Positions 1 to 64,000 of a DNA stretch of 64,000 nucleotides are shown piece by piece (within the stretch, counting starts at the first letter, position 1; each line of letters begins with the position of its first letter). The position numbers were made by a program, and so were the translations under genes. The notes beneath the pieces were generated by a model that worked only from the letters and a program-made list of their open reading frames with translations, was not told where the DNA came from and searched no databases. Origin of the DNA: Polyangiaceae bacterium (lineage in GTDB: Bacteria > Myxococcota_A > Polyangia > Polyangiales > Polyangiaceae); the NCBI GenBank assembly GCA_025353725.1, contig JANXOF010000002.1, forward strand, positions 1 through 64,000. The letters are read 5' to 3'.

Positions 1-68
1 ATCAGCTCGCGATGCCGCTCGGCCCCATCACGGTGCCGCCCGCGGAACAACAGCCTGCGCCGAGCTAA
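1..68 (+). CDS. C-terminal tail of an unknown protein (5' end outside window)
   Basis: An open frame (codons starting at base 3) runs in from the left edge and ends at a TAA at 66-68. The visible tail is about 21 residues, rich in Pro and Gln, ending in PAPS. A Pro-rich tail of this kind carries no family information. The 120 bases between this stop and the stop of the next leftward gene hold nothing I recognise, so the two genes converge. Confidence 0.4.
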   Translation, partial: QLAMPLGPITVPPAEQQPAPS

Positions 69-191
69 GCCAACTTCCACGCTCGCGAGTCTCGGTCATC
101 ACAGGCTCCAAGTCGAGAACGTGTCTCCGTGCAGGGGATACGATTTGGAACCGTTACGCCTCGGGCGGTCTGCGCGACGACGTCACGACGC

Positions 192-707
192 TCAACCCTT
201 TGCGCTCAGCGTAGCGAGCTCCTCGTCCAATTGCCCGAACGTCTCGGCCATTCCGTCGTACGCCCCTGAGGCTAAGGCTGCATCGCGGAGTTCCTTCGAG
301 CGATAGAGCTCGTGCAGCACCTGCAGTGTCGTGTCGCCTCTTTCCTCGAGGGTCACCGTCGTGACAGCCCCATCCTCGCCACTCTCGTCGTTCGTCCAGA
401 CGATTCGCGAGTGCGGTATCACTTCGATGTACTTGCCGAAAAACGCCATCGTCTTCGTGCCGTCGACGCCGAATACGAGACGGTAGCCGCCTCCAACGCG
501 GATATCCGCCTCGTACGAGAGCAGAGGCAGCGGTATCGACTTCGGTACCCACCACCGCTTGAACAGCGCGGGCGTGGTCCACGCCTGAAAGACGAGACGC
601 GCGGGGGCGTTGAAGGTTCGCGTGACGATGATCTCACGCTCGGATTTCGGCTCCACCGTTGTGCGGTTCGTCATGGGGTTGGGCTTACGGCCTAGTTCTG
701 CCTTCAT
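192..707 (-). CDS. SRPBCC / AHSA1-like domain protein
   Basis: 171-residue single-domain protein of the SRPBCC superfamily (AHSA1/Aha1-like, START-like helix-grip fold). The family signature is visible: an N-terminal ITRTFNAP-type strand (here IVTRTFNAPARLVFQAWT), then the ALFKRWW segment, a Gly-rich GGGYR turn, and the C-terminal helix GAYDGMAETFGQLDEELA. Members bind hydrophobic small molecules; the ligand here is unknown. I kept the ATG at 707 because GGAG lies about 8 bases upstream. This makes it overlap the end of the upstream ArsR gene by 23 bp, which suggests translational coupling; an internal ATG at 674 has no clear ribosome binding site. An ArsR repressor plus an SRPBCC protein is a very common bacterial gene pair, and the regulator probably controls both. 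Confidence 0.88.
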   Translation of the reverse strand: MKAELGRKPNPMTNRTTVEPKSEREIIVTRTFNAPARLVFQAWTTPALFKRWWVPKSIPLPLLSYEADIRVGGGYRLVFGVDGTKTMAFFGKYIEVIPHSRIVWTNDESGEDGAVTTVTLEERGDTTLQVLHELYRSKELRDAALASGAYDGMAETFGQLDEELATLSAKG

Positions 708-1050
708 CGATGCGCTCCGTCCGTTTCAGTTCCTCGATAACCTTGTCCAACTCGTCGAAGCGTGACCCCCAGAGCAGGCGGTACCCTTCGATCCATGCCG
801 TCGCTGCCGAAAGGCGGCTCGGGCCAAGCTTGCAGGTCCGCACGCGCCCGACCTTCTCCGTGGCGACGAGCCCGGCTCGCTCCAAGACGCCGACGTGCTT
901 CTTCATGCCCGTGGGGGTCATGTGGAACTTCTCGGCAAGCTCGGTGATCGAAGCGTCTGCGCGTCCGAGCTGCTTCAGAACGCCGCGCCGGGTTGCGTCC
1001 GAGAGGGCGGCGAACGAGGCGTCAAGGCGGGCCCCCGAATAATGAACCAT
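685..1050 (-). CDS. ArsR-family winged-helix transcriptional regulator
   Basis: 121 residues with a winged helix-turn-helix. The N-terminal FAALSDATRRGVLKQLG helix is the classic ArsR start, followed by the recognition region (ITELAEKFHMTPTGMKKHVGVLERAGLV) and a wing (ATEKVGRVRTCKL). The C-terminal helix has the WIEGYRLLWGSRFDELDKVIEE pattern of the non-metal-sensing ArsR subgroup paired with SRPBCC proteins. No Cys metal-sensor motif (CxC in helix 3) is present, so metal sensing is unlikely. It is the first gene of a two-gene unit with the overlapping SRPBCC gene. A 6+4+6 palindrome covers its start codon, and a TATATA element lies about 10 bases upstream, suggesting a leaderless, autoregulated transcript. 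Confidence 0.9.
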   Translation of the reverse strand: MVHYSGARLDASFAALSDATRRGVLKQLGRADASITELAEKFHMTPTGMKKHVGVLERAGLVATEKVGRVRTCKLGPSRLSAATAWIEGYRLLWGSRFDELDKVIEELKRTERIDEGRTRP

Positions 1051-1058
1051 GTGGTTCA
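1043..1058. promoter_or_regulatory. Palindrome over the arsR start: candidate autoregulatory operator
   Basis: TGAACC-ATGT-GGTTCA, perfect 6-base arms around a 4-base spacer, spans the first codons of the leftward ArsR gene. On the minus strand it is directly preceded by a TATATA-like -10 element (about 1060-1065). A repressor bound here would block transcription initiation. ArsR-family operators are typically imperfect 12-2-12-like or shorter palindromes near the -10; assignment to this regulator is inference. Confidence 0.5.
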
Positions 1059-1309
1059 GTATATAGCGCGCCGATTCGCTGGACGCAAAGTGAGAACGGG
1101 CGGGCGCGGCCGTCGTCGCGGCTCTGGCTTCTCGACGCTAGTGAAGGAGCGCCTCCGAACCCGCGATTGGACTGACGTAGGCGACCGACGATGGACGCCG
1201 ACAGAAAGCCGAAGCTCTCGCCACGGATAAATGTTTTCTAATCCCGTAACCGGCGCGGCGGACTCACGTACTTAGCCGCGAGCGTTAGGTTGCTGATAAT
1301 GGAGACGTG

Positions 1310-2113
1310 ATGGACAAACGGATTGTTTTCGGAAGTGCGGTGGCCGCTCTCCTTGCGGGTGGCGCGGCGGTCGTGATGGGCCTTCAGAAGGACGACGCTT
1401 CCGCCGTGGGTCAGCGTGCGGCACGGCCGCAAAGCGCTACCGGAACCGCCCCGCTCGCGATCGGTTCGGCTCGCTTCCGCGTTCAGGAGAGCGGAACGGC
1501 GACGTTCCTCATCGACGCTCCACTCGAGAGTATTAAGGGTCTTTCGGCGAAGTTCCGGGGCGAGGTCGACTTCGACGCGACGGATGTTTCAAAGAGCCAT
1601 GGCGATGTCGATCTCGACCTCGACGACCTCAAGACGGAGACGTTTGGTAACAAAGACAAAGACACCGCGCAGACCGAACACGCGCACAACTGGCTCGAGA
1701 TCGGCGCGGACGCGAAAGATCGCGATACCAATCGTTGGGCGCGTTTCACGTTCAATTCGGTCGAATCCGCTGTTCCCGCAAAACTCGCGGACGCACCGGA
1801 GCAGAACGGCGGACGTACCCTAAAGGTTATCGCCAAGGGGGATATGTGGCTCCATGGGATCACGTCTCCGAAGACTATCAAGCTAACTGTGGTCGTCCGA
1901 GGGCCACTGTCGGCCCCGACAGCGATTGAAATCAAAACGGACGAGCCGATCCGCATTTCGCTGAAGGAGCACGACGTGAAGCCCCGCGACGTCGCGGGCA
2001 AGTTTCTAAGTGGCGCCCTAGAGAAGGTGGGCAAGAAAATCGACGACGTCGTTCAGATCTCGCTCGCTGTCTCGGGCTCACGCACGGCGGCGCCGCAGGC
2101 GCGAACACCGTGA
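1310..2113 (+). CDS. YceI-like domain protein, exported or membrane-anchored
   Basis: 267 residues. An N-terminal hydrophobic stretch (about residues 5-25, VFGSAVAALLAGGAAVVMGL) acts as a signal or anchor. It is followed by a YceI/lipocalin-like domain: SARFRVQESGTATFLIDAPLE, then GLSAKFRGEVDFD and DVSKSHGDVDLDLDDLKTE, which match the family pattern of a first strand, a hydrophobic strand, and a tract of alternating Asp. YceI proteins are periplasmic lipid or isoprenoid-quinone binding barrels; the ligand here cannot be read from sequence. The ATG at 1310 has GGAGA 4 bases upstream; a GTG at 1307 is also possible. It converges on the cytochrome operon, with only 22 bases between stops. Confidence 0.8.
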   Translation: MDKRIVFGSAVAALLAGGAAVVMGLQKDDASAVGQRAARPQSATGTAPLAIGSARFRVQESGTATFLIDAPLESIKGLSAKFRGEVDFDATDVSKSHGDVDLDLDDLKTETFGNKDKDTAQTEHAHNWLEIGADAKDRDTNRWARFTFNSVESAVPAKLADAPEQNGGRTLKVIAKGDMWLHGITSPKTIKLTVVVRGPLSAPTAIEIKTDEPIRISLKEHDVKPRDVAGKFLSGALEKVGKKIDDVVQISLAVSGSRTAAPQARTP

Positions 2114-2135
2114 ATGGCTCAATGAATATTTGTGG

Positions 2136-2672
2136 CTACCGAGGTCGCACAGCCTCGGCGCAGCGCGCCTGGTTTGCCGCGCCGATAAGCCAAGTCAAAA
2201 GGCATTGCTCGGCCGGATCGCCTTTGCGCATCGATTCTCCTCCGCGATGTCGCTCGAGGGCGGTTCCCTTCGTCAACACAAGCAGCGCGTAGGCGTCGGA
2301 CGCCGTCCGCGGGCGCGTCATCACCAACGCATTCGTCTTCTCCGGCTGGAGGCCTAGGATCGACGCATACGTCGCTCGGGCTTCGTCTGGAGTCGTGAGG
2401 CCAAGGCCTGGGATGTCGCCTCGCTCGTTCGGAAGTCGCAGGCTGTTTGCCCCGTAGACACGTAGTCCGCGCGGCGCCTGCCCGTGGCAGTCGAGCGACC
2501 CACACCGTAGCTCGATAACGGGGTGTACAAACGCGGAATACGAAGAAAAATCGAGGTCGCCGACGCCAAGCTTGGCGACTGAACTGTCATCTGGCACGGC
2601 CGCGCAAGAGATGGCGGCCGCACACGAGAGAGCGACGGCGGCAACAAAGCCATAACGCGCGAGAGAACTCAT
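2136..2672 (-). CDS. Lipoprotein with CX4CH putative heme motif
   Basis: 178 residues, with a lipoprotein signal peptide ending in AAISC (Cys at about 23). The mature part has SAFVHPVIELRCGSLDCHG, i.e. a Cx4CH motif within a segment resembling cytochrome c-like domains of myxobacterial and planctomycetal secreted proteins (F-P-x-I-x-x-x-C-x-x-CH style). CX4CH sites are known to take heme in some multiheme cytochromes, but a disulfide or metal site is possible. Later Cys residues (EQCLLTW and ARCAEA) could form a disulfide. It is the last gene of a leftward operon; its ATG overlaps the stop of the diheme lipoprotein gene by 4 bp (ATGA), so translation is probably coupled. Confidence 0.72.
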   Translation of the reverse strand: MSSLARYGFVAAVALSCAAAISCAAVPDDSSVAKLGVGDLDFSSYSAFVHPVIELRCGSLDCHGQAPRGLRVYGANSLRLPNERGDIPGLGLTTPDEARATYASILGLQPEKTNALVMTRPRTASDAYALLVLTKGTALERHRGGESMRKGDPAEQCLLTWLIGAANQARCAEAVRPR

Positions 2673-3244
2673 CGGACTTCAAGGCCCGCAGAGCAACCAG
2701 GCGTCGAGGTGCTGCCGGCGTCGCTCGTGTTAACTCCGTCGAAAAGGGCCACAGCGCCAAGCCTTGCGAGCGGGTTCGATATCCGCGCCTCGTGACAGTC
2801 TGCGCACGATGCGGAGCCGCCTATTACGGTCTTCATCACGCGCTCTACGCCGTTCTTCGTGACCTTTACGCGGACAGGAAAAACAGGTGCCCAATCGCTG
2901 CGCGCTACCCAAAAATTACCGGCGCAGTTCGTGACGATAGGTTGCAAACTCGAAGGACTGGAGCCGCGCGAATCGACGAGGTCGACCGTGGCGTCCGAGG
3001 CGCCCTCCCACGACGTGGCGCTAACAAAGACGGTGCCCGCAACGGCAAAGTCTTGCCGCGCGGGTCCCAATGGCCCGTGGCAAGTCCCGCATGACTGACC
3101 CGCTCGGTGAAGCGGTCCCGTGCCGCGCACTGACTCAGGCCCTAAGCGCTCGACAGCGTGGTCGTGGACCGGGTCGGAACACCCTAGCAAACTGCCTGCG
3201 AGCGACGCGGCTAACAGCGATGAAAGGCGAATAAGGCTCATCAA
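2669..3244 (-). CDS. Diheme cytochrome c-like lipoprotein
   Basis: 191 residues with a lipobox SLLGC (Cys about 22). Two canonical c-type heme motifs are visible: CGTCH near residue 52 and CADCH near residue 146. Between them lies a beta-rich segment (VAGTVFVSATSWEGASDATVDLVD) resembling carboxypeptidase-regulatory-like or Ig-like folds found in myxobacterial secreted cytochromes. A third pair of Cys residues (NCAGNF and GCSAG) has no His and probably forms disulfides. It sits between the beta-barrel gene and the CX4CH lipoprotein, overlapping each by 4 bp. The predicted location is the periplasmic or outer face of the outer membrane. Confidence 0.8.
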   Translation of the reverse strand: MMSLIRLSSLLAASLAGSLLGCSDPVHDHAVERLGPESVRGTGPLHRAGQSCGTCHGPLGPARQDFAVAGTVFVSATSWEGASDATVDLVDSRGSSPSSLQPIVTNCAGNFWVARSDWAPVFPVRVKVTKNGVERVMKTVIGGSASCADCHEARISNPLARLGAVALFDGVNTSDAGSTSTPGCSAGLEVR

Positions 3245-5082
3245 TTGAATTCAGCCTCCACTCCGACTGTGCCGTAGCCTGCGGTCCGCTCTTTTACATA
3301 AATCGAATTCGGGTAATGAGACCAAAGGAGGTCCGCTGACATGTAAAGAGTCAAGTGAACGGCGGCTTGATCCATGGGCAGGTTCCACCACATCGACGCG
3401 CCCCCGGTGAGTGCCCAAAGCGGCGCGAGCTCGCGGTCCGTCGTCCGGAACGTAGGCACGATGAGCGGCTCGGTCGTGGCGTGATAGACGCGCTGGTGAA
3501 AGTTCGCGCCCGTTTGCGCCGTGAAGCGTGCATGCGGTCCGACGGTGAAACGAGGCTCGATGTCGACGAGCCACCGCGCGTCGGTGGTCACCCCTCGATT
3601 CTCCCAAGTGTCTGTATAAAGGCGCTCTTCGAAGCGCAACGTCGAACGTTTGAACCGATGCATCATGCGCGCACCAAGCGCGTAGCGATTCCGTTCAAGA
3701 GGTAGTTGCTCGTACGGTCTGACGGGCAGCCTGGCCGCGTTGACTTCGTCTGGGCTTGCCCCCTTTCGGACCTCGACGCCGGAAGCGAAGAGCGGAATGA
3801 GCCGGTACGGCTTCGACTGATCTCCACGCTCGAACATCAAAGAGCCGCCCGCAACAAGCAACGTCTTCGGCGATGCGACAATGCTCACGGAGGCCGTCGC
3901 CTCGTTCGCGTGAAGAGTGTTCGAGAAAACGCTTGTGGGCGTACCTCCGCGCCCAATCGTGTCCCAAGAGTGCGTGTAGCCGAGCCTCGGCGTGACCTGC
4001 TTGTCCAAGATGTCGCCAAGTATGGCGACGGAGGCCGTGCGCGAAACATAGTCGGCTTCGCTCGAATACCCCGCAGACGCTTCGACCCCGAGGCGTTCGG
4101 GCTTGTACCCTCCGTTCACCGTAGCCGCGTGTCGCGTATCGTGGCCTCGCGGCGACGCCGTTGAAACGAAGTCTGGTGAAGCCGCGCTAATGACATCAAG
4201 TAGATACGATGCCCCTACGTGCCAGCCCTTGGTGGGCGACGCGGCGCTTACGCGTACGGCCGGATTCAAGATCAGCACGGAGAACGTGTCGACATACGTA
4301 CTGGCCTCGAGAGCTGCCCGAACGACGAGGGGCTTCGCGGCCCCAGGGAGACACTGAAGGACCTCCAGTTGAGTCTTCGACAGCTGCATGCACGCGAGTT
4401 GTCCGGGCGTGAGAAACTCCGACGCACGCGGGCGGAGCATGACGACCGCGGTCGCGTGCTCGCCCTCGCCGAGGGTTACGACCTCGTCGAACGTCGCCGC
4501 TGCGCCTTCAATTAGCCCGTCGGCGTGGATTAGGTGCTTGCCCGGGTCGACGCTCACGCCCTTTCCGAGTTGGTCGGCCGCAACCGGAACGTCGTCGATG
4601 GTAACGGTCAGCTCCTTTGCCTCTTTCGAGGTTTCAACGGTGAGCGCGGACAACTTACGGAGGAGTTGCGAAACCCGTCCCTCAGTGAATGCGGCGAGTG
4701 CTTGGTCCCGCGAGGCTATGGCCGCATCGAGCACGACTTGTAGCTGTTGAAGCCCTAAGAAAACGCGGCCCGCTCGCTCGGCGCATCCCGCCATGTGCAG
4801 GCGCGTCGCCGCGCGATCCTCGAGGCTGAGAGATGCGATATCCGCCTCGACGCACCGTTCCCATTGGCCCGCCGCGCTCGCCGTTTCGGCGTCGAGCGAC
4901 CGCTCGTAAGCCTCGTTGTTAGACCAATCGTTCGGCGGCTCCGAGGCATGGACCACCGAGGCCGAGCCGACCAGGACGAGTGCGCCGCCAGCCAACGGGA
5001 GAACAGTTCGCAGACCTGCAGGGTACGCTCGTGGGCGAACCGATCCGAAACCATGTCGGTGTGAAGGATTGACCCGTGCCAA
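3241..5082 (-). CDS. DUF3570 outer-membrane beta-barrel protein with N-terminal TPR/PEGA-like region
   Basis: 613 residues. After an N-terminal signal (LPLAGGALVLVGSASVVHA), about 150 residues look TPR-like and then PEGA-like (VETSKEAKELTVTIDDVPV, DPGKHLIHADG). From about residue 265 onward the DUF3570 barrel begins (LNPAVRVSAASPTKGWHVGASYLLDVISAASPD), with alternating aromatic strands and a terminal VGVEAEFN, typical of an outer membrane C-terminus. DUF3570 proteins are predicted outer-membrane barrels of unknown function. The start is TTG with a poor ribosome binding site, so the first 15 residues are uncertain. It follows a one-pass membrane protein by 6 bases and overlaps the diheme lipoprotein gene by 4 bp. 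Confidence 0.8.
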   Translation of the reverse strand: MARVNPSHRHGFGSVRPRAYPAGLRTVLPLAGGALVLVGSASVVHASEPPNDWSNNEAYERSLDAETASAAGQWERCVEADIASLSLEDRAATRLHMAGCAERAGRVFLGLQQLQVVLDAAIASRDQALAAFTEGRVSQLLRKLSALTVETSKEAKELTVTIDDVPVAADQLGKGVSVDPGKHLIHADGLIEGAAATFDEVVTLGEGEHATAVVMLRPRASEFLTPGQLACMQLSKTQLEVLQCLPGAAKPLVVRAALEASTYVDTFSVLILNPAVRVSAASPTKGWHVGASYLLDVISAASPDFVSTASPRGHDTRHAATVNGGYKPERLGVEASAGYSSEADYVSRTASVAILGDILDKQVTPRLGYTHSWDTIGRGGTPTSVFSNTLHANEATASVSIVASPKTLLVAGGSLMFERGDQSKPYRLIPLFASGVEVRKGASPDEVNAARLPVRPYEQLPLERNRYALGARMMHRFKRSTLRFEERLYTDTWENRGVTTDARWLVDIEPRFTVGPHARFTAQTGANFHQRVYHATTEPLIVPTFRTTDRELAPLWALTGGASMWWNLPMDQAAVHLTLYMSADLLWSHYPNSIYVKERTAGYGTVGVEAEFN

Positions 5083-5088
5083 TGCTCG

Positions 5089-5712
5089 CTAACGTAACCC
5101 CCTCGCGAGTTGCTGACGAAGCAATTTCGAAGTGCGCTCGGCTTGGACGAGCGTTGCGGCTTCTTGGTCCGCGACCGGGACGTGGTCTTCGCTGTCCTGT
5201 GTTGCTAACGGCTCACCGGCGACGGCGACTGTCGCGTTGACGTCTACATTGGCGACTTCTTGTTCGGTATTCGAGCGGCTGTCGCGCGCCTCGAGAACAG
5301 GGGTTGCGGTTGTCGGGGGGGCGAGCGTCTCGCGACCGGGCGTAAGCGACGGCTCGTTCTCCGTCGAAGCTTCGCGCGAAGCCGACCCGAGTGCACTAGG
5401 CTGGGGCGACCTGAGCGCTGAACCGGCCACGGCTACGGTAGCTTCGCTCGGTGCGAATGCCGTAGGCGCGATGGGGGCGGGCGCGGGACGGTGCGATTCC
5501 GCGAATGCGCCCAAAGCGATGTTGACGAAAACAAATAGGGCAAGTGCGCTACTGAACGCACCCGCGGCGACCCCGCGCGATGGGCTAGGACGGGCCGACG
5601 TTGGCGCGAGCGCTTCAGGCGCGAACGCAGGCCAGTCAGACGAGGAAGCGAGCGCTGGCCACTCGGAGGACCTATCGGGGGGCGCGGGGCCGTTTTCTTT
5701 TGAAGGCTTCAC
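5089..5712 (-). CDS. Single-pass membrane protein with long Ala/Pro/Thr-rich linker
   Basis: I chose the GTG at 5712 (207 residues) because a purine-rich GGAGAGAG lies just upstream and the reading frame further upstream is not protein-like; a longer version starting at 5907 is open but unlikely. Residues 1-50 are hydrophilic with repeated WPA(L/F)A motifs (SSEWPALASSSDWPAFAPEA). A membrane helix follows (about 50-72, AFSSALALFVFVNIALGAFA), then a 130-residue Ala/Pro/Thr/Glu-rich region ending in a short basic helix (LVQAERTSKLLRQQLARGLR). The shape resembles a periplasm-spanning linker. No family recognised. It is first in the operon with the DUF3570 barrel. Confidence 0.55.
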   Translation of the reverse strand: MKPSKENGPAPPDRSSEWPALASSSDWPAFAPEALAPTSARPSPSRGVAAGAFSSALALFVFVNIALGAFAESHRPAPAPIAPTAFAPSEATVAVAGSALRSPQPSALGSASREASTENEPSLTPGRETLAPPTTATPVLEARDSRSNTEQEVANVDVNATVAVAGEPLATQDSEDHVPVADQEAATLVQAERTSKLLRQQLARGLR

Positions 5713-5933
5713 GTGAGTCTCTCTCTCCGCAAAGGTGGCTACACCAACCGTGCCACGGTCGCCGTGCTCGCATTTCTCGTGCAATTCGAGCGTTCTCGGC
5801 GCCGCTCGGTGGAGACCGAACGATCCGACCCACCGACTTCGCAGTTCAGGGCAAAGGTGGGCGCGAGGGGGCTCGGCGAGGCGAGATCGGAACTCTTGCG
5901 TAGACACGTTTCGTATGCGAAGTATTTCGTGAC

Positions 5934-7508
5934 ATGGCGTTGAATATGCGTGAGTTGGTGGCCGATCTCGAGGCGCGGCGCGCGAAGGTTCGCGAGATGG
6001 GCGGCGCAGAACGGATAGCGAAGCAGCACGAACGCGGGAAGCTTACGGCGCGCGAGCGTATGGAACGCTTCTTCGATGATGGCGTGTACTTCGAGGTAGG
6101 TGCCCACGGCACGCAAATGGGTCTTGCTGCGGGGCCTGACGGTACAGACAAGCCATCCGCGGATGCGGTGGTGACAGGCTTTGGAATGTCGAATGGTCGG
6201 ATGGTGTGCGTCGCTGCCTACGACTTCACGGTCAAGGGAGGCACCATCGGCCACACGGGCGAAGAGAAGGTGACACGCCTTCGCCAAATGGCCCTTCGCG
6301 GGCGGTGGCCTGTCGTTTGGTTCGTTGATTCGGGGGGCGCGCGAATCGATGCGGGCTCGAGCCACCCCGACATGATCTCCCTGTTTGCAGGCTCGGGGCA
6401 CCTCTTTCGTGAGCAGGTGCACATGAGCGGAGTGGTCCCTCAGGTAGCGGCCATGGTCGGCCCAGGAGCTGCCGGAACGGCCTATATTCCGGGGCTTGCC
6501 GACTACGTACCCATGATGAAAGGCGTGGGTAGTCTTGCGCTCGCCGGTCCCGCGTTAGTCAAGGCCGTGACGGGACAAGACATTCAAGAACAGGAGCTGG
6601 GTGGCTCGAAAGTCCATTCCGAAGTAAGCGGCGTCGGAGACGGCGAGTTCGAGACCGATGCCGCATGCATCGACGCGTGCAAAGCCTACCTCGCCTATTT
6701 CCCGTCCAACTGCGACGAGCTCCCGCCGGACCTCCCGGTGACGGACCCCATAGCGCGCCGCGAGGAGTCGCTGCTCGACCTTTTGCCGGAAACGACGCGC
6801 AAGCCGTACGATATGTACAAATTGATTCGAGCCGTCGTGGACCATGGCGAAATTTTCGATATTAAGCCTAGATTCGCGCGCTCTATCATTACCTGTCTCG
6901 CGCGCATTGGAGGTAAAAGCGTTGGGATAGTCGCTAATCAGCCGAACTGGCTAGGCGGCATTCTCGACAATGACTCTGCCGACAAAGCCGCACGGTTCAT
7001 TCAGATTTGTGACGCATTCAACGTTCCGCTCGTCTTCTTTCAAGACGTTCCTGGGTTCATGGTCGGCTCAAAGGTCGAACACGCAGGGATTATCCGTCAC
7101 GGAGCCAAGCTCATGCACGTGATGAGCGCGGCGACCGTGCCCAAGATCACAGTCGTGGTGCGCAAAGCGTACGGCGCTGGCTACTACGTCATGTGTGGCC
7201 GTGCGTACGAGCCTGATCTCCTCGTCTCATGGCCAACGGGTGAAATTTCGGTCATGGGCGCGGAGGGCATGGTGGGCATCGCGGGGCGCAAGCTCTTCGG
7301 CGGAATGGAGCCACCGCCCGAAGTAAAAAAGCAAATCGTCGACCAGATTCAAAAGAATATCGACGTTTACAAAGTAGCCGGTTGGGGATTGATCGACGAC
7401 GTCATCGACCCGCGGGACACGCGAAGAACGATCGCATGGGGCCTCGAGCTCGCGCGCCACAAGAAGGTCGAGAGACCGCACAAAAAGCGCGGTATTATGC
7501 CTGTCTAG
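5934..7508 (+). CDS. Acyl-CoA carboxylase, carboxyltransferase (beta) subunit
   Basis: 524 residues covering the full carboxyltransferase fold (two crotonase-like halves). The N-half has GGAERIAKQHERGKLTARERMERFFDDG, typical of propionyl-CoA, methylcrotonyl-CoA or related carboxylases. The oxyanion Gly-rich segments are present (VDSGGARIDAG in the N-half, KAYGAGYYVMCGRAYEPD in the C-half), as is IVANQPNWLGGILDNDSADKAARF. It transfers the carboxyl group from carboxybiotin to an acyl-CoA; propionyl-CoA or acetyl-CoA is likely. No biotin carboxylase lies beside it. The single-domain biotin carrier at about 46.1 kb could be its partner. The start is supported by the conserved length. Confidence 0.93.
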   Translation: MALNMRELVADLEARRAKVREMGGAERIAKQHERGKLTARERMERFFDDGVYFEVGAHGTQMGLAAGPDGTDKPSADAVVTGFGMSNGRMVCVAAYDFTVKGGTIGHTGEEKVTRLRQMALRGRWPVVWFVDSGGARIDAGSSHPDMISLFAGSGHLFREQVHMSGVVPQVAAMVGPGAAGTAYIPGLADYVPMMKGVGSLALAGPALVKAVTGQDIQEQELGGSKVHSEVSGVGDGEFETDAACIDACKAYLAYFPSNCDELPPDLPVTDPIARREESLLDLLPETTRKPYDMYKLIRAVVDHGEIFDIKPRFARSIITCLARIGGKSVGIVANQPNWLGGILDNDSADKAARFIQICDAFNVPLVFFQDVPGFMVGSKVEHAGIIRHGAKLMHVMSAATVPKITVVVRKAYGAGYYVMCGRAYEPDLLVSWPTGEISVMGAEGMVGIAGRKLFGGMEPPPEVKKQIVDQIQKNIDVYKVAGWGLIDDVIDPRDTRRTIAWGLELARHKKVERPHKKRGIMPV

Positions 7509-7573
7509 TTTGGTCGTGTCAGCCGGAGCGCGAGTTCGACGGCTTCGCTTCGGCGTGCGACCCGCGACGTTGT

Positions 7574-8950
7574 CTACCGAGCGACTGGAAGCGCGGGTTC
7601 CGTACGGCCCCACACGTTGTCTTCGTCGTAGAGGACGACCGCGCGTTGCTCCTCGTTGACCGTGCTCAAAATATCTTTGTATGACTGCGACGCTCCCGCG
7701 AGAGCGGTGACGAACGAGAGCGTGACCGCAGGGATTTCCTGCGCTGGCGCGGGCATTGCGTTGACGACAAGGTCGAAAAAACCGGCTGGGCGAGTTGAAC
7801 CGGCGTTCACGCGAAGGTGCGCGTCGCGCAGCTCGGGGGCTTCATAAGCAAAGCTGTCGCACGCGTTCAGTACGAAGAGTTGGTATTGATCGGCTGCGAA
7901 CTTACCCAATTTTGAAAAGCGCTCCACGTCACGTCCATACGAAGCATGGCCGCTGAAGATGACGAGATCCGCATGTTCGGTCGCGGCTTCGTATTTTTTC
8001 GTAAAGTCAGGCACCGAGGCGTCGGGGTTATCCAGGGATGCCAACAGGAACATCCGCGCCTCCATCGGGCCCTTTGGCGTGGTGAACGTGAGCACAAGCT
8101 CAGGGACCTGCACGTTGCTCGCGCGAACTTGCTGCGTAAGTTTGGCGGTGGTGAGCGTAGTTGGGTAAACGATCGTCGGCTGACCGAACGCGGCCGTCAT
8201 GTCACGAATGGTGCTGCCGTAGCTCTCTCTGCCGATATCGCCAAAAGCGCCCTCCACTTGCATGAAGAGACCCGTGTAAATAAACTTACCGTCTTTCCAT
8301 ACGGCATCATACTCGGGAAACGTCACCGGGCCTTCGGCTTGCGGAGTGAGTGTTGCGGTGACGCGCTGAATCGCGGATAGGTCAGTAGGCTTCGGCGCTT
8401 TCGTGAGCGGGCAAAAGAACGCCTCGGGCCGGTAATAATACCAAAAGCTGTCGATCGTCGGCTGGTCGCGTAAGTTGGAAACGCAATCGGTCTTGTAGTG
8501 CTCTACAAAGGTCGCGAGGAACGCCGTGTCGACTTGCGCCGGCAGGAGCAATTCTAGCGATGATGCCGCGTCGTTGTCGGGGCTATGGCCAAGCATAACG
8601 TCGAGTTCGGCCGCGTACCGGTACTGCGCAAGACCCGCTCCGGCCGCTCCCACCCGTACGACGCTTGTGACGGCGGTACGTCTGAGCGAGGGGGCGCCGT
8701 TGCGACCGTTCAAAAAGCCTACGGCGTACCGTAGTTGATCCCGCACCACAGCTTCGGCACGCGCACGAAAGTCAGGTTCATCGACGGCGGTGTCCGGACC
8801 GATGACCAGCGCGTCCGTGATCTTCGCCGCGACCCGCCGGGTATGGACCGAGACTACCTCGCTCCCGGTCTGGTCGATACCTCGCGTCGCCTCAGCGCAT
8901 CCTGCGGCCGCGACCCCGACCAACGCAAGGTATGAGATGTAGGACTTCAT
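7574..8950 (-). CDS. Lipoprotein with caspase/gingipain-like His-Cys motif (candidate clan CD peptidase)
   Basis: 458 residues. Signal peptide with lipobox AAAGC, Cys18. The N-terminal two thirds is unassigned. From about residue 325 the sequence reads ADLVIFSGHASYGRDVERF, then QLFVLNACDSFAY. A hydrophobic strand ending in a His (H335, SGHASYG) followed 29 residues later by a hydrophobic strand ending in a Cys (C364, NACDS) is the hallmark of clan CD cysteine peptidases (caspase, gingipain, CHAT). The following NAGSTRPAGFFDLVVN and AVTLSFVTALAG could match the later alpha/beta elements of that fold. A cell-surface protease or an inactive relative is inferred. It diverges from glnS across a 211-bp spacer and converges with the carboxylase gene. 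Confidence 0.65.
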   Translation of the reverse strand: MKSYISYLALVGVAAAGCAEATRGIDQTGSEVVSVHTRRVAAKITDALVIGPDTAVDEPDFRARAEAVVRDQLRYAVGFLNGRNGAPSLRRTAVTSVVRVGAAGAGLAQYRYAAELDVMLGHSPDNDAASSLELLLPAQVDTAFLATFVEHYKTDCVSNLRDQPTIDSFWYYYRPEAFFCPLTKAPKPTDLSAIQRVTATLTPQAEGPVTFPEYDAVWKDGKFIYTGLFMQVEGAFGDIGRESYGSTIRDMTAAFGQPTIVYPTTLTTAKLTQQVRASNVQVPELVLTFTTPKGPMEARMFLLASLDNPDASVPDFTKKYEAATEHADLVIFSGHASYGRDVERFSKLGKFAADQYQLFVLNACDSFAYEAPELRDAHLRVNAGSTRPAGFFDLVVNAMPAPAQEIPAVTLSFVTALAGASQSYKDILSTVNEEQRAVVLYDEDNVWGRTEPALPVAR

Positions 8951-8988
8951 CCGCTACGCTAGCGCTGGACCAACGAAGCGCCACCCTT

Positions 8989-9024
8989 CATTCGGCCCAT
9001 TCGGCTCATTCGGCTCATTCGGCA
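8989..9024. repeat. Four tandem 9-bp repeats, CATTCGGC(C/T/T/A)
   Basis: Four direct copies with period 9 lie between the divergent lipoprotein and glnS genes, CATTCGGC followed by C, T, T and A. They are outside both coding sequences. Either replication slippage or clustered regulator sites could explain them. Confidence 0.75.
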
Positions 9025-9161
9025 CCTGCGCGGCGCACCGCGTCGCATTGTCCCGTTGAAGCGCGTTTTGAACGTCTCGCGCGAGCCTCGCCGAGCCAAA
9101 GCCGATGCGGGTGCACCGAGTCTTCATCCGCGGGCCGAGAACCGGTAGACTACCTTTCCCT

Positions 9162-11477
9162 ATGAGTGAATTCCCCTCCGATTTCATCCGCGATTTGATT
9201 CGTTCGGATGTCGCCGCCGGAAAGTACGGCGGCAAGGTCGTCACGCGCTTTCCGCCGGAGCCCAACGGTCACCTCCACATCGGTCACGCCAAAGCCATTT
9301 GCGTGGACTTCGGCGTCGCGGCCGAGTTCAGCGGCCGCTGCCACCTGCGCATGGATGACACCAACCCGACCACCGAAGATGTGTCGTACGTGGAGGCCAT
9401 TAAGCGCGACGTAAAGTGGCTTGGCTTCGACTGGGGTGATCACCTCTATTACGCCTCCGACTACTTCGCGCGCTTCTACGGACTGGCCGAAAAGCTCGTC
9501 ACGCTCGGCCGGGCCTACGTGTGTGACCTTCCCGACAAAGAGTTCGGGGAGACTTACCGAGGTACGATCACGGAGTCCGGGAAGGCCAGCCCCTATCGTG
9601 CGCGCACGCCTGACGAGAACCTTGAGCTCTTGCGCCGAATGAGAGACGGCGAGTTCAAAGCCGGCGAACGGGTGCTGCGCGCGCGCATTGATATGTCGTC
9701 ACCCAACATGAAGCTCCGCGACCCGCCCCTCATGCGTATCAAGCACGCGCACCATTACCGAACAGGCGACACGTGGTGCCTCTACCCGCTCTATGACTTT
9801 GCCCATTGCCTGGAAGATTCGTTTGAGGGAGTCACGCACTCGCTTTGCACGACGGAGTTCGAGAGTGCACGCGAGCTTTACGATTGGGTACTACGCGCCA
9901 CCGAGGTGCCACACGTGCCCGAGCAGACGGAGTTCGCGCGCCTCAACGTAAGCTATACGGTATTGAGCAAGCGAAAGCTGCTTCAGCTTGTCGAGCAAAA
10001 TCGCGTCAACGGGTGGGACGATCCGCGGATGCCGACGCTTGCCGGATTTCGTCGTCGCGGAGTTACGCCGGACGCGATTCGCGCGTTTATCTCGAAAATA
10101 GGTGTCGCAAAAAACGTCTCAACGGTCGATGTCGCGCTGCTCGAATCGTGCATTCGGGAGGACCTCGACGGCCGTTCGCCCCGCGTGATGACGATCCTCG
10201 ACCCTGTCGAACTTGTCATCGAGTCGTTTCCCGAAAACGAGGTTCACGCGCTCGATGTTCCGTATTGGCCTTCAGGATCCGAAGCAGGGGAGGGCGTCCC
10301 CGCGTCGCGCCGCGGTAGTCGCGAAGTGCCTTTTTCGCGCCACCTCCTCGTGGAGCGCGACGACGTCGTCGAGGTTGCGCCGGCGGGTTGGAAGCGCCTC
10401 GCGCCCGGCCGCGAGGTACGCCTTCGGTACGGCTATATCGTGACGTGCACGCGCGTCGAATCAGAAAACGGTGTTTTGAAACGTGTATTTTGCACGCACA
10501 ATCCGGCCACGCGCGGCGGGAACGCGCCAACGGGTAAGCGCATTGAGGGAACGATTCACTGGGTGAGCGCGGCGCATGCAATAAGCGTTGAGGTGAGGGT
10601 CTACGATAGGCTCTTCAAAACCGAAAATCCGGGCGCTGACGTTGCGACGGATTGGCTCGACGAGTTGAACCCTCTCTCGCTCGAAGTCTTTCACGCCAGC
10701 GCCGAGCCCTGCCTAGCCACGGCCGTCGTCGATGACCGATTCCAGTTCGAGCGTGTCGGGTTCTTTTCTACCGATCCGGACTCGACGCCAGGCGCTCTCG
10801 TATTTAACCGAACCGTCCCTCTCAAAGATAGCTGGGCCAAAACCGTCGCAAAGGTATCGCCTCAAGCCTCCTTGCCTAGGGCTCCGGCCGAGCCTTCCGC
10901 AAAGCACGCGGTCTCGGCGCAGGCCGCGGAGTTGTCGCCGGAGGCTGCGGCGCTCGCGGCAACCTACGCGCTGACGGCCGACGAATCGCAAACCATTGCA
11001 CACGAGGCGGTGCTCAAGGCACTCTTCGAGGCGGCTGTCCGTTCCCCGACCGGACAAGCTCACGCGAAAGCAATTGCTCATGTGTTGGTGAACGATCTTA
11101 TCGGTGAAATGCGGGCAAAAAGGCTCGAGAGTGTGGCTTTTGACGGAAGCGCACTCGTCGAGCTCGCGGAGCTCAAAGCGGACGGAACCATCTCGACAAA
11201 GCAGGCTAAAGCGGTGCTTGTCGAAATGGTGGCGAGCGGAGCGTCGCCGCGCGCGATTGTGGAGGCCCACGGGATGAAGCAAATCGCAAACGCTGACGCG
11301 CTCGCGCCGGTCGTCGATGAGGTGCTCACCGCAAACGCCGACATGGTGGCGCGATACAAAGCCGGTAACGCCAATGTGCTCGGCGCACTTGTCGGCATGG
11401 TCATGAAACAGACAAAAGGACAAGGCAACCCCAAGATGGTGTCAGACCTTGTTCATCGAAAGCTCGCGGCTTCCTAA
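9162..11477 (+). CDS. glnS: Glutaminyl-tRNA synthetase fused to a YqeY/GatB-type C-terminal domain
   Basis: 771 residues from the ATG at 9162 (FPSDFIRDLI is the normal GlnRS start). Class I features: HIGH-type PPEPNGHLHIGHAKAI near residue 28 and KMSKS-like VLSKRKL near 268. Two beta-barrel anticodon-binding domains follow to about residue 565 (VFNRTVPLKD). A roughly 180-residue extension then shows the YqeY/GatB tail signature: DLIGEMRAKRL, DGTISTKQAKAVLVEMV, GMKQIANADAL, YKAGNANVLGALVGMVMKQTKGQGNP. The enzyme charges tRNA-Gln directly; the tail probably strengthens tRNA binding, as in Deinococcus GlnRS. Direct GlnRS charging in a bacterium suggests acquisition from the eukaryotic-like GlnRS lineage, as in gammaproteobacteria. 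Confidence 0.95.
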   Translation: MSEFPSDFIRDLIRSDVAAGKYGGKVVTRFPPEPNGHLHIGHAKAICVDFGVAAEFSGRCHLRMDDTNPTTEDVSYVEAIKRDVKWLGFDWGDHLYYASDYFARFYGLAEKLVTLGRAYVCDLPDKEFGETYRGTITESGKASPYRARTPDENLELLRRMRDGEFKAGERVLRARIDMSSPNMKLRDPPLMRIKHAHHYRTGDTWCLYPLYDFAHCLEDSFEGVTHSLCTTEFESARELYDWVLRATEVPHVPEQTEFARLNVSYTVLSKRKLLQLVEQNRVNGWDDPRMPTLAGFRRRGVTPDAIRAFISKIGVAKNVSTVDVALLESCIREDLDGRSPRVMTILDPVELVIESFPENEVHALDVPYWPSGSEAGEGVPASRRGSREVPFSRHLLVERDDVVEVAPAGWKRLAPGREVRLRYGYIVTCTRVESENGVLKRVFCTHNPATRGGNAPTGKRIEGTIHWVSAAHAISVEVRVYDRLFKTENPGADVATDWLDELNPLSLEVFHASAEPCLATAVVDDRFQFERVGFFSTDPDSTPGALVFNRTVPLKDSWAKTVAKVSPQASLPRAPAEPSAKHAVSAQAAELSPEAAALAATYALTADESQTIAHEAVLKALFEAAVRSPTGQAHAKAIAHVLVNDLIGEMRAKRLESVAFDGSALVELAELKADGTISTKQAKAVLVEMVASGASPRAIVEAHGMKQIANADALAPVVDEVLTANADMVARYKAGNANVLGALVGMVMKQTKGQGNPKMVSDLVHRKLAAS

Positions 11478-11484
11478 CCCGCCG

Positions 11485-11976
11485 ATGACGACGGAGCATG
11501 CCGAGACGATATCCGCCCTCCGCGCGCGTGCGGAAGGGCAGCGTTCCCACCCGCAACGAACGGTCGAGTGGCTTACGGGGCGGATTGGTCGGCCCATGAC
11601 CATTGGCATACTCCTGACGATGATAGCGCTATGGATCGCATGGAACTGCGTGCAGGTTGCGAGGGGTCTGACACCTCTCGACCCGCCACCGTTCTTCTGG
11701 CTACAGGGGGCCGTCGCGCTCTATGCGGCGCTTATCAGCACGTTTGTTCTTGCGACGCAGAATCGCGAAAAGCGACACGACGAACAACGGTCGTACCTTG
11801 AACTGCAAATCAACCTCCGTGCGGAAGAAAAAACAGCAAAGATTATCGCACTCATCGAGGAGTTGCGGCGTGACATGCCCACGGTGCACAATCGCATCGA
11901 TAAAGACGCCAACGCGATGCAGCTTCCCGTCGATACGGCGAGTATCTTGAAATCCATCGAGGAAAACCTTGGATAA
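11485..11976 (+). CDS. DUF1003 membrane protein
   Basis: 163 residues from the ATG at 11485, 8 bases after the glnS stop. Two transmembrane helices (about 38-55 GILLTMIALWIAWNCVQV, and 68-87 LQGAVALYAALISTFVLATQ) are followed by the DUF1003 hallmark NREKRHDEQRSYLELQINLRAEEKTAKIIALIEEL, with a soluble helical tail. DUF1003 proteins are small integral membrane proteins of unknown function. Probably co-transcribed with glnS. Confidence 0.88.
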   Translation: MTTEHAETISALRARAEGQRSHPQRTVEWLTGRIGRPMTIGILLTMIALWIAWNCVQVARGLTPLDPPPFFWLQGAVALYAALISTFVLATQNREKRHDEQRSYLELQINLRAEEKTAKIIALIEELRRDMPTVHNRIDKDANAMQLPVDTASILKSIEENLG

Positions 11977-12215
11977 GCGAATCTGCGTAGTAGCTTTCGT
12001 TGCAGCCTTAGCCGCTTTGGTAGACCGAATACGCGCTCAACGTGGCTGCCGCCCGATACGGTGTAGGCACGTTTAGCGGAGTGCAATGGCGGCTATTCAC
12101 CTCTGCTCGGGGGTCGTGAGTGTCACTCTCGTATCGGTCTCGGTGAATCGATAACGAGCCGAAAGGCCTTTGGCTTCGCCCTACTCGCGGCGGGCATGGT
12201 GCTCCTCCTTCAGCG

Positions 12216-12240
12216 CGATTCGCACGGCTAGCGCGAATCG
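12216..12240. terminator. Perfect 8-bp inverted repeat, possible terminator
   Basis: CGATTCGC, a 9-nt loop, then GCGAATCG. It lies mid-way between the convergent DUF1003 and htpG genes. No T-run follows, so a Rho-independent mechanism is not supported; it may be an mRNA end-stabilising hairpin. Confidence 0.35.
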
Positions 12241-12351
12241 TTCGAGGCAGGAGCGACCAGTTCCACGCGACAACGAGCGGTTCGCTCTAATCTTTGAAGA
12301 GGTAGGCTACCGGGACGACATGGGACGCGGTAACCGCACAGTAAGCGATGA

Positions 12352-12406
12352 ACCCAAGGTCCGTTGCGAGCCTGAGCGGGCGTAGCGCGGGCATTGAACC
12401 TTGGGT
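12352..12406 (-). terminator. Inverted repeat after htpG, weak terminator candidate
   Basis: ACCCAAGGT and ACCTTGGGT are 9-bp perfect arms separated by 37 bases. The repeat begins 6 bases beyond the htpG stop codon. The loop is long and no U-tract is present. Confidence 0.3.
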
Positions 12407-12412
12407 AGCAGG

Positions 12413-14308
12413 TTACGCGTTGCCGATGGCGAGCGTGAGTAACGACGTGACGCGTTTCGCGAAGCCGTTGGGGTCTTCGAGTGGGCTGCCCTCGGCGAGC
12501 AGCGACTGCTCGTAGAGAACGAACAGGAAGTCGTCGAGACGCGGGTCACTCGGGTTTTCAGCGGCTATCGCCGCAAGTCGACGAACGGCGGGATGCTCGG
12601 GATTTAGCTCGAAATCGCGACGGCCGCGCGTCACGTCCTTGCCTCCCTTGCGAATGAGCTCTTCGAGGTGCGCCGGCATCGCGCCTTGAGCGAGCACGAG
12701 GCACGCCGGCGAATCGACGAGGCGAGTCGACGTCCGCACGTCGCGAACTTTGCCATCCAGGATGCGCTTCGCGACGACCATGAGTGCCTCTAGACCGTTG
12801 GCGCCATCGGTTGCGTCTTTCGGCTTTTCCTCTGAAGCGGGCAGAGTGACATCTCCGCGCATCGCGTTGACGAGCTTCTTCCCTCCGAATTCTGCGATAG
12901 CCTCGGCGGACCACGTGTCGACGGGATCGGTCATCAGGAGGACTTCGTACCCGCGCGCGCGGAGCGCCTCGAGGTAGGGAGAACCGAGGAGCGTTTCGCG
13001 GGACTCCCCCGTCACATAGTAGATCGCATCTTGGCCTTCCTTCATGCGCGCGACGTACTGGTCGAGGGACACTCGATCGTTCGCCTCGCTCGCCGCGACG
13101 CCGCTGCCGGTTGCCGTGCTCGACCAACGAGTGAGTTTTGCGAGGCGCGGTCGCCACTCGTCGTCGACCACAAGACCCTCCTTTAAAATGCGCCCAAAGG
13201 CCGTCCAAAAGGCTGCGTACGTCTCGGGCTTGTCGGCGTCGTTGGCGAGTTCGTCAAGCAGGTCGACCACCTTCCGTGTCACAGCCTTTTTAATCGTGCG
13301 AAGGGTCGATGATTCCTGAAGAATTTCGCGTGACACGTTGAGCGGTAGGTCGTCTGAGTCAACGAGTCCACGCACGAAGCGGAGCCACTGCGGGAGTACG
13401 GCATCGCAGTCCTCGATGACGAGCACGCGTTTCACGAAGAGGCGCACGCCGCGCGTGGCTCGCGGGTCGTCGAGGTCGAACGGCGCGGCTTTGGGGAGCC
13501 AAAGCAGCCCGACGAACTCCACATTTCCTTCGGCGCGAAAGTGCGCGCGCGCGAGCGGCGCCTCGAAATCATGCGTGAGGTGGTGATAGAGCTCGTCGTA
13601 CTGCGCGTCTGTCACCTCGGCTTTTGGTCGTTGCCATAGTGCCGCACCTTTGTTGATTCGCTCGCGTTTCGTCTCTCCTCCGTCCATCGTCTCGAGCTCG
13701 ATCGGATAACCCAGATAATCTGAATAGCGACGGACGAGATCGCGTAGCGCATAGGGTTCGAGGAACGACTTGTGCTCCTCTTTTAGGTGTAACTCCAGGC
13801 TCGTGCCACGCGCCGCGCGATCGGCGGGCTCGACCGCGAAGGTGTCTTTTCCGTCGGATACCCAGCGGAACGCGTGGTCGCTTCCGGCGGCTCGCGAAAT
13901 CACCTCGACGCGGTCCGCGACGAGGTACGCGCTATAGAAACCTACGCCGAATTGTCCGATGATGGAGACGTCTTTCCGGGCGCTCTCCTCGAGCTTCGCC
14001 AGAAAGGCCTGAGAGCCCGAACGAGCTACAGTACCGAGGTTTTCGATAAGTTCCGACTCCGTCATTCCCACGCCCGTATCTTCGATGACGAGCACGCCGC
14101 GCTCCTTATCCGGTCGGAGGCGAATGAGAAGTTCAGAGCTGCCTTCAAGCAGCGCAGGCTCCGTAATCGCGCGAAAGCGCAACTTGTCGAGTGCGTCAGA
14201 GGCGTTTGACACCAACTCGCGTAGGAAGATTTCTTTATTCGAGTAAAGCGAGTTGATGACAAGAGAGAGGACGCGGCCGACCTCGGCTTGGAAGTGATGC
14301 TCGGTCAT
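12413..14308 (-). CDS. htpG: Molecular chaperone HtpG (Hsp90)
   Basis: 631 residues starting at the ATG at 14308 ([20 protein letters not shown]). All Hsp90 hallmarks are present: GHKL ATPase ([59 protein letters not shown]), the middle domain with LFVKRVLV and ISREI-like [19 protein letters not shown], and a C-terminal dimerisation domain. The usual bacterial length is about 620-630. It folds clients in the cytoplasm under stress. It stands alone, 160 bases downstream of the HARE-HTH gene on the same strand. Confidence 0.96.
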
Positions 14309-14468
14309 AAGGCATCGGCGATACCTATTCCGAGGCTCGCGCGCAACCCTCATTGAATGGAACCACGTCAACGCCGTTGCGTTCCGGTCTTCGAGCTGCG
14401 CGCGCGACAACGGCTACTCGCGCCTCACGGCATGAGGTCGCGAGTCGTCGTCGTTCCAATGGCGCGGG

Positions 14469-16151
14469 TTAGCCTCTTAAGGCTTCGAAGAGATCGACGT
14501 CTGGAATCGCGGTCGTGAGCCGCGTGCGCACCACTGCGACATCGTTGTCCTCGAGCAGCTTGCATACCGCAATGCCGTCAAACAGGGCGATGGGAGACGC
14601 CGGAGCAGCGGCCTCTTCGCGCGCGCCGCTAAGAATTTGCCCCGTGGTGATAAGCCATCCCGCGGAGGCCGAGCCGTAGTGGTGAAGCGCACCGCGCAAG
14701 TCGCTTACGCGCTCCCGCCCGACTTCGCGACCGTCCTTCCGAATGACGATGGCCGTGCGGACTTCGTCTAACCCCGTCTTATGGAGTGCGGCGAAGTGCG
14801 ATTCGCCCCCCGCAGCCCCAGCCCGACGTACCGCACGCAGGCTCGACATACCGACGCGTTCGAGCCCTAGAAGAACGAGTTCAAGCAGCGCATGACCCGG
14901 AAGCTCTTGCACCTTGCGTAGCATCGCGCGTCTCGAGGCCTCGCGGTAACGCTCCACAGCTGCCATAGCGTCGAGCTCGAGGCGTACCAATTCGGAACTG
15001 AGAAACCAGTCCGTAAGCGCGATACGTGTACCTTGCCCGCTTTGAGCGACTCGGAACCGTGGGCGTTGACCTGTTGCGCTGCGCCTCAAGTTGTCCGCGC
15101 GAAGCGAAGCCATGAGCTGTGCAGTCGCGAGTGCCGTATCTCGGTTCTCGGCTCCAAGTCGGCCGCGCCGGAAGAGCGCGTCGACAATCGAGCGGACTTG
15201 GACGGGGCCTTGCTGGCGGTCGAAGCCGCTTAGGATCATGACCGTGGCGTCGGCGAGCTCGCGGCCCGATAAGTCTTCGCCTTCCCCTGGGGCAATCTCG
15301 ATACCCGTGGGCCCACCACCCGCCATGATTTGATGGCGTTCGCGGACCATCGGCCGAGGCGATGGCGCGAGCGAATCGCGAACGTCGCGCGGGTCCTTTG
15401 AGGCGTTTGAGGCGTCGGCTTGAAAGTCGTTGTCGGTCGACGCCGAAACGCGAGCTTCGCCGCCGGCCACGTCGGGGCTTGCGTCGTCGCGCGCCGGCGT
15501 GCCGCGCTCATCGGGGCTTCCGTCACGCCCGCCTCGCCGGCGACGCCGACGACGCCGACGACGGCCACCTTCACCAGCCTCGCCGGCCGCGGTTGCCGGT
15601 CCGCTGGTACCTCCGCGAGTTGCGTCGCCCGCACTGCTTGATCCTGAAAGGATCGGCTGATCGTCGTCGTCTTCTTCGTCAAAGAGTTCGGCACCGCTCG
15701 CGGCAAGGTCGGCGCGAAGGGCATCCTCGCCCGACACCAAGAGCGGCTCGTCGTCGTCGTCCTCGTCGTCGCGATGGGACGCGACGGGCGGCGCTCGTCG
15801 AGCGGAGGTCGCAGCCTCCACCTCGAGCGCGTTCACCTCTGTGCCGTCGGCGTCGTCGTCGTCCGCGTCTGACGCGACATCGTCGCTTGAATCGCCCGCC
15901 GTGGCGCCGCGCTTCTTCTTCTTCCCATCCCACTCCCGAAGCGCGAATACGCCTGGTTTGACGCGGATGATGGCGTTCCCTTTCTCATCCTTCTTGAGCA
16001 TGGCGGCGAGGCGGGCACCCATGGTGACCTCCGGACTCTTGCCAACGTGGCTGAGAAGGTTTTTCTCGATGGCTAGCTCCGTAATCTCCTTATAATGGAG
16101 GGCTTTGCCGGCGATGCGCAGCACTTCGGCCGCGGCTTCGGTGAATGTCAT
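14469..16151 (-). CDS. HARE-HTH domain protein with charged linker and Mrr-like C-terminal domain
   Basis: 560 residues in three parts. Residues 1-75 (FTEAAAEVLRIAGKALHYKEITELAIEKNLL, IRVKPGVFAL) match the HARE-HTH fold first seen in RNA polymerase delta subunit and in chromatin proteins. Residues about 80-260 are low-complexity: Asp-rich tracts, then a run of ten Arg (GEGGRRRRRRR...) and further disordered sequence. The last 160 residues look like a Mrr-type restriction-endonuclease fold (LLELVLLGLERVGMSSL; LDEVRTAIVIRKDGREVG; LRGALHHYGSASAGWLITTG; IALFDGIAVCKLLEDNDV). The catalytic QxK is replaced by IRK, so nuclease activity is doubtful. A DNA-binding or modification-reading role is inferred. 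Confidence 0.7.
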   Translation of the reverse strand: MTFTEAAAEVLRIAGKALHYKEITELAIEKNLLSHVGKSPEVTMGARLAAMLKKDEKGNAIIRVKPGVFALREWDGKKKKRGATAGDSSDDVASDADDDDADGTEVNALEVEAATSARRAPPVASHRDDEDDDDEPLLVSGEDALRADLAASGAELFDEEDDDDQPILSGSSSAGDATRGGTSGPATAAGEAGEGGRRRRRRRRRRGGRDGSPDERGTPARDDASPDVAGGEARVSASTDNDFQADASNASKDPRDVRDSLAPSPRPMVRERHQIMAGGGPTGIEIAPGEGEDLSGRELADATVMILSGFDRQQGPVQVRSIVDALFRRGRLGAENRDTALATAQLMASLRADNLRRSATGQRPRFRVAQSGQGTRIALTDWFLSSELVRLELDAMAAVERYREASRRAMLRKVQELPGHALLELVLLGLERVGMSSLRAVRRAGAAGGESHFAALHKTGLDEVRTAIVIRKDGREVGRERVSDLRGALHHYGSASAGWLITTGQILSGAREEAAAPASPIALFDGIAVCKLLEDNDVAVVRTRLTTAIPDVDLFEALRG

Positions 16152-16573
16152 GTCAATTGCCTGATTTGGAGTGCCTGCGTCTGGCGTGTGGCGTCCAACT
16201 GGCCAGACCCTGCTTTTTCAGCAGCCGTCCGCCAAGGGAAACGCGATGCGCATCGAGGCAACACTCTTGACTGTGGTTGTCCTTCAAGTTTCAGCGGCCA
16301 ATCGCCCGACGCACACAAATGTGCGTACGCGCCCAAAGACCCAACCGAAGCTCGCAGACCTGTGCGTAACCCGAAGTGGTGAGCCCGTCAAACAGGATTC
16401 TTTCGATGTCCGAGGTGCAACGGCAAATTCGGAGTTGACTCCGTCCGCGCTGTGTAAGCCCTGGAGCCTAGTTCACGATCCATGTCCTTTCATGCAGGCG
16501 TGAGTCCCTCTACACTCGCTTCAACTCGACGGTCGTTGAAGCGCTGAGATGCTAGGAGTAGCCGGGGGCCGGA
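16152..16573. other. Divergent intergenic region between HARE-HTH and Fur-family genes
   Basis: 422 bases with no ORF I can support. The rightmost part contains a 9-bp inverted repeat upstream of the Fur-family gene. Promoters for both divergent genes must lie here. Confidence 0.5.
16517..16543. promoter_or_regulatory. 9-bp inverted repeat upstream of the Fur-family gene
   Basis: CGCTTCAAC, a 9-nt spacer, then GTTGAAGCG, ending 30 bases before the GTG start. It could be an autoregulatory operator, or an mRNA leader hairpin. It does not match a classical Fur box or PerR box, so this is a weak inference. Confidence 0.35.
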
Positions 16574-17032
16574 GTGAGCAAAAAAGCTGAGAGCGATGCC
16601 GCGCGAACCAAGGTGCTGCGCGACGCGGGCCTACGAAAGACACGCCCGCGGCTCGCGGTACTCCAGGTCCTCGAGGGAGCGACATCACCGTTGAGCCACG
16701 CGGACGTGGCCGATGAGCTGAATGACCAAGCGCTTGACCGTGCGACGGTTTATCGCAACTTGATGGCGTTAACCGAGGCCGGGCTCGTTCGGCGCTCGGA
16801 CCTGGGCGACCATGTCTGGAGGTTCGAGCTCGTTCGTGCTCTCGCGGCTCACGGAAGCGCACACCCGCACTTCGTGTGCTCCGACTGTGGCACAGTTTCC
16901 TGCCTGCCCGGTGTCACCGTTAGCCTTGAGGGTGACGGTGCCGCGTCGTTCTCTCGCAAGGGGGTCGAGCTGCAGCTCCGCGGGGTCTGCGCCGCCTGCG
17001 AAGCGCCGAAGGTCCGCAGGCGACCCGGGTAG
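16574..17032 (+). CDS. Fur-family metal-dependent transcriptional regulator
   Basis: 152 residues, GTG start. N-terminal winged helix LRDAGLRKTRPRLAVLQVLEGA (the RxTxxRxxVL signature) and DRATVYRNLMALTEAGLV (recognition helix). The metal-binding C-terminal half has HPHFVCSDCGTVSCLPG and CAACEAP, giving two CxxC structural zinc pairs, and GSAHPHF supplying His ligands. It lacks the DEH-rich regulatory segment of Fur proper, so it may be of the Zur/PerR or BosR type. An upstream AGGAG is about 15 bases from the GTG, longer than ideal. Confidence 0.9.
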   Translation: MSKKAESDAARTKVLRDAGLRKTRPRLAVLQVLEGATSPLSHADVADELNDQALDRATVYRNLMALTEAGLVRRSDLGDHVWRFELVRALAAHGSAHPHFVCSDCGTVSCLPGVTVSLEGDGAASFSRKGVELQLRGVCAACEAPKVRRRPG

Positions 17033-17100
17033 CTCACACAGACTTTCGATGCCGCCCACTCTCGCGCCTGGCGCCCCGTGGTGATAGTTACGCCTCAACC

Positions 17101-17823
17101 GTGCGGAACCTCGCCACTCTCGCCGCCATCGTTGTGTCCGTCGCGACAGGAACACACTTCGCGTACCAACTTGGACATGCTGGGCAGCTCGCCTTCCTCG
17201 TTTGGTTGAGCGTGCCGACGCTGCTTATCGCGGCGATGGGGGCCTATCGAGCTCACGGCGACGGCGATCTCTACCGCGCGAGCTCTTTTGATGAAAGCGG
17301 TGCGGGAGCGGGATGGCTCAACGTTCGTTCGGGCGACTTCACCCGTGGTTTCGTTGCCGCGGCCGTCCTCTTCGCGAGCGCGTACACCGCGATGAAGAAA
17401 GTGGCGCCGAGTGGCTCCGATCGCGAAAGTTGGATGGCAAGGTTTTACCTTCAAGTCGGCGACCCGACGACCCTTCGCAAGCAAGTCTTCTTCGTCGTTG
17501 TTGCTATTGTCGTGATGGCGGTCGCGGAGGAGTTGGTGTGGAGAGGCCTCGTAGTTTCCCTCCTCGAACCGCTTGTCGGCTCTCGTCGTGCGTGGGTTTG
17601 GGCGGCTCTCCTAGCGTCGACAGCGCAGCTCCCAACGCTTTGGGCGCTGCGCGATCCGGTGGCGGGGCTGAATCCCATGCTCCCCGCGGCGGCGCTGTTC
17701 GGGGGACTCGTCTTCGGCTTCATGGCGCGAAGATTCGGTCGGCTACTCCCCGGGATGTTCGCGCGGGTTCTCTTCTCTTGGACTATCCTTATGATGTTCA
17801 GGCTTTGGGGGCCGAGCGTCTGA
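17101..17823 (+). CDS. CPBP-family intramembrane metalloprotease-like protein
   Basis: 240 residues, about six membrane helices. The CPBP (Abi) signature appears as VMAVAEELVWRGLVV (EExxxR motif), followed by a second conserved region with hydrophobic helices (AALFGGLVFGFMARRFGRLLPGMF). The usual third motif with conserved His/Asn is weak, since I see RVLFSW where VxxHxxxN is expected, so catalysis is uncertain. CPBP proteins are related to Rce1/prenyl CaaX proteases and can act in bacteriocin immunity or membrane protein processing. It lies 68 bases after the Fur-family gene and may be co-transcribed. It converges on the superoxide-reductase-like gene. Confidence 0.75.
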   Translation: MRNLATLAAIVVSVATGTHFAYQLGHAGQLAFLVWLSVPTLLIAAMGAYRAHGDGDLYRASSFDESGAGAGWLNVRSGDFTRGFVAAAVLFASAYTAMKKVAPSGSDRESWMARFYLQVGDPTTLRKQVFFVVVAIVVMAVAEELVWRGLVVSLLEPLVGSRRAWVWAALLASTAQLPTLWALRDPVAGLNPMLPAAALFGGLVFGFMARRFGRLLPGMFARVLFSWTILMMFRLWGPSV

Positions 17824-17849
17824 CCACGTAGAGAACTCTTGGGCGTTGC

Positions 17850-18587
17850 TCAGACGGTGAGCGACAGCGCTTTCCAAAGTCCGTGTAGAGTGCACCACTC
17901 ATACGCGGTGACTGCGGTTACACCGTCGGGTAAGGTAAACTGGACGGTGGGGGGAGCTGCGTCCGTCGATGTGAACTCCCAAAGCCCTACGACGGTCTCC
18001 TTTCCGCCTACACTGGCGCGGATGAAAATCGACGTAATAAAGTGGACAATTGCGGGGCCCGCGTCGGCTTTCGGACCGCCATCGAGCTTGGGTCCAGCAT
18101 CGACCGGTGACGCATCGACTTTCCCGGCGTCGGATGGCGCTCCCGCGTCGAGAAGGTTCTTCCCCATCACGTGTTCAACTTTGACTTGGACCTTCTTCTT
18201 GCCGTCAACGACAACGATGCTGGCCCTCGGCTCGTGGCTATTCTCTTTTCCGGCCCACATACCGGGGTCAAGCCGGGTGAACGCGCTTCGGGCGTACAGC
18301 CGCTCCTGCTCCGCATCGAGCTGCTTCGCGCGAGATTCCCATACCTGATTCGGGACCCTCGGTACTTCCTGGCCCGGGTCGACGGGGGTGCTCGTGCCCG
18401 GAAGGTGTTCATCTTCGTCAGTCGGTACGACAGCGGCGTCAGCGCCCTTGAGCTTCTTGTCGTTAGAGACGACAGCCTGGGTGGCCGCGTCACTACATGC
18501 GGCGAGAGTGCGTCCAACCGCCATGGCGCCAATGCTCACGGCGAGGGTCCGAAGCATGACTCGTCGATCGATCTGTTTGGCTTTCAT
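17850..18587 (-). CDS. Tat-type lipoprotein related to superoxide reductase (desulfoferrodoxin/neelaredoxin fold)
   Basis: 245 residues. The N-terminus has a twin-arginine motif (RRVMLRTLAVS, R8-R9) and a lipobox LAAC (C31), so export as a folded metalloprotein and lipidation are likely. Residues 108-145 and 178-238 carry the ligand set of superoxide reductase center II: H118 (SHEP), H139 (EHVM), H182 (VHFI), C232 and H235 (CTLHGLW, canonical CNxHGLW). Spacing of the second and third His is normally about 6; here it is 43, because of an Asp/Ala/Gly-rich insertion (about 146-178, LLDAGAPSDAGKVDASPVDAG...). No rubredoxin-like center I is present. It has a good upstream AAGGAAAG. Confidence 0.7.
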   Translation of the reverse strand: MKAKQIDRRVMLRTLAVSIGAMAVGRTLAACSDAATQAVVSNDKKLKGADAAVVPTDEDEHLPGTSTPVDPGQEVPRVPNQVWESRAKQLDAEQERLYARSAFTRLDPGMWAGKENSHEPRASIVVVDGKKKVQVKVEHVMGKNLLDAGAPSDAGKVDASPVDAGPKLDGGPKADAGPAIVHFITSIFIRASVGGKETVVGLWEFTSTDAAPPTVQFTLPDGVTAVTAYEWCTLHGLWKALSLTV

Positions 18588-18940
18588 CCGTCTTTCCTTT
18601 TCGGTCCTGCCGCGTGCGCGACCCCTTGCACGCGCGAGCTTCCGGGTGATGCGGCCGTCGCTATCGCCTTCGCCTCACCGCGGTCGAGATGGTCACTATG
18701 AAGCAACGCGCGTGCCTTCCATGCTGCCCCGAGCGCGACTGAACCGTCGAACACAAAATCCCTTCGGCGTGCGGCGCGGCCTACAGGCACCCTGAGCTTT
18801 TCCTGGTGCAGCATGGATCGCGCGCGAACCAGTCCCTCGCCAACGCTCGTTGCTGCCGCTGCGGGAAGCCCCCAGGGTGGGGTCGCTCGGCCCGACACTC
18901 TGCGTCTTGCTGGCAGTGTCGTCGATGCTAGATTTGGACG
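18588..18940. other. Divergent intergenic region, no supported gene
   Basis: 353 bases between the SOR-like gene (leftward) and a Cys-rich lipoprotein gene (rightward). A minus-strand frame of about 104 codons lies here but looks non-coding (poor composition, no ribosome binding site). It must hold both divergent promoters. Confidence 0.5.
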
Positions 18941-19720
18941 GTGAAAGCATTCCTACTTAGCGCCTCGTCAGTCGTTGCCCTCATCGCTTGTACGAACACC
19001 GCTCCGAACGATCTCGCAAAGCAGCCGGCTCGAGTTCAGACCGCGAAACCCTGCACCACGCCGAAAGCCACAAAGACGTGTGTGTGTGGGATCGATACAG
19101 GCACACAGACATGCACCGAGGAACTCGTGCTGTCGAAATGTGTCTGCGATGTGAAGCCCGGCGCGCCCACTCCCCCCGTGACGAAGGCACAGCCTGACGC
19201 TCCCATTGACGTGACAGTACCGCCTTCGAGTGCGGTCTGCGGGAACAGTGTCATCGAACCTGGCGAAGCCTGCGACTACGGAAAAGATGGGGCTCTATTT
19301 GGCTGTACGGAAAAGTGTACGGCTGAAGGTTTTTCACGTCTCGGCGACGAGTGTGAGGGTCAAAAAATAGGCATTTGGGCTGGGGTTACGGTCCTCAAAG
19401 ATTCGACAACGAAGTATAATTCGGATTACATTCTCTCCTGCTCGGACAACGAAGACGGCGGTCCCGAACGCGTTTATCGATTTAGCCCAGCCCAAAGTGG
19501 CAACCTCACGGTTGCCGTGGAGGCAAGCGGGTTTAATTCTGTGGTGCAGCTTACAGAGGGTACCTGTCTAAGTGCGAGTCTAAAGTGTCTCAAAAATGGG
19601 TTGAAGACTGACACTGTGCCCGTGGTTGCTGGGAAATCGTACTTCCTTTTCGTCGGTGGTGTAACGGTTACTGATTTCGGCGACTACTCAGTTTCGTTGA
19701 CGCTCGTGCCCGGTAAGTGA
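18941..19720 (+). CDS. Cys-rich lipoprotein with CGNxVIEPGE motif and pre-peptidase-like C-terminal domain
   Basis: 259 residues, GTG start. Lipoprotein signal ending LIACT (Cys about 17). Residues 36-70 have clustered Cys (PCTTPKATKTCVCGIDTGTQTC, SKCVCD). At about 100 is CGNSVIEPGEACDYG, a motif of the myxobacterial Cys-rich repeat family. The C-terminal 130 residues (ERVYRFSPAQSGNLTVAVEA, VQLTEGTCLSASLKCLKNG, VVAGKSYFLFVGG) look like a PPC-type beta-sandwich, common at the ends of secreted peptidases. The role is unknown; a surface adhesion or protein-binding function is likely. It is followed by a matrixin. Confidence 0.78.
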   Translation: MKAFLLSASSVVALIACTNTAPNDLAKQPARVQTAKPCTTPKATKTCVCGIDTGTQTCTEELVLSKCVCDVKPGAPTPPVTKAQPDAPIDVTVPPSSAVCGNSVIEPGEACDYGKDGALFGCTEKCTAEGFSRLGDECEGQKIGIWAGVTVLKDSTTKYNSDYILSCSDNEDGGPERVYRFSPAQSGNLTVAVEASGFNSVVQLTEGTCLSASLKCLKNGLKTDTVPVVAGKSYFLFVGGVTVTDFGDYSVSLTLVPGK

Positions 19721-19789
19721 AGACTTGCGGGACAAGTAGGAAGTGACCGGGCTGGGAACCTTCGCACCGGAAGAAAGACTCGAGCGAGA

Positions 19790-20719
19790 ATGAGTAGTCT
19801 CCGAAGGGATTTCGCGATCTCAATCTCAATCTCAATTAGGCGGCTTACGACCTCGACTGTCGTCGGGTTCGCGCTGATTTGTGGTTCAAGTGACGCTCAT
19901 GCTTACTGCCGATCGACGACCTGTAAGGTAACGAAAACGGAGGATTGCACTCCGGACGAGCATCGCTGTCCGCGAGCTGGCGTGACGATCGCGTGGACGC
20001 GAATGCCCATTACCTATCGCTTTTCGGAGGTCAATCCCTCACGCTTTCTGCGGGAGGAGGCTCGCGCCGCCATTCGCTCCTCGTTTCATCGTTGGAGTGA
20101 CACGATTTGCAGCGGCGGTCGTACCTCCCTCCGGTTCGTCGAGGGCGAGGACATTGCGACAGACACGCCGTTTGTTGTCGGCCGCCCCGAGGGTGAAAAA
20201 TTCGGCATCTACTTTCGTGAGGACGTTTGGCCGCATGATGGCGCAAATACGATTGCACAGACGAATCATCTTTTTGGTACGGCGTCCGGAACCATCACGG
20301 ACGTTAACCTCGAAATAAACAACATAAAAGGTACTGCCTTTTCAGTTTCGGACTCTACGGACGTAAGTGACGTAAAAACTTGGGACCTGCAATCGGTGAT
20401 TACCCACGAGGTGGGTCACTATATTGGTTTTGCGCACAGCGACGATCCTGTCTCGATTATGGTGAGTTCCTATTGCGCCGACGAATTGAAAGCGACGCGC
20501 TGCAACAAGGGTCGTATTGAAGCGCGTCGGCTTGCGCCGGATGACATCGCCGGTCTCTGCGCGCTGTACCCGCCCGGCGCGACCTACGACCCGCCGGCAA
20601 CGTCCGGATGCCTCGTCGCGCGTGAACCGTTGCGCGATAGCTCTGTCGTCGCGCTCGTTAGCGGCGCCCTGGTGGTGCTTGCCGCCGCGCGCAGACGCCG
20701 TCGTGCGCGTCTTTCCTAA
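19790..20719 (+). CDS. Matrixin-type zinc metalloprotease with C-terminal MYXO-CTERM-like anchor
   Basis: 309 residues. Signal peptide, then a mature Cys-containing domain. The zinc motif is HEVGHYIGFAH: H206, H210, H216, with E207 as base, followed by a Met-turn (SIM at about 224) and the family's DDIAGLCALYPP. The C-terminus (GCLVAREPLRDSS, hydrophobic segment ALVSGALVVLAAA, then RRRRRAR) resembles the MYXO-CTERM sorting tail of Myxococcota, although shorter than the consensus. The signal peptide includes three ATCTCA repeats encoding Ser-Ile pairs. Secreted or outer-membrane protease; substrate unknown. Confidence 0.85.
   Translation: MSSLRRDFAISISISIRRLTTSTVVGFALICGSSDAHAYCRSTTCKVTKTEDCTPDEHRCPRAGVTIAWTRMPITYRFSEVNPSRFLREEARAAIRSSFHRWSDTICSGGRTSLRFVEGEDIATDTPFVVGRPEGEKFGIYFREDVWPHDGANTIAQTNHLFGTASGTITDVNLEINNIKGTAFSVSDSTDVSDVKTWDLQSVITHEVGHYIGFAHSDDPVSIMVSSYCADELKATRCNKGRIEARRLAPDDIAGLCALYPPGATYDPPATSGCLVAREPLRDSSVVALVSGALVVLAAARRRRRARLS
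19817..19834. repeat. Three tandem ATCTCA hexamers in the matrixin signal peptide
   Basis: Three copies of ATCTCA encode alternating Ser-Ile in the signal peptide. The hexamer is close to the GTCTCA repeat in the lipoprotein gene at 38.7 kb. Confidence 0.7.
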
Positions 20720-20788
20720 GGACGGCGACGCTGAACTCGTTGGGGTACGACGCTTGACGTCGAGGGCTCTGCCGACGACCCTCGATGC

Positions 20789-23770
20789 ATGGCGATAAGG
20801 CGTCTTCTTCACACCATCGCGGGTGACGTCGCTGACGGGTTGTCGGACGCTTACGCGGAGTCCGCACGTCAACGAGGCGTCCCGTACGATTCAGAGACGT
20901 GCGCGCTCGCGGCTCTCCTTTCGTTCGCATACCCTGCATTGCGCGCACAAATGCTTACTCGCCCCGAGGATGTCCAGGCACTCGGGCACGGTCAAATGCG
21001 CACGCCGCGCGACTTGCGAGCGCTTCGGAGGCTCGTTCTTCCGTTCGTTGGTGATCTTTCAGACGAAGCGCAAGTTCGTCGCGGCCTTCGGCTTTTCGCT
21101 CAGCGAGAGCGTCTTCGCGTTGCGGCGCGCGAGCTGCTCCCGAGCGAAGGCGCGGACGTCGACGTCACTGCGCGTGAGCTCTCGGACCTCGCGCAAGCTT
21201 GTTTGGAAACGGCGACCGCCGAAGCGCTTCGATGGGCGGAATTGCGCTTCGGAGTGCCGCTCAACGCCCGGGGCGAGCGGTGCGGATTCGCGGTGCTCGG
21301 CATGGGCAAACTTGGAGGCCGCGAGTTGAACTGCGGAAGTGACGTCGACCTCTTACCATTTTACGAAACCGATGAAGGGGAGGTGCGGGCTGGCGGACTG
21401 CGTGGCGCCGCAACTGACCAGACGCTGCACGAGCATTTCTCGCGCGTCACGCAGCGCCTCACGGCCACGCTCGAGGACGTGACCGACGAGGGCTTTTGTT
21501 GGCGGGTCGACTTGAGGCTGCGGCCTGAGGGGTCGCGCGGTCCCCTCGTTAACGCGTTGAGTGCGGCTGAGCGCTACTATGAAACGTGGGGGCGCACCTG
21601 GGAACGCGCGGCACTCTTGCGCGCTCGGCCCGTAGCGGGCGATCTCGCGTTCGGGCACGTGGCCCTCGACGCGCTCGCGCCCTTCGTGTGGCGAAAAGTC
21701 GTCGACCCCCGGATCGCCGTCGAGATGGCCGAACTCGTGGTTCGCGGGCGCACGGAGCTCTCCGCCGACCCCGCCCGTGACTTGAAGCTCGGTCCTGGCG
21801 GAATTCGAGAGGTCGAGTTTTTCGTTCAATCCCTGCAGCTTATTTGGGGAGGGCGGGAGCCCTCGTTGCGTCCCTCGAACACACTCGACGCACTCCGCCG
21901 ATTGCGCGCGCGCGGCCTCGTAACCGACCGCGAGTGTCGCGAGCTCGAGAGCGCCTATGTCAGGTTGCGTCGCCTGGAGCATCGCGTGCAGTTTGCAACC
22001 GGGCTTCAAACGCACACGCTCCCGCGTGGGGAGCTCCTGGAGACGCTCGCACGTTCCTCGGGTTTTTCTTCAGGCAGCGAGTTAGAGAAGGACCTCGACA
22101 AGACGCGAAGGCGTGTCGCCTTGCGCTTCGCTTCGCTCACGCGAAGGCTGGATCGCGCGGCCGGGATCGACCCGCAGCTTTTGGCCATCTTCGCGGCCAT
22201 CGATTCGGGTGAAGAAGCTCGCGTTCTTGCTTCGATCGCGGAGGGCGCGGTCGGCGTCAATTTCTCGTCGAATGCTTCGGCTGACCTCGCGCGTCACCTC
22301 CTCGCGCTCGCGAATCGCCCTGACTTTCCCCTCGGTGCTTCGGCGCGCGATCGTCATCCAGACCTCGCGTTGCAGCTCCTCGAAGCGCTCGCCGACGCCG
22401 CAGATCCCGAGCAGGCAGCGCGTCTCCTCGCCGCCTTTTTCAGCAGGCTCCAGACGCCCGGAGTGTATGCGCGCGCCATGGCGAGCGATCGTCAGGTGTT
22501 GCGAAAGCTGGTGGGCTTGTTCGGCGCGAGCTCGTTTCTCGGGGAGTCGCTCGTGGTGCATCCAGAGCTTGTTGAGAGCCTTCTGTTCGCGCGTGGGGTG
22601 CCCACGGCCTCGCGCGCGCGTCGCTATGTGTCCGAAGAGATCGAAGACGCCGCGCGGCGCGCGACCGAGGACGATGAAAGCGATCCGGAGGACGTTCTCG
22701 TCGGCGCCCTGCGGCATGCGAAATCGCGCATGCTCATGGAGGTCGGTCTCGCGGAGCTTTCGGGTGAGCTTCTCCCGCGAGAGGCAACGATGGTGCTCTC
22801 CGCCGTCGCAGACGCCGAGCTTGATCACGCCGTGACCTACGCACTCGCGGAAAAGGGACTCAAGGGCGGCCTCGCGGTGGTGGCGCTCGGAAAGCTTGGG
22901 GGGAGTGAAATAGGCTATGGATCCGACCTCGATATCTTCTTCCTTTACGAACCCGGCGAGGACGAAAGTGGGCGCACCGCCGAAGCCTATGTCCGCGCGG
23001 CGCAACGTGTTCTTCGTCTTATAAGTGCGCCGCACGGCAATGGCCCAGGCTACGAGCTGGATACACGACTGCGACCCTCGGGCAGCCACGGACTCCTCGT
23101 GGTAAGTCTCGAAGCCTTCGCGCGCTACCATGGCCTCTACGCGGATGGATCAAAGCGTGAGGGTCCCGCCGAAGGTGACGACTGGGAGCGTCAAGCACTC
23201 GTTAGAGCGCGACTGTGCGCAGGCGATAAGTCGATGAGCGACGGCTTCGAGGCGCTCGCGAGAAAAATTTCCTACGAGCGCCCGGCCCCCGCGGCCGAAC
23301 GTGTCCATCATTTTCGCATGCGCATGGAACGCGAGCTCGCGCGGGAAGGTGCGCGTCGCTACGACGTAAAACTCGGCCGCGGGGGTTTAGTCGATATCGA
23401 ATTCGCGGTGCAATGGTTGCAAATGCGACACGGCATGGACCCGCGCGTCCGAACGACGGACACGGAAGCTGCCCTGACCGCCCTCGAGTCGTGCGGCTAT
23501 CTAGCGCCGACGACGACCGGCGCGCTGCGCGAGGGATACGCGCTCCTTCGGCGTCTTGAGCAGGCGCTCCGCATCGTGCACGGCACCAGCGCCAGTCTTA
23601 TCGAGGTAGGCGCGCCTGGCGTGGCGGCGCTGGCGCGTCGTATGGGGTTTCGCGGCGGTTCGACGACACCCTCTGAAAGGCTCTTTGAGCGTTACCGCGC
23701 GGTGACGGATGACGTGAGAGCGGCGTACCTTGAAGTGATGAATGTTCCCGAACCCGCGCCGGCGCAGTAA
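20789..23770 (+). CDS. glnE: Bifunctional glutamine synthetase adenylyltransferase/adenylyl-removing enzyme
   Basis: 993 residues with two nucleotidyltransferase domains. The first has GMGKLGGRELNCGSDVDLLPFY (about 170-190); the second has ALGKLGGSEIGYGSDLDIFFLY (about 700-720), the GSDxD metal-binding motifs of the GlnE family. Each is followed by a helical domain (GPGGIREVEFFVQSLQLIWG and GRGGLVDIEFAVQWLQMRHG). It attaches or removes AMP on glutamine synthetase in response to PII and glutamine. Full length for the family (about 945-990). ATG at 20789; it is the first gene of a rightward stretch, with DUF2752 following 15 bases after its stop. Confidence 0.95.
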   Translation: MAIRRLLHTIAGDVADGLSDAYAESARQRGVPYDSETCALAALLSFAYPALRAQMLTRPEDVQALGHGQMRTPRDLRALRRLVLPFVGDLSDEAQVRRGLRLFAQRERLRVAARELLPSEGADVDVTARELSDLAQACLETATAEALRWAELRFGVPLNARGERCGFAVLGMGKLGGRELNCGSDVDLLPFYETDEGEVRAGGLRGAATDQTLHEHFSRVTQRLTATLEDVTDEGFCWRVDLRLRPEGSRGPLVNALSAAERYYETWGRTWERAALLRARPVAGDLAFGHVALDALAPFVWRKVVDPRIAVEMAELVVRGRTELSADPARDLKLGPGGIREVEFFVQSLQLIWGGREPSLRPSNTLDALRRLRARGLVTDRECRELESAYVRLRRLEHRVQFATGLQTHTLPRGELLETLARSSGFSSGSELEKDLDKTRRRVALRFASLTRRLDRAAGIDPQLLAIFAAIDSGEEARVLASIAEGAVGVNFSSNASADLARHLLALANRPDFPLGASARDRHPDLALQLLEALADAADPEQAARLLAAFFSRLQTPGVYARAMASDRQVLRKLVGLFGASSFLGESLVVHPELVESLLFARGVPTASRARRYVSEEIEDAARRATEDDESDPEDVLVGALRHAKSRMLMEVGLAELSGELLPREATMVLSAVADAELDHAVTYALAEKGLKGGLAVVALGKLGGSEIGYGSDLDIFFLYEPGEDESGRTAEAYVRAAQRVLRLISAPHGNGPGYELDTRLRPSGSHGLLVVSLEAFARYHGLYADGSKREGPAEGDDWERQALVRARLCAGDKSMSDGFEALARKISYERPAPAAERVHHFRMRMERELAREGARRYDVKLGRGGLVDIEFAVQWLQMRHGMDPRVRTTDTEAALTALESCGYLAPTTTGALREGYALLRRLEQALRIVHGTSASLIEVGAPGVAALARRMGFRGGSTTPSERLFERYRAVTDDVRAAYLEVMNVPEPAPAQ

Positions 23771-23785
23771 GCCATAGACGCGTCG

Positions 23786-24265
23786 ATGACCCTCGCCGAC
23801 GATCGGTACGCCGCCTTGAAGGAGGTGTCGCCTGGCGTAGAAATCCGCCCACGCGAGGCACGGCCGAGGGCAACTGTTCGCGTCGTTCGTACCGCACGCT
23901 TGGCGTTCAGCCTCCTGCTCGTTAGCGCCGCCCTCGGTGGATCCGTCGTGCGATGTCCGTTCGCGTGGGTCTTTCACACGCCTTGCCCGACGTGCGGCTC
24001 GGCACGCACCATGCTCGCACTCGCGGCGGGCGACGTCCGTGGAGCCATGCGTTACAACCCCCTCGCGCCGTTCACTACGCTTCTCGTTGTCCTGCTTGCA
24101 GTGCAAGCGCTCGCTTCCGTTTTTTCGACCGGAACGTTCAACCGACTTGGGGCCGGCGTCATCGGCATCGTCGTCTCTCGCGGGGCTTTACTCGTAGCCA
24201 TTCTGGAGATGGCGATCTGGCTCGCTCGGTGGGCGGGTGCGTTCGGCGGCCCCGTTCCCGTTTAG
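23786..24265 (+). CDS. DUF2752 membrane protein
   Basis: 159 residues with three membrane helices. The DUF2752 signature is clear: CPTCGSARTMLALAAGDVRGAMRYNPLAP. Function unknown; the conserved CPxCG may bind a metal or be redox active. It begins 15 bases after glnE and may be co-transcribed. It faces the second CPBP gene, with only 4 bases between stops. Confidence 0.88.
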   Translation: MTLADDRYAALKEVSPGVEIRPREARPRATVRVVRTARLAFSLLLVSAALGGSVVRCPFAWVFHTPCPTCGSARTMLALAAGDVRGAMRYNPLAPFTTLLVVLLAVQALASVFSTGTFNRLGAGVIGIVVSRGALLVAILEMAIWLARWAGAFGGPVPV

Positions 24266-24269
24266 GCGT

Positions 24270-24992
24270 TTATCGTCGGTTAAGTAGCCCTCCTAACTTT
24301 CGGGCAGGCTTGGCCTCCAAATCTGTGTCGCGAAGGAACTTCAGGTTCGTGACGTTGATCAGCGCGTGAGCCACTACGGGCCCCAGTAGACTTCCGGTCA
24401 AAAAGAAAAGGGACCCGAAGAGGCACCCCATCAGCGTGGCCCAACCGGACCATATCCACCGTGCGCGTCCGCGGCGCTGGTGGATGAGTCCAAACGCGAG
24501 CGAAGACGCGACGAGGCCTACCGAGTTGGCGAGAAGCCCGCGAAAAAAAAGCTCTTCGGACATCGCGCTCGCGATACCTAAAACGACAAGATTGGTTATC
24601 TCGACATGACGTACGGTGACGCGTAGTTCGTTGTGAAGATCCCGCGCCCACGCCCACTTGCCGACGACAGCGCGCGTGCTTTTCACGGTGACAAGCGCGA
24701 GTGCGATTCCCCCCATGACGCTTGCCAGGTGCCGAGCGACGGCCGTGCCGAGGAACGGTAGCCACGGGTCGGCCGCAAACGGACTTTCGAGGCGAGCCAG
24801 TGCGGTCGCGATGGCGACCAATGACATCGCGCCATACACGACGAGCGGGCCCCAAAGCCCCGCGAGCCATCGACTACAGAGGTTTCGGTGTTCCGTTTGC
24901 TCCCCGCGCCCGAAGCCATCGCTCGTGGCAACGCGCGGGCGCGCCCGGGTGCGATTCGCCGGCGAATCCATGGTCTCGCCCGCACGTTGCAC
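24270..24992 (-). CDS. CPBP-family intramembrane metalloprotease
   Basis: 240 residues, membrane protein with about six helices. All three CPBP motifs are visible: SAMSEELFFRG (EExxxR), FGLIHQ, and VVAHALINVTN (HxxxN-like). This makes it the better conserved of the two CPBP proteins in the window. The first 40 residues are hydrophilic, and the start could be the internal ATG at 24971. It faces DUF2752 tail to tail and diverges from the HD-GYP regulator gene with 92 bases between starts. Likely a CaaX-type or membrane processing protease; substrate unknown. Confidence 0.85.
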   Translation of the reverse strand: MQRAGETMDSPANRTRARPRVATSDGFGRGEQTEHRNLCSRWLAGLWGPLVVYGAMSLVAIATALARLESPFAADPWLPFLGTAVARHLASVMGGIALALVTVKSTRAVVGKWAWARDLHNELRVTVRHVEITNLVVLGIASAMSEELFFRGLLANSVGLVASSLAFGLIHQRRGRARWIWSGWATLMGCLFGSLFFLTGSLLGPVVAHALINVTNLKFLRDTDLEAKPARKLGGLLNRR

Positions 24993-25084
24993 GCCCGGCG
25001 CGCGGCCGCAACGAGCTCAGCTTACGAATTGCCCCAAAGGGTTCATCTCGCTCTGGTAGAGTTTCAACGCAAGGGTAGAGGGGT

Positions 25085-26590
25085 ATGACGACGAGCAACG
25101 AAGAACGCCCGCGAGTGCTCGTCGTGGACGACGAAAAATTCATTCGCGACATCCTTGCCGACTTTCTCGGAATGGAGGGCTACGTCGTGCGCACCGCGGA
25201 GGACGGGCAGGCCGCTCTCTCGGAACTGAAACAAGCTCACTACGACCTTGTAATAAGCGACCTGAAGATGCCCCGCATGGGCGGTATCGAGTTGCTGGAG
25301 CAAATAGGCACGACCGCACCTAATGCGCTCACGGTTATCATGACCGGCTTTGGTACCGTCGAAACGGCGATTGATGCCATGAAGCGTGGGGCGTACGACT
25401 ACATACTCAAGCCCTTCAAAGTCGAAGAGGTCATTCACGTAGTCCAGCGAGGCCTCGAAAAGCAGCGCCTCGCCGCCGAGAATCTGCGCCTCAAAGAGGC
25501 GTTGTCGCTCTACAAGGTGAGCGAGGCGATAGCGGCCAGTCTTTCCCTCGAGGAGGTTCTCGCGACCGTCGGCGACACGGCGATTCACGAAATCCACGCG
25601 GACCTATCGTCGACTTGGCTCGACGACGGTGAAGGTAGTTACTTCGAACGCCAGCGGCTGCTCCAGCCTACGCACCTGCGCACAGGAGTGATGCGCGAGG
25701 CTTCGAACTTTGGCTCCTTTTCGTCGTCCGCGTTTACGGAGCACTTCAGTCGAGACAGCACGCTGCTCGAAACCGGACCCAAGGCCGCGCGCTTCTTTCA
25801 GGACCCCCCAGAGGTGCCCGTCCAATCCCTGATTGCTGTCCCTCTACGCATGAAGCAGCGCTTGCTTGGATGGATCGGAATCGTCAGCTTTAGTCGGGGA
25901 AAGCGGTTCGACGAAGGGCAGCGCAAAATGCTCTCGATTGTGGCATCCCGCGCCGCGGCGGCCATCGAAAACGCTCGCCTGTACGAGGACTTGCGTGCCA
26001 CCTTTCAGCAAACCATCGAGGGCCTTGCGAAGGCTATCGACAAGATGGACCGCTACACCGCGGGCCATTCCGATCGCGTCGCGACTTATGCCATGTACCT
26101 CGCTACGCGCTTAGGGCTCCCGCCGGATCAAATCGAAATCGTACGCCAAAGCGCTCTCATGCACGACATTGGGAAGCTTGGCTGCGTGCTCAACTTGAAT
26201 AAGCCGGGCAAGCTGACACAAGACGAGTACGAGCAATTCAAAAGGCATCCCGGGTTCGGGCGCGACATTCTCGAACCCATTAAGTTCCTGCACCCGCTCA
26301 TCCCTGGCGTACACCTTCATCACGAACGGTGGGACGGCCGTGGGTACCCCCTCGGTCTCAAAGGGCAAGACGTGCCGCTGATGGCGCGAATCATCGCCGT
26401 TGCCGACACCTACGACGCCATGACAAGCGATCGCGCTTACCGTCGTTCGTTGCCGCACGAGGTGGCCGTGACGGAGATCGAGCGGTGCTCGACCACGCAG
26501 TTCGACCCGGAAGTTTCGCACGCGTTCTGCGACGGTCTCGATGACTACCGCGAGAGCGAGTTGGCGAAGGGAAACCGCGTCCCGGAATAG
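25085..26590 (+). CDS. Response regulator with GAF and HD-GYP domains (c-di-GMP phosphodiesterase)
   Basis: 501 residues. Receiver domain residues 8-125 (VLVVDDEKFIR, phospho-acceptor D59 in ISDLKMP, conserved K at about 111 in ILKPF). A GAF-like domain spans about 145-300. The HD-GYP domain spans about 320-490: H360-D361 (HDIGKLG), HHERWDGRGYP with G420-Y421-P422. All key catalytic and GYP residues are present, so cleavage of cyclic di-GMP is likely. The linker helix between GAF and HD-GYP (LRATFQQTIEGLAKAIDKMDRYTAGHS) is a typical signalling helix. No partner kinase is adjacent; the hybrid kinase at 62 kb is another two-component gene in the window. Confidence 0.93.
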   Translation: MTTSNEERPRVLVVDDEKFIRDILADFLGMEGYVVRTAEDGQAALSELKQAHYDLVISDLKMPRMGGIELLEQIGTTAPNALTVIMTGFGTVETAIDAMKRGAYDYILKPFKVEEVIHVVQRGLEKQRLAAENLRLKEALSLYKVSEAIAASLSLEEVLATVGDTAIHEIHADLSSTWLDDGEGSYFERQRLLQPTHLRTGVMREASNFGSFSSSAFTEHFSRDSTLLETGPKAARFFQDPPEVPVQSLIAVPLRMKQRLLGWIGIVSFSRGKRFDEGQRKMLSIVASRAAAAIENARLYEDLRATFQQTIEGLAKAIDKMDRYTAGHSDRVATYAMYLATRLGLPPDQIEIVRQSALMHDIGKLGCVLNLNKPGKLTQDEYEQFKRHPGFGRDILEPIKFLHPLIPGVHLHHERWDGRGYPLGLKGQDVPLMARIIAVADTYDAMTSDRAYRRSLPHEVAVTEIERCSTTQFDPEVSHAFCDGLDDYRESELAKGNRVPE

Positions 26591-26597
26591 GTTTGGA

Positions 26598-27143
26598 ATG
26601 AGATTGCTTGGTGTTGCCGCTTGGGTACTCGTCGGTTTAGTTGTCGGCTGCGGCGCACGCGAACCGCTCATGCCGGCAGGGCCGCAAACTGAAGCGAGCG
26701 AAGGTTGGCCCGAAGTCGCGGCGCCTCCCGCGGACACCCTCGACGTGGCTGCTGCGCTCGCAAGCCCCGACGGCTCGCAGGTCGTCGTGCGAGCGGTTCT
26801 CGTAGCCGTGACCGTGCCATGTCCCGCGTGCCGAGCAAGCGAGCGAACAGGGGCCCGAGCGGAGCCACAAGCTGGGAAGAGCGCACGTCGGCGTGAGTCT
26901 TCGGTGCCCGGCTGCCTCCCGTGCCCGAGTCCTGCCGCTACGTTTCGAGACGCGGCTGAAGTCCCCGCATCGGGCTCGCCTCTTCGCGCAGTCGGCGTTG
27001 CGGAAGGACTTCAGCCGCGCCACACCGGAAAAATCTTTTTGCTCACGGGCGTCATTCACGCGGGCGGGAGCTTCGGCCCCGAGATCGATGTGACCGACGT
27101 TCGAGCGGTGGAGGACCGAAGCCTGCCGTCGCCGAAGCCTTGA
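26598..27143 (+). CDS. Lipoprotein with two CxxC pairs, unknown function
   Basis: 181 residues from the ATG at 26598, 7 bases after the HD-GYP stop. Signal peptide ending GLVVGC (Cys19). The mature part has [10 protein letters not shown] and GCLPCPS, two CxxC pairs that could bind zinc or be redox active, and a C-terminal beta segment ([29 protein letters not shown]) that resembles OB-fold or YgiW-type strands. No family recognised with confidence. Possibly co-transcribed with the HD-GYP gene. Confidence 0.6.
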
Positions 27144-28703
<1,560 letters not shown>

Positions 28704-28712
28704 CGCTCGCGA

Positions 28713-29489
28713 ATGAAGCGAACCATTACCGCCTACTGGCTCGGCCGAATCGACTTCAATCGTGCGCACGCCCTGCAGCATGCGCTTGTCGAGGCGCGCA
28801 TCCAAAAGCGAATCGGCGACGTTGTTCTGCTTCTCGAACACGATCCGGTGGTGACGTTGGGGCGTGGTGCAAAGGAAGAAAACATTCTCGCCGGTGACGA
28901 AGATCTCCGCGCGCGCGGAGTCGACGTGGCGGTGACCGGGCGCGGGGGCGACGTCACCTTTCACGGCCCTGGGCAGCTGGTCGCGTATCCGATTTTAGAC
29001 CTCAAACCCGATCGATGCGACGTTCGAAAGTACGTAAGAGACCTCGCCGAAATTATGATTCGCCTCGCGGGCGATCGAGGTGTCGCGGCGGGCGTGATGC
29101 CGGGCGACCCGAAGTACGTGGGCGTTTGGGTCGACCAAGATTCGCCTACACATTGGAGCGAGGATCGCGCGCTTGCCTCGACGCGCGGCGAGCGCGGGGC
29201 TGATGAACCTCGACTCGGAAAGCTCGGCGCCATCGGCGTCCGACTCTCGCGCTGGGTAACGATGCATGGCTTTGCGTTCAATATCTCGACCGATCTGGCA
29301 GGGTTTCGCCTCATCGTGCCGTGCGGGATAAGCCAGCTCGACGTCGCGTCACTGACCACGCTCGGGGTGAAGGCACCTGAGGTCGATGTGCTTGCGCGCG
29401 CCTCGCTCGCTCACTTCGCGCAGGTCTTCGACGCGGATGTCACGCTTGGCGATAGGTCCGATCTCACAGCGTTCGACCCGTCGATTTGA
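28713..29489 (+). CDS. lipB: Octanoyltransferase (lipoate biosynthesis)
   Basis: 258 residues. It transfers octanoyl groups from acyl carrier protein to lipoyl domains. Motifs: VVTLGRGAKEENIL, RGGDVTFHGPGQLVAYPILDL, then KLGAIGVRLSRWVTMHGFAFNIS with the catalytic Lys, and IVPCGI with the catalytic Cys. The length is above the usual 210-230 because of a hydrophilic insertion of about 28 residues between VWVDQ and the KLGAIG motif (DSPTHWSEDRALASTRGERG). The 3' end overlaps the convergent DUF2062 gene by 79 bp. No lipA in the window. Confidence 0.93.
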   Translation: MKRTITAYWLGRIDFNRAHALQHALVEARIQKRIGDVVLLLEHDPVVTLGRGAKEENILAGDEDLRARGVDVAVTGRGGDVTFHGPGQLVAYPILDLKPDRCDVRKYVRDLAEIMIRLAGDRGVAAGVMPGDPKYVGVWVDQDSPTHWSEDRALASTRGERGADEPRLGKLGAIGVRLSRWVTMHGFAFNISTDLAGFRLIVPCGISQLDVASLTTLGVKAPEVDVLARASLAHFAQVFDADVTLGDRSDLTAFDPSI

Positions 29490-29953
29490 GCCTCGGTTAG
29501 AGCGGCTTGTCGCCGTCTTGCCGCGCCCCAAGCCGCACACGAGTAAGCGACCAAACCGCCAAACACCCCGACGATGGGCGCTATCAAAGCCGTACCGACG
29601 AAGAGCTCCGTGACGAGCGCCATCACACCCGCCTCGCGCAGGTCGCTGGGACGGAGGCCGCTCAAATGCCCTCGAAGGAGAAGCGTTCCGACCTCGACCT
29701 CACACGCTGTAAGAAACGGCGCAAAGAGCGGATTCGAGATATTCGCGGCGACATAGGCGACCCCGGTGTCGAGTCGGAAGGGCACACAAAGCGCGAGCAC
29801 TAAAAGCCAATGAAAGCCGAAGGCCGGAGTCACCCCAACGACGAGCCCGACGAAGACGCTCAAAGCGGCCCGGCGCGGAGTCAGCACGCCACCGCGAAGC
29901 CGTCGCCAGGCGTCGCGTGCGAGCTCGGTTGGTCTCCGCAGCCGCTCGCTCAT
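29411..29953 (-). CDS. DUF2062 membrane protein
   Basis: 180 residues. DUF2062 features: N-terminal basic segment, AALSVFVGLVVGVTPAFGFHWLLVLALCVPFRLD (conserved helix with a G-x-x-P-G-type core), then AANISNPLFAPFLTACEVEVGTLLL and two more helices. It overlaps the last 79 bp of lipB on the opposite strand; the overlap is tail to tail. It lies directly after the TPR gene (adjacent stop and start), so the two probably form a unit. Confidence 0.82.
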   Translation of the reverse strand: MSERLRRPTELARDAWRRLRGGVLTPRRAALSVFVGLVVGVTPAFGFHWLLVLALCVPFRLDTGVAYVAANISNPLFAPFLTACEVEVGTLLLRGHLSGLRPSDLREAGVMALVTELFVGTALIAPIVGVFGGLVAYSCAAWGAARRRQAALTEAQIDGSNAVRSDLSPSVTSASKTCAK

Positions 29954-30670
29954 TTACTGAGGATGTTGCGACGCCCGCGTTTGGATTCGGATGTACATTT
30001 TCGCCTGAGAATTTTCGGGTTCGAGTGCGATGACGCGTCGCCATTCGGCCTCGGCCGCCTCGGCGTCGCCGAGCGCGAGGAGCGTCACGCCAAGTTGAAG
30101 TCGAGCCGGTACGTAGTCTGGTTTTGATCGAAGCGCGGCTTCGTAGCGACTGCGTGCGCCCGCGAATCGGTTGACGGCGCGTAGCTGCGCACCGAGCTTT
30201 ACTTGAAGGTCGGCAAACTGAGGACACAGCGAAGTCGCATTTTCGTATTCGCGGATAGCCTCGTGGACAAGGCCCGCATCGACGTACGCCTGCGCGAGCT
30301 CTGCGTGCATGTTGGCGAGCTTGCCGCGTGCGAAGGGCTCGAGGCCTTCGGCGGTCTCGCCTCGCACCACCTGAATGCGCTGATAGACCTCGCGAGCGCG
30401 GTCATACTTGCCGCTCTCGTTGTAGGTGACGGCGAGATTCAGCGCGGCTTCCGTGTATCCAGGATTGAGCTCGAGAGCCCGCTCGAAATGATGTTCGGCA
30501 ACGCTGAAGTTACCGCGTGAGTGAGCAATGACGCCGAGCTTGTCGTGGACGTCCGCGTAGCCGTCATGCTCCTCGAGGACCAGCCGAAGCACCGGGCCCG
30601 CGCGGTCGAAGTCGCGTGCTCCGTAATACTCGCGACCGAGTGCGAGGAGCTGCTTTACCCGTTCATTCAT
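29954..30670 (-). CDS. Tetratricopeptide-repeat protein
   Basis: 238 residues with about six TPR units, each with the W/L-G-Y-A/P pattern (YADVHDKLGVIAHSRGNFSVAEHHFERALELNP; EAALNLAVTYNESGKYDRAREVYQRI; MHAELAQAYVDAGLVHEAIREYENATSLCP; DLQVKLGAQLRAVNRFAGARSRYEAALRSKPDY and so on). No signal peptide, so probably cytoplasmic. The downstream DUF2062 gene starts at the next base after its stop. Function unknown. Confidence 0.85.
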   Translation of the reverse strand: MNERVKQLLALGREYYGARDFDRAGPVLRLVLEEHDGYADVHDKLGVIAHSRGNFSVAEHHFERALELNPGYTEAALNLAVTYNESGKYDRAREVYQRIQVVRGETAEGLEPFARGKLANMHAELAQAYVDAGLVHEAIREYENATSLCPQFADLQVKLGAQLRAVNRFAGARSRYEAALRSKPDYVPARLQLGVTLLALGDAEAAEAEWRRVIALEPENSQAKMYIRIQTRASQHPQ

Positions 30671-30790
30671 GGTCGTTTCCTCACGGTTTCGCGTTCCGAG
30701 GCACTTTACCGATGTTTGTGTCGAGTGAAAGGGACATCTTCAGCCACAAAAGGCTTCGACGAACGCAACGATCGGAGTCATGGTTCGGCC

Positions 30791-32083
30791 ATGCGACGCC
30801 TCCATACACGCCGATTCCTTGTTGAAGTCCTCGCGCCGCTTGGGGTCGGCACGTCCATCGCCGTTGCGGCCGGTTGCAGCGAGCTGCCGACGATCGCGTC
30901 TACATCCAGCGATGTGGCACTCGAGGCCGTCGCCGAAAAGGACTTGGCCGTCGTATTCGCGGCCGAGGACGCAGAGGCGCCCAGCGCGAGCACCCGTCTT
31001 TCGTCCGGCGGTATTCTGCTGTCACAGCCGACGTATGAGGCCGTCGCTAACGCTTTCGTGAGTACCAGCGTAGGTGCGGCACTCACAGAGGAGAGCCACT
31101 ACGAAGACTGGCGCGTGGTGTCGTTTCGCATCGCGCCGTGTTCGCCGCTCGCGCCGGCGGCGCACACGGAATGGCGCGCGCTTTGCTGGCCAGAGGTACG
31201 CGTGGTCTTCCAACCCATCGTGCGCAATGCACGAATTCACGGGCGTACGTCGCTCGCGTTCGCTGATGACCGCGCGATTCATGCTCTTTACGATGCGCCG
31301 CCCGACTCGGCGCTCGAACCCCTCCAGGCGGCGCGCGCTCGCGAGCTTGTCGCCCGCGTGCGAGCGGCGGCAAAGACGTGGCGCGGCGGACCGTTCGCCC
31401 CGCTTTCAACGACGGAGTTCGAGGACTTCGAGGCGTCGCGAAACGCGGTCAGCCGAGCGCTTGTGAGCCGTGCCCTCGCGCTTCGTAGTCAAACTGTCCC
31501 CGCGGTCTCGTACCGTAGCGTCGGCGTTCGGCCCGAGAGCGCGACGGGCGGCGTGCCCGCCCGAGAGTTCGCGTCTCGTGTAACGGAGCTTTTCGGCGAA
31601 TATGCGGAGTCGGCGTCGCTGCGTGCGCTTACGGCCTTTTCGCTTCCCGAAGGCCGTGAAGCCGCTCAATTCGATGAATGGGTATTTCTATCCTTCGAAA
31701 CGCGCAATGGCGCTCTCGTCCGCCAACGCATCACGATGAAGTCTGCCGTCGACGGGCGCGACTTGGTCGACCTTGGAGAGTCACCGCGCGCCTCCCAAAC
31801 GAGAGACGACCCACGTCTCTACGCCGAAGAGATTGGTGCGCGTGAACTCGCCGAAATTCAAGAGCGCGCGATTTTAGGACCTGCGGACGTGGTGACGCTG
31901 ACTCCGAAAATTCGAGACGTTCGGGCCACGCTCGTGCCGAATACGACATGCGCGTCTTGCCATAAGATGAATCCGCTCAAGTTTAATTTTCACAATCTCG
32001 GCTTTCTCGAAGACCGAGTGTTGAGCATTTCGCCTAGAGTTGTCTCTGACGTCGCTGACGACCTCGCCTGGGTCAATCGGTAG
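30791..32083 (+). CDS. Lipoprotein with C-terminal CxxCH heme motif, unknown function
   Basis: 430 residues from the ATG at 30791. Lipoprotein signal (LGVGTSIAVAAGC, Cys about 29). A long unassigned alpha/beta region precedes a C-terminal CASCHKMN motif (C387, C390, H391), followed by LKFNFHNLGFLEDR. The CxxCH is a plausible single c-type heme site, in the same style as the lipoprotein at 47.8 kb. A His/Met sixth ligand is not obvious. It diverges from the TPR gene across 120 bases. The overlapping upstream frame is not counted as coding. Confidence 0.6.
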   Translation: MRRLHTRRFLVEVLAPLGVGTSIAVAAGCSELPTIASTSSDVALEAVAEKDLAVVFAAEDAEAPSASTRLSSGGILLSQPTYEAVANAFVSTSVGAALTEESHYEDWRVVSFRIAPCSPLAPAAHTEWRALCWPEVRVVFQPIVRNARIHGRTSLAFADDRAIHALYDAPPDSALEPLQAARARELVARVRAAAKTWRGGPFAPLSTTEFEDFEASRNAVSRALVSRALALRSQTVPAVSYRSVGVRPESATGGVPAREFASRVTELFGEYAESASLRALTAFSLPEGREAAQFDEWVFLSFETRNGALVRQRITMKSAVDGRDLVDLGESPRASQTRDDPRLYAEEIGARELAEIQERAILGPADVVTLTPKIRDVRATLVPNTTCASCHKMNPLKFNFHNLGFLEDRVLSISPRVVSDVADDLAWVNR

Positions 32084-32185
32084 TCACGGGAGACCGGAGA
32101 GCAAGGCAGGTAAGAGAGCGACGCGCGCGCCTGCACGAACTCGTTCCAGGTGGAACCCAGCACCTATGCCGTGTAGGGTGCGCGC

Positions 32186-34828
32186 GTGGGTAAACGTAGT
32201 TCGCAGGTCTCGAGGCTCCACGGTTTCCGGCTCCTATCCCTCGCGCCCCTCGCGCCCCTCGCGCCCGCCGCGCTTGCCATGTGTGGCTGCAGCCCCGCCG
32301 CCGCCCCAGCGCCGTTGGGTTCACCACGACTCGCCCTCATCGCACCTCCCGAGGTTCGTCCGCCTGCCGCTGCGTCGACCGCGGCAAAGGAGATGCCGTC
32401 GGGCTACGACAAGCCTCCCCCATCACTTCTTGACGTCTTGCACGCGCCTTCGCCGCCGGTTCCGTACGCCAGCCCCGCGGCAGGGAAGCTGCTTCTCGTT
32501 TCCTGGGTGGACTATCCGCCTATGTCGAGAGTCGCCGAGCCCTTTCTGCGCCTTGCAGGCGTTCGTGTCGAGCCGAAGAATCGTAGCAAGCACGACACCC
32601 CAGGCGGCTACGGGATTAGACCCTGCGCGCGCGCCTACACACTCGTGGCCGTGCCTAACGGTACTGAAGTTCACGTCGCGTTGCCCCAAGGTGGTTGCCC
32701 GAGTTCGCCGCTTTGGTCGGCCGATGGGGCGCGCTTCGCTTTTCAGAACGCCGTGTCGGATGCCGTGGAGCTCTGGGTCGGTGACGCTGTCACGGGCGAG
32801 ACCCACCGACTTCCTGGAGTTCGGCTGAATCCGATGCTCGAAAATGCCGTGCAATGGGCGGCCGACCAACGCTCGCTCCTCGTAAAGCTCGTTCCTACAG
32901 ACCTTGGCGCAGCCCCGGTCGCCCCCGTCGTGCCTTTCGGGCCGAGTATTCAAGAGACGAACGGCGAGAAGGGTGAGAGCAGCACCTATGAGACGCGTGA
33001 CACTCTTTCGGGTGCGTACGATGAGGCTCTGTTCGAGTTTTACGCAACTTCCCAATTGGCGCTTGTCGATGCGTCGACCGGTCGCGCAACACTTGTCGGT
33101 AAGCCTGCGATCTACACGGAAGTGGAGGCCGCTCCCGGGGGCGGCCACGTTCTCATCGAGGCGATTACGAAGCCGTATTCCTACGTGACAACCTACGATC
33201 GATTTGGCCACGACGTGAGAGTCCTCGACCTCGCGAACGGGAGCGCGCGGACGCTCGCGTCACTCCCCGTGGCCGATCGCGTTCCCGTCCACGGCGTCCC
33301 CAAAGGGCCCCGACACTTCGGGTGGCGTCCTACCGATCCCGCGACGTTGACATGGGCCGAGGCGCTCGACGAAGGCGACTGGAAGGTCAAGGTGCCGGCA
33401 CGCGACAAGATCATGATGCAAAAGGCGCCTTTTGCCGATCCTCCAACGGAGATTGTACGGACAGAGCAACGCTTCAATGGCTTTACATGGGGCCGTGCTC
33501 CGAGCCTCGCGTTCCTGAGCGAATACGATGACAATCGTCATTGGCGCCGGACGTTTACGCTCAATGTCGACGACCGTACGACGAAGCCGAGACTGCTTTG
33601 GGATCTCTCGAGTGATGAGCGGTACAAGAGCCCGGGAACCATCGTCGAAGAAGATCTTCCGTCCGGCGCGCGCGTCGCGAAGCAAGATGGCGACGTCGTC
33701 TATTTAGCAGGGCAGGGCGCTTCTGCGTTGGGCGACCGGCCATTTCTCGACAGGCTCAATGTCAAGACGCGCGCGAGCGAACGCCTCTTTCGAAGCGAGC
33801 GGACTGCGTACGAGGCGTTCGTTTCGTTCGCGTCGTCGAAGCCGACCGACGCAACCTTTCTCACGTGGCACCAATCTCCGACCGACCCGCCTAACGCCTT
33901 TGTCAGGGCGCTTGGCGCGCCCGTCGTGGGCGCGGTCGACGGCGAGTCCGCGCTCACGTCGACGACGACCGCGTTGACCCACATGAAGGACCCCGTCCCC
34001 GCCGTGCGCGCGATTAAGAAGCGGCTTGTGTCCTACAAGCGCGCCGACGGCACGGACCTGTCATTTACGCTCTATACGCCGCCAGGCTACCGCGAGGGAA
34101 CGCGCGTTCCCGCGATTCTCTACGCCTATCCGCTAGACTACGCGGACTCGAAAAAAGCCGGTCAAGTGGCCGGTTCGGAGCAGATGTTTACGCGTTTGCG
34201 GCAGCATCGACTGTTGCTCCTCGCCGGGTACGCGATCGTCGACAACGCGGCGTTCCCGATCGTTGGTGATCCAAAAAAGGCTTATGACACCTACCTCGAG
34301 CAGCTGGTCGCCGATGCGAAAGCGGCCGTCGACAAGGCTGTCGAGCTTGGCGTTGTCGACCCCGAGCGGGTCGGCATTACGGGTCACAGCCACGGCGCGC
34401 TCATGACCGCGAACCTTCTTGCACACTCAGACATCTTCCGTGCGGGCGTCGCGACCAGCGGTTCGTACAACAAAACGCTCACGCCCTTCGGCTTCCAAAG
34501 CGAGCGACGTTCGGTGTGGGATGCGCAAAGTGTCTACCTTAAAGCGTCACCTTTCTTCTTCGCCGACAAGTTGAAGCAGCCCATTTTGATTATGCACGGC
34601 GACGACGACGCGAATCCCGGAACGACGCCGCTTCAAGCGAAGAAGCTTTACGAAGCTATTCGCGGCAACGGAGGAACCGCGCGCCTAGTCATGCTCCCCC
34701 ACGAGCCTCACTGGTACACGGCGATGGAATCCAACGAGCAACTCGTCTCCGAGATGCTTCGCTGGTTCGACCGCTACGTGAAGAACGCCGTGCCTCGCGA
34801 GCGTGCTGTTAGCCGCGCCCGGCCGTAG
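32186..34828 (+). CDS. S9-family serine peptidase resembling plant glutamyl endopeptidase
   Basis: 880 residues, GTG start. Lipoprotein-type signal (LAPLAPLAPAALAMCGC). Residues about 80-600 form a beta-propeller-like region; 610-870 form the alpha/beta hydrolase. Catalytic residues: S735 in GITGHSHGALMTANLL, Asp about 808 in MHGDDDANPGTT, and H842 in PHEPHWYTAME. The surrounding LLAHSDIFRAGVATSGSYN and KTLTPFGFQSERRSVWDA resemble the chloroplast glutamyl endopeptidase (CGEP, S9D) rather than prolyl oligopeptidase. It probably cleaves after Glu; the substrate is unknown. The Met-Cys-Gly-Cys after the signal suggests a lipoprotein. Confidence 0.88.
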   Translation: MGKRSSQVSRLHGFRLLSLAPLAPLAPAALAMCGCSPAAAPAPLGSPRLALIAPPEVRPPAAASTAAKEMPSGYDKPPPSLLDVLHAPSPPVPYASPAAGKLLLVSWVDYPPMSRVAEPFLRLAGVRVEPKNRSKHDTPGGYGIRPCARAYTLVAVPNGTEVHVALPQGGCPSSPLWSADGARFAFQNAVSDAVELWVGDAVTGETHRLPGVRLNPMLENAVQWAADQRSLLVKLVPTDLGAAPVAPVVPFGPSIQETNGEKGESSTYETRDTLSGAYDEALFEFYATSQLALVDASTGRATLVGKPAIYTEVEAAPGGGHVLIEAITKPYSYVTTYDRFGHDVRVLDLANGSARTLASLPVADRVPVHGVPKGPRHFGWRPTDPATLTWAEALDEGDWKVKVPARDKIMMQKAPFADPPTEIVRTEQRFNGFTWGRAPSLAFLSEYDDNRHWRRTFTLNVDDRTTKPRLLWDLSSDERYKSPGTIVEEDLPSGARVAKQDGDVVYLAGQGASALGDRPFLDRLNVKTRASERLFRSERTAYEAFVSFASSKPTDATFLTWHQSPTDPPNAFVRALGAPVVGAVDGESALTSTTTALTHMKDPVPAVRAIKKRLVSYKRADGTDLSFTLYTPPGYREGTRVPAILYAYPLDYADSKKAGQVAGSEQMFTRLRQHRLLLLAGYAIVDNAAFPIVGDPKKAYDTYLEQLVADAKAAVDKAVELGVVDPERVGITGHSHGALMTANLLAHSDIFRAGVATSGSYNKTLTPFGFQSERRSVWDAQSVYLKASPFFFADKLKQPILIMHGDDDANPGTTPLQAKKLYEAIRGNGGTARLVMLPHEPHWYTAMESNEQLVSEMLRWFDRYVKNAVPRERAVSRARP
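32239..32265. repeat. Three tandem 9-bp repeats in the S9 signal peptide (LAP repeats)
   Basis: CCTCGCGCC three times in a row. In frame this encodes LAPLAPLAP in the hydrophobic core. Slippage in frame changes the signal length without breaking the gene. Confidence 0.7.
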
Positions 34829-34930
34829 CGTCCTCATCGCAAGAGGTGGCGATTAAACGAGCCGCTGGACCGACTCGGGGTAGCTCCGAGACGTAAGTTA
34901 GACATGTTCGCGAGCGGCGCGTGTAACCCG

Positions 34931-34948
34931 ACACCGGCATGTCGGTGT
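34931..34948. promoter_or_regulatory. Near-perfect 18-bp palindrome downstream of the S9 gene
   Basis: ACACCGGCATGTCGGTGT, with one mismatched pair in each half. It could be a transcription-factor site or a terminator stem; no U-run follows. Confidence 0.35.
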
Positions 34949-35005
34949 ACGAGCGACCCTTAGTGCATATAGCGGTCTAAAATATTCGAAACGCGCTTGT
35001 TTTTT

Positions 35006-35036
35006 CAAGCTCACTGTAAGCCGTTTCCAAGCTCAC
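35006..35036. promoter_or_regulatory. Direct repeat CAAGCTCAC with 22-bp period
   Basis: Two exact copies of CAAGCTCAC at 35006-35014 and 35028-35036, a spacing of two helical turns. Such spacing suits a dimeric activator upstream of the M4 protease gene. Confidence 0.3.
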
Positions 35037-35344
35037 AAGATTTTTCGCCCCTCGGTCCGGTCGCTCACTAGGCGCATGTCTCGCACCGTGGCCTGACTGG
35101 TCGCACGCGGAGTGACGGCGTAGTGGCCTATCGCTAACATCTATTTGGCGTATGCCACTTTCGGTGAAAATCGATTTGCGTTGTCGGTTTGAATGAATCC
35201 GGGCAAAAAGGAGGCGCTCGAAAGACTCTGAAGGACCGTGACTCGGCCTGCTGCTCGGGCGAGCGCGACAATGACTCTTCGGTTCGTCGAGTGGAGTTAC
35301 CGAATGACTGCGCGCGCACGAAAGTGGGCAGGAGGCTGACTGAT

Positions 35345-36883
35345 ATGTTGCTTCGAACGTCACTCAAGGTCCTTGGTACGGTCGGTTTGGCACAGCTTGT
35401 TGTCTTCGGCTGTGCTCTGCAAGGCGACGACTCCGCACCGCCGTCCGGTTCGAGCGCCCCTGCAAACATCACTGTCGTCGATACGGAGGAAAGCGGAGCC
35501 GCCACGTTCGTGACTGGCAACTTAGGCGCGGCCGTCGATGTACGAGCACTCAATCGACTCGGCTCGAGTGCAGATCTCGTTACCCTTGCTCAGGCCTTCC
35601 GAAGCGGGACTTCGGACCTTATTTTCACGCGCTCCGAGGCCGACGACATCGGCGACACTCACGTCCGATTCCAGCAGCAGCGTGACGGCCGCGACGTCAT
35701 CGGGGGTGAACTCGTCGTTCACACGCGAAGCGGAAGCATCTACGCGGCAAACGGCTCCGTTCGCGATGTGGTGCCGACGGCAACGGTCGCGTCCATTTCG
35801 GCCACCGCGGCCGTGATCGCGGCTCAGGCCGTGTTCGAAAAGGCCGCCACCACGACGGCCGGCACTCCAGACTTGGCGTACTTACCTCGGGAAGGCGAAG
35901 CCGACCTCGTTTATCGCGTGGAGGTGAGCGGGACCGAGGCGGACCAAACACCGGTTCGCGATACCATCCTGGTCGATGCAACGACCGGTACGGTCGCCGC
36001 TCGCTTCCCCCATATTCATACGGCCAAAAATCGTGAGCTTCACAACACGAAGCAATCCTCAACGCTCCCGGGCGCGCTTGCCCGTAAAGAGGGCGCCTCC
36101 GCCGTGACAGATTCCACGGTGAACGGAAATTACGACAATCTTGGCAATACCTACGACTGCTATAAGCAGCTCTTCAATCGAGATTCGTTCGACAATGCTG
36201 GGGCAAAGCTCATTGCGACGGTTCACTACCAGAAGAAGTACAACAACGCGTTCTGGAACGGCACGCAGATGGTTTACGGCGACGGTGATGGGACGCTTCT
36301 TGGCAATCTGGCGCTGAGCATCGACGTGACCGCGCACGAGCTTACGCATGCCGTCACGGAGCGAACGTCGGGTCTCGTTTACAGTGGTCAATCGGGCGGG
36401 CTCAACGAGTCGATGTCCGACATCTTGGGCAATACCTGCGAGTGGTTCAAGGCCGGGCGACCCGCAACTCCAGCGAAGGGTGTATGGCAGGTTGGCGAGG
36501 ACATTTACACGCCAGGCACCGCGGGCGACGCGCTTCGCTACTTGTCCGACCCTGCGAAAGACGGTTCGTCGCTCGACTACTATCCTGATTATACAAATGG
36601 CATCGATGTTCACTACAGCTCAGGAATATCGAATCTTGCTTTTTACCTACTCGCTCAGGGCGGAAAGCACCCGCGTGCCAAGACAAGCGTGAAGGTGTCG
36701 GCTATCGGTATCGACAAGGCGGCGCGCATCTTCTACCGCGCGAACACCTCAATCTTCACGTCCTCAACTACCTTTGCGGCGGCGCGTACCGCGACAGAGC
36801 AAGCCGCAAAGCAACTCGGCTATGACGCAAGCGTGGTTAGCGCCGTGAGTGCCGCATGGAAGGCCGTCGGCGTCGGTCGGTAG
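35345..36883 (+). CDS. M4 (thermolysin-like) secreted metalloprotease, lipoprotein-type
   Basis: 512 residues from the ATG at 35345, with GGAGG 9 bases upstream; the upstream in-frame sequence is not protein-like. Signal ending VVFGC (Cys22). Residues about 50-220 form an FTP/PepSY-like propeptide. The M4 catalytic part includes H331-E332-H335 (TAHELTHAVTE) and E355 (GGLNESMSD), 24 residues after H331, as in thermolysin. The C-terminal helical domain has GIDVHYSSGISNLAFYLLAQGG and a conserved His. Secreted as a zymogen and matured by autoproteolysis. Confidence 0.94.
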   Translation: MLLRTSLKVLGTVGLAQLVVFGCALQGDDSAPPSGSSAPANITVVDTEESGAATFVTGNLGAAVDVRALNRLGSSADLVTLAQAFRSGTSDLIFTRSEADDIGDTHVRFQQQRDGRDVIGGELVVHTRSGSIYAANGSVRDVVPTATVASISATAAVIAAQAVFEKAATTTAGTPDLAYLPREGEADLVYRVEVSGTEADQTPVRDTILVDATTGTVAARFPHIHTAKNRELHNTKQSSTLPGALARKEGASAVTDSTVNGNYDNLGNTYDCYKQLFNRDSFDNAGAKLIATVHYQKKYNNAFWNGTQMVYGDGDGTLLGNLALSIDVTAHELTHAVTERTSGLVYSGQSGGLNESMSDILGNTCEWFKAGRPATPAKGVWQVGEDIYTPGTAGDALRYLSDPAKDGSSLDYYPDYTNGIDVHYSSGISNLAFYLLAQGGKHPRAKTSVKVSAIGIDKAARIFYRANTSIFTSSTTFAAARTATEQAAKQLGYDASVVSAVSAAWKAVGVGR

Positions 36884-37073
36884 CCAGAAGTCAGGGTTAG
36901 CGTAAGCGTGATTCCATGGGCGTCTAGTGCGGAATCTCCGTCCGAGGCGCCCGCGATGCGGCTGCGGCTCGAGACCTTCGGGCCAGACCGCTTCCTAAGG
37001 CGGCAAGCCTCCCGTCCGCCGCCTTCGCGTTCGAGTTGCGCGGCTCGTCCCCAGCGGCTATTGCCGGGACTGC

Positions 37074-38603
37074 GTGACGGACGACCTTCAAGACTTGCCC
37101 AACGAGATTCCGTCTCTAACGGATTCCGCTGTAAATGAAGATCCCTCGGACGCGTCCGCACCCGCGAATCAGCCCGATCGCGGTCGTCGTGTCGCGTTCG
37201 CCATCCTCGGCGGGCTCTTCGCGGCGTCGGCCGTGCTCGTCGCCGTGAGCCGCGGCAAATCCCACCCGAACCAAGACTCGATGGCGGTAGCTGTCCTTAC
37301 TGGGGCCGAACTTCCCCTTGTTGTTGCGCCGTTGCGGACGATTCCCGGGGTGCCGCTCGCGACGTCTTCAGAGCCACAGCGCCCGAAGGTCGTTCCGCTT
37401 TGGCGTGTATCGTCTCTCGACCAAGATCCGAACGTCGAGGTGTTAAAGGGCACCATCGGCAAACACGGGTTCGCGGCGTCACTCGCGCAGGTCGGCCTCT
37501 CACGGGCCGAGCGTTTGCGCGTGGCCCATGCGGTCGAGCACGTGCGTCGCATCGAGCGGAGCGCTCCCAAAGACACGTTTGTCGTCGCCCGCGAAAGGGC
37601 AAAAGGCGCCGTCCTCGCGTTCGAGTACGTCGCTTCGCCGACCGACGTTTGGCAGGCGAAAGCCGAAGGTGGTCTCGAGGTCACCAAGCTTGAACTCGCG
37701 TTCGAGAAGCGTCGTACGGCTACATCCTTCGTGGTCACGACCGATCTCGCGAAGGCCCTCGCGGCTTCAGGTCTTCGGCCAGAAGCGACGGACGCCATCG
37801 ATGAAGCGCTCGAAGGGTACGGAGACAACGCCGTCGTCCGACCTGGCATCCGGCTGCGCGTTGTCGGTCACGAGGATTGGGTCGAGGGCGCGTTGGCCCG
37901 CTCGACCGTCGATGCCGTCGAGTACGTGCCGAAAGTCGGCAATGCTCTCCGCCTTTATCTCTACGAGCGCGAAGCTTCCGCCTCGAAGAACTTGAGCAAA
38001 ACGGCGCCTCACCCAGGCTTTTACGACGCGCGAGGCCAGCAGCCGTTCCGCGGGATGTTCCGTTCACCGTTGCCTCTGGCTCGCATGACGTCGCGCTTCA
38101 ACCCGAAGCGCATGCACCCCGTCTTGCACGTCGTCATGCCGCACAACGGAGTCGACTTCGGCGCCTCCGCGGGCACGCCCGTGTTCGCGAGTGGCCCGGG
38201 GACGGTAAGCCACGCGAGCGACAGCGGACCGTGCGGAAACATGGTGCAAATCGAGCATGAAAAGGGTCTAAGCACGGCATACTGCCACCTTTCCCGTTTC
38301 GTCCCAGGGCTTCACTCGGGCCAGCACGTCGAGGCAAGGCAGCTCGTGGGCTACGTCGGACAAACCGGGCGCGCGACCGGACCTCACCTTCACTTCGCCG
38401 TGAAGCGCGGCGGAGTCTTCGTCGACCCGATGGTCCTCAAGCTCGACGGCGTGCACACGCTGCCTCCCGCCGACCGTGAGGCCTTCGCGAAGAAGCGCGC
38501 CGAATTAGATCCCGCCCTCGAGGCGCTCGCCCTTCCGTCCGCCGAAGGGATCGGCGCCGACGAGAAAGACGACACGAAAGACGACCTTGCGAGTGACGAA
38601 TAG
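37074..38603 (+). CDS. M23-family (LytM) peptidase with N-terminal membrane anchor
   Basis: 509 residues, GTG start. N-terminal cytoplasmic tail rich in Asp/Pro, a membrane helix (about 40-58, VAFAILGGLFAASAVLVAVS), then a helical region with LysM-like or Csd3-type features (EVLKGTIGKHGFAASLAQVGLS; GIRLRVVGHEDW). The LytM domain spans residues 330-465 with HNGVDFG (H357, D361), GNMVQIEHEKGLSTAYCHLS, and HLHF (H438, H440), the zinc ligands and catalytic His. It cleaves peptidoglycan cross-links or acts as an amidase activator. The last 25 residues are acidic. It ends 6 bases from the convergent lipoprotein gene. Confidence 0.9.
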   Translation: MTDDLQDLPNEIPSLTDSAVNEDPSDASAPANQPDRGRRVAFAILGGLFAASAVLVAVSRGKSHPNQDSMAVAVLTGAELPLVVAPLRTIPGVPLATSSEPQRPKVVPLWRVSSLDQDPNVEVLKGTIGKHGFAASLAQVGLSRAERLRVAHAVEHVRRIERSAPKDTFVVARERAKGAVLAFEYVASPTDVWQAKAEGGLEVTKLELAFEKRRTATSFVVTTDLAKALAASGLRPEATDAIDEALEGYGDNAVVRPGIRLRVVGHEDWVEGALARSTVDAVEYVPKVGNALRLYLYEREASASKNLSKTAPHPGFYDARGQQPFRGMFRSPLPLARMTSRFNPKRMHPVLHVVMPHNGVDFGASAGTPVFASGPGTVSHASDSGPCGNMVQIEHEKGLSTAYCHLSRFVPGLHSGQHVEARQLVGYVGQTGRATGPHLHFAVKRGGVFVDPMVLKLDGVHTLPPADREAFAKKRAELDPALEALALPSAEGIGADEKDDTKDDLASDE

Positions 38604-38609
38604 GGTCGG

Positions 38610-39518
38610 TTAGTTGGCCCCGTCGTCGCTCGAGGCGATAGCTTCGGCGTCGTCCGTGCTCTCTGACGCGGCTCCGCTTTCGGTCTCAGTCTCAGTCTCA
38701 GTCTCAGTCTCAGTCTCAGTCTCAGTCTCAGTCTCAGTCTCAGTCTCAGCCTCGCTGTTGGCCTCGCTCGCACCGAGCGTCACCGCACCGACGGACACCG
38801 TCGCGAGGAAGTGCTCGCCGCGCACGGTGACCCGGCGTTGAGCGAGGACCGAGCGCGCAAGATCTTCGTTGTCCACCACGAAAGATGACACGTACTTACC
38901 GTTGTCCGAAGGACCGACAGAGTCGTCGTCGTCGAGGTCTTCGGCGCCGACTACCGCATCTCCAATGACGAGGTGCGAGGCACGCGCGGGTCCCGTAAAG
39001 GCCATCGTGGTTGTCGCGCCGCTCGACTGTTGGCTTGCGAGCTGCATCGATTCCGCGACGTCGGCCTGGAGGTCGACCGTCACGGGCAACTCGGCTCTCC
39101 TTTCCACACGGTTCCCTTCGTCGTCCACGCCGCTCGCGCGCACGACGAGGTTGCACTCGATAGCGCGAGCCAACTCGTCACGCGACAGGCTCCACGTGAA
39201 CTTACTTAGGGTCGTAAAGCCGCGACCAATTTCGAGGGGCTCGCATGCCTCGCCGAGCCACACTGACACGTCGTCCGCGCCGTCATCCATCGAGGCCTCG
39301 ATGCGAAGGCTCCCGTGCCTCACGTCGAGCGCGTCGACCGAAAGCGACAGGCCCTCGTAGCTTGGCGGCATCGGTGCATACGCCGTTCGAGCGCTCTTTT
39401 CGCGATTCTCGCTGATCTCGCGATTGTCGCGGTTGCCGCGATTCGCTGGGGAGGCGCACGCCGAGATCGTAAGACAAAGGGCAAGCATCGCGCAGGTGAG
39501 CACATGATTCGACGGCAT
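38610..39518 (-). CDS. Lipoprotein with C-terminal Thr-Glu microsatellite, unknown function
   Basis: 302 residues from the ATG at 39518 (MPSNHVLTCAMLALCLTISAC). A longer frame starts at 39590 but lacks a credible signal. The mature part begins with a NRGNRDNREISENRE repeat-like stretch. A beta-rich core follows (LSVDALDVRHGSLRIEASMDDGADDVSVWLG; SVLAQRRVTVRGEHFLATVSVG). The C-terminus is a tract of about eleven Thr-Glu dipeptides, then AASESTDDAEAIASSDDG. Low-complexity acidic tails of this type are common on surface lipoproteins. Family not recognised. Confidence 0.6.
   Translation of the reverse strand: MPSNHVLTCAMLALCLTISACASPANRGNRDNREISENREKSARTAYAPMPPSYEGLSLSVDALDVRHGSLRIEASMDDGADDVSVWLGEACEPLEIGRGFTTLSKFTWSLSRDELARAIECNLVVRASGVDDEGNRVERRAELPVTVDLQADVAESMQLASQQSSGATTTMAFTGPARASHLVIGDAVVGAEDLDDDDSVGPSDNGKYVSSFVVDNEDLARSVLAQRRVTVRGEHFLATVSVGAVTLGASEANSEAETETETETETETETETETETETESGAASESTDDAEAIASSDDGAN
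38683..38748. repeat. Hexanucleotide microsatellite, 11 perfect copies of GTCTCA
   Basis: Eleven uninterrupted GTCTCA units. On the minus strand they encode a Thr-Glu dipeptide run. As a multiple of three, copy-number change alters length without frameshift. Confidence 0.9.
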
Positions 39519-39610
39519 AGAATTTTGTCTCGGACACGGCGTGGGCGCGCGGTCTGGGGGCCTGACAGCGACGCTTCGTCGTTGTTCCAAGAGAACGCGT
39601 AAGAGGGGCT

Positions 39611-41299
39611 CTAGTGTTCCTTCGGCTTGCCGTGACCGGGCCCACGGATAGCCTCCATCTTCGCGACGGCATCAAAGGTGTGGACGTGGGGCGGGTGGTG
39701 GCACGAGAGGCAGACCTCTGGCCCAGGCCTCGCGACGGGAATCTTCACGCTGTCGGGCTTCGCGGCGTGAAGCGAACCTGGCCCGTGGCAGCTTTCACAT
39801 TGCACGTCCTTCAACCCATCGACGTGGGTGACCGTGCTTCCGCCCGGGCGGTCATACCCCACGACGTGGCAGCTTACGCAGTCGAGGTTGAACTCTTTGA
39901 ATTGCGTAGAGAGTGTCGCATACGCATGGGCGTGTGCGGTCTTGTCCCAGACCTTGCGCGGCTCTTCGTGGCAGAGCGAGCACGCTTCGACACCGACGTA
40001 TCCCGGCTCGCCCTTCGGCGGCGCTTTGGGCTTTCGATCGGCGAATTCGAGCTTGTTCGCGTCGTTTACTTTCTTGTAGAACACACGCATCTGCGTCTTG
40101 ATAGCCTCGCTGTCACCGAGCTTTTCTCGGATCTCACGCATCGCGTACCGATAGTAACTGCCGACGGCGGGCGGTGGAGCCTTGTCTAGCGCGTCGCGCT
40201 CGGCCTCGAGCTTAGTAAGTTCAGCCATCCGTGCGTCGATGTCTTTTTCGGCAATGCTCGGGTCCGTCCGCCATGTAGCCAGTCGAGTGCGCAGTTCGGC
40301 CGTACGCGCGCTGAGTTCCTCGCGCTTGCGAATGCGTTCGACGCCCGTGCCGTCGCCGAACTTCATGAGGCCACCGGCCGTCGTCCCCTCGCGCGGGTAG
40401 AGATCGAGGACGGCTGCTGTCTGTAGGTGATTGCCCGTTTCGACAATCAGCACGCCGCCGACGCGCTCGGCCGGTGGGGCTTGAACGTTGGCGTCGCCGC
40501 CACCGCCGTTTGAGCCGACGACGACCGCGAGAAGCTCGGGATTCGCGTCGGCGATGCGCTTGGCTTCGCCTCGGCCGACCGCGGCTAAAACGACGATGGC
40601 CTGAGCGCCTTCCTTTTTGACGGCCTCTACAGCGGCTTTCACCGCGGATTCCGTGGATGTCGAGACTACGCCTGCGAGGGAAGAGGAGGCCTTATCGGGC
40701 GAAGCGACGCCGATAATGCCGAGCGCAACACGACCGACTTTTTCGGTGCGCCACCGCACCGGCGTGACAGCTCCCGCTTCGAGATTCGAGGCCAGGAGAG
40801 GCGCGCCGCTGATCTCCGTCAGGCGGTTCAAGACTTCAGGACCCGCAGCCCAGTCGTTTCGGCCAGGCGCAAACCCGAGGAGGTGGAGCGATTTCATCGC
40901 CGCTGCAATCGTCTCGGCTTTCGAAACTTCCTGCGCACGGCGCTCGGCTGAAAGTTCCATGTCCATGAAAAAGAGCGGGCCGGCCGACAGCACGCCCGCC
41001 GCCGGCGCCCTGTCCTTTTCGCCGGCAACCAGCGCACCGAAGTGCCCCAGCCCGCCGAGCTGGTCATTCACGCAACCACAAGGCTCGAGCGCACCGGCCA
41101 AATCGGACACGAGGTAGAGCCTTGCCGCTGGCGTGGCCTCCGCACCTGCTTTCGGTGGGCTCCCGTCTTGCCCCGCAGGGCTCCGGCACCCCTCGCACGC
41201 GGCGGAGGCCGCGAGCACAAGCCACAAGGCCACAAGCCCTAGGAAAGCGAAAAACCGCCGCACGGTGACGAGGCTAGCAGGCGCAACGGTTGTCGACAT
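39611..41299 (-). CDS. Metallophosphatase-like protein fused to a four-CxxCH cytochrome domain
   Basis: 562 residues. Signal peptide ending LAASAACEGC. Residues 60-300 resemble the 5'-nucleotidase/UshA-type metallophosphoesterase fold (ARLYLVSDLAGALEPCGCVNDQLGGLGHFGALV; ILSAGPLFF; LLGFAPGRNDWAAG; IIGVASPDK; VVVGSNGGG; VLIVETGNH). The His/Asp metal ligands are degenerate in part (SDLAG instead of SDxHG), so activity is uncertain. A coiled-coil linker follows (ERIRKREELSARTAELRTRLATW). The last 120 residues hold four heme motifs CSLCH, CVSCH, CESCH, CLSCH, with extra His. The fold is of the NapC/cytochrome c554 style. Periplasmic. Confidence 0.8.
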   Translation of the reverse strand: MSTTVAPASLVTVRRFFAFLGLVALWLVLAASAACEGCRSPAGQDGSPPKAGAEATPAARLYLVSDLAGALEPCGCVNDQLGGLGHFGALVAGEKDRAPAAGVLSAGPLFFMDMELSAERRAQEVSKAETIAAAMKSLHLLGFAPGRNDWAAGPEVLNRLTEISGAPLLASNLEAGAVTPVRWRTEKVGRVALGIIGVASPDKASSSLAGVVSTSTESAVKAAVEAVKKEGAQAIVVLAAVGRGEAKRIADANPELLAVVVGSNGGGGDANVQAPPAERVGGVLIVETGNHLQTAAVLDLYPREGTTAGGLMKFGDGTGVERIRKREELSARTAELRTRLATWRTDPSIAEKDIDARMAELTKLEAERDALDKAPPPAVGSYYRYAMREIREKLGDSEAIKTQMRVFYKKVNDANKLEFADRKPKAPPKGEPGYVGVEACSLCHEEPRKVWDKTAHAHAYATLSTQFKEFNLDCVSCHVVGYDRPGGSTVTHVDGLKDVQCESCHGPGSLHAAKPDSVKIPVARPGPEVCLSCHHPPHVHTFDAVAKMEAIRGPGHGKPKEH

Positions 41300-41354
41300 A
41301 GCGGTTGGAAATCGCTACCCTTTTGAATACTCCGCTTAGGCGCCGTACGAGAGA

Positions 41355-43502
41355 ATGACTCCCCCGTTGCGCTTCGGCCCGTTCCTTCTCGATTCCCGCA
41401 TCGCGGTTGGAGGCACGGCCGAGGTGTATCTGGCGCGCCCGTCCACACCGGACTCGGGGCTTCCTGAGCGTTTGGTCGTGAAGCGTTTGCTCCCGCACTT
41501 CGCCTCCGATCCGGACGGCCGTACGATGTTCGAGCGCGAAGCGACGCTGCACGCCGCAGTGACCCACGTGAACGTGGTGACGGTGTTCCACGCCGGCGTA
41601 GACGCACGCGGCGAGCCTTACCTCGCGATGGAATACATCGACGGCGTCGACGGGTATCGCCTACTGCGTCGGTTGCGCCAAGACGACGAGCTGCTGCCTG
41701 TCAGCGTCGCTGTGTACATTGCACGTGAAGTGTTGCGTGCGCTCGAAAGTGTGCATGCTGCACGAGATCCGCTTTCTGGAGGGGCCCTCGGGATTGTTCA
41801 TCGGGATGTGAGCCCCTCGAATATCTATCTGTCGAAGGAGGGCAAAGTGAAGCTCGGCGACTTTGGTATCGCGCGTTCCACGACGCGAACCACGTTGCGG
41901 AGTGAGGCAGGGCAGGTGCTGAAGGGCAAGTTCGCTTACCTCGCGCCTGAGCAGGTTGCAGGCGATCCGAGCGATCATCGTGCCGATCTTTTCAGTCTCG
42001 CGACGGTGTTCGCTGAGATTCTCCTCAATCGACCGCTTTTCCCGGGCGGAGGCCAGCTCGCGATTCTTCTCGCCATTCGGGACTGTAAAACCGACGCGCT
42101 GCACGAGATTCGACCGCGGCTTCCTCCGGGCTTGTTCGAGGTGATGGTTCGCGCACTTTCGCGGGATCCGACTCACCGATTCGCGACGGCGACGGCCTTC
42201 GCCGCAGCGCTCGCTCCGTTCGAGGCCGATCCTCGTCTGGCGATGCATGAAATCGCCGCTCGCGTGCGCCGGGTCGAATCCTCGTCCCCGTCTTCGTCAG
42301 ACACGATGGCTGCCGTGCGAGAGAGTGCGCGGGCGATGCGTGCCGTCAAACCAGTGCACCCTACACCGATTGAGGCCTTCGCCACGAGCCCCCTGACGGC
42401 GCCTCGTGTGGCGAAACCGACGACGCTTCCGAACGGCGCGCGCGCGGCCCCCGGCATTCCCCCTACACGCGCTCCCTTACAAAGCGCCTTACCGAGGGCT
42501 GAGCCGCTCGATCCCAAGACCGAAGAATATGAGCTCGCTCCCTCGTGGGTGCGAAAGCAAAACGGCGACTCGCTCGGACCGTGGACCTTCGCGCGCCTTA
42601 TGGAGGCGCTTGCCACCGGGCAAATCATCCGCGGCGATAAGGTTGATTTCGTCGGCCGAGGCTTCGAGGACGTCGACAGAATCTCCGAGTTCACGCGTTT
42701 TTTGCCCGCTCTTACAGCGACGACGGGCAAGGTGCTGGGGCCCGGTGCGCCCGACTTTAGCGACGACCTGAGCAACGTATCGATGCTTCAAGCTCTTGTG
42801 CGTTTGCTCGCGCGTGTCGAGACAGGAGTGCTTTTTGCAGAGCGAACCGACGACAACGGGGATTCTACACGGAAAGAACTCTACTTCAATTCGGGGAAAC
42901 TCCATCACGTCGCGTCGACCAATGCGAGCGAGCTCCTTGGTGAATACCTCGTTAGGCGCGGCGCGCTCGAACGCGAGGAGCTCGACTTAGCGCTCGCGGT
43001 CTTGCCGCGGTACGGCGGCCGCATGGGCGATACATTGATTTCTATGGGCCTGCTCGGACCCGTGGATATCTTTCGTGCGATCCGCGAGCAAGGTCGCGAT
43101 CGAGTCGCGGATCTTTTCTTGTGGAGGTCCGGTGCGGTAACGTTTTACCGCGGTCAAACCGCTCCCCAGGTGGAGTTTCCTCTCGAACTTGATTTGCCGT
43201 CGCTCATGCTCTCAGGCCTCGAGGCTTTGAAGCCGGGCGATACGCCGATGGACGAACATCGCCATCGCCTCGATCACATCGTTGCGGCTGTCGGAGTTCG
43301 GCCGGGAGATCCGTCGCTCACTGCACTCCAGGGCGTTCTCTGGCCACCCGTGGTCGCACGCGTCCTTTTGATTCTTACTGAGCCTATAGCGCTCCGCGAT
43401 GTCTTGAAGCGTGCCGCACGCGGCGGTGGGCTCACGATGGGGGATGTGCTTCGCGGACTCGAGGTCTTGTGCGCGGCAGGTCTCGCGCGCTGGAACGCAT
43501 GA
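41355..43502 (+). CDS. Ser/Thr protein kinase with GYF-like and DUF4388-type C-terminal domains
   Basis: 715 residues. Kinase domain 1-295: Gly-rich loop IAVGGTAEVYLA, K43, HRD at 149-151 (HRDVSPSNIYL), DFG at 169-171, APE (YLAPEQ). All catalytic residues are intact. A Pro/Ala-rich linker of 100 residues follows. Residues about 395-450 resemble a GYF_2/DUF4339 domain (WVRKQNGDSLGPWTFARLMEAL). From about 475 the sequence resembles DUF4388/PATAN (SMLQALVRLLARVETGVLF; ELYFNSGKLHHVAST; LLGEYLVRRGAL; FLWRSGAVTFY), the effector-like module common in myxobacterial signalling proteins. Cytoplasmic; no transmembrane segment. Confidence 0.92.
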   Translation: MTPPLRFGPFLLDSRIAVGGTAEVYLARPSTPDSGLPERLVVKRLLPHFASDPDGRTMFEREATLHAAVTHVNVVTVFHAGVDARGEPYLAMEYIDGVDGYRLLRRLRQDDELLPVSVAVYIAREVLRALESVHAARDPLSGGALGIVHRDVSPSNIYLSKEGKVKLGDFGIARSTTRTTLRSEAGQVLKGKFAYLAPEQVAGDPSDHRADLFSLATVFAEILLNRPLFPGGGQLAILLAIRDCKTDALHEIRPRLPPGLFEVMVRALSRDPTHRFATATAFAAALAPFEADPRLAMHEIAARVRRVESSSPSSSDTMAAVRESARAMRAVKPVHPTPIEAFATSPLTAPRVAKPTTLPNGARAAPGIPPTRAPLQSALPRAEPLDPKTEEYELAPSWVRKQNGDSLGPWTFARLMEALATGQIIRGDKVDFVGRGFEDVDRISEFTRFLPALTATTGKVLGPGAPDFSDDLSNVSMLQALVRLLARVETGVLFAERTDDNGDSTRKELYFNSGKLHHVASTNASELLGEYLVRRGALEREELDLALAVLPRYGGRMGDTLISMGLLGPVDIFRAIREQGRDRVADLFLWRSGAVTFYRGQTAPQVEFPLELDLPSLMLSGLEALKPGDTPMDEHRHRLDHIVAAVGVRPGDPSLTALQGVLWPPVVARVLLILTEPIALRDVLKRAARGGGLTMGDVLRGLEVLCAAGLARWNA

Positions 43503-43538
43503 GACCCTCCACACATCGTCAGATACCATCGGCCTCGA

Positions 43539-44303
43539 TCAAGGGGCGTCTGGGAGCATTTCCTGAGTCGTCTCCGGTTGCGTGCGGCTTCGGAGAACCG
43601 TGTAGAGCGCAATTCCGGCTGCGACGGACGCATTGAGCGATCCAATGGGGCCTTTCATGCCCAGCTTCGCGAGCACAGAGCACGCTTTCTTCACCGGCCC
43701 TCGAAGTCCTTTACCCTCTGCTCCAACGACGAGGACGACCGGTCCTTCGAGTGTGACTTCCTCCACGAGGTGTTCTCCGTGGGCGTCGAGTCCGATGACG
43801 GTCGCGCCGGCTTCGCGCAATTGCTCGAGAGCCCGGGGCAGGGCGCCAACCTTGCACAAAAGAGCGTGCTCGACGGCGCCCGCTGAGGCACGAAATGTCG
43901 CTGGGGAGAGTGGAGCTGCGTGATGTTCGGGCCAGATGACGGCCGTCGCACCGAGCGCCACGGCCGATCGGATGACCGCGCCGAAGTTTTGCGGGTCCTC
44001 GATTTCGTCGAGTGCGACCACGATAGCGTTTGGGTGTCCCGCGAGGCTTTCAAGGACCACCTCGAGCGGAACGAGAACGAGATCGGGGGCGTGCGCGATG
44101 GCACCTTGATGCCTCGCCCCGCGCGCCATGCGGTCGAGCTCGAGACGCTCGATCCGCGTTACATTAGCGCCGCGGCCTTCGGCGAAGCGCGCCACCGCGT
44201 CGATCTGAGGTCCACCATCCGTAACGAGAAAAACCTTGTCGAGCTTGTCGCCGTGCACACGGATGGCTTCGCGTACTGCCTGCAGCCCAGTGATCAGTCT
44301 CAT
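43539..44303 (-). CDS. rlmB: 23S rRNA (guanosine-2'-O)-methyltransferase RlmB-like (SpoU family)
   Basis: 254 residues. N-terminal substrate-binding domain (GLQAVREAIRVHGDKLDKVFLV) and C-terminal SPOUT domain with the knot motifs LDEIEDPQNFGAVIRSAVALGA, VLVVGAEGKGLRGPVKKAC and IGSLNASVAAGIALYTVLR. It methylates G2251 (E. coli numbering) of 23S rRNA. Its ATG overlaps the PyrF stop by 4 bp (ATGA), so the two are co-translated. The exact RNA target can differ within the family. Confidence 0.9.
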   Translation of the reverse strand: MRLITGLQAVREAIRVHGDKLDKVFLVTDGGPQIDAVARFAEGRGANVTRIERLELDRMARGARHQGAIAHAPDLVLVPLEVVLESLAGHPNAIVVALDEIEDPQNFGAVIRSAVALGATAVIWPEHHAAPLSPATFRASAGAVEHALLCKVGALPRALEQLREAGATVIGLDAHGEHLVEEVTLEGPVVLVVGAEGKGLRGPVKKACSVLAKLGMKGPIGSLNASVAAGIALYTVLRSRTQPETTQEMLPDAP

Positions 44304-45019
44304 GTAGGCGCGGACATAGCACGACCCGCGCGAATCGACTCGGCGATGCCTCTCGCGGCCGCGAGAGGATCTGCAGCGTCACGAATGGGCCGGCCGACGA
44401 CGACCCAGTCGGCGCCGTCCTGGATGGCCTGTTCGGGCGTGGCCACCCTCTTTTGATCGCCTCGCGCGGCCTCCGCAGGCCGCACGCCCGGCGTGACGAG
44501 AACCGCTTGGTCACCGAGGAGTTCGCGGACAGCCCGCACTTCAGCCGGGGAGCAAACGAACCAGCGAACGCCTTCGTCGTAGGCGATTCGCGCCAGTCGG
44601 GTGACAGCCTGGGTGGGCGGCCCCGCCATGCCGACGTCACTGAGGTCCTCGTGGTCCAACGATGTCAGCACCGTGACGGCACAGACGGAGAGCGATCCGC
44701 CCTCGGCTGCCGCGCGTGACACGGCCCGTCGCAGCATCGCTCGCCCGCCACTCGCGTGCACGGTGACGAGCGAAGCGCCCAGGTTCGAGGCTTGAGCAAC
44801 CGCCCGCTCGACCGTTTCGGGAATATCGTGGAGCTTCAGGTCGAGAAACACCGGCAGCGCGAGCTCCTGGCCCAACGCGACGACCTGCGGTCCTGCGTGC
44901 ACGAAAAGCTCAAGGCCAATCTTGATCATCCCTATTTCGGACGCTACGCGAGCTGCCGCCGCACGAGCGCTGTCTACGCTCGCGAAGTCGAGTGCGAAGG
45001 CGACGGGCGCCCTGGCCAC
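44300..45019 (-). CDS. pyrF: Orotidine-5'-phosphate decarboxylase
   Basis: About 239 residues from the GTG at 45019 (VARAPVAFALDFASVDSA), the position where homologs begin. The open frame extends to 45232, but that part overlaps the upstream gene and is not conserved in style. The active-site motif is VFLDLKLHDIPETV (DxKxxDI), followed by GASLVTVHASGG and VTPGVRPAEAARGDQKRVATP and the phosphate site GADWVVVGRPI. It makes UMP from OMP. Operon with rlmB. Confidence 0.92.
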   Translation of the reverse strand: MARAPVAFALDFASVDSARAAAARVASEIGMIKIGLELFVHAGPQVVALGQELALPVFLDLKLHDIPETVERAVAQASNLGASLVTVHASGGRAMLRRAVSRAAAEGGSLSVCAVTVLTSLDHEDLSDVGMAGPPTQAVTRLARIAYDEGVRWFVCSPAEVRAVRELLGDQAVLVTPGVRPAEAARGDQKRVATPEQAIQDGADWVVVGRPIRDAADPLAAARGIAESIRAGRAMSAPT

Positions 45020-45074
45020 GGCGCTCTCAAGCGTGCTCGAAAACAGGCTCCGGAAAGGACTCAAAGGCAACAGT

Positions 45075-45854
45075 TCAGAGGCAACTGCAAAGAGGGTCGC
45101 CAGTCTGGCACGTGCAGGCAGCGTGCGGGGTTCCTTTGCCCGCTCCAGCGCCGGCCGCGCCCGTGGTCGGTCGGCTTTGGACCGCAGCGATGTTTGCTTG
45201 CGTGCGCAGTTGCGCAGCTTGAGCGGCCGCAAGTTTAGCCGTCGCCGCCTCGCGCTCGGCTTGACTGTGGGCGCTCGAGGCCTCCGCTTGCGCGACGCGC
45301 ATGTCGTCCGTCTGCTTCTTCAGCTCGGCCAACAGCTTGTCGAGTTGGGTTTGCTTTTCCGCGATTTCCGCGTTCTTTGCCGCCGTGATTCGATCTTGCT
45401 CCTGGCCGCTTTTGTACAGCGCGACGCCGCTTCCGACGCCTCCGAAAATCAGCAGGGCGCCGATGCCGAGGGCGATGTAGGTCAGCTGCTTTTTCTTCTT
45501 GTCCTGCGACAGAGCCGCAAGCTGTCGCTCATGTTCCTGCTGTTGAGACATGGTGCGAAGACGGGCCTGCTGCTCAGCCTCGTGTCGCGCTTTCTCGACT
45601 TCGCCCTGACGAATCGCCTCAACGCGCGCCTGATCCTCTCGGCCTCGCTGGTCATCCTGACGACGACGTTCGACCTCGCCTTGCATGCGAGCCTCTTCGG
45701 CGTCGCGGCTTCGGCGTTCGGCTTCCTGTCGAGCATGGAGCTCGGCCGCGTCTTTACGCTTCTTATCGTCGTCCTCTTGCTTGATGCGATCTTCCTCAAG
45801 GCTCATTAGCTCTTTGAGGGAGAAGAGAACGGAGCTCTCTTTCTGTTCCGCCAT
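45075..45854 (-). CDS. Coiled-coil single-pass membrane protein with Cys-rich C-terminus
   Basis: 259 residues from the ATG at 45854 (MAEQKESSVLFSLKELMSLEEDRIKQE), with GAGG upstream. Residues 15-125 form a highly charged coiled coil (Glu/Arg/Lys rich). A membrane helix follows at about 125-145 (LTYIALGIGALLIFGGVGSGVAL), then a second coiled coil (AEIAEKQTQLDKLLAELKKQ) and an Ala-rich segment, ending in CTCQTGDPLCSCL, a conserved-looking terminal motif with four Cys. Function unknown; a signalling or structural membrane organiser is possible. It precedes pyrF, with 55 bases between. Confidence 0.75.
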   Translation of the reverse strand: MAEQKESSVLFSLKELMSLEEDRIKQEDDDKKRKDAAELHARQEAERRSRDAEEARMQGEVERRRQDDQRGREDQARVEAIRQGEVEKARHEAEQQARLRTMSQQQEHERQLAALSQDKKKKQLTYIALGIGALLIFGGVGSGVALYKSGQEQDRITAAKNAEIAEKQTQLDKLLAELKKQTDDMRVAQAEASSAHSQAEREAATAKLAAAQAAQLRTQANIAAVQSRPTTGAAGAGAGKGTPHAACTCQTGDPLCSCL

Positions 45855-46045
45855 CGGTGTGCGCCTCACGCCGCTCGCTGTTCAACCATCTGCAGCGGCC
45901 CGCGCGAACCGGACCTCGCCTACACAAAAGGTACTCGGGGGCGTCGACGTTCGCAAACAGTATCGAGTGCTCGGGCATCTCGTGCGTTCGCGGGACCCCA
46001 TCGCGAGCTTGCAGAGGCTGGCGCAATTGGGTGAGGATGCGCGCC

Positions 46046-46261
46046 ATGTCCACCAATGTGAACGCGCACATCACGGGAACCATCTGGAAAATCGAAGTGA
46101 AAGAAGGCGACACGGTCACCGAAGGTCAGACGTGCGTAATCCTCGAGTCGATGAAGATGGAGATGCCCGTCGAGGCTCCCTGCGCAGGCAAGGTGCTTGC
46201 GATTTGTTGCGCCGAGGCCCAAGCCGTCAACGAGGGCGACGTTCTCCTAACCATCGCCTAA
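46046..46261 (+). CDS. Biotin carboxyl carrier protein-like (single biotinyl/lipoyl domain)
   Basis: 71 residues from the ATG at 46046 with GTGAGG 9 bases upstream; an ATG at 46037 is also possible. It is the whole biotinyl domain with ILESMKMEMPV, where the central Lys of MKM is the biotin attachment site. The domain is flanked by the usual ITGTIWKIEVKEGDTV and GKVLAICCAEAQAVNEGDVLL strands. It has no other domain, so it works as a free carrier. The carboxyltransferase at 5.9-7.5 kb lacks an adjacent carrier, so a partnership is plausible. It lies just before a small lipoprotein gene. Confidence 0.9.
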   Translation: MSTNVNAHITGTIWKIEVKEGDTVTEGQTCVILESMKMEMPVEAPCAGKVLAICCAEAQAVNEGDVLLTIA

Positions 46262-46271
46262 GCTTTGACGT

Positions 46272-46595
46272 GTGAGGGTCGCTTTCCGAGTCGCGTGGTT
46301 TTTGGGGTCGCTTGCCTCGCTGGCGGGGCTTGCGTGCAGCGTGAAGGCGGCGTCGGTCGGAGCAGGGGCGGAATGTTTTTCCGCGAGCGATTGCGACCCC
46401 GGCCTCGTTTGTGTGCCTCAACGCGGCGGCGCGCGCCTCTGCTCGAACGATGTCTCGAAGATTACGGGTAATCCTCCCTCTGATTCCACGTCGGTGGATG
46501 CGAGCGGCGACGAAACCGACGCGATGCCGATGGCGCCTGCGCTCGACGCCTCGACCCGGGACGCCGCCCGAGGAGACGCGGGAGACGCCAGTTAG
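46272..46595 (+). CDS. Small Cys-rich lipoprotein
   Basis: 107 residues, GTG start 10 bases after the carrier gene. Signal peptide with lipobox LAGLAC (Cys22). The mature part has ECFSASDCDPGLVCVPQ and RLCSN, a disulfide-rich module common in myxobacterial lipoproteins, then an Asp/Ser/Ala-rich tail. Unknown function. Confidence 0.6.
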   Translation: MRVAFRVAWFLGSLASLAGLACSVKAASVGAGAECFSASDCDPGLVCVPQRGGARLCSNDVSKITGNPPSDSTSVDASGDETDAMPMAPALDASTRDAARGDAGDAS

Positions 46596-46770
46596 GCGAC
46601 ACCGCACGTGCGATTCAAGCTTCGCGACGGACCACGAAAGGGGCGCGGAAGCCCACGCCATGACTCCGCGCCGTGCCGCGATGGTAACCATGTAAGTGAT
46701 GTGTACTCTCGCGAAATGAGTTGATTTTCGCTCGCGTCACGTTGGTCTGAGGTTTGCTCGGCGCAAGGGC

Positions 46771-47601
46771 ATGAAGAACTCGTCCTGGGCCTCGGCTGCG
46801 CTTTGCAATCTTCTGGTGAGCTTTGGAGTCCTCGGCGGTTGCGCCGGAGAAAACGGAGATTCTTCTCCGGAAGGCGAGTCCGAACGATCGCCAGCGGTCA
46901 CCGTTGGAAACGTGACCGGCGCGCTGGTGAGCGCGATCGATTGCGCGTCGAACGAGCAAACTGCTTACGTTCAGGGCCGTGCCTCACAAATCAACGTGAT
47001 AGCGATTGGAGGAAAAGCCGTCACGCGCGCGACAGGGCATGCCTTTTTGCGTATGCAGCGCGCGGCCGATGCCGCGGGCGTTTCCCTCGCTCTTAACTCG
47101 GGGTTCCGAACGAACGCCGAGCAAGAATATCTCTATGGGTGCTACCAGTCGGGTAACTGCAATAACGGACACCTCGCCGCCCGCCCAGGATTCAGCAACC
47201 ACCAGTCGGGGGTCGCCGTTGACCTGACGACCTCCGACTGGCTCGCCGAAAACGCGGGCCGGTTCGGGTTTCAAAGGACCGTACCCAGTGAGTCATGGCA
47301 CTACGAATACTCCGGCGCCGACCCTGGCGGGCCATGCAACGGAGGTGTGACCTGGGAATCGCCGCGCGACGGAGGCGTGTTCACGAACGGCATATGGCTC
47401 AAAGCGACCGCGCCGAAAGCTTCGAGGGTCGTCTACGACGCGGGCGAGTACCGCTTAGGAGAATCAAGCGATGCTGCCGAGAGTTTTGCGGTCCGCTATA
47501 CGTTCAATCAACTTGGTAATCGCGCTGTCAAGGCGACAGCGTATGACGCGGCCGGCGCGCTACTCGGGAGCTCTACGACGAATTTTCGCGTTACGCCGTG
47601 A
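46771..47601 (+). CDS. VanY/M15B-type D,D-carboxypeptidase-like lipoprotein
   Basis: 276 residues. Lipoprotein signal LGGC (Cys about 24). The M15B signature is intact: LNSGFRTNAEQEYLY, then SNHQSGVAVDL with H144 and D151, and SWHYEY with H177 (zinc ligands). Residues 195-276 form an Ig-like beta domain (VTWESPRDGGVFTNGIWLKATAPKASRVVYDAGEY), common in myxobacterial secreted proteins. It trims peptidoglycan stem peptides or degrades foreign peptidoglycan. Confidence 0.88.
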   Translation: MKNSSWASAALCNLLVSFGVLGGCAGENGDSSPEGESERSPAVTVGNVTGALVSAIDCASNEQTAYVQGRASQINVIAIGGKAVTRATGHAFLRMQRAADAAGVSLALNSGFRTNAEQEYLYGCYQSGNCNNGHLAARPGFSNHQSGVAVDLTTSDWLAENAGRFGFQRTVPSESWHYEYSGADPGGPCNGGVTWESPRDGGVFTNGIWLKATAPKASRVVYDAGEYRLGESSDAAESFAVRYTFNQLGNRAVKATAYDAAGALLGSSTTNFRVTP

Positions 47602-47786
47602 GCGGGGTGAGGTTGCCGCTGTCGTTCGCGCGCTCAAGCTGGCTAACCCCAGACAATCTACGGCATTTGAGCTGTACGACGCTTGAATCGGCTTTCTTCC
47701 CTGGCTCTTGAAAATTAGTTTTGTACGATAATGTGCGGCGATTCGCGCTGGATATGTTTCTGCTGTCGTGTAGGGTTCGGCTGCCC

Positions 47787-49421
47787 ATGCGACGCCTAAT
47801 TGTTCTCGCGATTCCACTCCTTGGACTTTCTTTGCATTGCCTCGCACAGACAGATCGTCGTCCAGAATTGAATGAATCGCGCGCCGTGATAAGGCAAAAC
47901 GAAAGCCTGAGCGCACCGCGGTTTTTAGGTGAAGACGGCGTCGGTTCGGACGCGGAGGCGCGTGCCTACTACCAGGTTTTAGGTCCGCAATACGTGCCAG
48001 GCACGTATACGCTCGAGGAGTGGGTGGCGACCAATATCGGCGCACGCCCGACTCACGATGGCTTTTACCGAAATCGCACAGAGCTCGGGTTTTGGCGAGA
48101 GATGAAGTGCACGCAGTACGTAGGAAGCGGTCTTGGCGGTTGCATGGTCCGTAACTGGTCGGCGCCCGATGACCCGACGCAGGGGAAGCCCAACTTGGGT
48201 ACCGTCGCCATGAACGTGAGCTCGTCGGGAGTGACCCAGTTTTTCGTCTTTGCTCCCTCTGGCAAGCTCTCGACCGCTGCGGTTCTCGATAGTGAGGGCG
48301 AAAAGTTCGTACCTCGTGTCTGCACGTCGTGTCACTCAGGTTCGATGACGCCGCCGCAGACCGACGTTGCGGCTATTTTTCGCGAATTCGAGCCGTCCGA
48401 ACTCGAGGCTGCGCCTCAGCGCGCGAACGCGTCGGTCGAATGGTTTAATCTCAATCAGAGCGTACGTTCGGCGAACCAGTCGATTCGGACGGAGGCCGAG
48501 GGAGCCGCGCCAGGGACAGACCATGCGCGGCGTTCGCAGAGTGCCTATGTGCGATCGGTATATCCGACGCCGTCCGCGTCGGCCCTTTCGGTGCGCGATG
48601 CGGCTCATATCCCAGTAACGTGGCGCAGTCGCGTGGGCGAGGCGCCTCGACTCGTATCCGCGAAAGCGAGGTTGTGGACTCAGCTTGTGGCGCCGTATTG
48701 CATGACGTGTCACCGCACGAATTCAGCCGATTGGTCCGAATACGATCGATTTGTACCGCTCGGCTCATTGGCGCGCGGAAAGACTCGACTTACGGAGTAC
48801 CTCGAAGCCCCTGAGACGCATCGTGCGGACTTTCCCTACATGCCCAACGCTCAGCTTCTCTACGAGACGATGAGGGGAGATGCCTCCGTCGAGCCTGCGA
48901 TTCAAGAATGGACCTCCTCGCTTGGCGATCCGAGCTGCGCGACGGGCGCGCGCTGCGTTCCCCGCGAAGAATGTCGACTCGGCGAGATTCGTTCGTGTGA
49001 CGACCCTAAAGACGTTTGCGTGGCGACGACGCCGCTACCCGATGGGACTTCGTGTGGCGACAGCCGCACGTGCTCCCACGGGGAGTGCTTCGATTCACTG
49101 ACGTTCAGCATCCCCGTCGTCGCTCCCGGAATCTATGTGCGAAGAGAGCGGCCGACGTCACCCGAGCAGCACCTCCGGATCGTGGCGAATCACGACTTAT
49201 TCGTCACGCAAGTATCCGAGTCGGGCATGTGCTACCTCGCGAGAACTGAGCGCGTCTATTCGTGCAACGTCAGCACGTTGACGTGCACTCACGCACCCAC
49301 CGCGGATGCGTTTGTCGCTCCGCTCCGAGGCGAACCCGGTCTCGAACGACGTTCGCCAAACCCGCTTGCAAGCGGCCACTACCGACTGGAGAGTCCTGTC
49401 GACATGGGGCCATGCCCGTAG
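47787..49421 (+). CDS. Diheme-type lipoprotein with Cys-rich C-terminus
   Basis: 544 residues from the ATG at 47787 (lipobox LSLHC). Two CxxCH motifs: C179-H183 (CTSCHSG) and C305-H309 (CMTCHRT). The region around them has no other recognised domain. The segment ARCVPREECRLGEIRSCDDPKDVC and CGDSRTCSHGECFD is a Cys-rich disulfide module. The C-terminal 110 residues look beta-rich (PGIYVRRERP). It resembles the single-motif lipoprotein at 30.8 kb in style. Probably a periplasmic or outer-membrane electron carrier. Confidence 0.65.
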   Translation: MRRLIVLAIPLLGLSLHCLAQTDRRPELNESRAVIRQNESLSAPRFLGEDGVGSDAEARAYYQVLGPQYVPGTYTLEEWVATNIGARPTHDGFYRNRTELGFWREMKCTQYVGSGLGGCMVRNWSAPDDPTQGKPNLGTVAMNVSSSGVTQFFVFAPSGKLSTAAVLDSEGEKFVPRVCTSCHSGSMTPPQTDVAAIFREFEPSELEAAPQRANASVEWFNLNQSVRSANQSIRTEAEGAAPGTDHARRSQSAYVRSVYPTPSASALSVRDAAHIPVTWRSRVGEAPRLVSAKARLWTQLVAPYCMTCHRTNSADWSEYDRFVPLGSLARGKTRLTEYLEAPETHRADFPYMPNAQLLYETMRGDASVEPAIQEWTSSLGDPSCATGARCVPREECRLGEIRSCDDPKDVCVATTPLPDGTSCGDSRTCSHGECFDSLTFSIPVVAPGIYVRRERPTSPEQHLRIVANHDLFVTQVSESGMCYLARTERVYSCNVSTLTCTHAPTADAFVAPLRGEPGLERRSPNPLASGHYRLESPVDMGPCP

Positions 49422-49430
49422 CCCGAACCG

Positions 49431-49895
49431 CTATTCAATCGGTACGTCGAAGTGAAGCGCCCAGTTGGCCAGGTTGTAGGCATGGTTAGAAGCTGTGTCG
49501 TCCGAATCGCGTAGGTTCCCGCGCGGGCCGCGGGCACGTCCTGGGCACGTGTGCGGAACGCCGGTGAAAGCGTAGCGGAGCCGCGACGCGACGGGAGCCG
49601 TGGTGCTGAGAGTAACGCTCACCGCGGTAGGGCCAGTTACCTCGACGCGCACGATGGGAATCCGCTCGCCCGCGGCGTCTACCACCTCGAAGCCGTAATT
49701 CCCAGGGTCGACGACTCTCTGGGTATCGAGGACCAGAGGCGGCTTAGGCACGATAAAGCGCGCCGTAACGACCACTCCCGACTGCGTGACAGCCTTCGGT
49801 CGAACCGGCTCCCAGAGCCGACCTTCGAGAACGATACGTGCGTAGACTTTACCGAAAGCGTGGGGTTCCGTCTTTGTGTAGCCTTCCTGAGTGCA
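49431..49895 (-). pseudogene. Decayed C-terminal remnant of a secreted hydrolase-like protein
   Basis: The minus-strand frame is open for about 155 codons between a stop at 49896-49898 and the terminal stop. The translation reads like the last 150 residues of a larger protein (KVYARIVLEGRLWEPV; VTARFIVPKPPLVLDT; NPGNYGFEV-like DPGNYGFEVVDAAGERI; GPRGNLRDSD; NLANWALHFDVPI), a pattern I recall at the end of large secreted carbohydrate-active or esterase-like proteins. No good start or signal peptide lies upstream; the only in-frame starts give a truncated 114-residue product. It could instead be a small intact gene. Moderate confidence. Confidence 0.45.
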
Positions 49896-50035
49896 TCATG
49901 CCTCGAAGGCGCGGCTCGTGTTGGACTCCAAACCCACGTGTTGCTGCGAGTCGCGGTTCTTGCGGACCGCAGCGTTGCCCGTACGATGGCGGGGTGCGAC
50001 GCGCAAGAATCGTGTAGCCGGGAGGCCGTACACCC

Positions 50036-51190
50036 ATGCGTGAGGTCCGACCTTGGGTGGCCGCGTTGGGAGCGGCGATGAGCGGCGTCGCTCTTGCGGC
50101 TTGCTCGCTTCTCGTCGACACGGAGGGCTTGAGTGGAATCGTCCTCAGGGAGGGGGGCGATGGCGCTCTCGTACCGCTTGATTCAGGCCTACCGGATTCC
50201 ACTGCCTCGTTCGACGGCTCGGTACGCGTGGGCGACAGCTCGCCTGAGCGTGACGGTAGCATCGTCGGCACCGCAAAAAGTTGCGGTGAAGTCGGTGGCC
50301 AAAGATCTTCGGACTGTGGCCCCCAAGTCGATGAAGACTGTTGCGCTAGCTTGCCCGTACCCGGCGGCAAATTTTTTCGCAGCTATGATGGCCTGTCGAA
50401 CACCAGCGCGGCCAGTGAGGCTACAATCAGTACGTTTCGCCTTGATCGATTTGAGGTCACGGTTGGGCGCTTTCGCAGGTTCGTGGCCGCTGTCGCTGGT
50501 GGGTGGCTGCCCCCCTCAGGCTCGGGCAAGCATTCGCATCTGAATGCCGGAAAGGGCTTATCGCAAGAGGTCGCGAGCCTTCACGAGGCAGGCTGGGAGG
50601 GGGCTTGGAATCAGGACCTCGCTACGACCCAGGCGGGGTGGACCGCGAAGCTCTCGTGCAAACCCGGCCAGGAGACGTGGACCAACACCGCAGGCACGAA
50701 CGAATCGCGTCCCATTGTGTGCGAGACATGGTTTGAGGCGTATGCATTCTGCATTTGGGATGACGGCTTTTTGCCGACTGAAGCGGAGTGGAATTACGCT
50801 GCAGCCGGGGGTAGCGATCAGCGCGCTTATCCGTGGTCAAGTGCGTTTGCGCCGCCTGCCCTCCCGCCGCCGTTAGTCGTCGACTCTACGTATGCGAACT
50901 ACGCCGGCGGTCCTGGATCGACGTCCAAGGTTGGAAGCTTTCCGAGGGGCGACGGCCGGTGGCTGCATGCCGATCTGGGAGGCAACGCGTCGGAGTGGAC
51001 GTTCGATTGGTATCAACCCTATCCATCGCCGTGTCAGGATTGCGCGAGCTTCGCGTCGTCCGCCTACCGAGCGATTCGCGGGAGTAGTTTTGGCGGCGGC
51101 TCAGAGAGCCTAACCGCTTCGTACCGCGGTGTCGCTCCACCCTCCGCGCGCGACGGGAGGTTCGGTCTTCGGTGCGCCCGCGCACCTTGA
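50036..51190 (+). CDS. Sulfatase-modifying-factor (SUMF1/FGE)-domain lipoprotein
   Basis: 384 residues, ATG with GGGAGG 10 bases upstream. Signal with LAAC (Cys about 23), then a linker. From about residue 105 the FGE-sulfatase domain appears: STFRLDRFEVTVGRFRRFV, LPTEAEWNYAAAGG, GNASEWTFDWYQ, YRAIRGSSFGGG, and DGRFGLRCARAP. The calcium and core motifs are kept. In this family many members are not formylglycine-generating enzymes but ligand-binding or kinase-linked proteins. The substrate is unknown. Confidence 0.85.
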   Translation: MREVRPWVAALGAAMSGVALAACSLLVDTEGLSGIVLREGGDGALVPLDSGLPDSTASFDGSVRVGDSSPERDGSIVGTAKSCGEVGGQRSSDCGPQVDEDCCASLPVPGGKFFRSYDGLSNTSAASEATISTFRLDRFEVTVGRFRRFVAAVAGGWLPPSGSGKHSHLNAGKGLSQEVASLHEAGWEGAWNQDLATTQAGWTAKLSCKPGQETWTNTAGTNESRPIVCETWFEAYAFCIWDDGFLPTEAEWNYAAAGGSDQRAYPWSSAFAPPALPPPLVVDSTYANYAGGPGSTSKVGSFPRGDGRWLHADLGGNASEWTFDWYQPYPSPCQDCASFASSAYRAIRGSSFGGGSESLTASYRGVAPPSARDGRFGLRCARAP

Positions 51191-51195
51191 GGTTG

Positions 51196-51207
51196 CCCCC
51201 CCCCCCC
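51196..51207. repeat. 12-bp poly-C tract just after the SUMF1-domain gene
   Basis: Twelve consecutive C bases, 5 bases after the TGA stop. Long G/C homopolymers slip readily; here it is outside the coding sequence. Confidence 0.85.
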
Positions 51208-51259
51208 GCGTTTCGCTCTCCCGAGGAAGTCGCCTCAAGCGGGGATAACTAGTCAATAA

Positions 51260-52708
51260 TCATGGAGTGATAGTCACTTGAGTCGACAGCTTATTGTCGC
51301 CCGACGCTGCATCCCACACCCCAGTATTCGCGAATCGAATAGAGTACTCGCTCCGTGCTTCAAGTCGCGTGTCGGCGTCGGGGAGAGAAAGAGCAACCGA
51401 ATACTTGCCCGGGGCCAAGTCCGCTGGGATGACCACCGATGCGTCGATGGATGTCTCCGCCGAAGGCGCCCAGCGCCGAGGGTCAGAGTCGATGCGAATC
51501 ACGCGGCGGTTACCGTTGCCACTGAGTACGACATATGCGGAGCGAGGGTTGTACGGTGAAGCATACCCTGTATTGCTAACGGTCGCCTTGAACGCCATCG
51601 CCCCGCCCGCCGCGGCGGTTGCCGAGTGCGAGGCCGTCTTTAGCGAGAAGCGATAGCCGAGCTTTTGCGTGATATCATCAAAGCATCCGCCTGATTTCCA
51701 ACTCGCATTGACGCCGTCGTGGAAGTCTTCGTTCAAGTAGCTGTAGTGCATTTGCTTGAGCTCGGTAGTCGCCGTGTCGCAGTTCGATCGCGGTGCGCTT
51801 ACCGCGCACGTCTCTCCACCGATCGGCGTAAATTGTCCAATCTGCGCAATGAATGCTTTGCCCGCTTCGGCGGACGCTCCGACTCCTGCGTTCGTTCGGC
51901 CGTACGTGCCCATGTCGTCGCTGCCCGCGAGGAAACAGTCGTTTTGCAATCCAGTCCGAGACTTTCCACTCCCGCCGTAGGCCTCGGCCGGAGTAAGTGG
52001 GTCGCCAAACAGCGACGTGATGGTGTCGGGATATCGAATCTGAATCGAACGCGACGCGGGGAGTGCCGCCAGCAGCCCACTTACAATGGCTTGTTGAGCG
52101 GCCGTGTCTTTATCGAGACCATTTGTCGAGCTGTGCCACTCGCCCCAGTTTCCGACGAAACCTGTTTGCATGACGGAAATGACGTCTGCGTTTTTCGACA
52201 AGACGGGGGTGAGTTGTGTGATGTGTGCAAGTACTTGAGTGCGAGAAGCGTCTTGTTCGCCGTTTGGCCACGTCGTCGGGAAATTGTACGTAAATCGGGG
52301 GATGATTTTTATCCCGGCTGCTCGCGCGCCGTCGAACGTGCTCTGTATGGAGCTGAGCAGCGAGGACGGGATTTCCTGAGTCCGGTAGTCGTCGAGTCGA
52401 ATGTAGAGGCGCGCGAGGGAGTGTCCCCCTTGGCGAATGAAAGCGGGATCCTGGCCGAGTTGGATGTTTCCGTGAAAGCCGCGCTCGGGGTTCAAAAACG
52501 AATCCTGCGACACGGCGTAGTTGGCACTCACCTCCGGACCCGTGTTCGGCGGGACGACGACGGCACTCGATTGACTTGTGGCGTCGTCGCTTGCATCCGT
52601 CACCGCACACGCGGCGAGGAGGGAGACGAACGCGAGTGACGTTGCGCGAAGTACCCCGCTGCCGCGAAGGGACGTGCGTGGGGTCGGGCGAAGATGGGTG
52701 GAGGGCAT
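51260..52708 (-). CDS. DUF4874/DUF4832 lipoprotein
   Basis: 482 residues. Lipoprotein signal (LAFVSLLAACA). Residues about 65-240 match DUF4874 (NPERGFHGNI; LARLYIRLDDYRTQEIP; GIKIIPRFTYNFPTTWP; FVGNWGEWHSSTNG), a TIM-barrel-like fold resembling glycoside hydrolases. The C-terminal part matches DUF4832 (QMHYSYLNEDFHDGV; LGYRFSLKTAS; KATVSNTGYASPYNPRSAYVVL). Probably acts on a polysaccharide at the cell surface; unproven. It faces the SUMF1-domain gene tail to tail across the poly-C tract. Confidence 0.85.
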   Translation of the reverse strand: MPSTHLRPTPRTSLRGSGVLRATSLAFVSLLAACAVTDASDDATSQSSAVVVPPNTGPEVSANYAVSQDSFLNPERGFHGNIQLGQDPAFIRQGGHSLARLYIRLDDYRTQEIPSSLLSSIQSTFDGARAAGIKIIPRFTYNFPTTWPNGEQDASRTQVLAHITQLTPVLSKNADVISVMQTGFVGNWGEWHSSTNGLDKDTAAQQAIVSGLLAALPASRSIQIRYPDTITSLFGDPLTPAEAYGGSGKSRTGLQNDCFLAGSDDMGTYGRTNAGVGASAEAGKAFIAQIGQFTPIGGETCAVSAPRSNCDTATTELKQMHYSYLNEDFHDGVNASWKSGGCFDDITQKLGYRFSLKTASHSATAAAGGAMAFKATVSNTGYASPYNPRSAYVVLSGNGNRRVIRIDSDPRRWAPSAETSIDASVVIPADLAPGKYSVALSLPDADTRLEARSEYSIRFANTGVWDAASGDNKLSTQVTITP

Positions 52709-53060
52709 ACAGTGGACTCTTTTGTGTTTAGTTTCGAGTGCTTGAGTGGCGCCGCAAGGCTGAAACTCGACAACGCAACTCGCACGCCAACGCCGTCAGC
52801 GCGATCACTGACTCGGTCCGCCGACCTAAACGGCTGGTGGTTCGCGGACCTCGCGCGACCTCGGGGGACCACGCGGTGGTGCGCGGATCCGTCACGTTTC
52901 TGTGGATTGCGGCCTCTAGGAAGCAGACTTCTGCAGGTTGATACCTTACGTTTTCTTACGGTGTGAGGTGCGTGCAGACACGTCTCACCGTCGCGGGAAC
53001 CCCACGCACGGTTCGCGCCTAGGTTTCGCTCCGTACTGAACTGATGTATCGCCTTCGTGA
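52709..53060. other. Divergent intergenic region, no supported gene
   Basis: 352 bases between the DUF4832 lipoprotein start (leftward) and the YprB-like gene (rightward). ORFs in both directions here lack signals and homology-like features. It must carry both promoters. Confidence 0.5.
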
Positions 53061-54404
53061 ATGTCCCTCCGAAATCGGCTTGCGCGTCTTCCGGCAGGCA
53101 AGTTCGGCGAATCGTCGATGTTTGGTATCGAACCGCCAATATCCGTAGTCCCACCCGCCGCGGCGGTTCCGGCGCGCTCGATGACCCCCGTGACCGCAGA
53201 CTTGCCCGTCGCGCGATCCGTGCTGGACGATCTCCGCGGCCGAATGGAGGTGATGTTGACGCGTTCGCGCCGCGAGTCGGCGAGCGATTTTGAGCCTGCG
53301 ACTGCGGCTCACTATCCTGAACTCCCGTTTCGCGTGGAACACACGGCCCTCGGTCCGCTTCACGTGCGCACGGTGAAGCTTGGCGGCGACCACCGCGTGG
53401 GTCGCATCCCGGTCGTGGGTGCGCGTACCGCCTCGAACGAACTCCTGGCCCTCCTCGCGCTCGACCCGCGTCTCGCGTCCTGCGAGCCTTCATCTGCGCT
53501 TTACCTCGACACGGAGACCACGGGCCTCGGGCCGGGTGCAGGAACGGTCGCCTTTCTCGTGGGCCTCGCTTATTGGGACGAAAGCGAAGGTCTTGTCTGC
53601 GAGCAGCTTCTCGTCCGCCAGCTCGGGGAAGAGGCGCCGCTTCTCGCGCGCGTCGCCGAGCGGATCCGAGCCGCGTCGATGCTCGTGACCTTCAACGGGA
53701 AGAGCTTTGACTTGCCCGTGCTGCGCGCGCGGTTCGTGATGGGCCGAGCCGCGTTTCCCGCCGAGCCCGGGCATCTCGACCTCGTGCACGTCGCACGTCG
53801 TCTTCACAAGGGGCGCGGTTTCGGTGCGCGCCTCGGTACCGTCGAGCGCGAGGTCCTCGGTTTCGTCCGCGAAGACGACGTCCCGTCGAGCGAGGTCAGT
53901 GCCTGTTACCTGCACTTTCTCCGGACCGGAGACACGCGCTCGCTTCTCAAAGTCGTCGACCACAACCTTTGGGATGTGGTGTCGATGGCCGCTCTCGTGG
54001 CGCTTTACGGCGAGCCCCTCGAGGCCTCGCAGCTTCATGCGGAAGATCTGGTGGGCGTCGCGCGCACGCTCCGACGTGCCGGTCAGAACGAGCGCGCGCA
54101 ACGAGTGGTTGAGACCGCGCTCGAGCGCGGGGCAGGAGCTGCGGCGATCCGCGCGCGTGCCGAAATAGCAAAATCCCGCGGCGATAAGGCCCGCGCTCTC
54201 GCAGACTTCGAGTCTCTCGCGGCGTCGGTCGACGACCCGAGCGTGCGGTTGGAGCTCGCGAAACTCTACGAACATCACGCGAAAGACGCGGTGCGCGCGC
54301 TGGCCGTCGTCGAGGCAGGCACGGGCGAAAAAGAAGAGAGGCTCGCCCACCGTGCGGCTCGGTTGACGCGGAAGGTGGGCGAGAAGAGCTACAAACTGTG
54401 GTAA
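53061..54404 (+). CDS. YprB-type DEDD exonuclease domain protein with TPR-like C-terminus
   Basis: 447 residues. The RNase H-like exonuclease domain spans about 140-320: ALYLDTETTGLGPGAGTVAFLVGLAYW (exo I DxE), LVTFNGKSFDLPVLRARF (exo II), and VDHNLWDVVSMAAL (exo III). This is the YprB family, exonucleases often linked to DNA repair or RecQ helicases. Residues 335-447 are helical with TPR-like units (RAGQNERAQRVVETALERGAG; KSRGDKARALADFESLA). A short 4-base gap separates it from leuS, so co-transcription is likely. Confidence 0.85.
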   Translation: MSLRNRLARLPAGKFGESSMFGIEPPISVVPPAAAVPARSMTPVTADLPVARSVLDDLRGRMEVMLTRSRRESASDFEPATAAHYPELPFRVEHTALGPLHVRTVKLGGDHRVGRIPVVGARTASNELLALLALDPRLASCEPSSALYLDTETTGLGPGAGTVAFLVGLAYWDESEGLVCEQLLVRQLGEEAPLLARVAERIRAASMLVTFNGKSFDLPVLRARFVMGRAAFPAEPGHLDLVHVARRLHKGRGFGARLGTVEREVLGFVREDDVPSSEVSACYLHFLRTGDTRSLLKVVDHNLWDVVSMAALVALYGEPLEASQLHAEDLVGVARTLRRAGQNERAQRVVETALERGAGAAAIRARAEIAKSRGDKARALADFESLAASVDDPSVRLELAKLYEHHAKDAVRALAVVEAGTGEKEERLAHRAARLTRKVGEKSYKLW

Positions 54405-54407
54405 TTC

Positions 54408-57131
<2,724 letters not shown>

Positions 57132-57132
57132 G

Positions 57133-57657
57133 GTGCGTTCGGTCGTCGTTCTCTCGCTTTTCATGGCGGCGTGCGGATACGCACCGCTGCACGGGCATGG
57201 CGGGGCCGCCTCCGAACGATTCCACGTTCATCTTGACGTTTCCAAGGTGCCTGACGCCGTCGCGAGCGATGACGTTCTCGTCGGCGCCCGCGAAGAGCTC
57301 GCACGGTTCGGTGCGCTTGCCTCGGGGCAGGGCTATCCGCGGGTCGAAATCGAGGTGCTTCGTGCGGACGAAGCGAGTGAAGGCATAGCCGCCGTCCGCG
57401 ACGCGGAGGGCCGCTTGCGGCCGCAAAGCCGTGCCGCGCGCACCGGTATCGTCGTCCGAGCGTGGCTCGCTCGCACGCCTGGAGCCGCGCGCGAAAGGGA
57501 CACCGGGGACCTTCGCGTCGTCGAAAGCGCGTCGGTGGCGTCCGATGCTCGCGAGGCCGCCCTGCGCTCCTCCGACGCGCTTCGAGGCGTCGCTCGGCGT
57601 GCGGGGCAACGTCTGGCCGCTCGAATTCTCGGTTTCCCCTCGCCGAGCGACGATTAG
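57133..57657 (+). CDS. LptE-like LPS-assembly lipoprotein
   Basis: 174 residues, GTG start one base after the leuS stop. Lipoprotein signal with the LptE-type CGYAPL (Cys14), then a small alpha/beta core (RFHVHLDVSKVPDAVASDDVLVGAREELARFG; RVEIEVLRADEASEGIA). The sequence is divergent from E. coli LptE. LptE plugs LptD and assists LPS insertion into the outer membrane. The leuS-lptE order is conserved in E. coli (leuS-rlpB), which supports the call. Confidence 0.72.
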   Translation: MRSVVVLSLFMAACGYAPLHGHGGAASERFHVHLDVSKVPDAVASDDVLVGAREELARFGALASGQGYPRVEIEVLRADEASEGIAAVRDAEGRLRPQSRAARTGIVVRAWLARTPGAARERDTGDLRVVESASVASDAREAALRSSDALRGVARRAGQRLAARILGFPSPSDD

Positions 57658-57755
57658 CCGACTGCACACTGCACGCACAGAGTAGGCGCGGTCGTGCTCG
57701 TTCCTCGAGGCCAGAAGAGGAACGTAGGACCCCCGGCCTGTGCTAGAGTCGGAGT

Positions 57756-58412
57756 GTGATAATTACCGTGGGGTGCGCTGGTTTTCCTGTTCCTGCGACG
57801 CGGTACTTCAAGGAGTTTCTCTTCGTCGAGATCCAAGAAACGCATCACGCGCTCCCCGGTATGGGGACCATCCGCCGCTGGCGTCGTGAGGCTCCCGAGG
57901 GGTTTGTTTTCGCCATGCTCGCGCCGCGGGAGATCGGCCAAGAGGGCTTCCGGGAGGGGAAGGTCGTCGAAACGGCCCTCACAACGCTCCTCGACGTCGG
58001 TAAAGAGCTCGATTCGAAGATTGCGGTGTTCGTTTCGCCGTCGGATCTTGTCTCGAACCGAGCGAACAAGGCCGCGGTAAAAGAGTTTCTCAGCGGCGTG
58101 CGGAAGACGTTCGACCGCGTGGTATGGGAGGCGCCTCAGAGTTGGGACGCAGACGAGGCGGCCTCGCTCGCCGCGGACGCGAAGGTCGTCGTCGCGCGCG
58201 ATCCGCTTCTGCACGGCGTCACGGATGCGCCCGTCGCGTACTACCGTTTGGCCGGCCCGGCAGGGCACAAGAGCCGCTACGAGGACCCCGCCATTGAGAG
58301 GCTCGCGCTCCTCGCGAGCGAGGCGAAGCACAAAGACGCGACTTACGTCTTCACGAACGTCGATATGTTCGCCGACGCGAAGCGATTCAAGAAAGCAATG
58401 AAGCTCGCTTAA
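57756..58412 (+). CDS. DUF72 (YecE-like) protein
   Basis: 218 residues, GTG start. DUF72 features: TVGCAGFPVPATRYFKEFLFVEIQETHH, TIRRWRREAPEGFVFAMLAPREIGQEGF, then the C-terminal strand DAPVAYYRLAGPAGHKSRYEDPAIERLA. TIM-barrel fold; biochemical role unknown. It is cytoplasmic. A clear hairpin terminator follows, 15 bases after the stop. Confidence 0.88.
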   Translation: MIITVGCAGFPVPATRYFKEFLFVEIQETHHALPGMGTIRRWRREAPEGFVFAMLAPREIGQEGFREGKVVETALTTLLDVGKELDSKIAVFVSPSDLVSNRANKAAVKEFLSGVRKTFDRVVWEAPQSWDADEAASLAADAKVVVARDPLLHGVTDAPVAYYRLAGPAGHKSRYEDPAIERLALLASEAKHKDATYVFTNVDMFADAKRFKKAMKLA

Positions 58413-58426
58413 TCGGTTAACGCGAA

Positions 58427-58456
58427 AAGGGGCCAACCGAGTTCGGTTGACCCCTT
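58427..58456. terminator. Bidirectional intrinsic terminator between convergent genes
   Basis: AAGGGG-C-CAACC-GAGTTC-GGTTG-A-CCCCTT forms a stem with one mismatch, between the DUF72 gene and the Cys-rich lipoprotein gene. T-rich sequence follows on the plus side (CTTT), and on the minus side the arm continues into TT. Confidence 0.75.
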
Positions 58457-58469
58457 CTTTCCAATCAGA

Positions 58470-59012
58470 TTACTTCGTGCACTCTTTGTTCGCCTTGTCG
58501 GCGCCGCAGGTGAAGATTGCGTCGTATGCCTTGACGACTGAGTCTTGCGTTAGAGCTTCGCAGTCTTTTTCGCACAGCTTGATCTTCGCGTCGTCGGTTT
58601 CCGGAGTGCCGTCTTTCTTGGTGCGGCAGGTGTCAGTACACCGAGCGAAGGCGTTGCAATCGTCTGTCCCGCGCGCGCCAGCGGGGTCCGCCTTGAGGAC
58701 GATGTCGAAGCAGGTCTTGCTCTCGGCGCAACACACTTCGTTGAGCTTCGACTGGCAAATCGCACCGAAAAAGACCACGTCCGTGGCTTGCTTGCTTCCC
58801 GCGCACACGGCCGCGGGCGGCGCGGCGTCCGGGTTACCCGCGTCAGACTGCGGAGTCTCCCCTCCGGAATCCGCCTTCGGCTTGACCGTGCCGCTGTCCG
58901 TGTTGTCGACGGTACCGCTCGTCACGGTGCAGCCCGCGAAAACGAGACTGCCAGCGGCGAACGCCGAAAGGGCAAAGACCGAAACCGCAGTCAACTTGGC
59001 GCTCATCGTCAT
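58470..59012 (-). CDS. Cys-rich lipoprotein with DAG-type linker, unknown function
   Basis: 180 residues from the ATG at 59012, with GGAGG 8 bases upstream; a longer frame from 59087 is not favoured. Lipoprotein signal ending LVFAGC. A linker (TVTSGTVDNTDSGTVKPKADSGG; SDAGNPDAAPPAA) precedes a C-terminal Cys-rich domain (AICQSKLNEVCCAESKTCFD; CNAFARCTDTCRTKKDG; LCEKDCEALT; TCGADKANKECTK), with about a dozen Cys forming probable disulfides. The shape is common among myxobacterial surface lipoproteins. Confidence 0.75.
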   Translation of the reverse strand: MTMSAKLTAVSVFALSAFAAGSLVFAGCTVTSGTVDNTDSGTVKPKADSGGETPQSDAGNPDAAPPAAVCAGSKQATDVVFFGAICQSKLNEVCCAESKTCFDIVLKADPAGARGTDDCNAFARCTDTCRTKKDGTPETDDAKIKLCEKDCEALTQDSVVKAYDAIFTCGADKANKECTK

Positions 59013-59218
59013 GACACTAACCTCCACGTGGGCTCTCGCCCGTTCAAGTTCACACGTCGCCCTGCAGCGCCCAAGCGCGCAGGTCAAAAGCCTTAGCGAA
59101 GGTTAGACGGCCACGAGGCTTCGTGCTTCACCCTCGGCGCTCTCCATATCTTCGATGGGCCACGATAACGGCTCACGCGCGCCAGTGACAAGCTCCTGCA
59201 AGCTATGGAACGCCGTTT

Positions 59219-60844
59219 TTAAACGAGGCTCGAGCTAGGCTGCGCGGTCACGACCGACTTTCGCCGCACGAAGCTCGCGTACCCTAAACCGAGCGCGAGC
59301 AACCACCACGGGGCGTCGCCTACGCGCTCGTAGACCGTGTGGCTGCGCATCCACCGCACCTCACCTTGCTGCGCCTCGGCTACAAACGTCTTCGTGTGGG
59401 TGACGACGCCGCCCATCGGGTCGACGATTGCCGACACGCCGCTATTCGTACTTCGCACGAGAAACCGTCGGTGCTCGATCGCCCGGAATTTCGCGAGTGC
59501 GAGATGCTGCCACGGCTCGTTCGTGTCGCCAAACCAGGCGTCGTTCGTGAGGTTCACGAGCAGCTCCGGGTTGGCGTGCGCCACCATGTGATTGGTGAAC
59601 GCGGGAAGGATGTCTTCGTAACAGACGAGGACAGAAATCGCGTGTTTCTTCCCTTTGATGTCGAGCTCCACGGGGTCGAACGACGTGCCTTTCGAGAAGC
59701 GGCCGCTGTGCGGAGACCACGCGTAGAGAATCGGGAAATCGTCGCCGAACGGGAGGTACTCGCCGAACGCGAGGAGGTACTGCTTGTCATACCGCCCGAC
59801 GACGTCGCCCTTGTCGTTGGTCGCGATGGCCGTGTTGAACCACCGCTCGCGATCGGGGTCGGCGCGGAACAGCACGGCGCCGAAGATCGCGGGAACGCCT
59901 AGCTTTCCGGCGAATCGCTCACGGTAGAACGGCGTCTTCATACCCATGTCTTCGGGCACCGAGAACGTGACGGCCGACTCGCTCCACACCACGAAGTCGA
60001 CGCCCTTGTCGCGGAGCTCTTGGGTCATCGCGACGTGCCTTCGCAGTCCTTCGCCTGGCTTTTCGCGCTTCTGCATCAAGCCCATATTGCCTTGGACGTA
60101 TCCGACCTGCGCCGGCTCCGCGGCGGCGACTTGCGCTTTGACCATCGCGATGCGGACGGCGCCAAAGAGCAGCGCGCCGACCAGCGAAAGCACCCCCACG
60201 CCAAGGACTTTTCGGTTCGCTTCGCTCGAGGCCAGGCGCGCGCGGAGCGGCTCCGCAACAGCCATGTTGACGGCGACGAGGACAAGTCCGACGAGGATCG
60301 GCCCGCCCAGCTCGGCTAGCTGCATGAGCACCGGCACGTTGTGAACCGTGGCGGCGTAATACCAGGGGAAAAGGAGAGGGAACACGAGCTCGCTCGTTGC
60401 GAAGGCCGCCGCGAAAACGACGGGAACAGGCCAACTACGGTTCGCCGCACGGCCGTAAGCCCACCCCATAAACGCGAGCCGAAGCGCTTGGTACGCGCAA
60501 ATGATCACCACGAACACGAGGCACAGCGCAGTCGGGAACCCGCTGAACGTTTTGAGCATGTTCAGCAGCCAATAGAAGCCGCCCAAGTTCATCGCGAGGC
60601 CCGTGAGAAACGCGAGCCACATCGCGCGTTTCGTCGTTTGACCGTGCAGAACGACGTACAGCGGTACGAGGCACACGAAGCTGAGCCACCACTGGTCAAA
60701 GCCTGCGAACGCCACAAAGTAGAGAACGCCGCTGAGTACCGCGCCGGCCTCCGCCAATTTGCCAGCCACGAGCGGAGGTCGCGCCTGGCTCGACGTTGTC
60801 ATGCGCGCTCCAGCCACCCCCACCACCCCGTTCGGGTCGCTCAT
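59219..60844 (-). CDS. lnt: Apolipoprotein N-acyltransferase
   Basis: 541 residues. About seven N-terminal membrane helices, then a nitrilase-fold domain from about residue 245. Catalytic residues: Glu in VVWSESAV, Lys in YDKQYLLAFGEYLPFG, Cys in ISVLVCYEDI. It adds the third acyl chain to the N-terminal Cys of lipoproteins in the inner membrane, which is needed for LolCDE-dependent sorting. The window codes for many lipoproteins. Its start overlaps the parvulin gene stop by 1 base (TAATG), giving a three-gene operon. Confidence 0.93.
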   Translation of the reverse strand: MSDPNGVVGVAGARMTTSSQARPPLVAGKLAEAGAVLSGVLYFVAFAGFDQWWLSFVCLVPLYVVLHGQTTKRAMWLAFLTGLAMNLGGFYWLLNMLKTFSGFPTALCLVFVVIICAYQALRLAFMGWAYGRAANRSWPVPVVFAAAFATSELVFPLLFPWYYAATVHNVPVLMQLAELGGPILVGLVLVAVNMAVAEPLRARLASSEANRKVLGVGVLSLVGALLFGAVRIAMVKAQVAAAEPAQVGYVQGNMGLMQKREKPGEGLRRHVAMTQELRDKGVDFVVWSESAVTFSVPEDMGMKTPFYRERFAGKLGVPAIFGAVLFRADPDRERWFNTAIATNDKGDVVGRYDKQYLLAFGEYLPFGDDFPILYAWSPHSGRFSKGTSFDPVELDIKGKKHAISVLVCYEDILPAFTNHMVAHANPELLVNLTNDAWFGDTNEPWQHLALAKFRAIEHRRFLVRSTNSGVSAIVDPMGGVVTHTKTFVAEAQQGEVRWMRSHTVYERVGDAPWWLLALGLGYASFVRRKSVVTAQPSSSLV

Positions 60845-61551
60845 TACTCGGTGCGCTGAATGACGTGGAAACCGAACGGAGTTTCGACGATGTCTGAGAT
60901 TTGCCCGACGTCGAGCGCGAAGGCAACTTGGTCGAAGGCGCCGACCATCTGGCCTTTACCGAAACGCCCAAGCGATCCGCCGCGTGAGCCGGCATTTGGC
61001 TCGTCGGAGTATTCGACGGCGAGGCGGCCGAGATCGGCGCCTGCTTTTGCGCGCTTGAGCACCTCCTCGGCAAGACCGAGCGCTTGCTCGCGTGAACGAA
61101 GGGTCGACTTTCCGGCCCGGTCCGACCCCATCCACTGAATCAACACATGCCTCGCGCCGATCTTTTTCGGCGTACGCGCCTGCGGGCTCGTTTCGACGGC
61201 GTTTTCGCGGATTGCCTGCGCTTGCGTGCTGGTTTCGACAGTGTTTTCTCGGGTTGTCGGCACCTCGACCGATGCTTTCGAGAGCTCTCGCCCTCGGGGC
61301 GCCTTCGGTGCATCGCTCGGTGGGCTCGACGGTGGGTCGCTTTCACGGGGCGAGACGCCCTCCGCACCTTTTGCCGCGCTGGCGGAAGCGCTCGGCGTTA
61401 CCGCTCGTCCTGCCGAACTGCATGCCGCCGAACTGCACGCCACAACGAGCAGCGCGAGGCAGCCTTGCGAGACGACGAGCAACGCGTAGGAGCCCTTCGT
61501 AACCACGCCCCGCACGCGATGGCGCAAATCGCTCGAGCGGCGATCGCTCAT
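60844..61551 (-). CDS. Parvulin-type peptidyl-prolyl isomerase, membrane- or lipid-anchored
   Basis: 235 residues. N-terminal hydrophobic signal ([22 protein letters not shown]), likely a lipoprotein; then a disordered Ser/Pro/Glu-rich segment of about 75 residues. The rotamase domain has [40 protein letters not shown] and [12 protein letters not shown], the parvulin signature. It assists folding of outer membrane or periplasmic proteins. The ATG at 61551 overlaps the upstream FKBP stop by 4 bp; its stop overlaps the lnt start. Confidence 0.9.
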
Positions 61552-62123
61552 TTTTTCTTCACCTCGAGCAACTCGACCTCAAAGATGAGCGTGGCGCTCG
61601 GCGGAATGACCGGTGGCGACCCGCGAAGTCCGTAGCCCAGGCTGGGAGGAATCGTGAGCTTGCGCTTGCCGCCGACCTTCATTCCCGCGACGCCTTGGTC
61701 CCACCCCTTGATGACGTTTCCCGCTCCGAGCACGAACTCGAAGGGTTGATTACGCTTTTTCGAGCCGTCAAACTCTTTGCCGTCTGTGAGCGTGCCCAGG
61801 TAATGGACCTTGACGGAATCGCCTGCTTTCGCCTCGGTTCCCTTGCCGACAACAAGGTCCTTTATCTCGAGCTTTTCGTTCGTGGGCGGGGCCTCCGCGG
61901 GCTTTGCGGGCTCGGCGGCCTTGGCCGACGCACTCGCGGCAGCGCTGGCCGCCGCCGCTTTACTCGCCTCAAGGGCCTCGGCCGCTGCATTGGGCGATTC
62001 GTGGATCATCGGCTCCTCTTTCGGAGGCTCGGTCAGCTTGGAACAGCCGGTCGAGCCAACTCCGATGAGTGCCGAAGAAGCGAACGTGAAACAAGCAAGC
62101 AACCCAAAGCGGTTAGACGCCAT
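61548..62123 (-). CDS. FKBP-type peptidyl-prolyl isomerase lipoprotein
   Basis: 191 residues. Lipoprotein signal with lipobox STGC (Cys about 27), then a Lys/Ala-rich linker (residues 45-80), then an FKBP domain (about 82-190) with [56 protein letters not shown] and [18 protein letters not shown]. These are the key FKBP active-site residues. It is the first gene of the operon with the parvulin and lnt, and probably folds secreted proteins. Confidence 0.92.
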
Positions 62124-62183
62124 CGAGGCGCGACCCTAACCTCCCCCCCGAGAAAGTAAAGGTTTTGCTAGAGTCGAGTTCTC

Positions 62184-63407
62184 TTGGCCCGCGTGCTCCA
62201 CATCGAAGACGACCCACGCAACCGCTTGCTCGTCCGCAAGTTGCTTTCGACCGACGGTCACGAGGTCATTGACGCGGCCGACGGACTCGAAGGCGTTCGG
62301 CTCGCGATCGCGCTTCGACCTGACATCGTGCTCGTCGACCTCAATATTCCGGGTCTTGACGGTTTCGAGGTCACGCTACGGCTTCGTACCGAGGCTTCGC
62401 TCAACGGCGTTCCCATTGTTGCCATTACGGCCGAAGGCGATCGTGAAACGAGCTTTGCCGTCGGTTGCGACGGGTTCATGCAAAAGCCCATCGACGCGCG
62501 CAATTTCGCGAAACAGGTGGCGGGGTTCATTGGCGGCCAGCGTGAGCGCATGGCGTCGATTCTCGACGTCACGGGCGAGCGATTGAGGCAGCAAAGCGGG
62601 CGAATCGTCGCGCACCTCGAGGAAAAAGTCGCGGAGCTCTCCGCCGCGAATGACAGGCTCCGTGAGATGGAGCGCTTGCGAACGGAGTTTTACCGCAACG
62701 TTTCACACGAACTTGCGACGCCGCTCACGCCGATTGTGGGCTACCTCCGGATGCTCATGGATGAGGAGCTTGGCGAAACTAGCAAGCCGCAACGCAAAGC
62801 GCTTCGCGCGATGGACGACTGCGTGCGCCGGCTCCGCACGCAACTCGATAACCTCATCGACGTGACCGGTCTCGAGACCGGGAAGATGCGCTTTTTTCAC
62901 AAAGAGTACGATTTTCTCGACACCGTACGCCGCGCCATCGCGTGGCACGCCGACGCGTTTGCAGAGCGCAAGTTAACCGTTTTGGAGGAATTGCCGCGTG
63001 GGCCTTTGCCCGGTTACGGCGATAGCGATCGCTTGGGTCGGGCTATCTCGCAGCTCCTCGACAACGCGGGCAAGTTCGCGCCCGAGGGCGGTATCGTCGG
63101 CGTGATGGTGCAGCCTCACGACGGCACCTATGAGCTTGTCGTTGCGGACACGGGGCTCGGCGTTCCGCCGGAGCGAGCCGAGCGCGTGTTCGACCCGTTT
63201 TTTCAAGTCGACGGCTCGGCCACGCGGGCCCACGGAGGGACCGGCGTAGGGCTCGCTATCGCGCGCCGCGTCGCACGCGGGCTCGGCGGTGACGTGAAGC
63301 TGCTCGCCGATGGGGCAACCATTGAGGGCATGTTTTTGGGCGGCGCGGCCTTCGCGCTTTCAGTCGCCAAGCGGGCCCCCACGCTTGTCGTCGACGCGCC
63401 GCTCTGA
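62184..63407 (+). CDS. Response regulator-histidine kinase hybrid protein
   Basis: 407 residues, TTG start. Receiver domain 1-118 (VLHIEDD; phospho-acceptor D52 in VDLNIPG; K101 in MQKPID). A helical linker follows, then the histidine kinase core: H175 in FYRNVSHELATPLTPIVG, N-box DNAGKFAPEGG, DTGLGVPP, and GGTGVGLAIA. No sensor or membrane segment, so cytoplasmic; it works from an N-terminal receiver to a C-terminal kinase, an inverted arrangement relative to classic hybrids. The stop overlaps the start of the cysteine desulfurase by 1 base. Confidence 0.92.
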   Translation: MARVLHIEDDPRNRLLVRKLLSTDGHEVIDAADGLEGVRLAIALRPDIVLVDLNIPGLDGFEVTLRLRTEASLNGVPIVAITAEGDRETSFAVGCDGFMQKPIDARNFAKQVAGFIGGQRERMASILDVTGERLRQQSGRIVAHLEEKVAELSAANDRLREMERLRTEFYRNVSHELATPLTPIVGYLRMLMDEELGETSKPQRKALRAMDDCVRRLRTQLDNLIDVTGLETGKMRFFHKEYDFLDTVRRAIAWHADAFAERKLTVLEELPRGPLPGYGDSDRLGRAISQLLDNAGKFAPEGGIVGVMVQPHDGTYELVVADTGLGVPPERAERVFDPFFQVDGSATRAHGGTGVGLAIARRVARGLGGDVKLLADGATIEGMFLGGAAFALSVAKRAPTLVVDAPL

Positions 63408-64000
63408 TGGGCGTCTACCTCGATTGGAACGCGACGACGCCGCCTCTGCCTGAGGTGCTCGACGCCATGCATGACGTGGCCGCACGCGCATGGGGCAATC
63501 CGTCGAGCATTCACTCGGCGGGCCGCGCGGCGCGCGCTGCGGTGGAGGACGCTCGTGCGGCGGTCGGCCTGCTTGTCGACGCCGACCCGCGTGACGTGTT
63601 GCTGACCGGAGGCGGGACCGAGGCGAACAACATTGCGCTTCGTTCGGCGTTTCCTGACGTTGTCGCGGAGCCGCGTTGGCTTCTCACGAGCCGTCTCGAG
63701 CACGCTTCTGTCACTCGGGTGGCCGAGGCGCTCGAGCGCGAGGGGAGAGCGCGCGTACGCTGGTTGCGTGTCGAGCCTTCGGGGGTGATTGACCTCGCCG
63801 ATGTCGAACGTGCGCTCGCGGAGACGCGCCTCGCCGTCGCGCTCGTCACGGTGCAAGCCGTCAATCATGAGACAGGCGTTCTGCAACCCGTTCGCGAAGT
63901 GGTCGCGCTGGCGCGTGCGGCAAAGGCACGCGTGCATGTCGATGCCGTGCAGGCGTGGGGAAAGGTCGACACCAACGCGGTCGCCGACGCCGACACGGTA
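63407..64000 (+). CDS. Cysteine desulfurase (NifS/IscS family), 3' end outside window
   Basis: The frame runs from the ATG at 63407 to the window edge (198 residues seen). MGVYLDWNATTPPLPEVLDAM, then GNPSSIHSAGRAARAAVEDAR, LLTGGGTEANNIALRSAF, and LVTVQAVNHETGVLQPV with VHVDAVQAWGK are the PLP fold signatures of this family. The PLP Lys and active-site Cys are beyond the edge. It supplies sulfur for Fe-S clusters or thio-modification. The TGATG junction with the kinase gene suggests translational coupling. Confidence 0.9.
   Translation, partial: MGVYLDWNATTPPLPEVLDAMHDVAARAWGNPSSIHSAGRAARAAVEDARAAVGLLVDADPRDVLLTGGGTEANNIALRSAFPDVVAEPRWLLTSRLEHASVTRVAEALEREGRARVRWLRVEPSGVIDLADVERALAETRLAVALVTVQAVNHETGVLQPVREVVALARAAKARVHVDAVQAWGKVDTNAVADADTV

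Follow-up and report, generated by a model that had tools for sequence, protein, structure and literature searches.

The gene at 17850-18587 on the minus strand of the window (the whole stretch of Polyangiaceae DNA analysed here, 64,000 nucleotides) raises the question of whether the iron site of a superoxide reductase (SOR) can accommodate a long run of residues between two of its ligands, in a protein that also begins with an export-type leader. The open reading frame, its coordinates and its residue numbers check out, the product being 245 aa long, and the motif AGGAAAG is located immediately 5' of the ATG. The gene is laid out as follows:

17850-18587, minus strand: SOR-family gene, Tat-lipoprotein-like, 245 aa (open reading frame; PF01880 match; homologs aligning over nearly the full length)
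18495-18587, minus strand: leader with twin-arginine motif R8 R9, hydrophobic stretch and lipobox to C31 (by eye; invariant in 12/12 aligned rows)
18237-18494, minus strand: residues 32-117, low-complexity linker, predicted helix (residues 81-98) and lead-in to the SOR domain (model; pLDDT below 50 for residues 1-73)
18171-18236, minus strand: residues 118-139, SOR domain part 1 with ligands H118 and H139 (alignments; modelled strands 120-127 and 130-137)
18045-18170, minus strand: residues 140-181, loop between ligands 2 and 3 with the D/A/G-rich insert, 42 residues against the usual 5 (alignment; pLDDT below 50 for residues 142-180)
17853-18044, minus strand: SOR domain part 2 with ligands H182, C232 and H235 in CTLHGLW (PF01880 positions 42-97; ligands invariant in 12/12 rows)

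An earlier note on this DNA had proposed that the protein recreates the ligand set of SOR center II, and had named a profile search, a fold prediction and a phylogeny as the means of checking it. The ligand order of that center, H..H..H..C-x-x-H, was indeed found, and the five residues matching the iron ligands (H118, H139, H182, C232 and H235) are invariant in all 12 rows of alignment A3, which is confined to 8 insert-bearing proteins and a choice of 4 Tat lipoproteins without the insert. The Pfam profile PF01880 (Desulfoferrodox) matched the protein with 27.6 bits against a curated cut-off of 22.2, at profile positions 42-97, and scored above the cut-off in all 10 homologs scanned (L013 stood outside that scan). 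Judged from the sequences, the layout is beyond chance, because PF01880 exceeds its cut-off and three homologs at 47-52% identity have the identical layout. An NCBIfam profile scan of the protein gave no match, and its SOR matches in a phmmer search against the PDB were weak (best E 0.14).

The PF01880 match starts only at position 42, and the effect of the insert on it was evident when the tract was taken out. Without 36 loop residues the score was 38.0 bits instead of 27.6, and the coverage widened from 42-97 to 5-97; likewise, the relative L007 minus 44 residues reached 37.9 bits over 3-97, and L012 minus 80 residues gave 34.7 bits over 26-97, a smaller gain in profile match. Since removal of the tract raised the score and brought both halves into the match, the SOR domain is, by this profile, complete in the window protein and L007, its first half being present and simply masked by the insert. 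The alternative of a degenerate protein, its site broken by the insert, is very improbable: the insert does interrupt the metal-binding half of the domain, but the ligands and the core are conserved over the 8 insert-bearing proteins (45-95% pairwise core identity), and the frames are free of stops. Homologs lacking the ligands, which the earlier note would have taken as evidence against its reading, were not encountered among the insert-bearing proteins, as 8/8 keep all five. A 2Fe desulfoferrodoxin (Dx-SOR) was also considered and rejected, there being no N-terminal desulforedoxin Cys4 site and no cysteine in the protein other than C31 and C232.

AlphaFold2 models, built from alignments of 4 sequences, reached a mean pLDDT of 53.4 at full length and of 66.4 when limited to residues 80-245. 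In the latter model the ten-residue blocks outside the insert ranged from 57 to 88, those around the first His from 57 to 60, and residues 142-180 were below 50; H182 falls within a low-confidence stretch of the whole-protein model. The top six Foldseek matches of the whole-protein model were SORs, with unrelated folds directly after. In VIA-align, SORs headed the list for either model (Z 10.2 for the whole protein, 10.6 for the domain), with SoxYZ close behind (Z 8.5 and 9.4, respectively). When the domain model was re-aligned, the top ten ranks comprised nine titled SOR structures and 2hvb, titled hypothetical protein PH1083, with Z 9.5-10.6 over 88-111 residues and rmsd 2.5-3.6 (best Z 10.6 over 111 residues at 3.5 Å), with SoxYZ chains at Z 9.1-9.4 and a single MHC-like chain at 8.6. 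The SoxY/SoxZ sulfur carrier thus has a beta-sandwich similar to the model (Z up to 9.4), but the window protein has the SOR ligand set and ends in ...WKALSLTV, without the C-terminal GGCGG that is the SoxY motif. Solved SORs being the best match in both cases, the prediction supports an SOR beta-sandwich fold at modest model confidence, metal geometry lying beyond the reach of these models. Among solved proteins, neelaredoxin or class II 1Fe-SOR (4bk8, 6gq8, 1do6) shares with the window protein the modelled beta-sandwich, the His4Cys order and the C-x-x-H, whereas the window protein has in addition a putative export leader, a putative lipidation site and the insert, and N-S-H in place of E-K-H.

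The distance between the second and third His (H139 to H182) is 43, as against the 6 usual in the SORs compared, so that a D/A/G-rich tract does spread these two ligands as had been proposed. Ligands could be placed by script in 33/40 SOR rows, 7 remaining unplaced: the 8 insert-bearing rows had a distance of 40-91 (loop of 39-90 residues), and the other 25 had 6 in 20 cases, 8 in two, and three that the script mis-parsed (6 by eye). All 8 loops lack His and Cys, and the insert as an extra metal site was rejected on this ground; D, A and G together make up 50-76% of the loop residues, and the net charge runs from -2 to -16. The insert is less similar than the core in 27/28 pairs (global alignments), its figure being inflated by low complexity. 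Because His and Cys are absent, length and sequence vary and pLDDT stays below 50, the insert resembles a disordered, acidic loop of low complexity, probably a tolerated one, more than a novel element for metal binding.

A functional insert, i.e. a disordered acidic segment that acts next to the iron as a lid or docking arm, controlling access, holding cations or receiving a redox partner, is a doubtful alternative. It would account for the single exact site in 8/8 clade members, for a composition that is always net acidic and D/A/G-rich, and for the loop start L-D/E-A-G common to 7/8. Conversely, the loop length is loose (39-90 residues), one copy contains a long Gly run, and inspection of the middle revealed no conserved motif. 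D/A/G tracts also occur elsewhere: a pattern search of the source genome with three D-A-G codon sets returned 3 matches where the reversed control gave 1, numbers too small to yield a rate, and did not pick up the SOR insert itself; by eye, each of the 3 frames concerned has a lipoprotein-like N-terminus. Furthermore, the tract drew a compositional match to an esterase chain in the PDB (E 0.62). A scan of the window for further D/A/G tracts was empty at a threshold above the SOR insert's own level.

Three near-full-length relatives of 47-52% identity were obtained from a pattern-based contig scan, namely L007 from a Polyangiaceae MAG and L006 and L008 from one Labilithrix MAG (RYN_370), where the latter two are paralogous insert-bearing SOR genes. 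A profile search of 108 family genomes gave matches in 7, including the source genome, in 2/48 genera; all 8 proteins have the D/A/G-rich tract at the identical site. At the level of the order (183 genomes, counting those of the family) one more genome gave a match, with an insert-free protein. With the window protein as sole query 4/377 phylum genomes were matched, and with the Pfam Desulfoferrodox model 34/356, all above cut-off; one of these matches (L043) was missed by our own small HMM and is absent from later counts, and two short partial matches are likewise outside them. In an Anaeromyxobacter genome paper, D. vulgaris is given as the sole SOR holder among the delta-proteobacteria surveyed (PMC2330069); the 34/356 count for this phylum comes from wider sampling. 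A plasmid collection search gave no match; beyond the phylum, coverage consists of that collection and the pattern-based contig scan, and insert-bearing SORs may occur elsewhere.

In a tree of 40 SOR domains, calculated with the insert left out, the insert bearers formed one clade (support 96/88; 1 change; 96% of 200 bootstrap trees), so that a single gain of the insert is likely. Other copies with the insertion, for which the earlier note had proposed to look, therefore exist, the insert bearers being 8 proteins with the window protein included. Since few inner branches are well supported (9/37) and L049, L019 and L041 are long branches, the deeper order is unsure; L043 and the four-domain protein L044 are outside the tree, and the domain limits of the rows come from our own small HMM. 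No description of an insert between SOR ligands was found in the titles, abstract openings and passages that made up the literature searched. Within these searches the insert looks new on the sequences at hand, as had been surmised.

The protein begins with MKAKQIDRRVMLRTLAVSIGAMAVGRTLAAC, which by eye is a leader of the twin-arginine type closing on a lipobox Cys, with the RR motif within DRRVMLRTLAVSIGAMAVGRTLAAC. R8, R9 and C31 are kept in 12/12 rows (the 8 insert-bearing proteins and the 4 chosen insert-free Tat lipoproteins), in line with the signal and lipobox that had been suggested, but in a Pfam profile scan the protein was not among the matches of the TAT model. The window protein is probably exported by Tat and anchored in the envelope.

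The further suggestion that an exported SOR is unusual did not stand. SORGOdb (2011) defines a TAT-SOR class, with seven SORs predicted to be Tat-secreted (PMC3116461), and a periplasmic SOR is listed in a table on the Sulfurimonas of oxygen-saturated water (PMC10066037). In addition, insert-free Tat-lipoprotein-like SORs occur in several Myxococcota families (L003, L004, L042, L046, L047, L050, L051 and L052, leaders by eye). The TAT-SOR class (PMC3116461) and the window protein alike have a center II domain and no desulforedoxin domain, the domain following a twin-arginine leader that is putative in the window protein; the class allows no further domain or cofactor site, and no second Pfam family was above cut-off in the window protein. 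The latter adds to that description (PMC3116461) a lipobox and the D/A/G-rich insert between ligands 2 and 3, the TAT-SOR alignment itself standing outside this comparison. L003, L004, L042 and L047 share with the window protein the RR motif, the lipobox Cys, an H-x-P start and the ligands, and differ from it in a His2-His3 distance of 6 or 8. Another SOR-family protein (L041:1480-1983, minus strand) has by eye a Sec-like leader instead of a Tat leader, and no Lys before its first His.

Where SORs typically have E-K-H, the window protein has N-S-H (N116-S117-H118), a difference that the earlier note does not mention. The Glu-Lys pair was kept in 17/17 leaderless Dx-SOR rows, whereas the Lys was absent in 17/17 readable rows of the exported clade (L041, the 8 insert rows and 8 insert-free Tat rows); for 3 of the 34 rows the reading was by eye, and L019, L036, L037, L039, L040 and L049 of the 40 are outside the count. 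The Lys bears on activity, as Lys48 is described as hydrogen-bonding the bound peroxide in the D. baarsii SOR intermediate (PMC2824530). Its absence across the exported clade argues for an exported iron protein that has the SOR fold and site but another role, such as sensing iron or redox state, carrying electrons or holding iron as a lipoprotein. However, all five ligands are kept, L004 retains the Glu, and the divergent Tat protein L049 retains the Lys. Moreover, natural SORs without one or the other seem to exist, going by titles: PDB entries for a T24K mutant of I. hospitalis SOR imply Thr in the wild type, and a 2008 paper names an N. equitans SOR without the Glu ligand. The pair is for this reason taken here as typical rather than strictly defining.

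The surroundings of the gene also bear on such a role, in that an electron donor might be encoded nearby. Its neighbours are:

16574-17032, plus strand: Fur-family regulator gene (Pfam)
17101-17823, plus strand: Rce1-like (CPBP) protease gene (Pfam)

BLAST between the predicted neighbours at 8 loci revealed no conserved partner genes apart from the SORs themselves, sharing being confined to the closely related L054 and L057, and a conserved operon was accordingly rejected; the L006 locus in this comparison is only 4.2 kb long, and its SOR was displaced by an antisense frame during ORF picking. The source genome gave no match for rubredoxin and none for Cu/Zn-SOD, in an assembly that is 97.55% complete in 98 contigs, such that these absences are not absolute. 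The missing donor, with neither a rubredoxin match nor a conserved partner gene, again favours a role other than superoxide reduction. Weighed against the conserved ligands and the natural variants, that role is nonetheless unlikely. An SOR fold and site are well supported for the window protein by profile and model, and it likely works as an SOR.

Two Fe/Mn-SOD matches were found in the source genome, one without an evident leader and one, at L071:1036-1848 on the plus strand (G000:C13), with a twin-arginine lipoprotein-like leader (LTRRDALSSFLLGSAGFGAALATGC). On account of this second gene product, superoxide in the envelope may be handled by more than the window protein, the source organism possibly having an SOD there as well as an SOR. 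Two matches of the CCP_MauG family (di-haem peroxidases) were above cut-off in the same genome, and these proteins could serve as peroxide removers.

We thus consider it likely that the gene encodes a one-iron SOR-family envelope lipoprotein in which the insert is a disordered loop that leaves the site intact, gained a single time in Polyangiaceae. The protein would fold with Fe(II) in the cytoplasm, leave in the folded state by the Tat pathway and then become anchored in the cell envelope, where it would most likely draw electrons from an envelope donor to turn superoxide into peroxide. The D/A/G-rich tract would form a solvent-exposed, disordered extension of the loop between two strands, with the four-His/one-Cys site preserved, and would have drifted in length after its one acquisition in the Polyangiaceae lineage. 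Of this account, the domain, the ligand conservation, the insert position and the single insert clade were computed, and Tat export, metal binding, activity, the electron source and the disorder of the insert are what we infer. A bolder version, in which the acidic disordered loop and the lost Glu-Lys of one Polyangiaceae lineage re-tune access to the iron or dock a new envelope donor, and so change the chemistry, is rather improbable.

These results suggest that a long insertion of low complexity between two ligands (loops of 39-90 residues where 5 are usual) is tolerated at the iron site of SORs, and that SORs of the envelope type occur across Myxococcota. Provided that they are active, the insert-bearing SORs would be simple models both for rubredoxin-free superoxide removal outside the cytoplasm and for the real contribution of the Glu-Lys pair.

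Further observations were made on the window and the phylum. The Rce1-like CPBP gene (17101-17823, plus strand) converges on the SOR gene with a gap of 26 bases, and its product shows a weak likeness to myxosortase (30.8 bits, cut-off 100). At 19790-20719 on the plus strand lies a matrixin-like metalloprotease gene (PF00413, 55.5 bits), the product of which resembles the myxosortase-dependent MXAN_2677/2678 family far under the cut-off (80.1 vs 250 bits). In another genome of the phylum (G169), L044:1186-2616 on the minus strand (also L058) is one frame of 477 aa with a Tat-lipoprotein-like leader and four complete tandem SOR center II domains. It gave four Pfam stretches and 119.7 bits; CNLH closes domains 1 and 3 and CDDH domains 2 and 4, the pattern that doubling of a two-domain unit would leave. 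This four-domain protein is possibly more unusual than the insert-bearing SOR.
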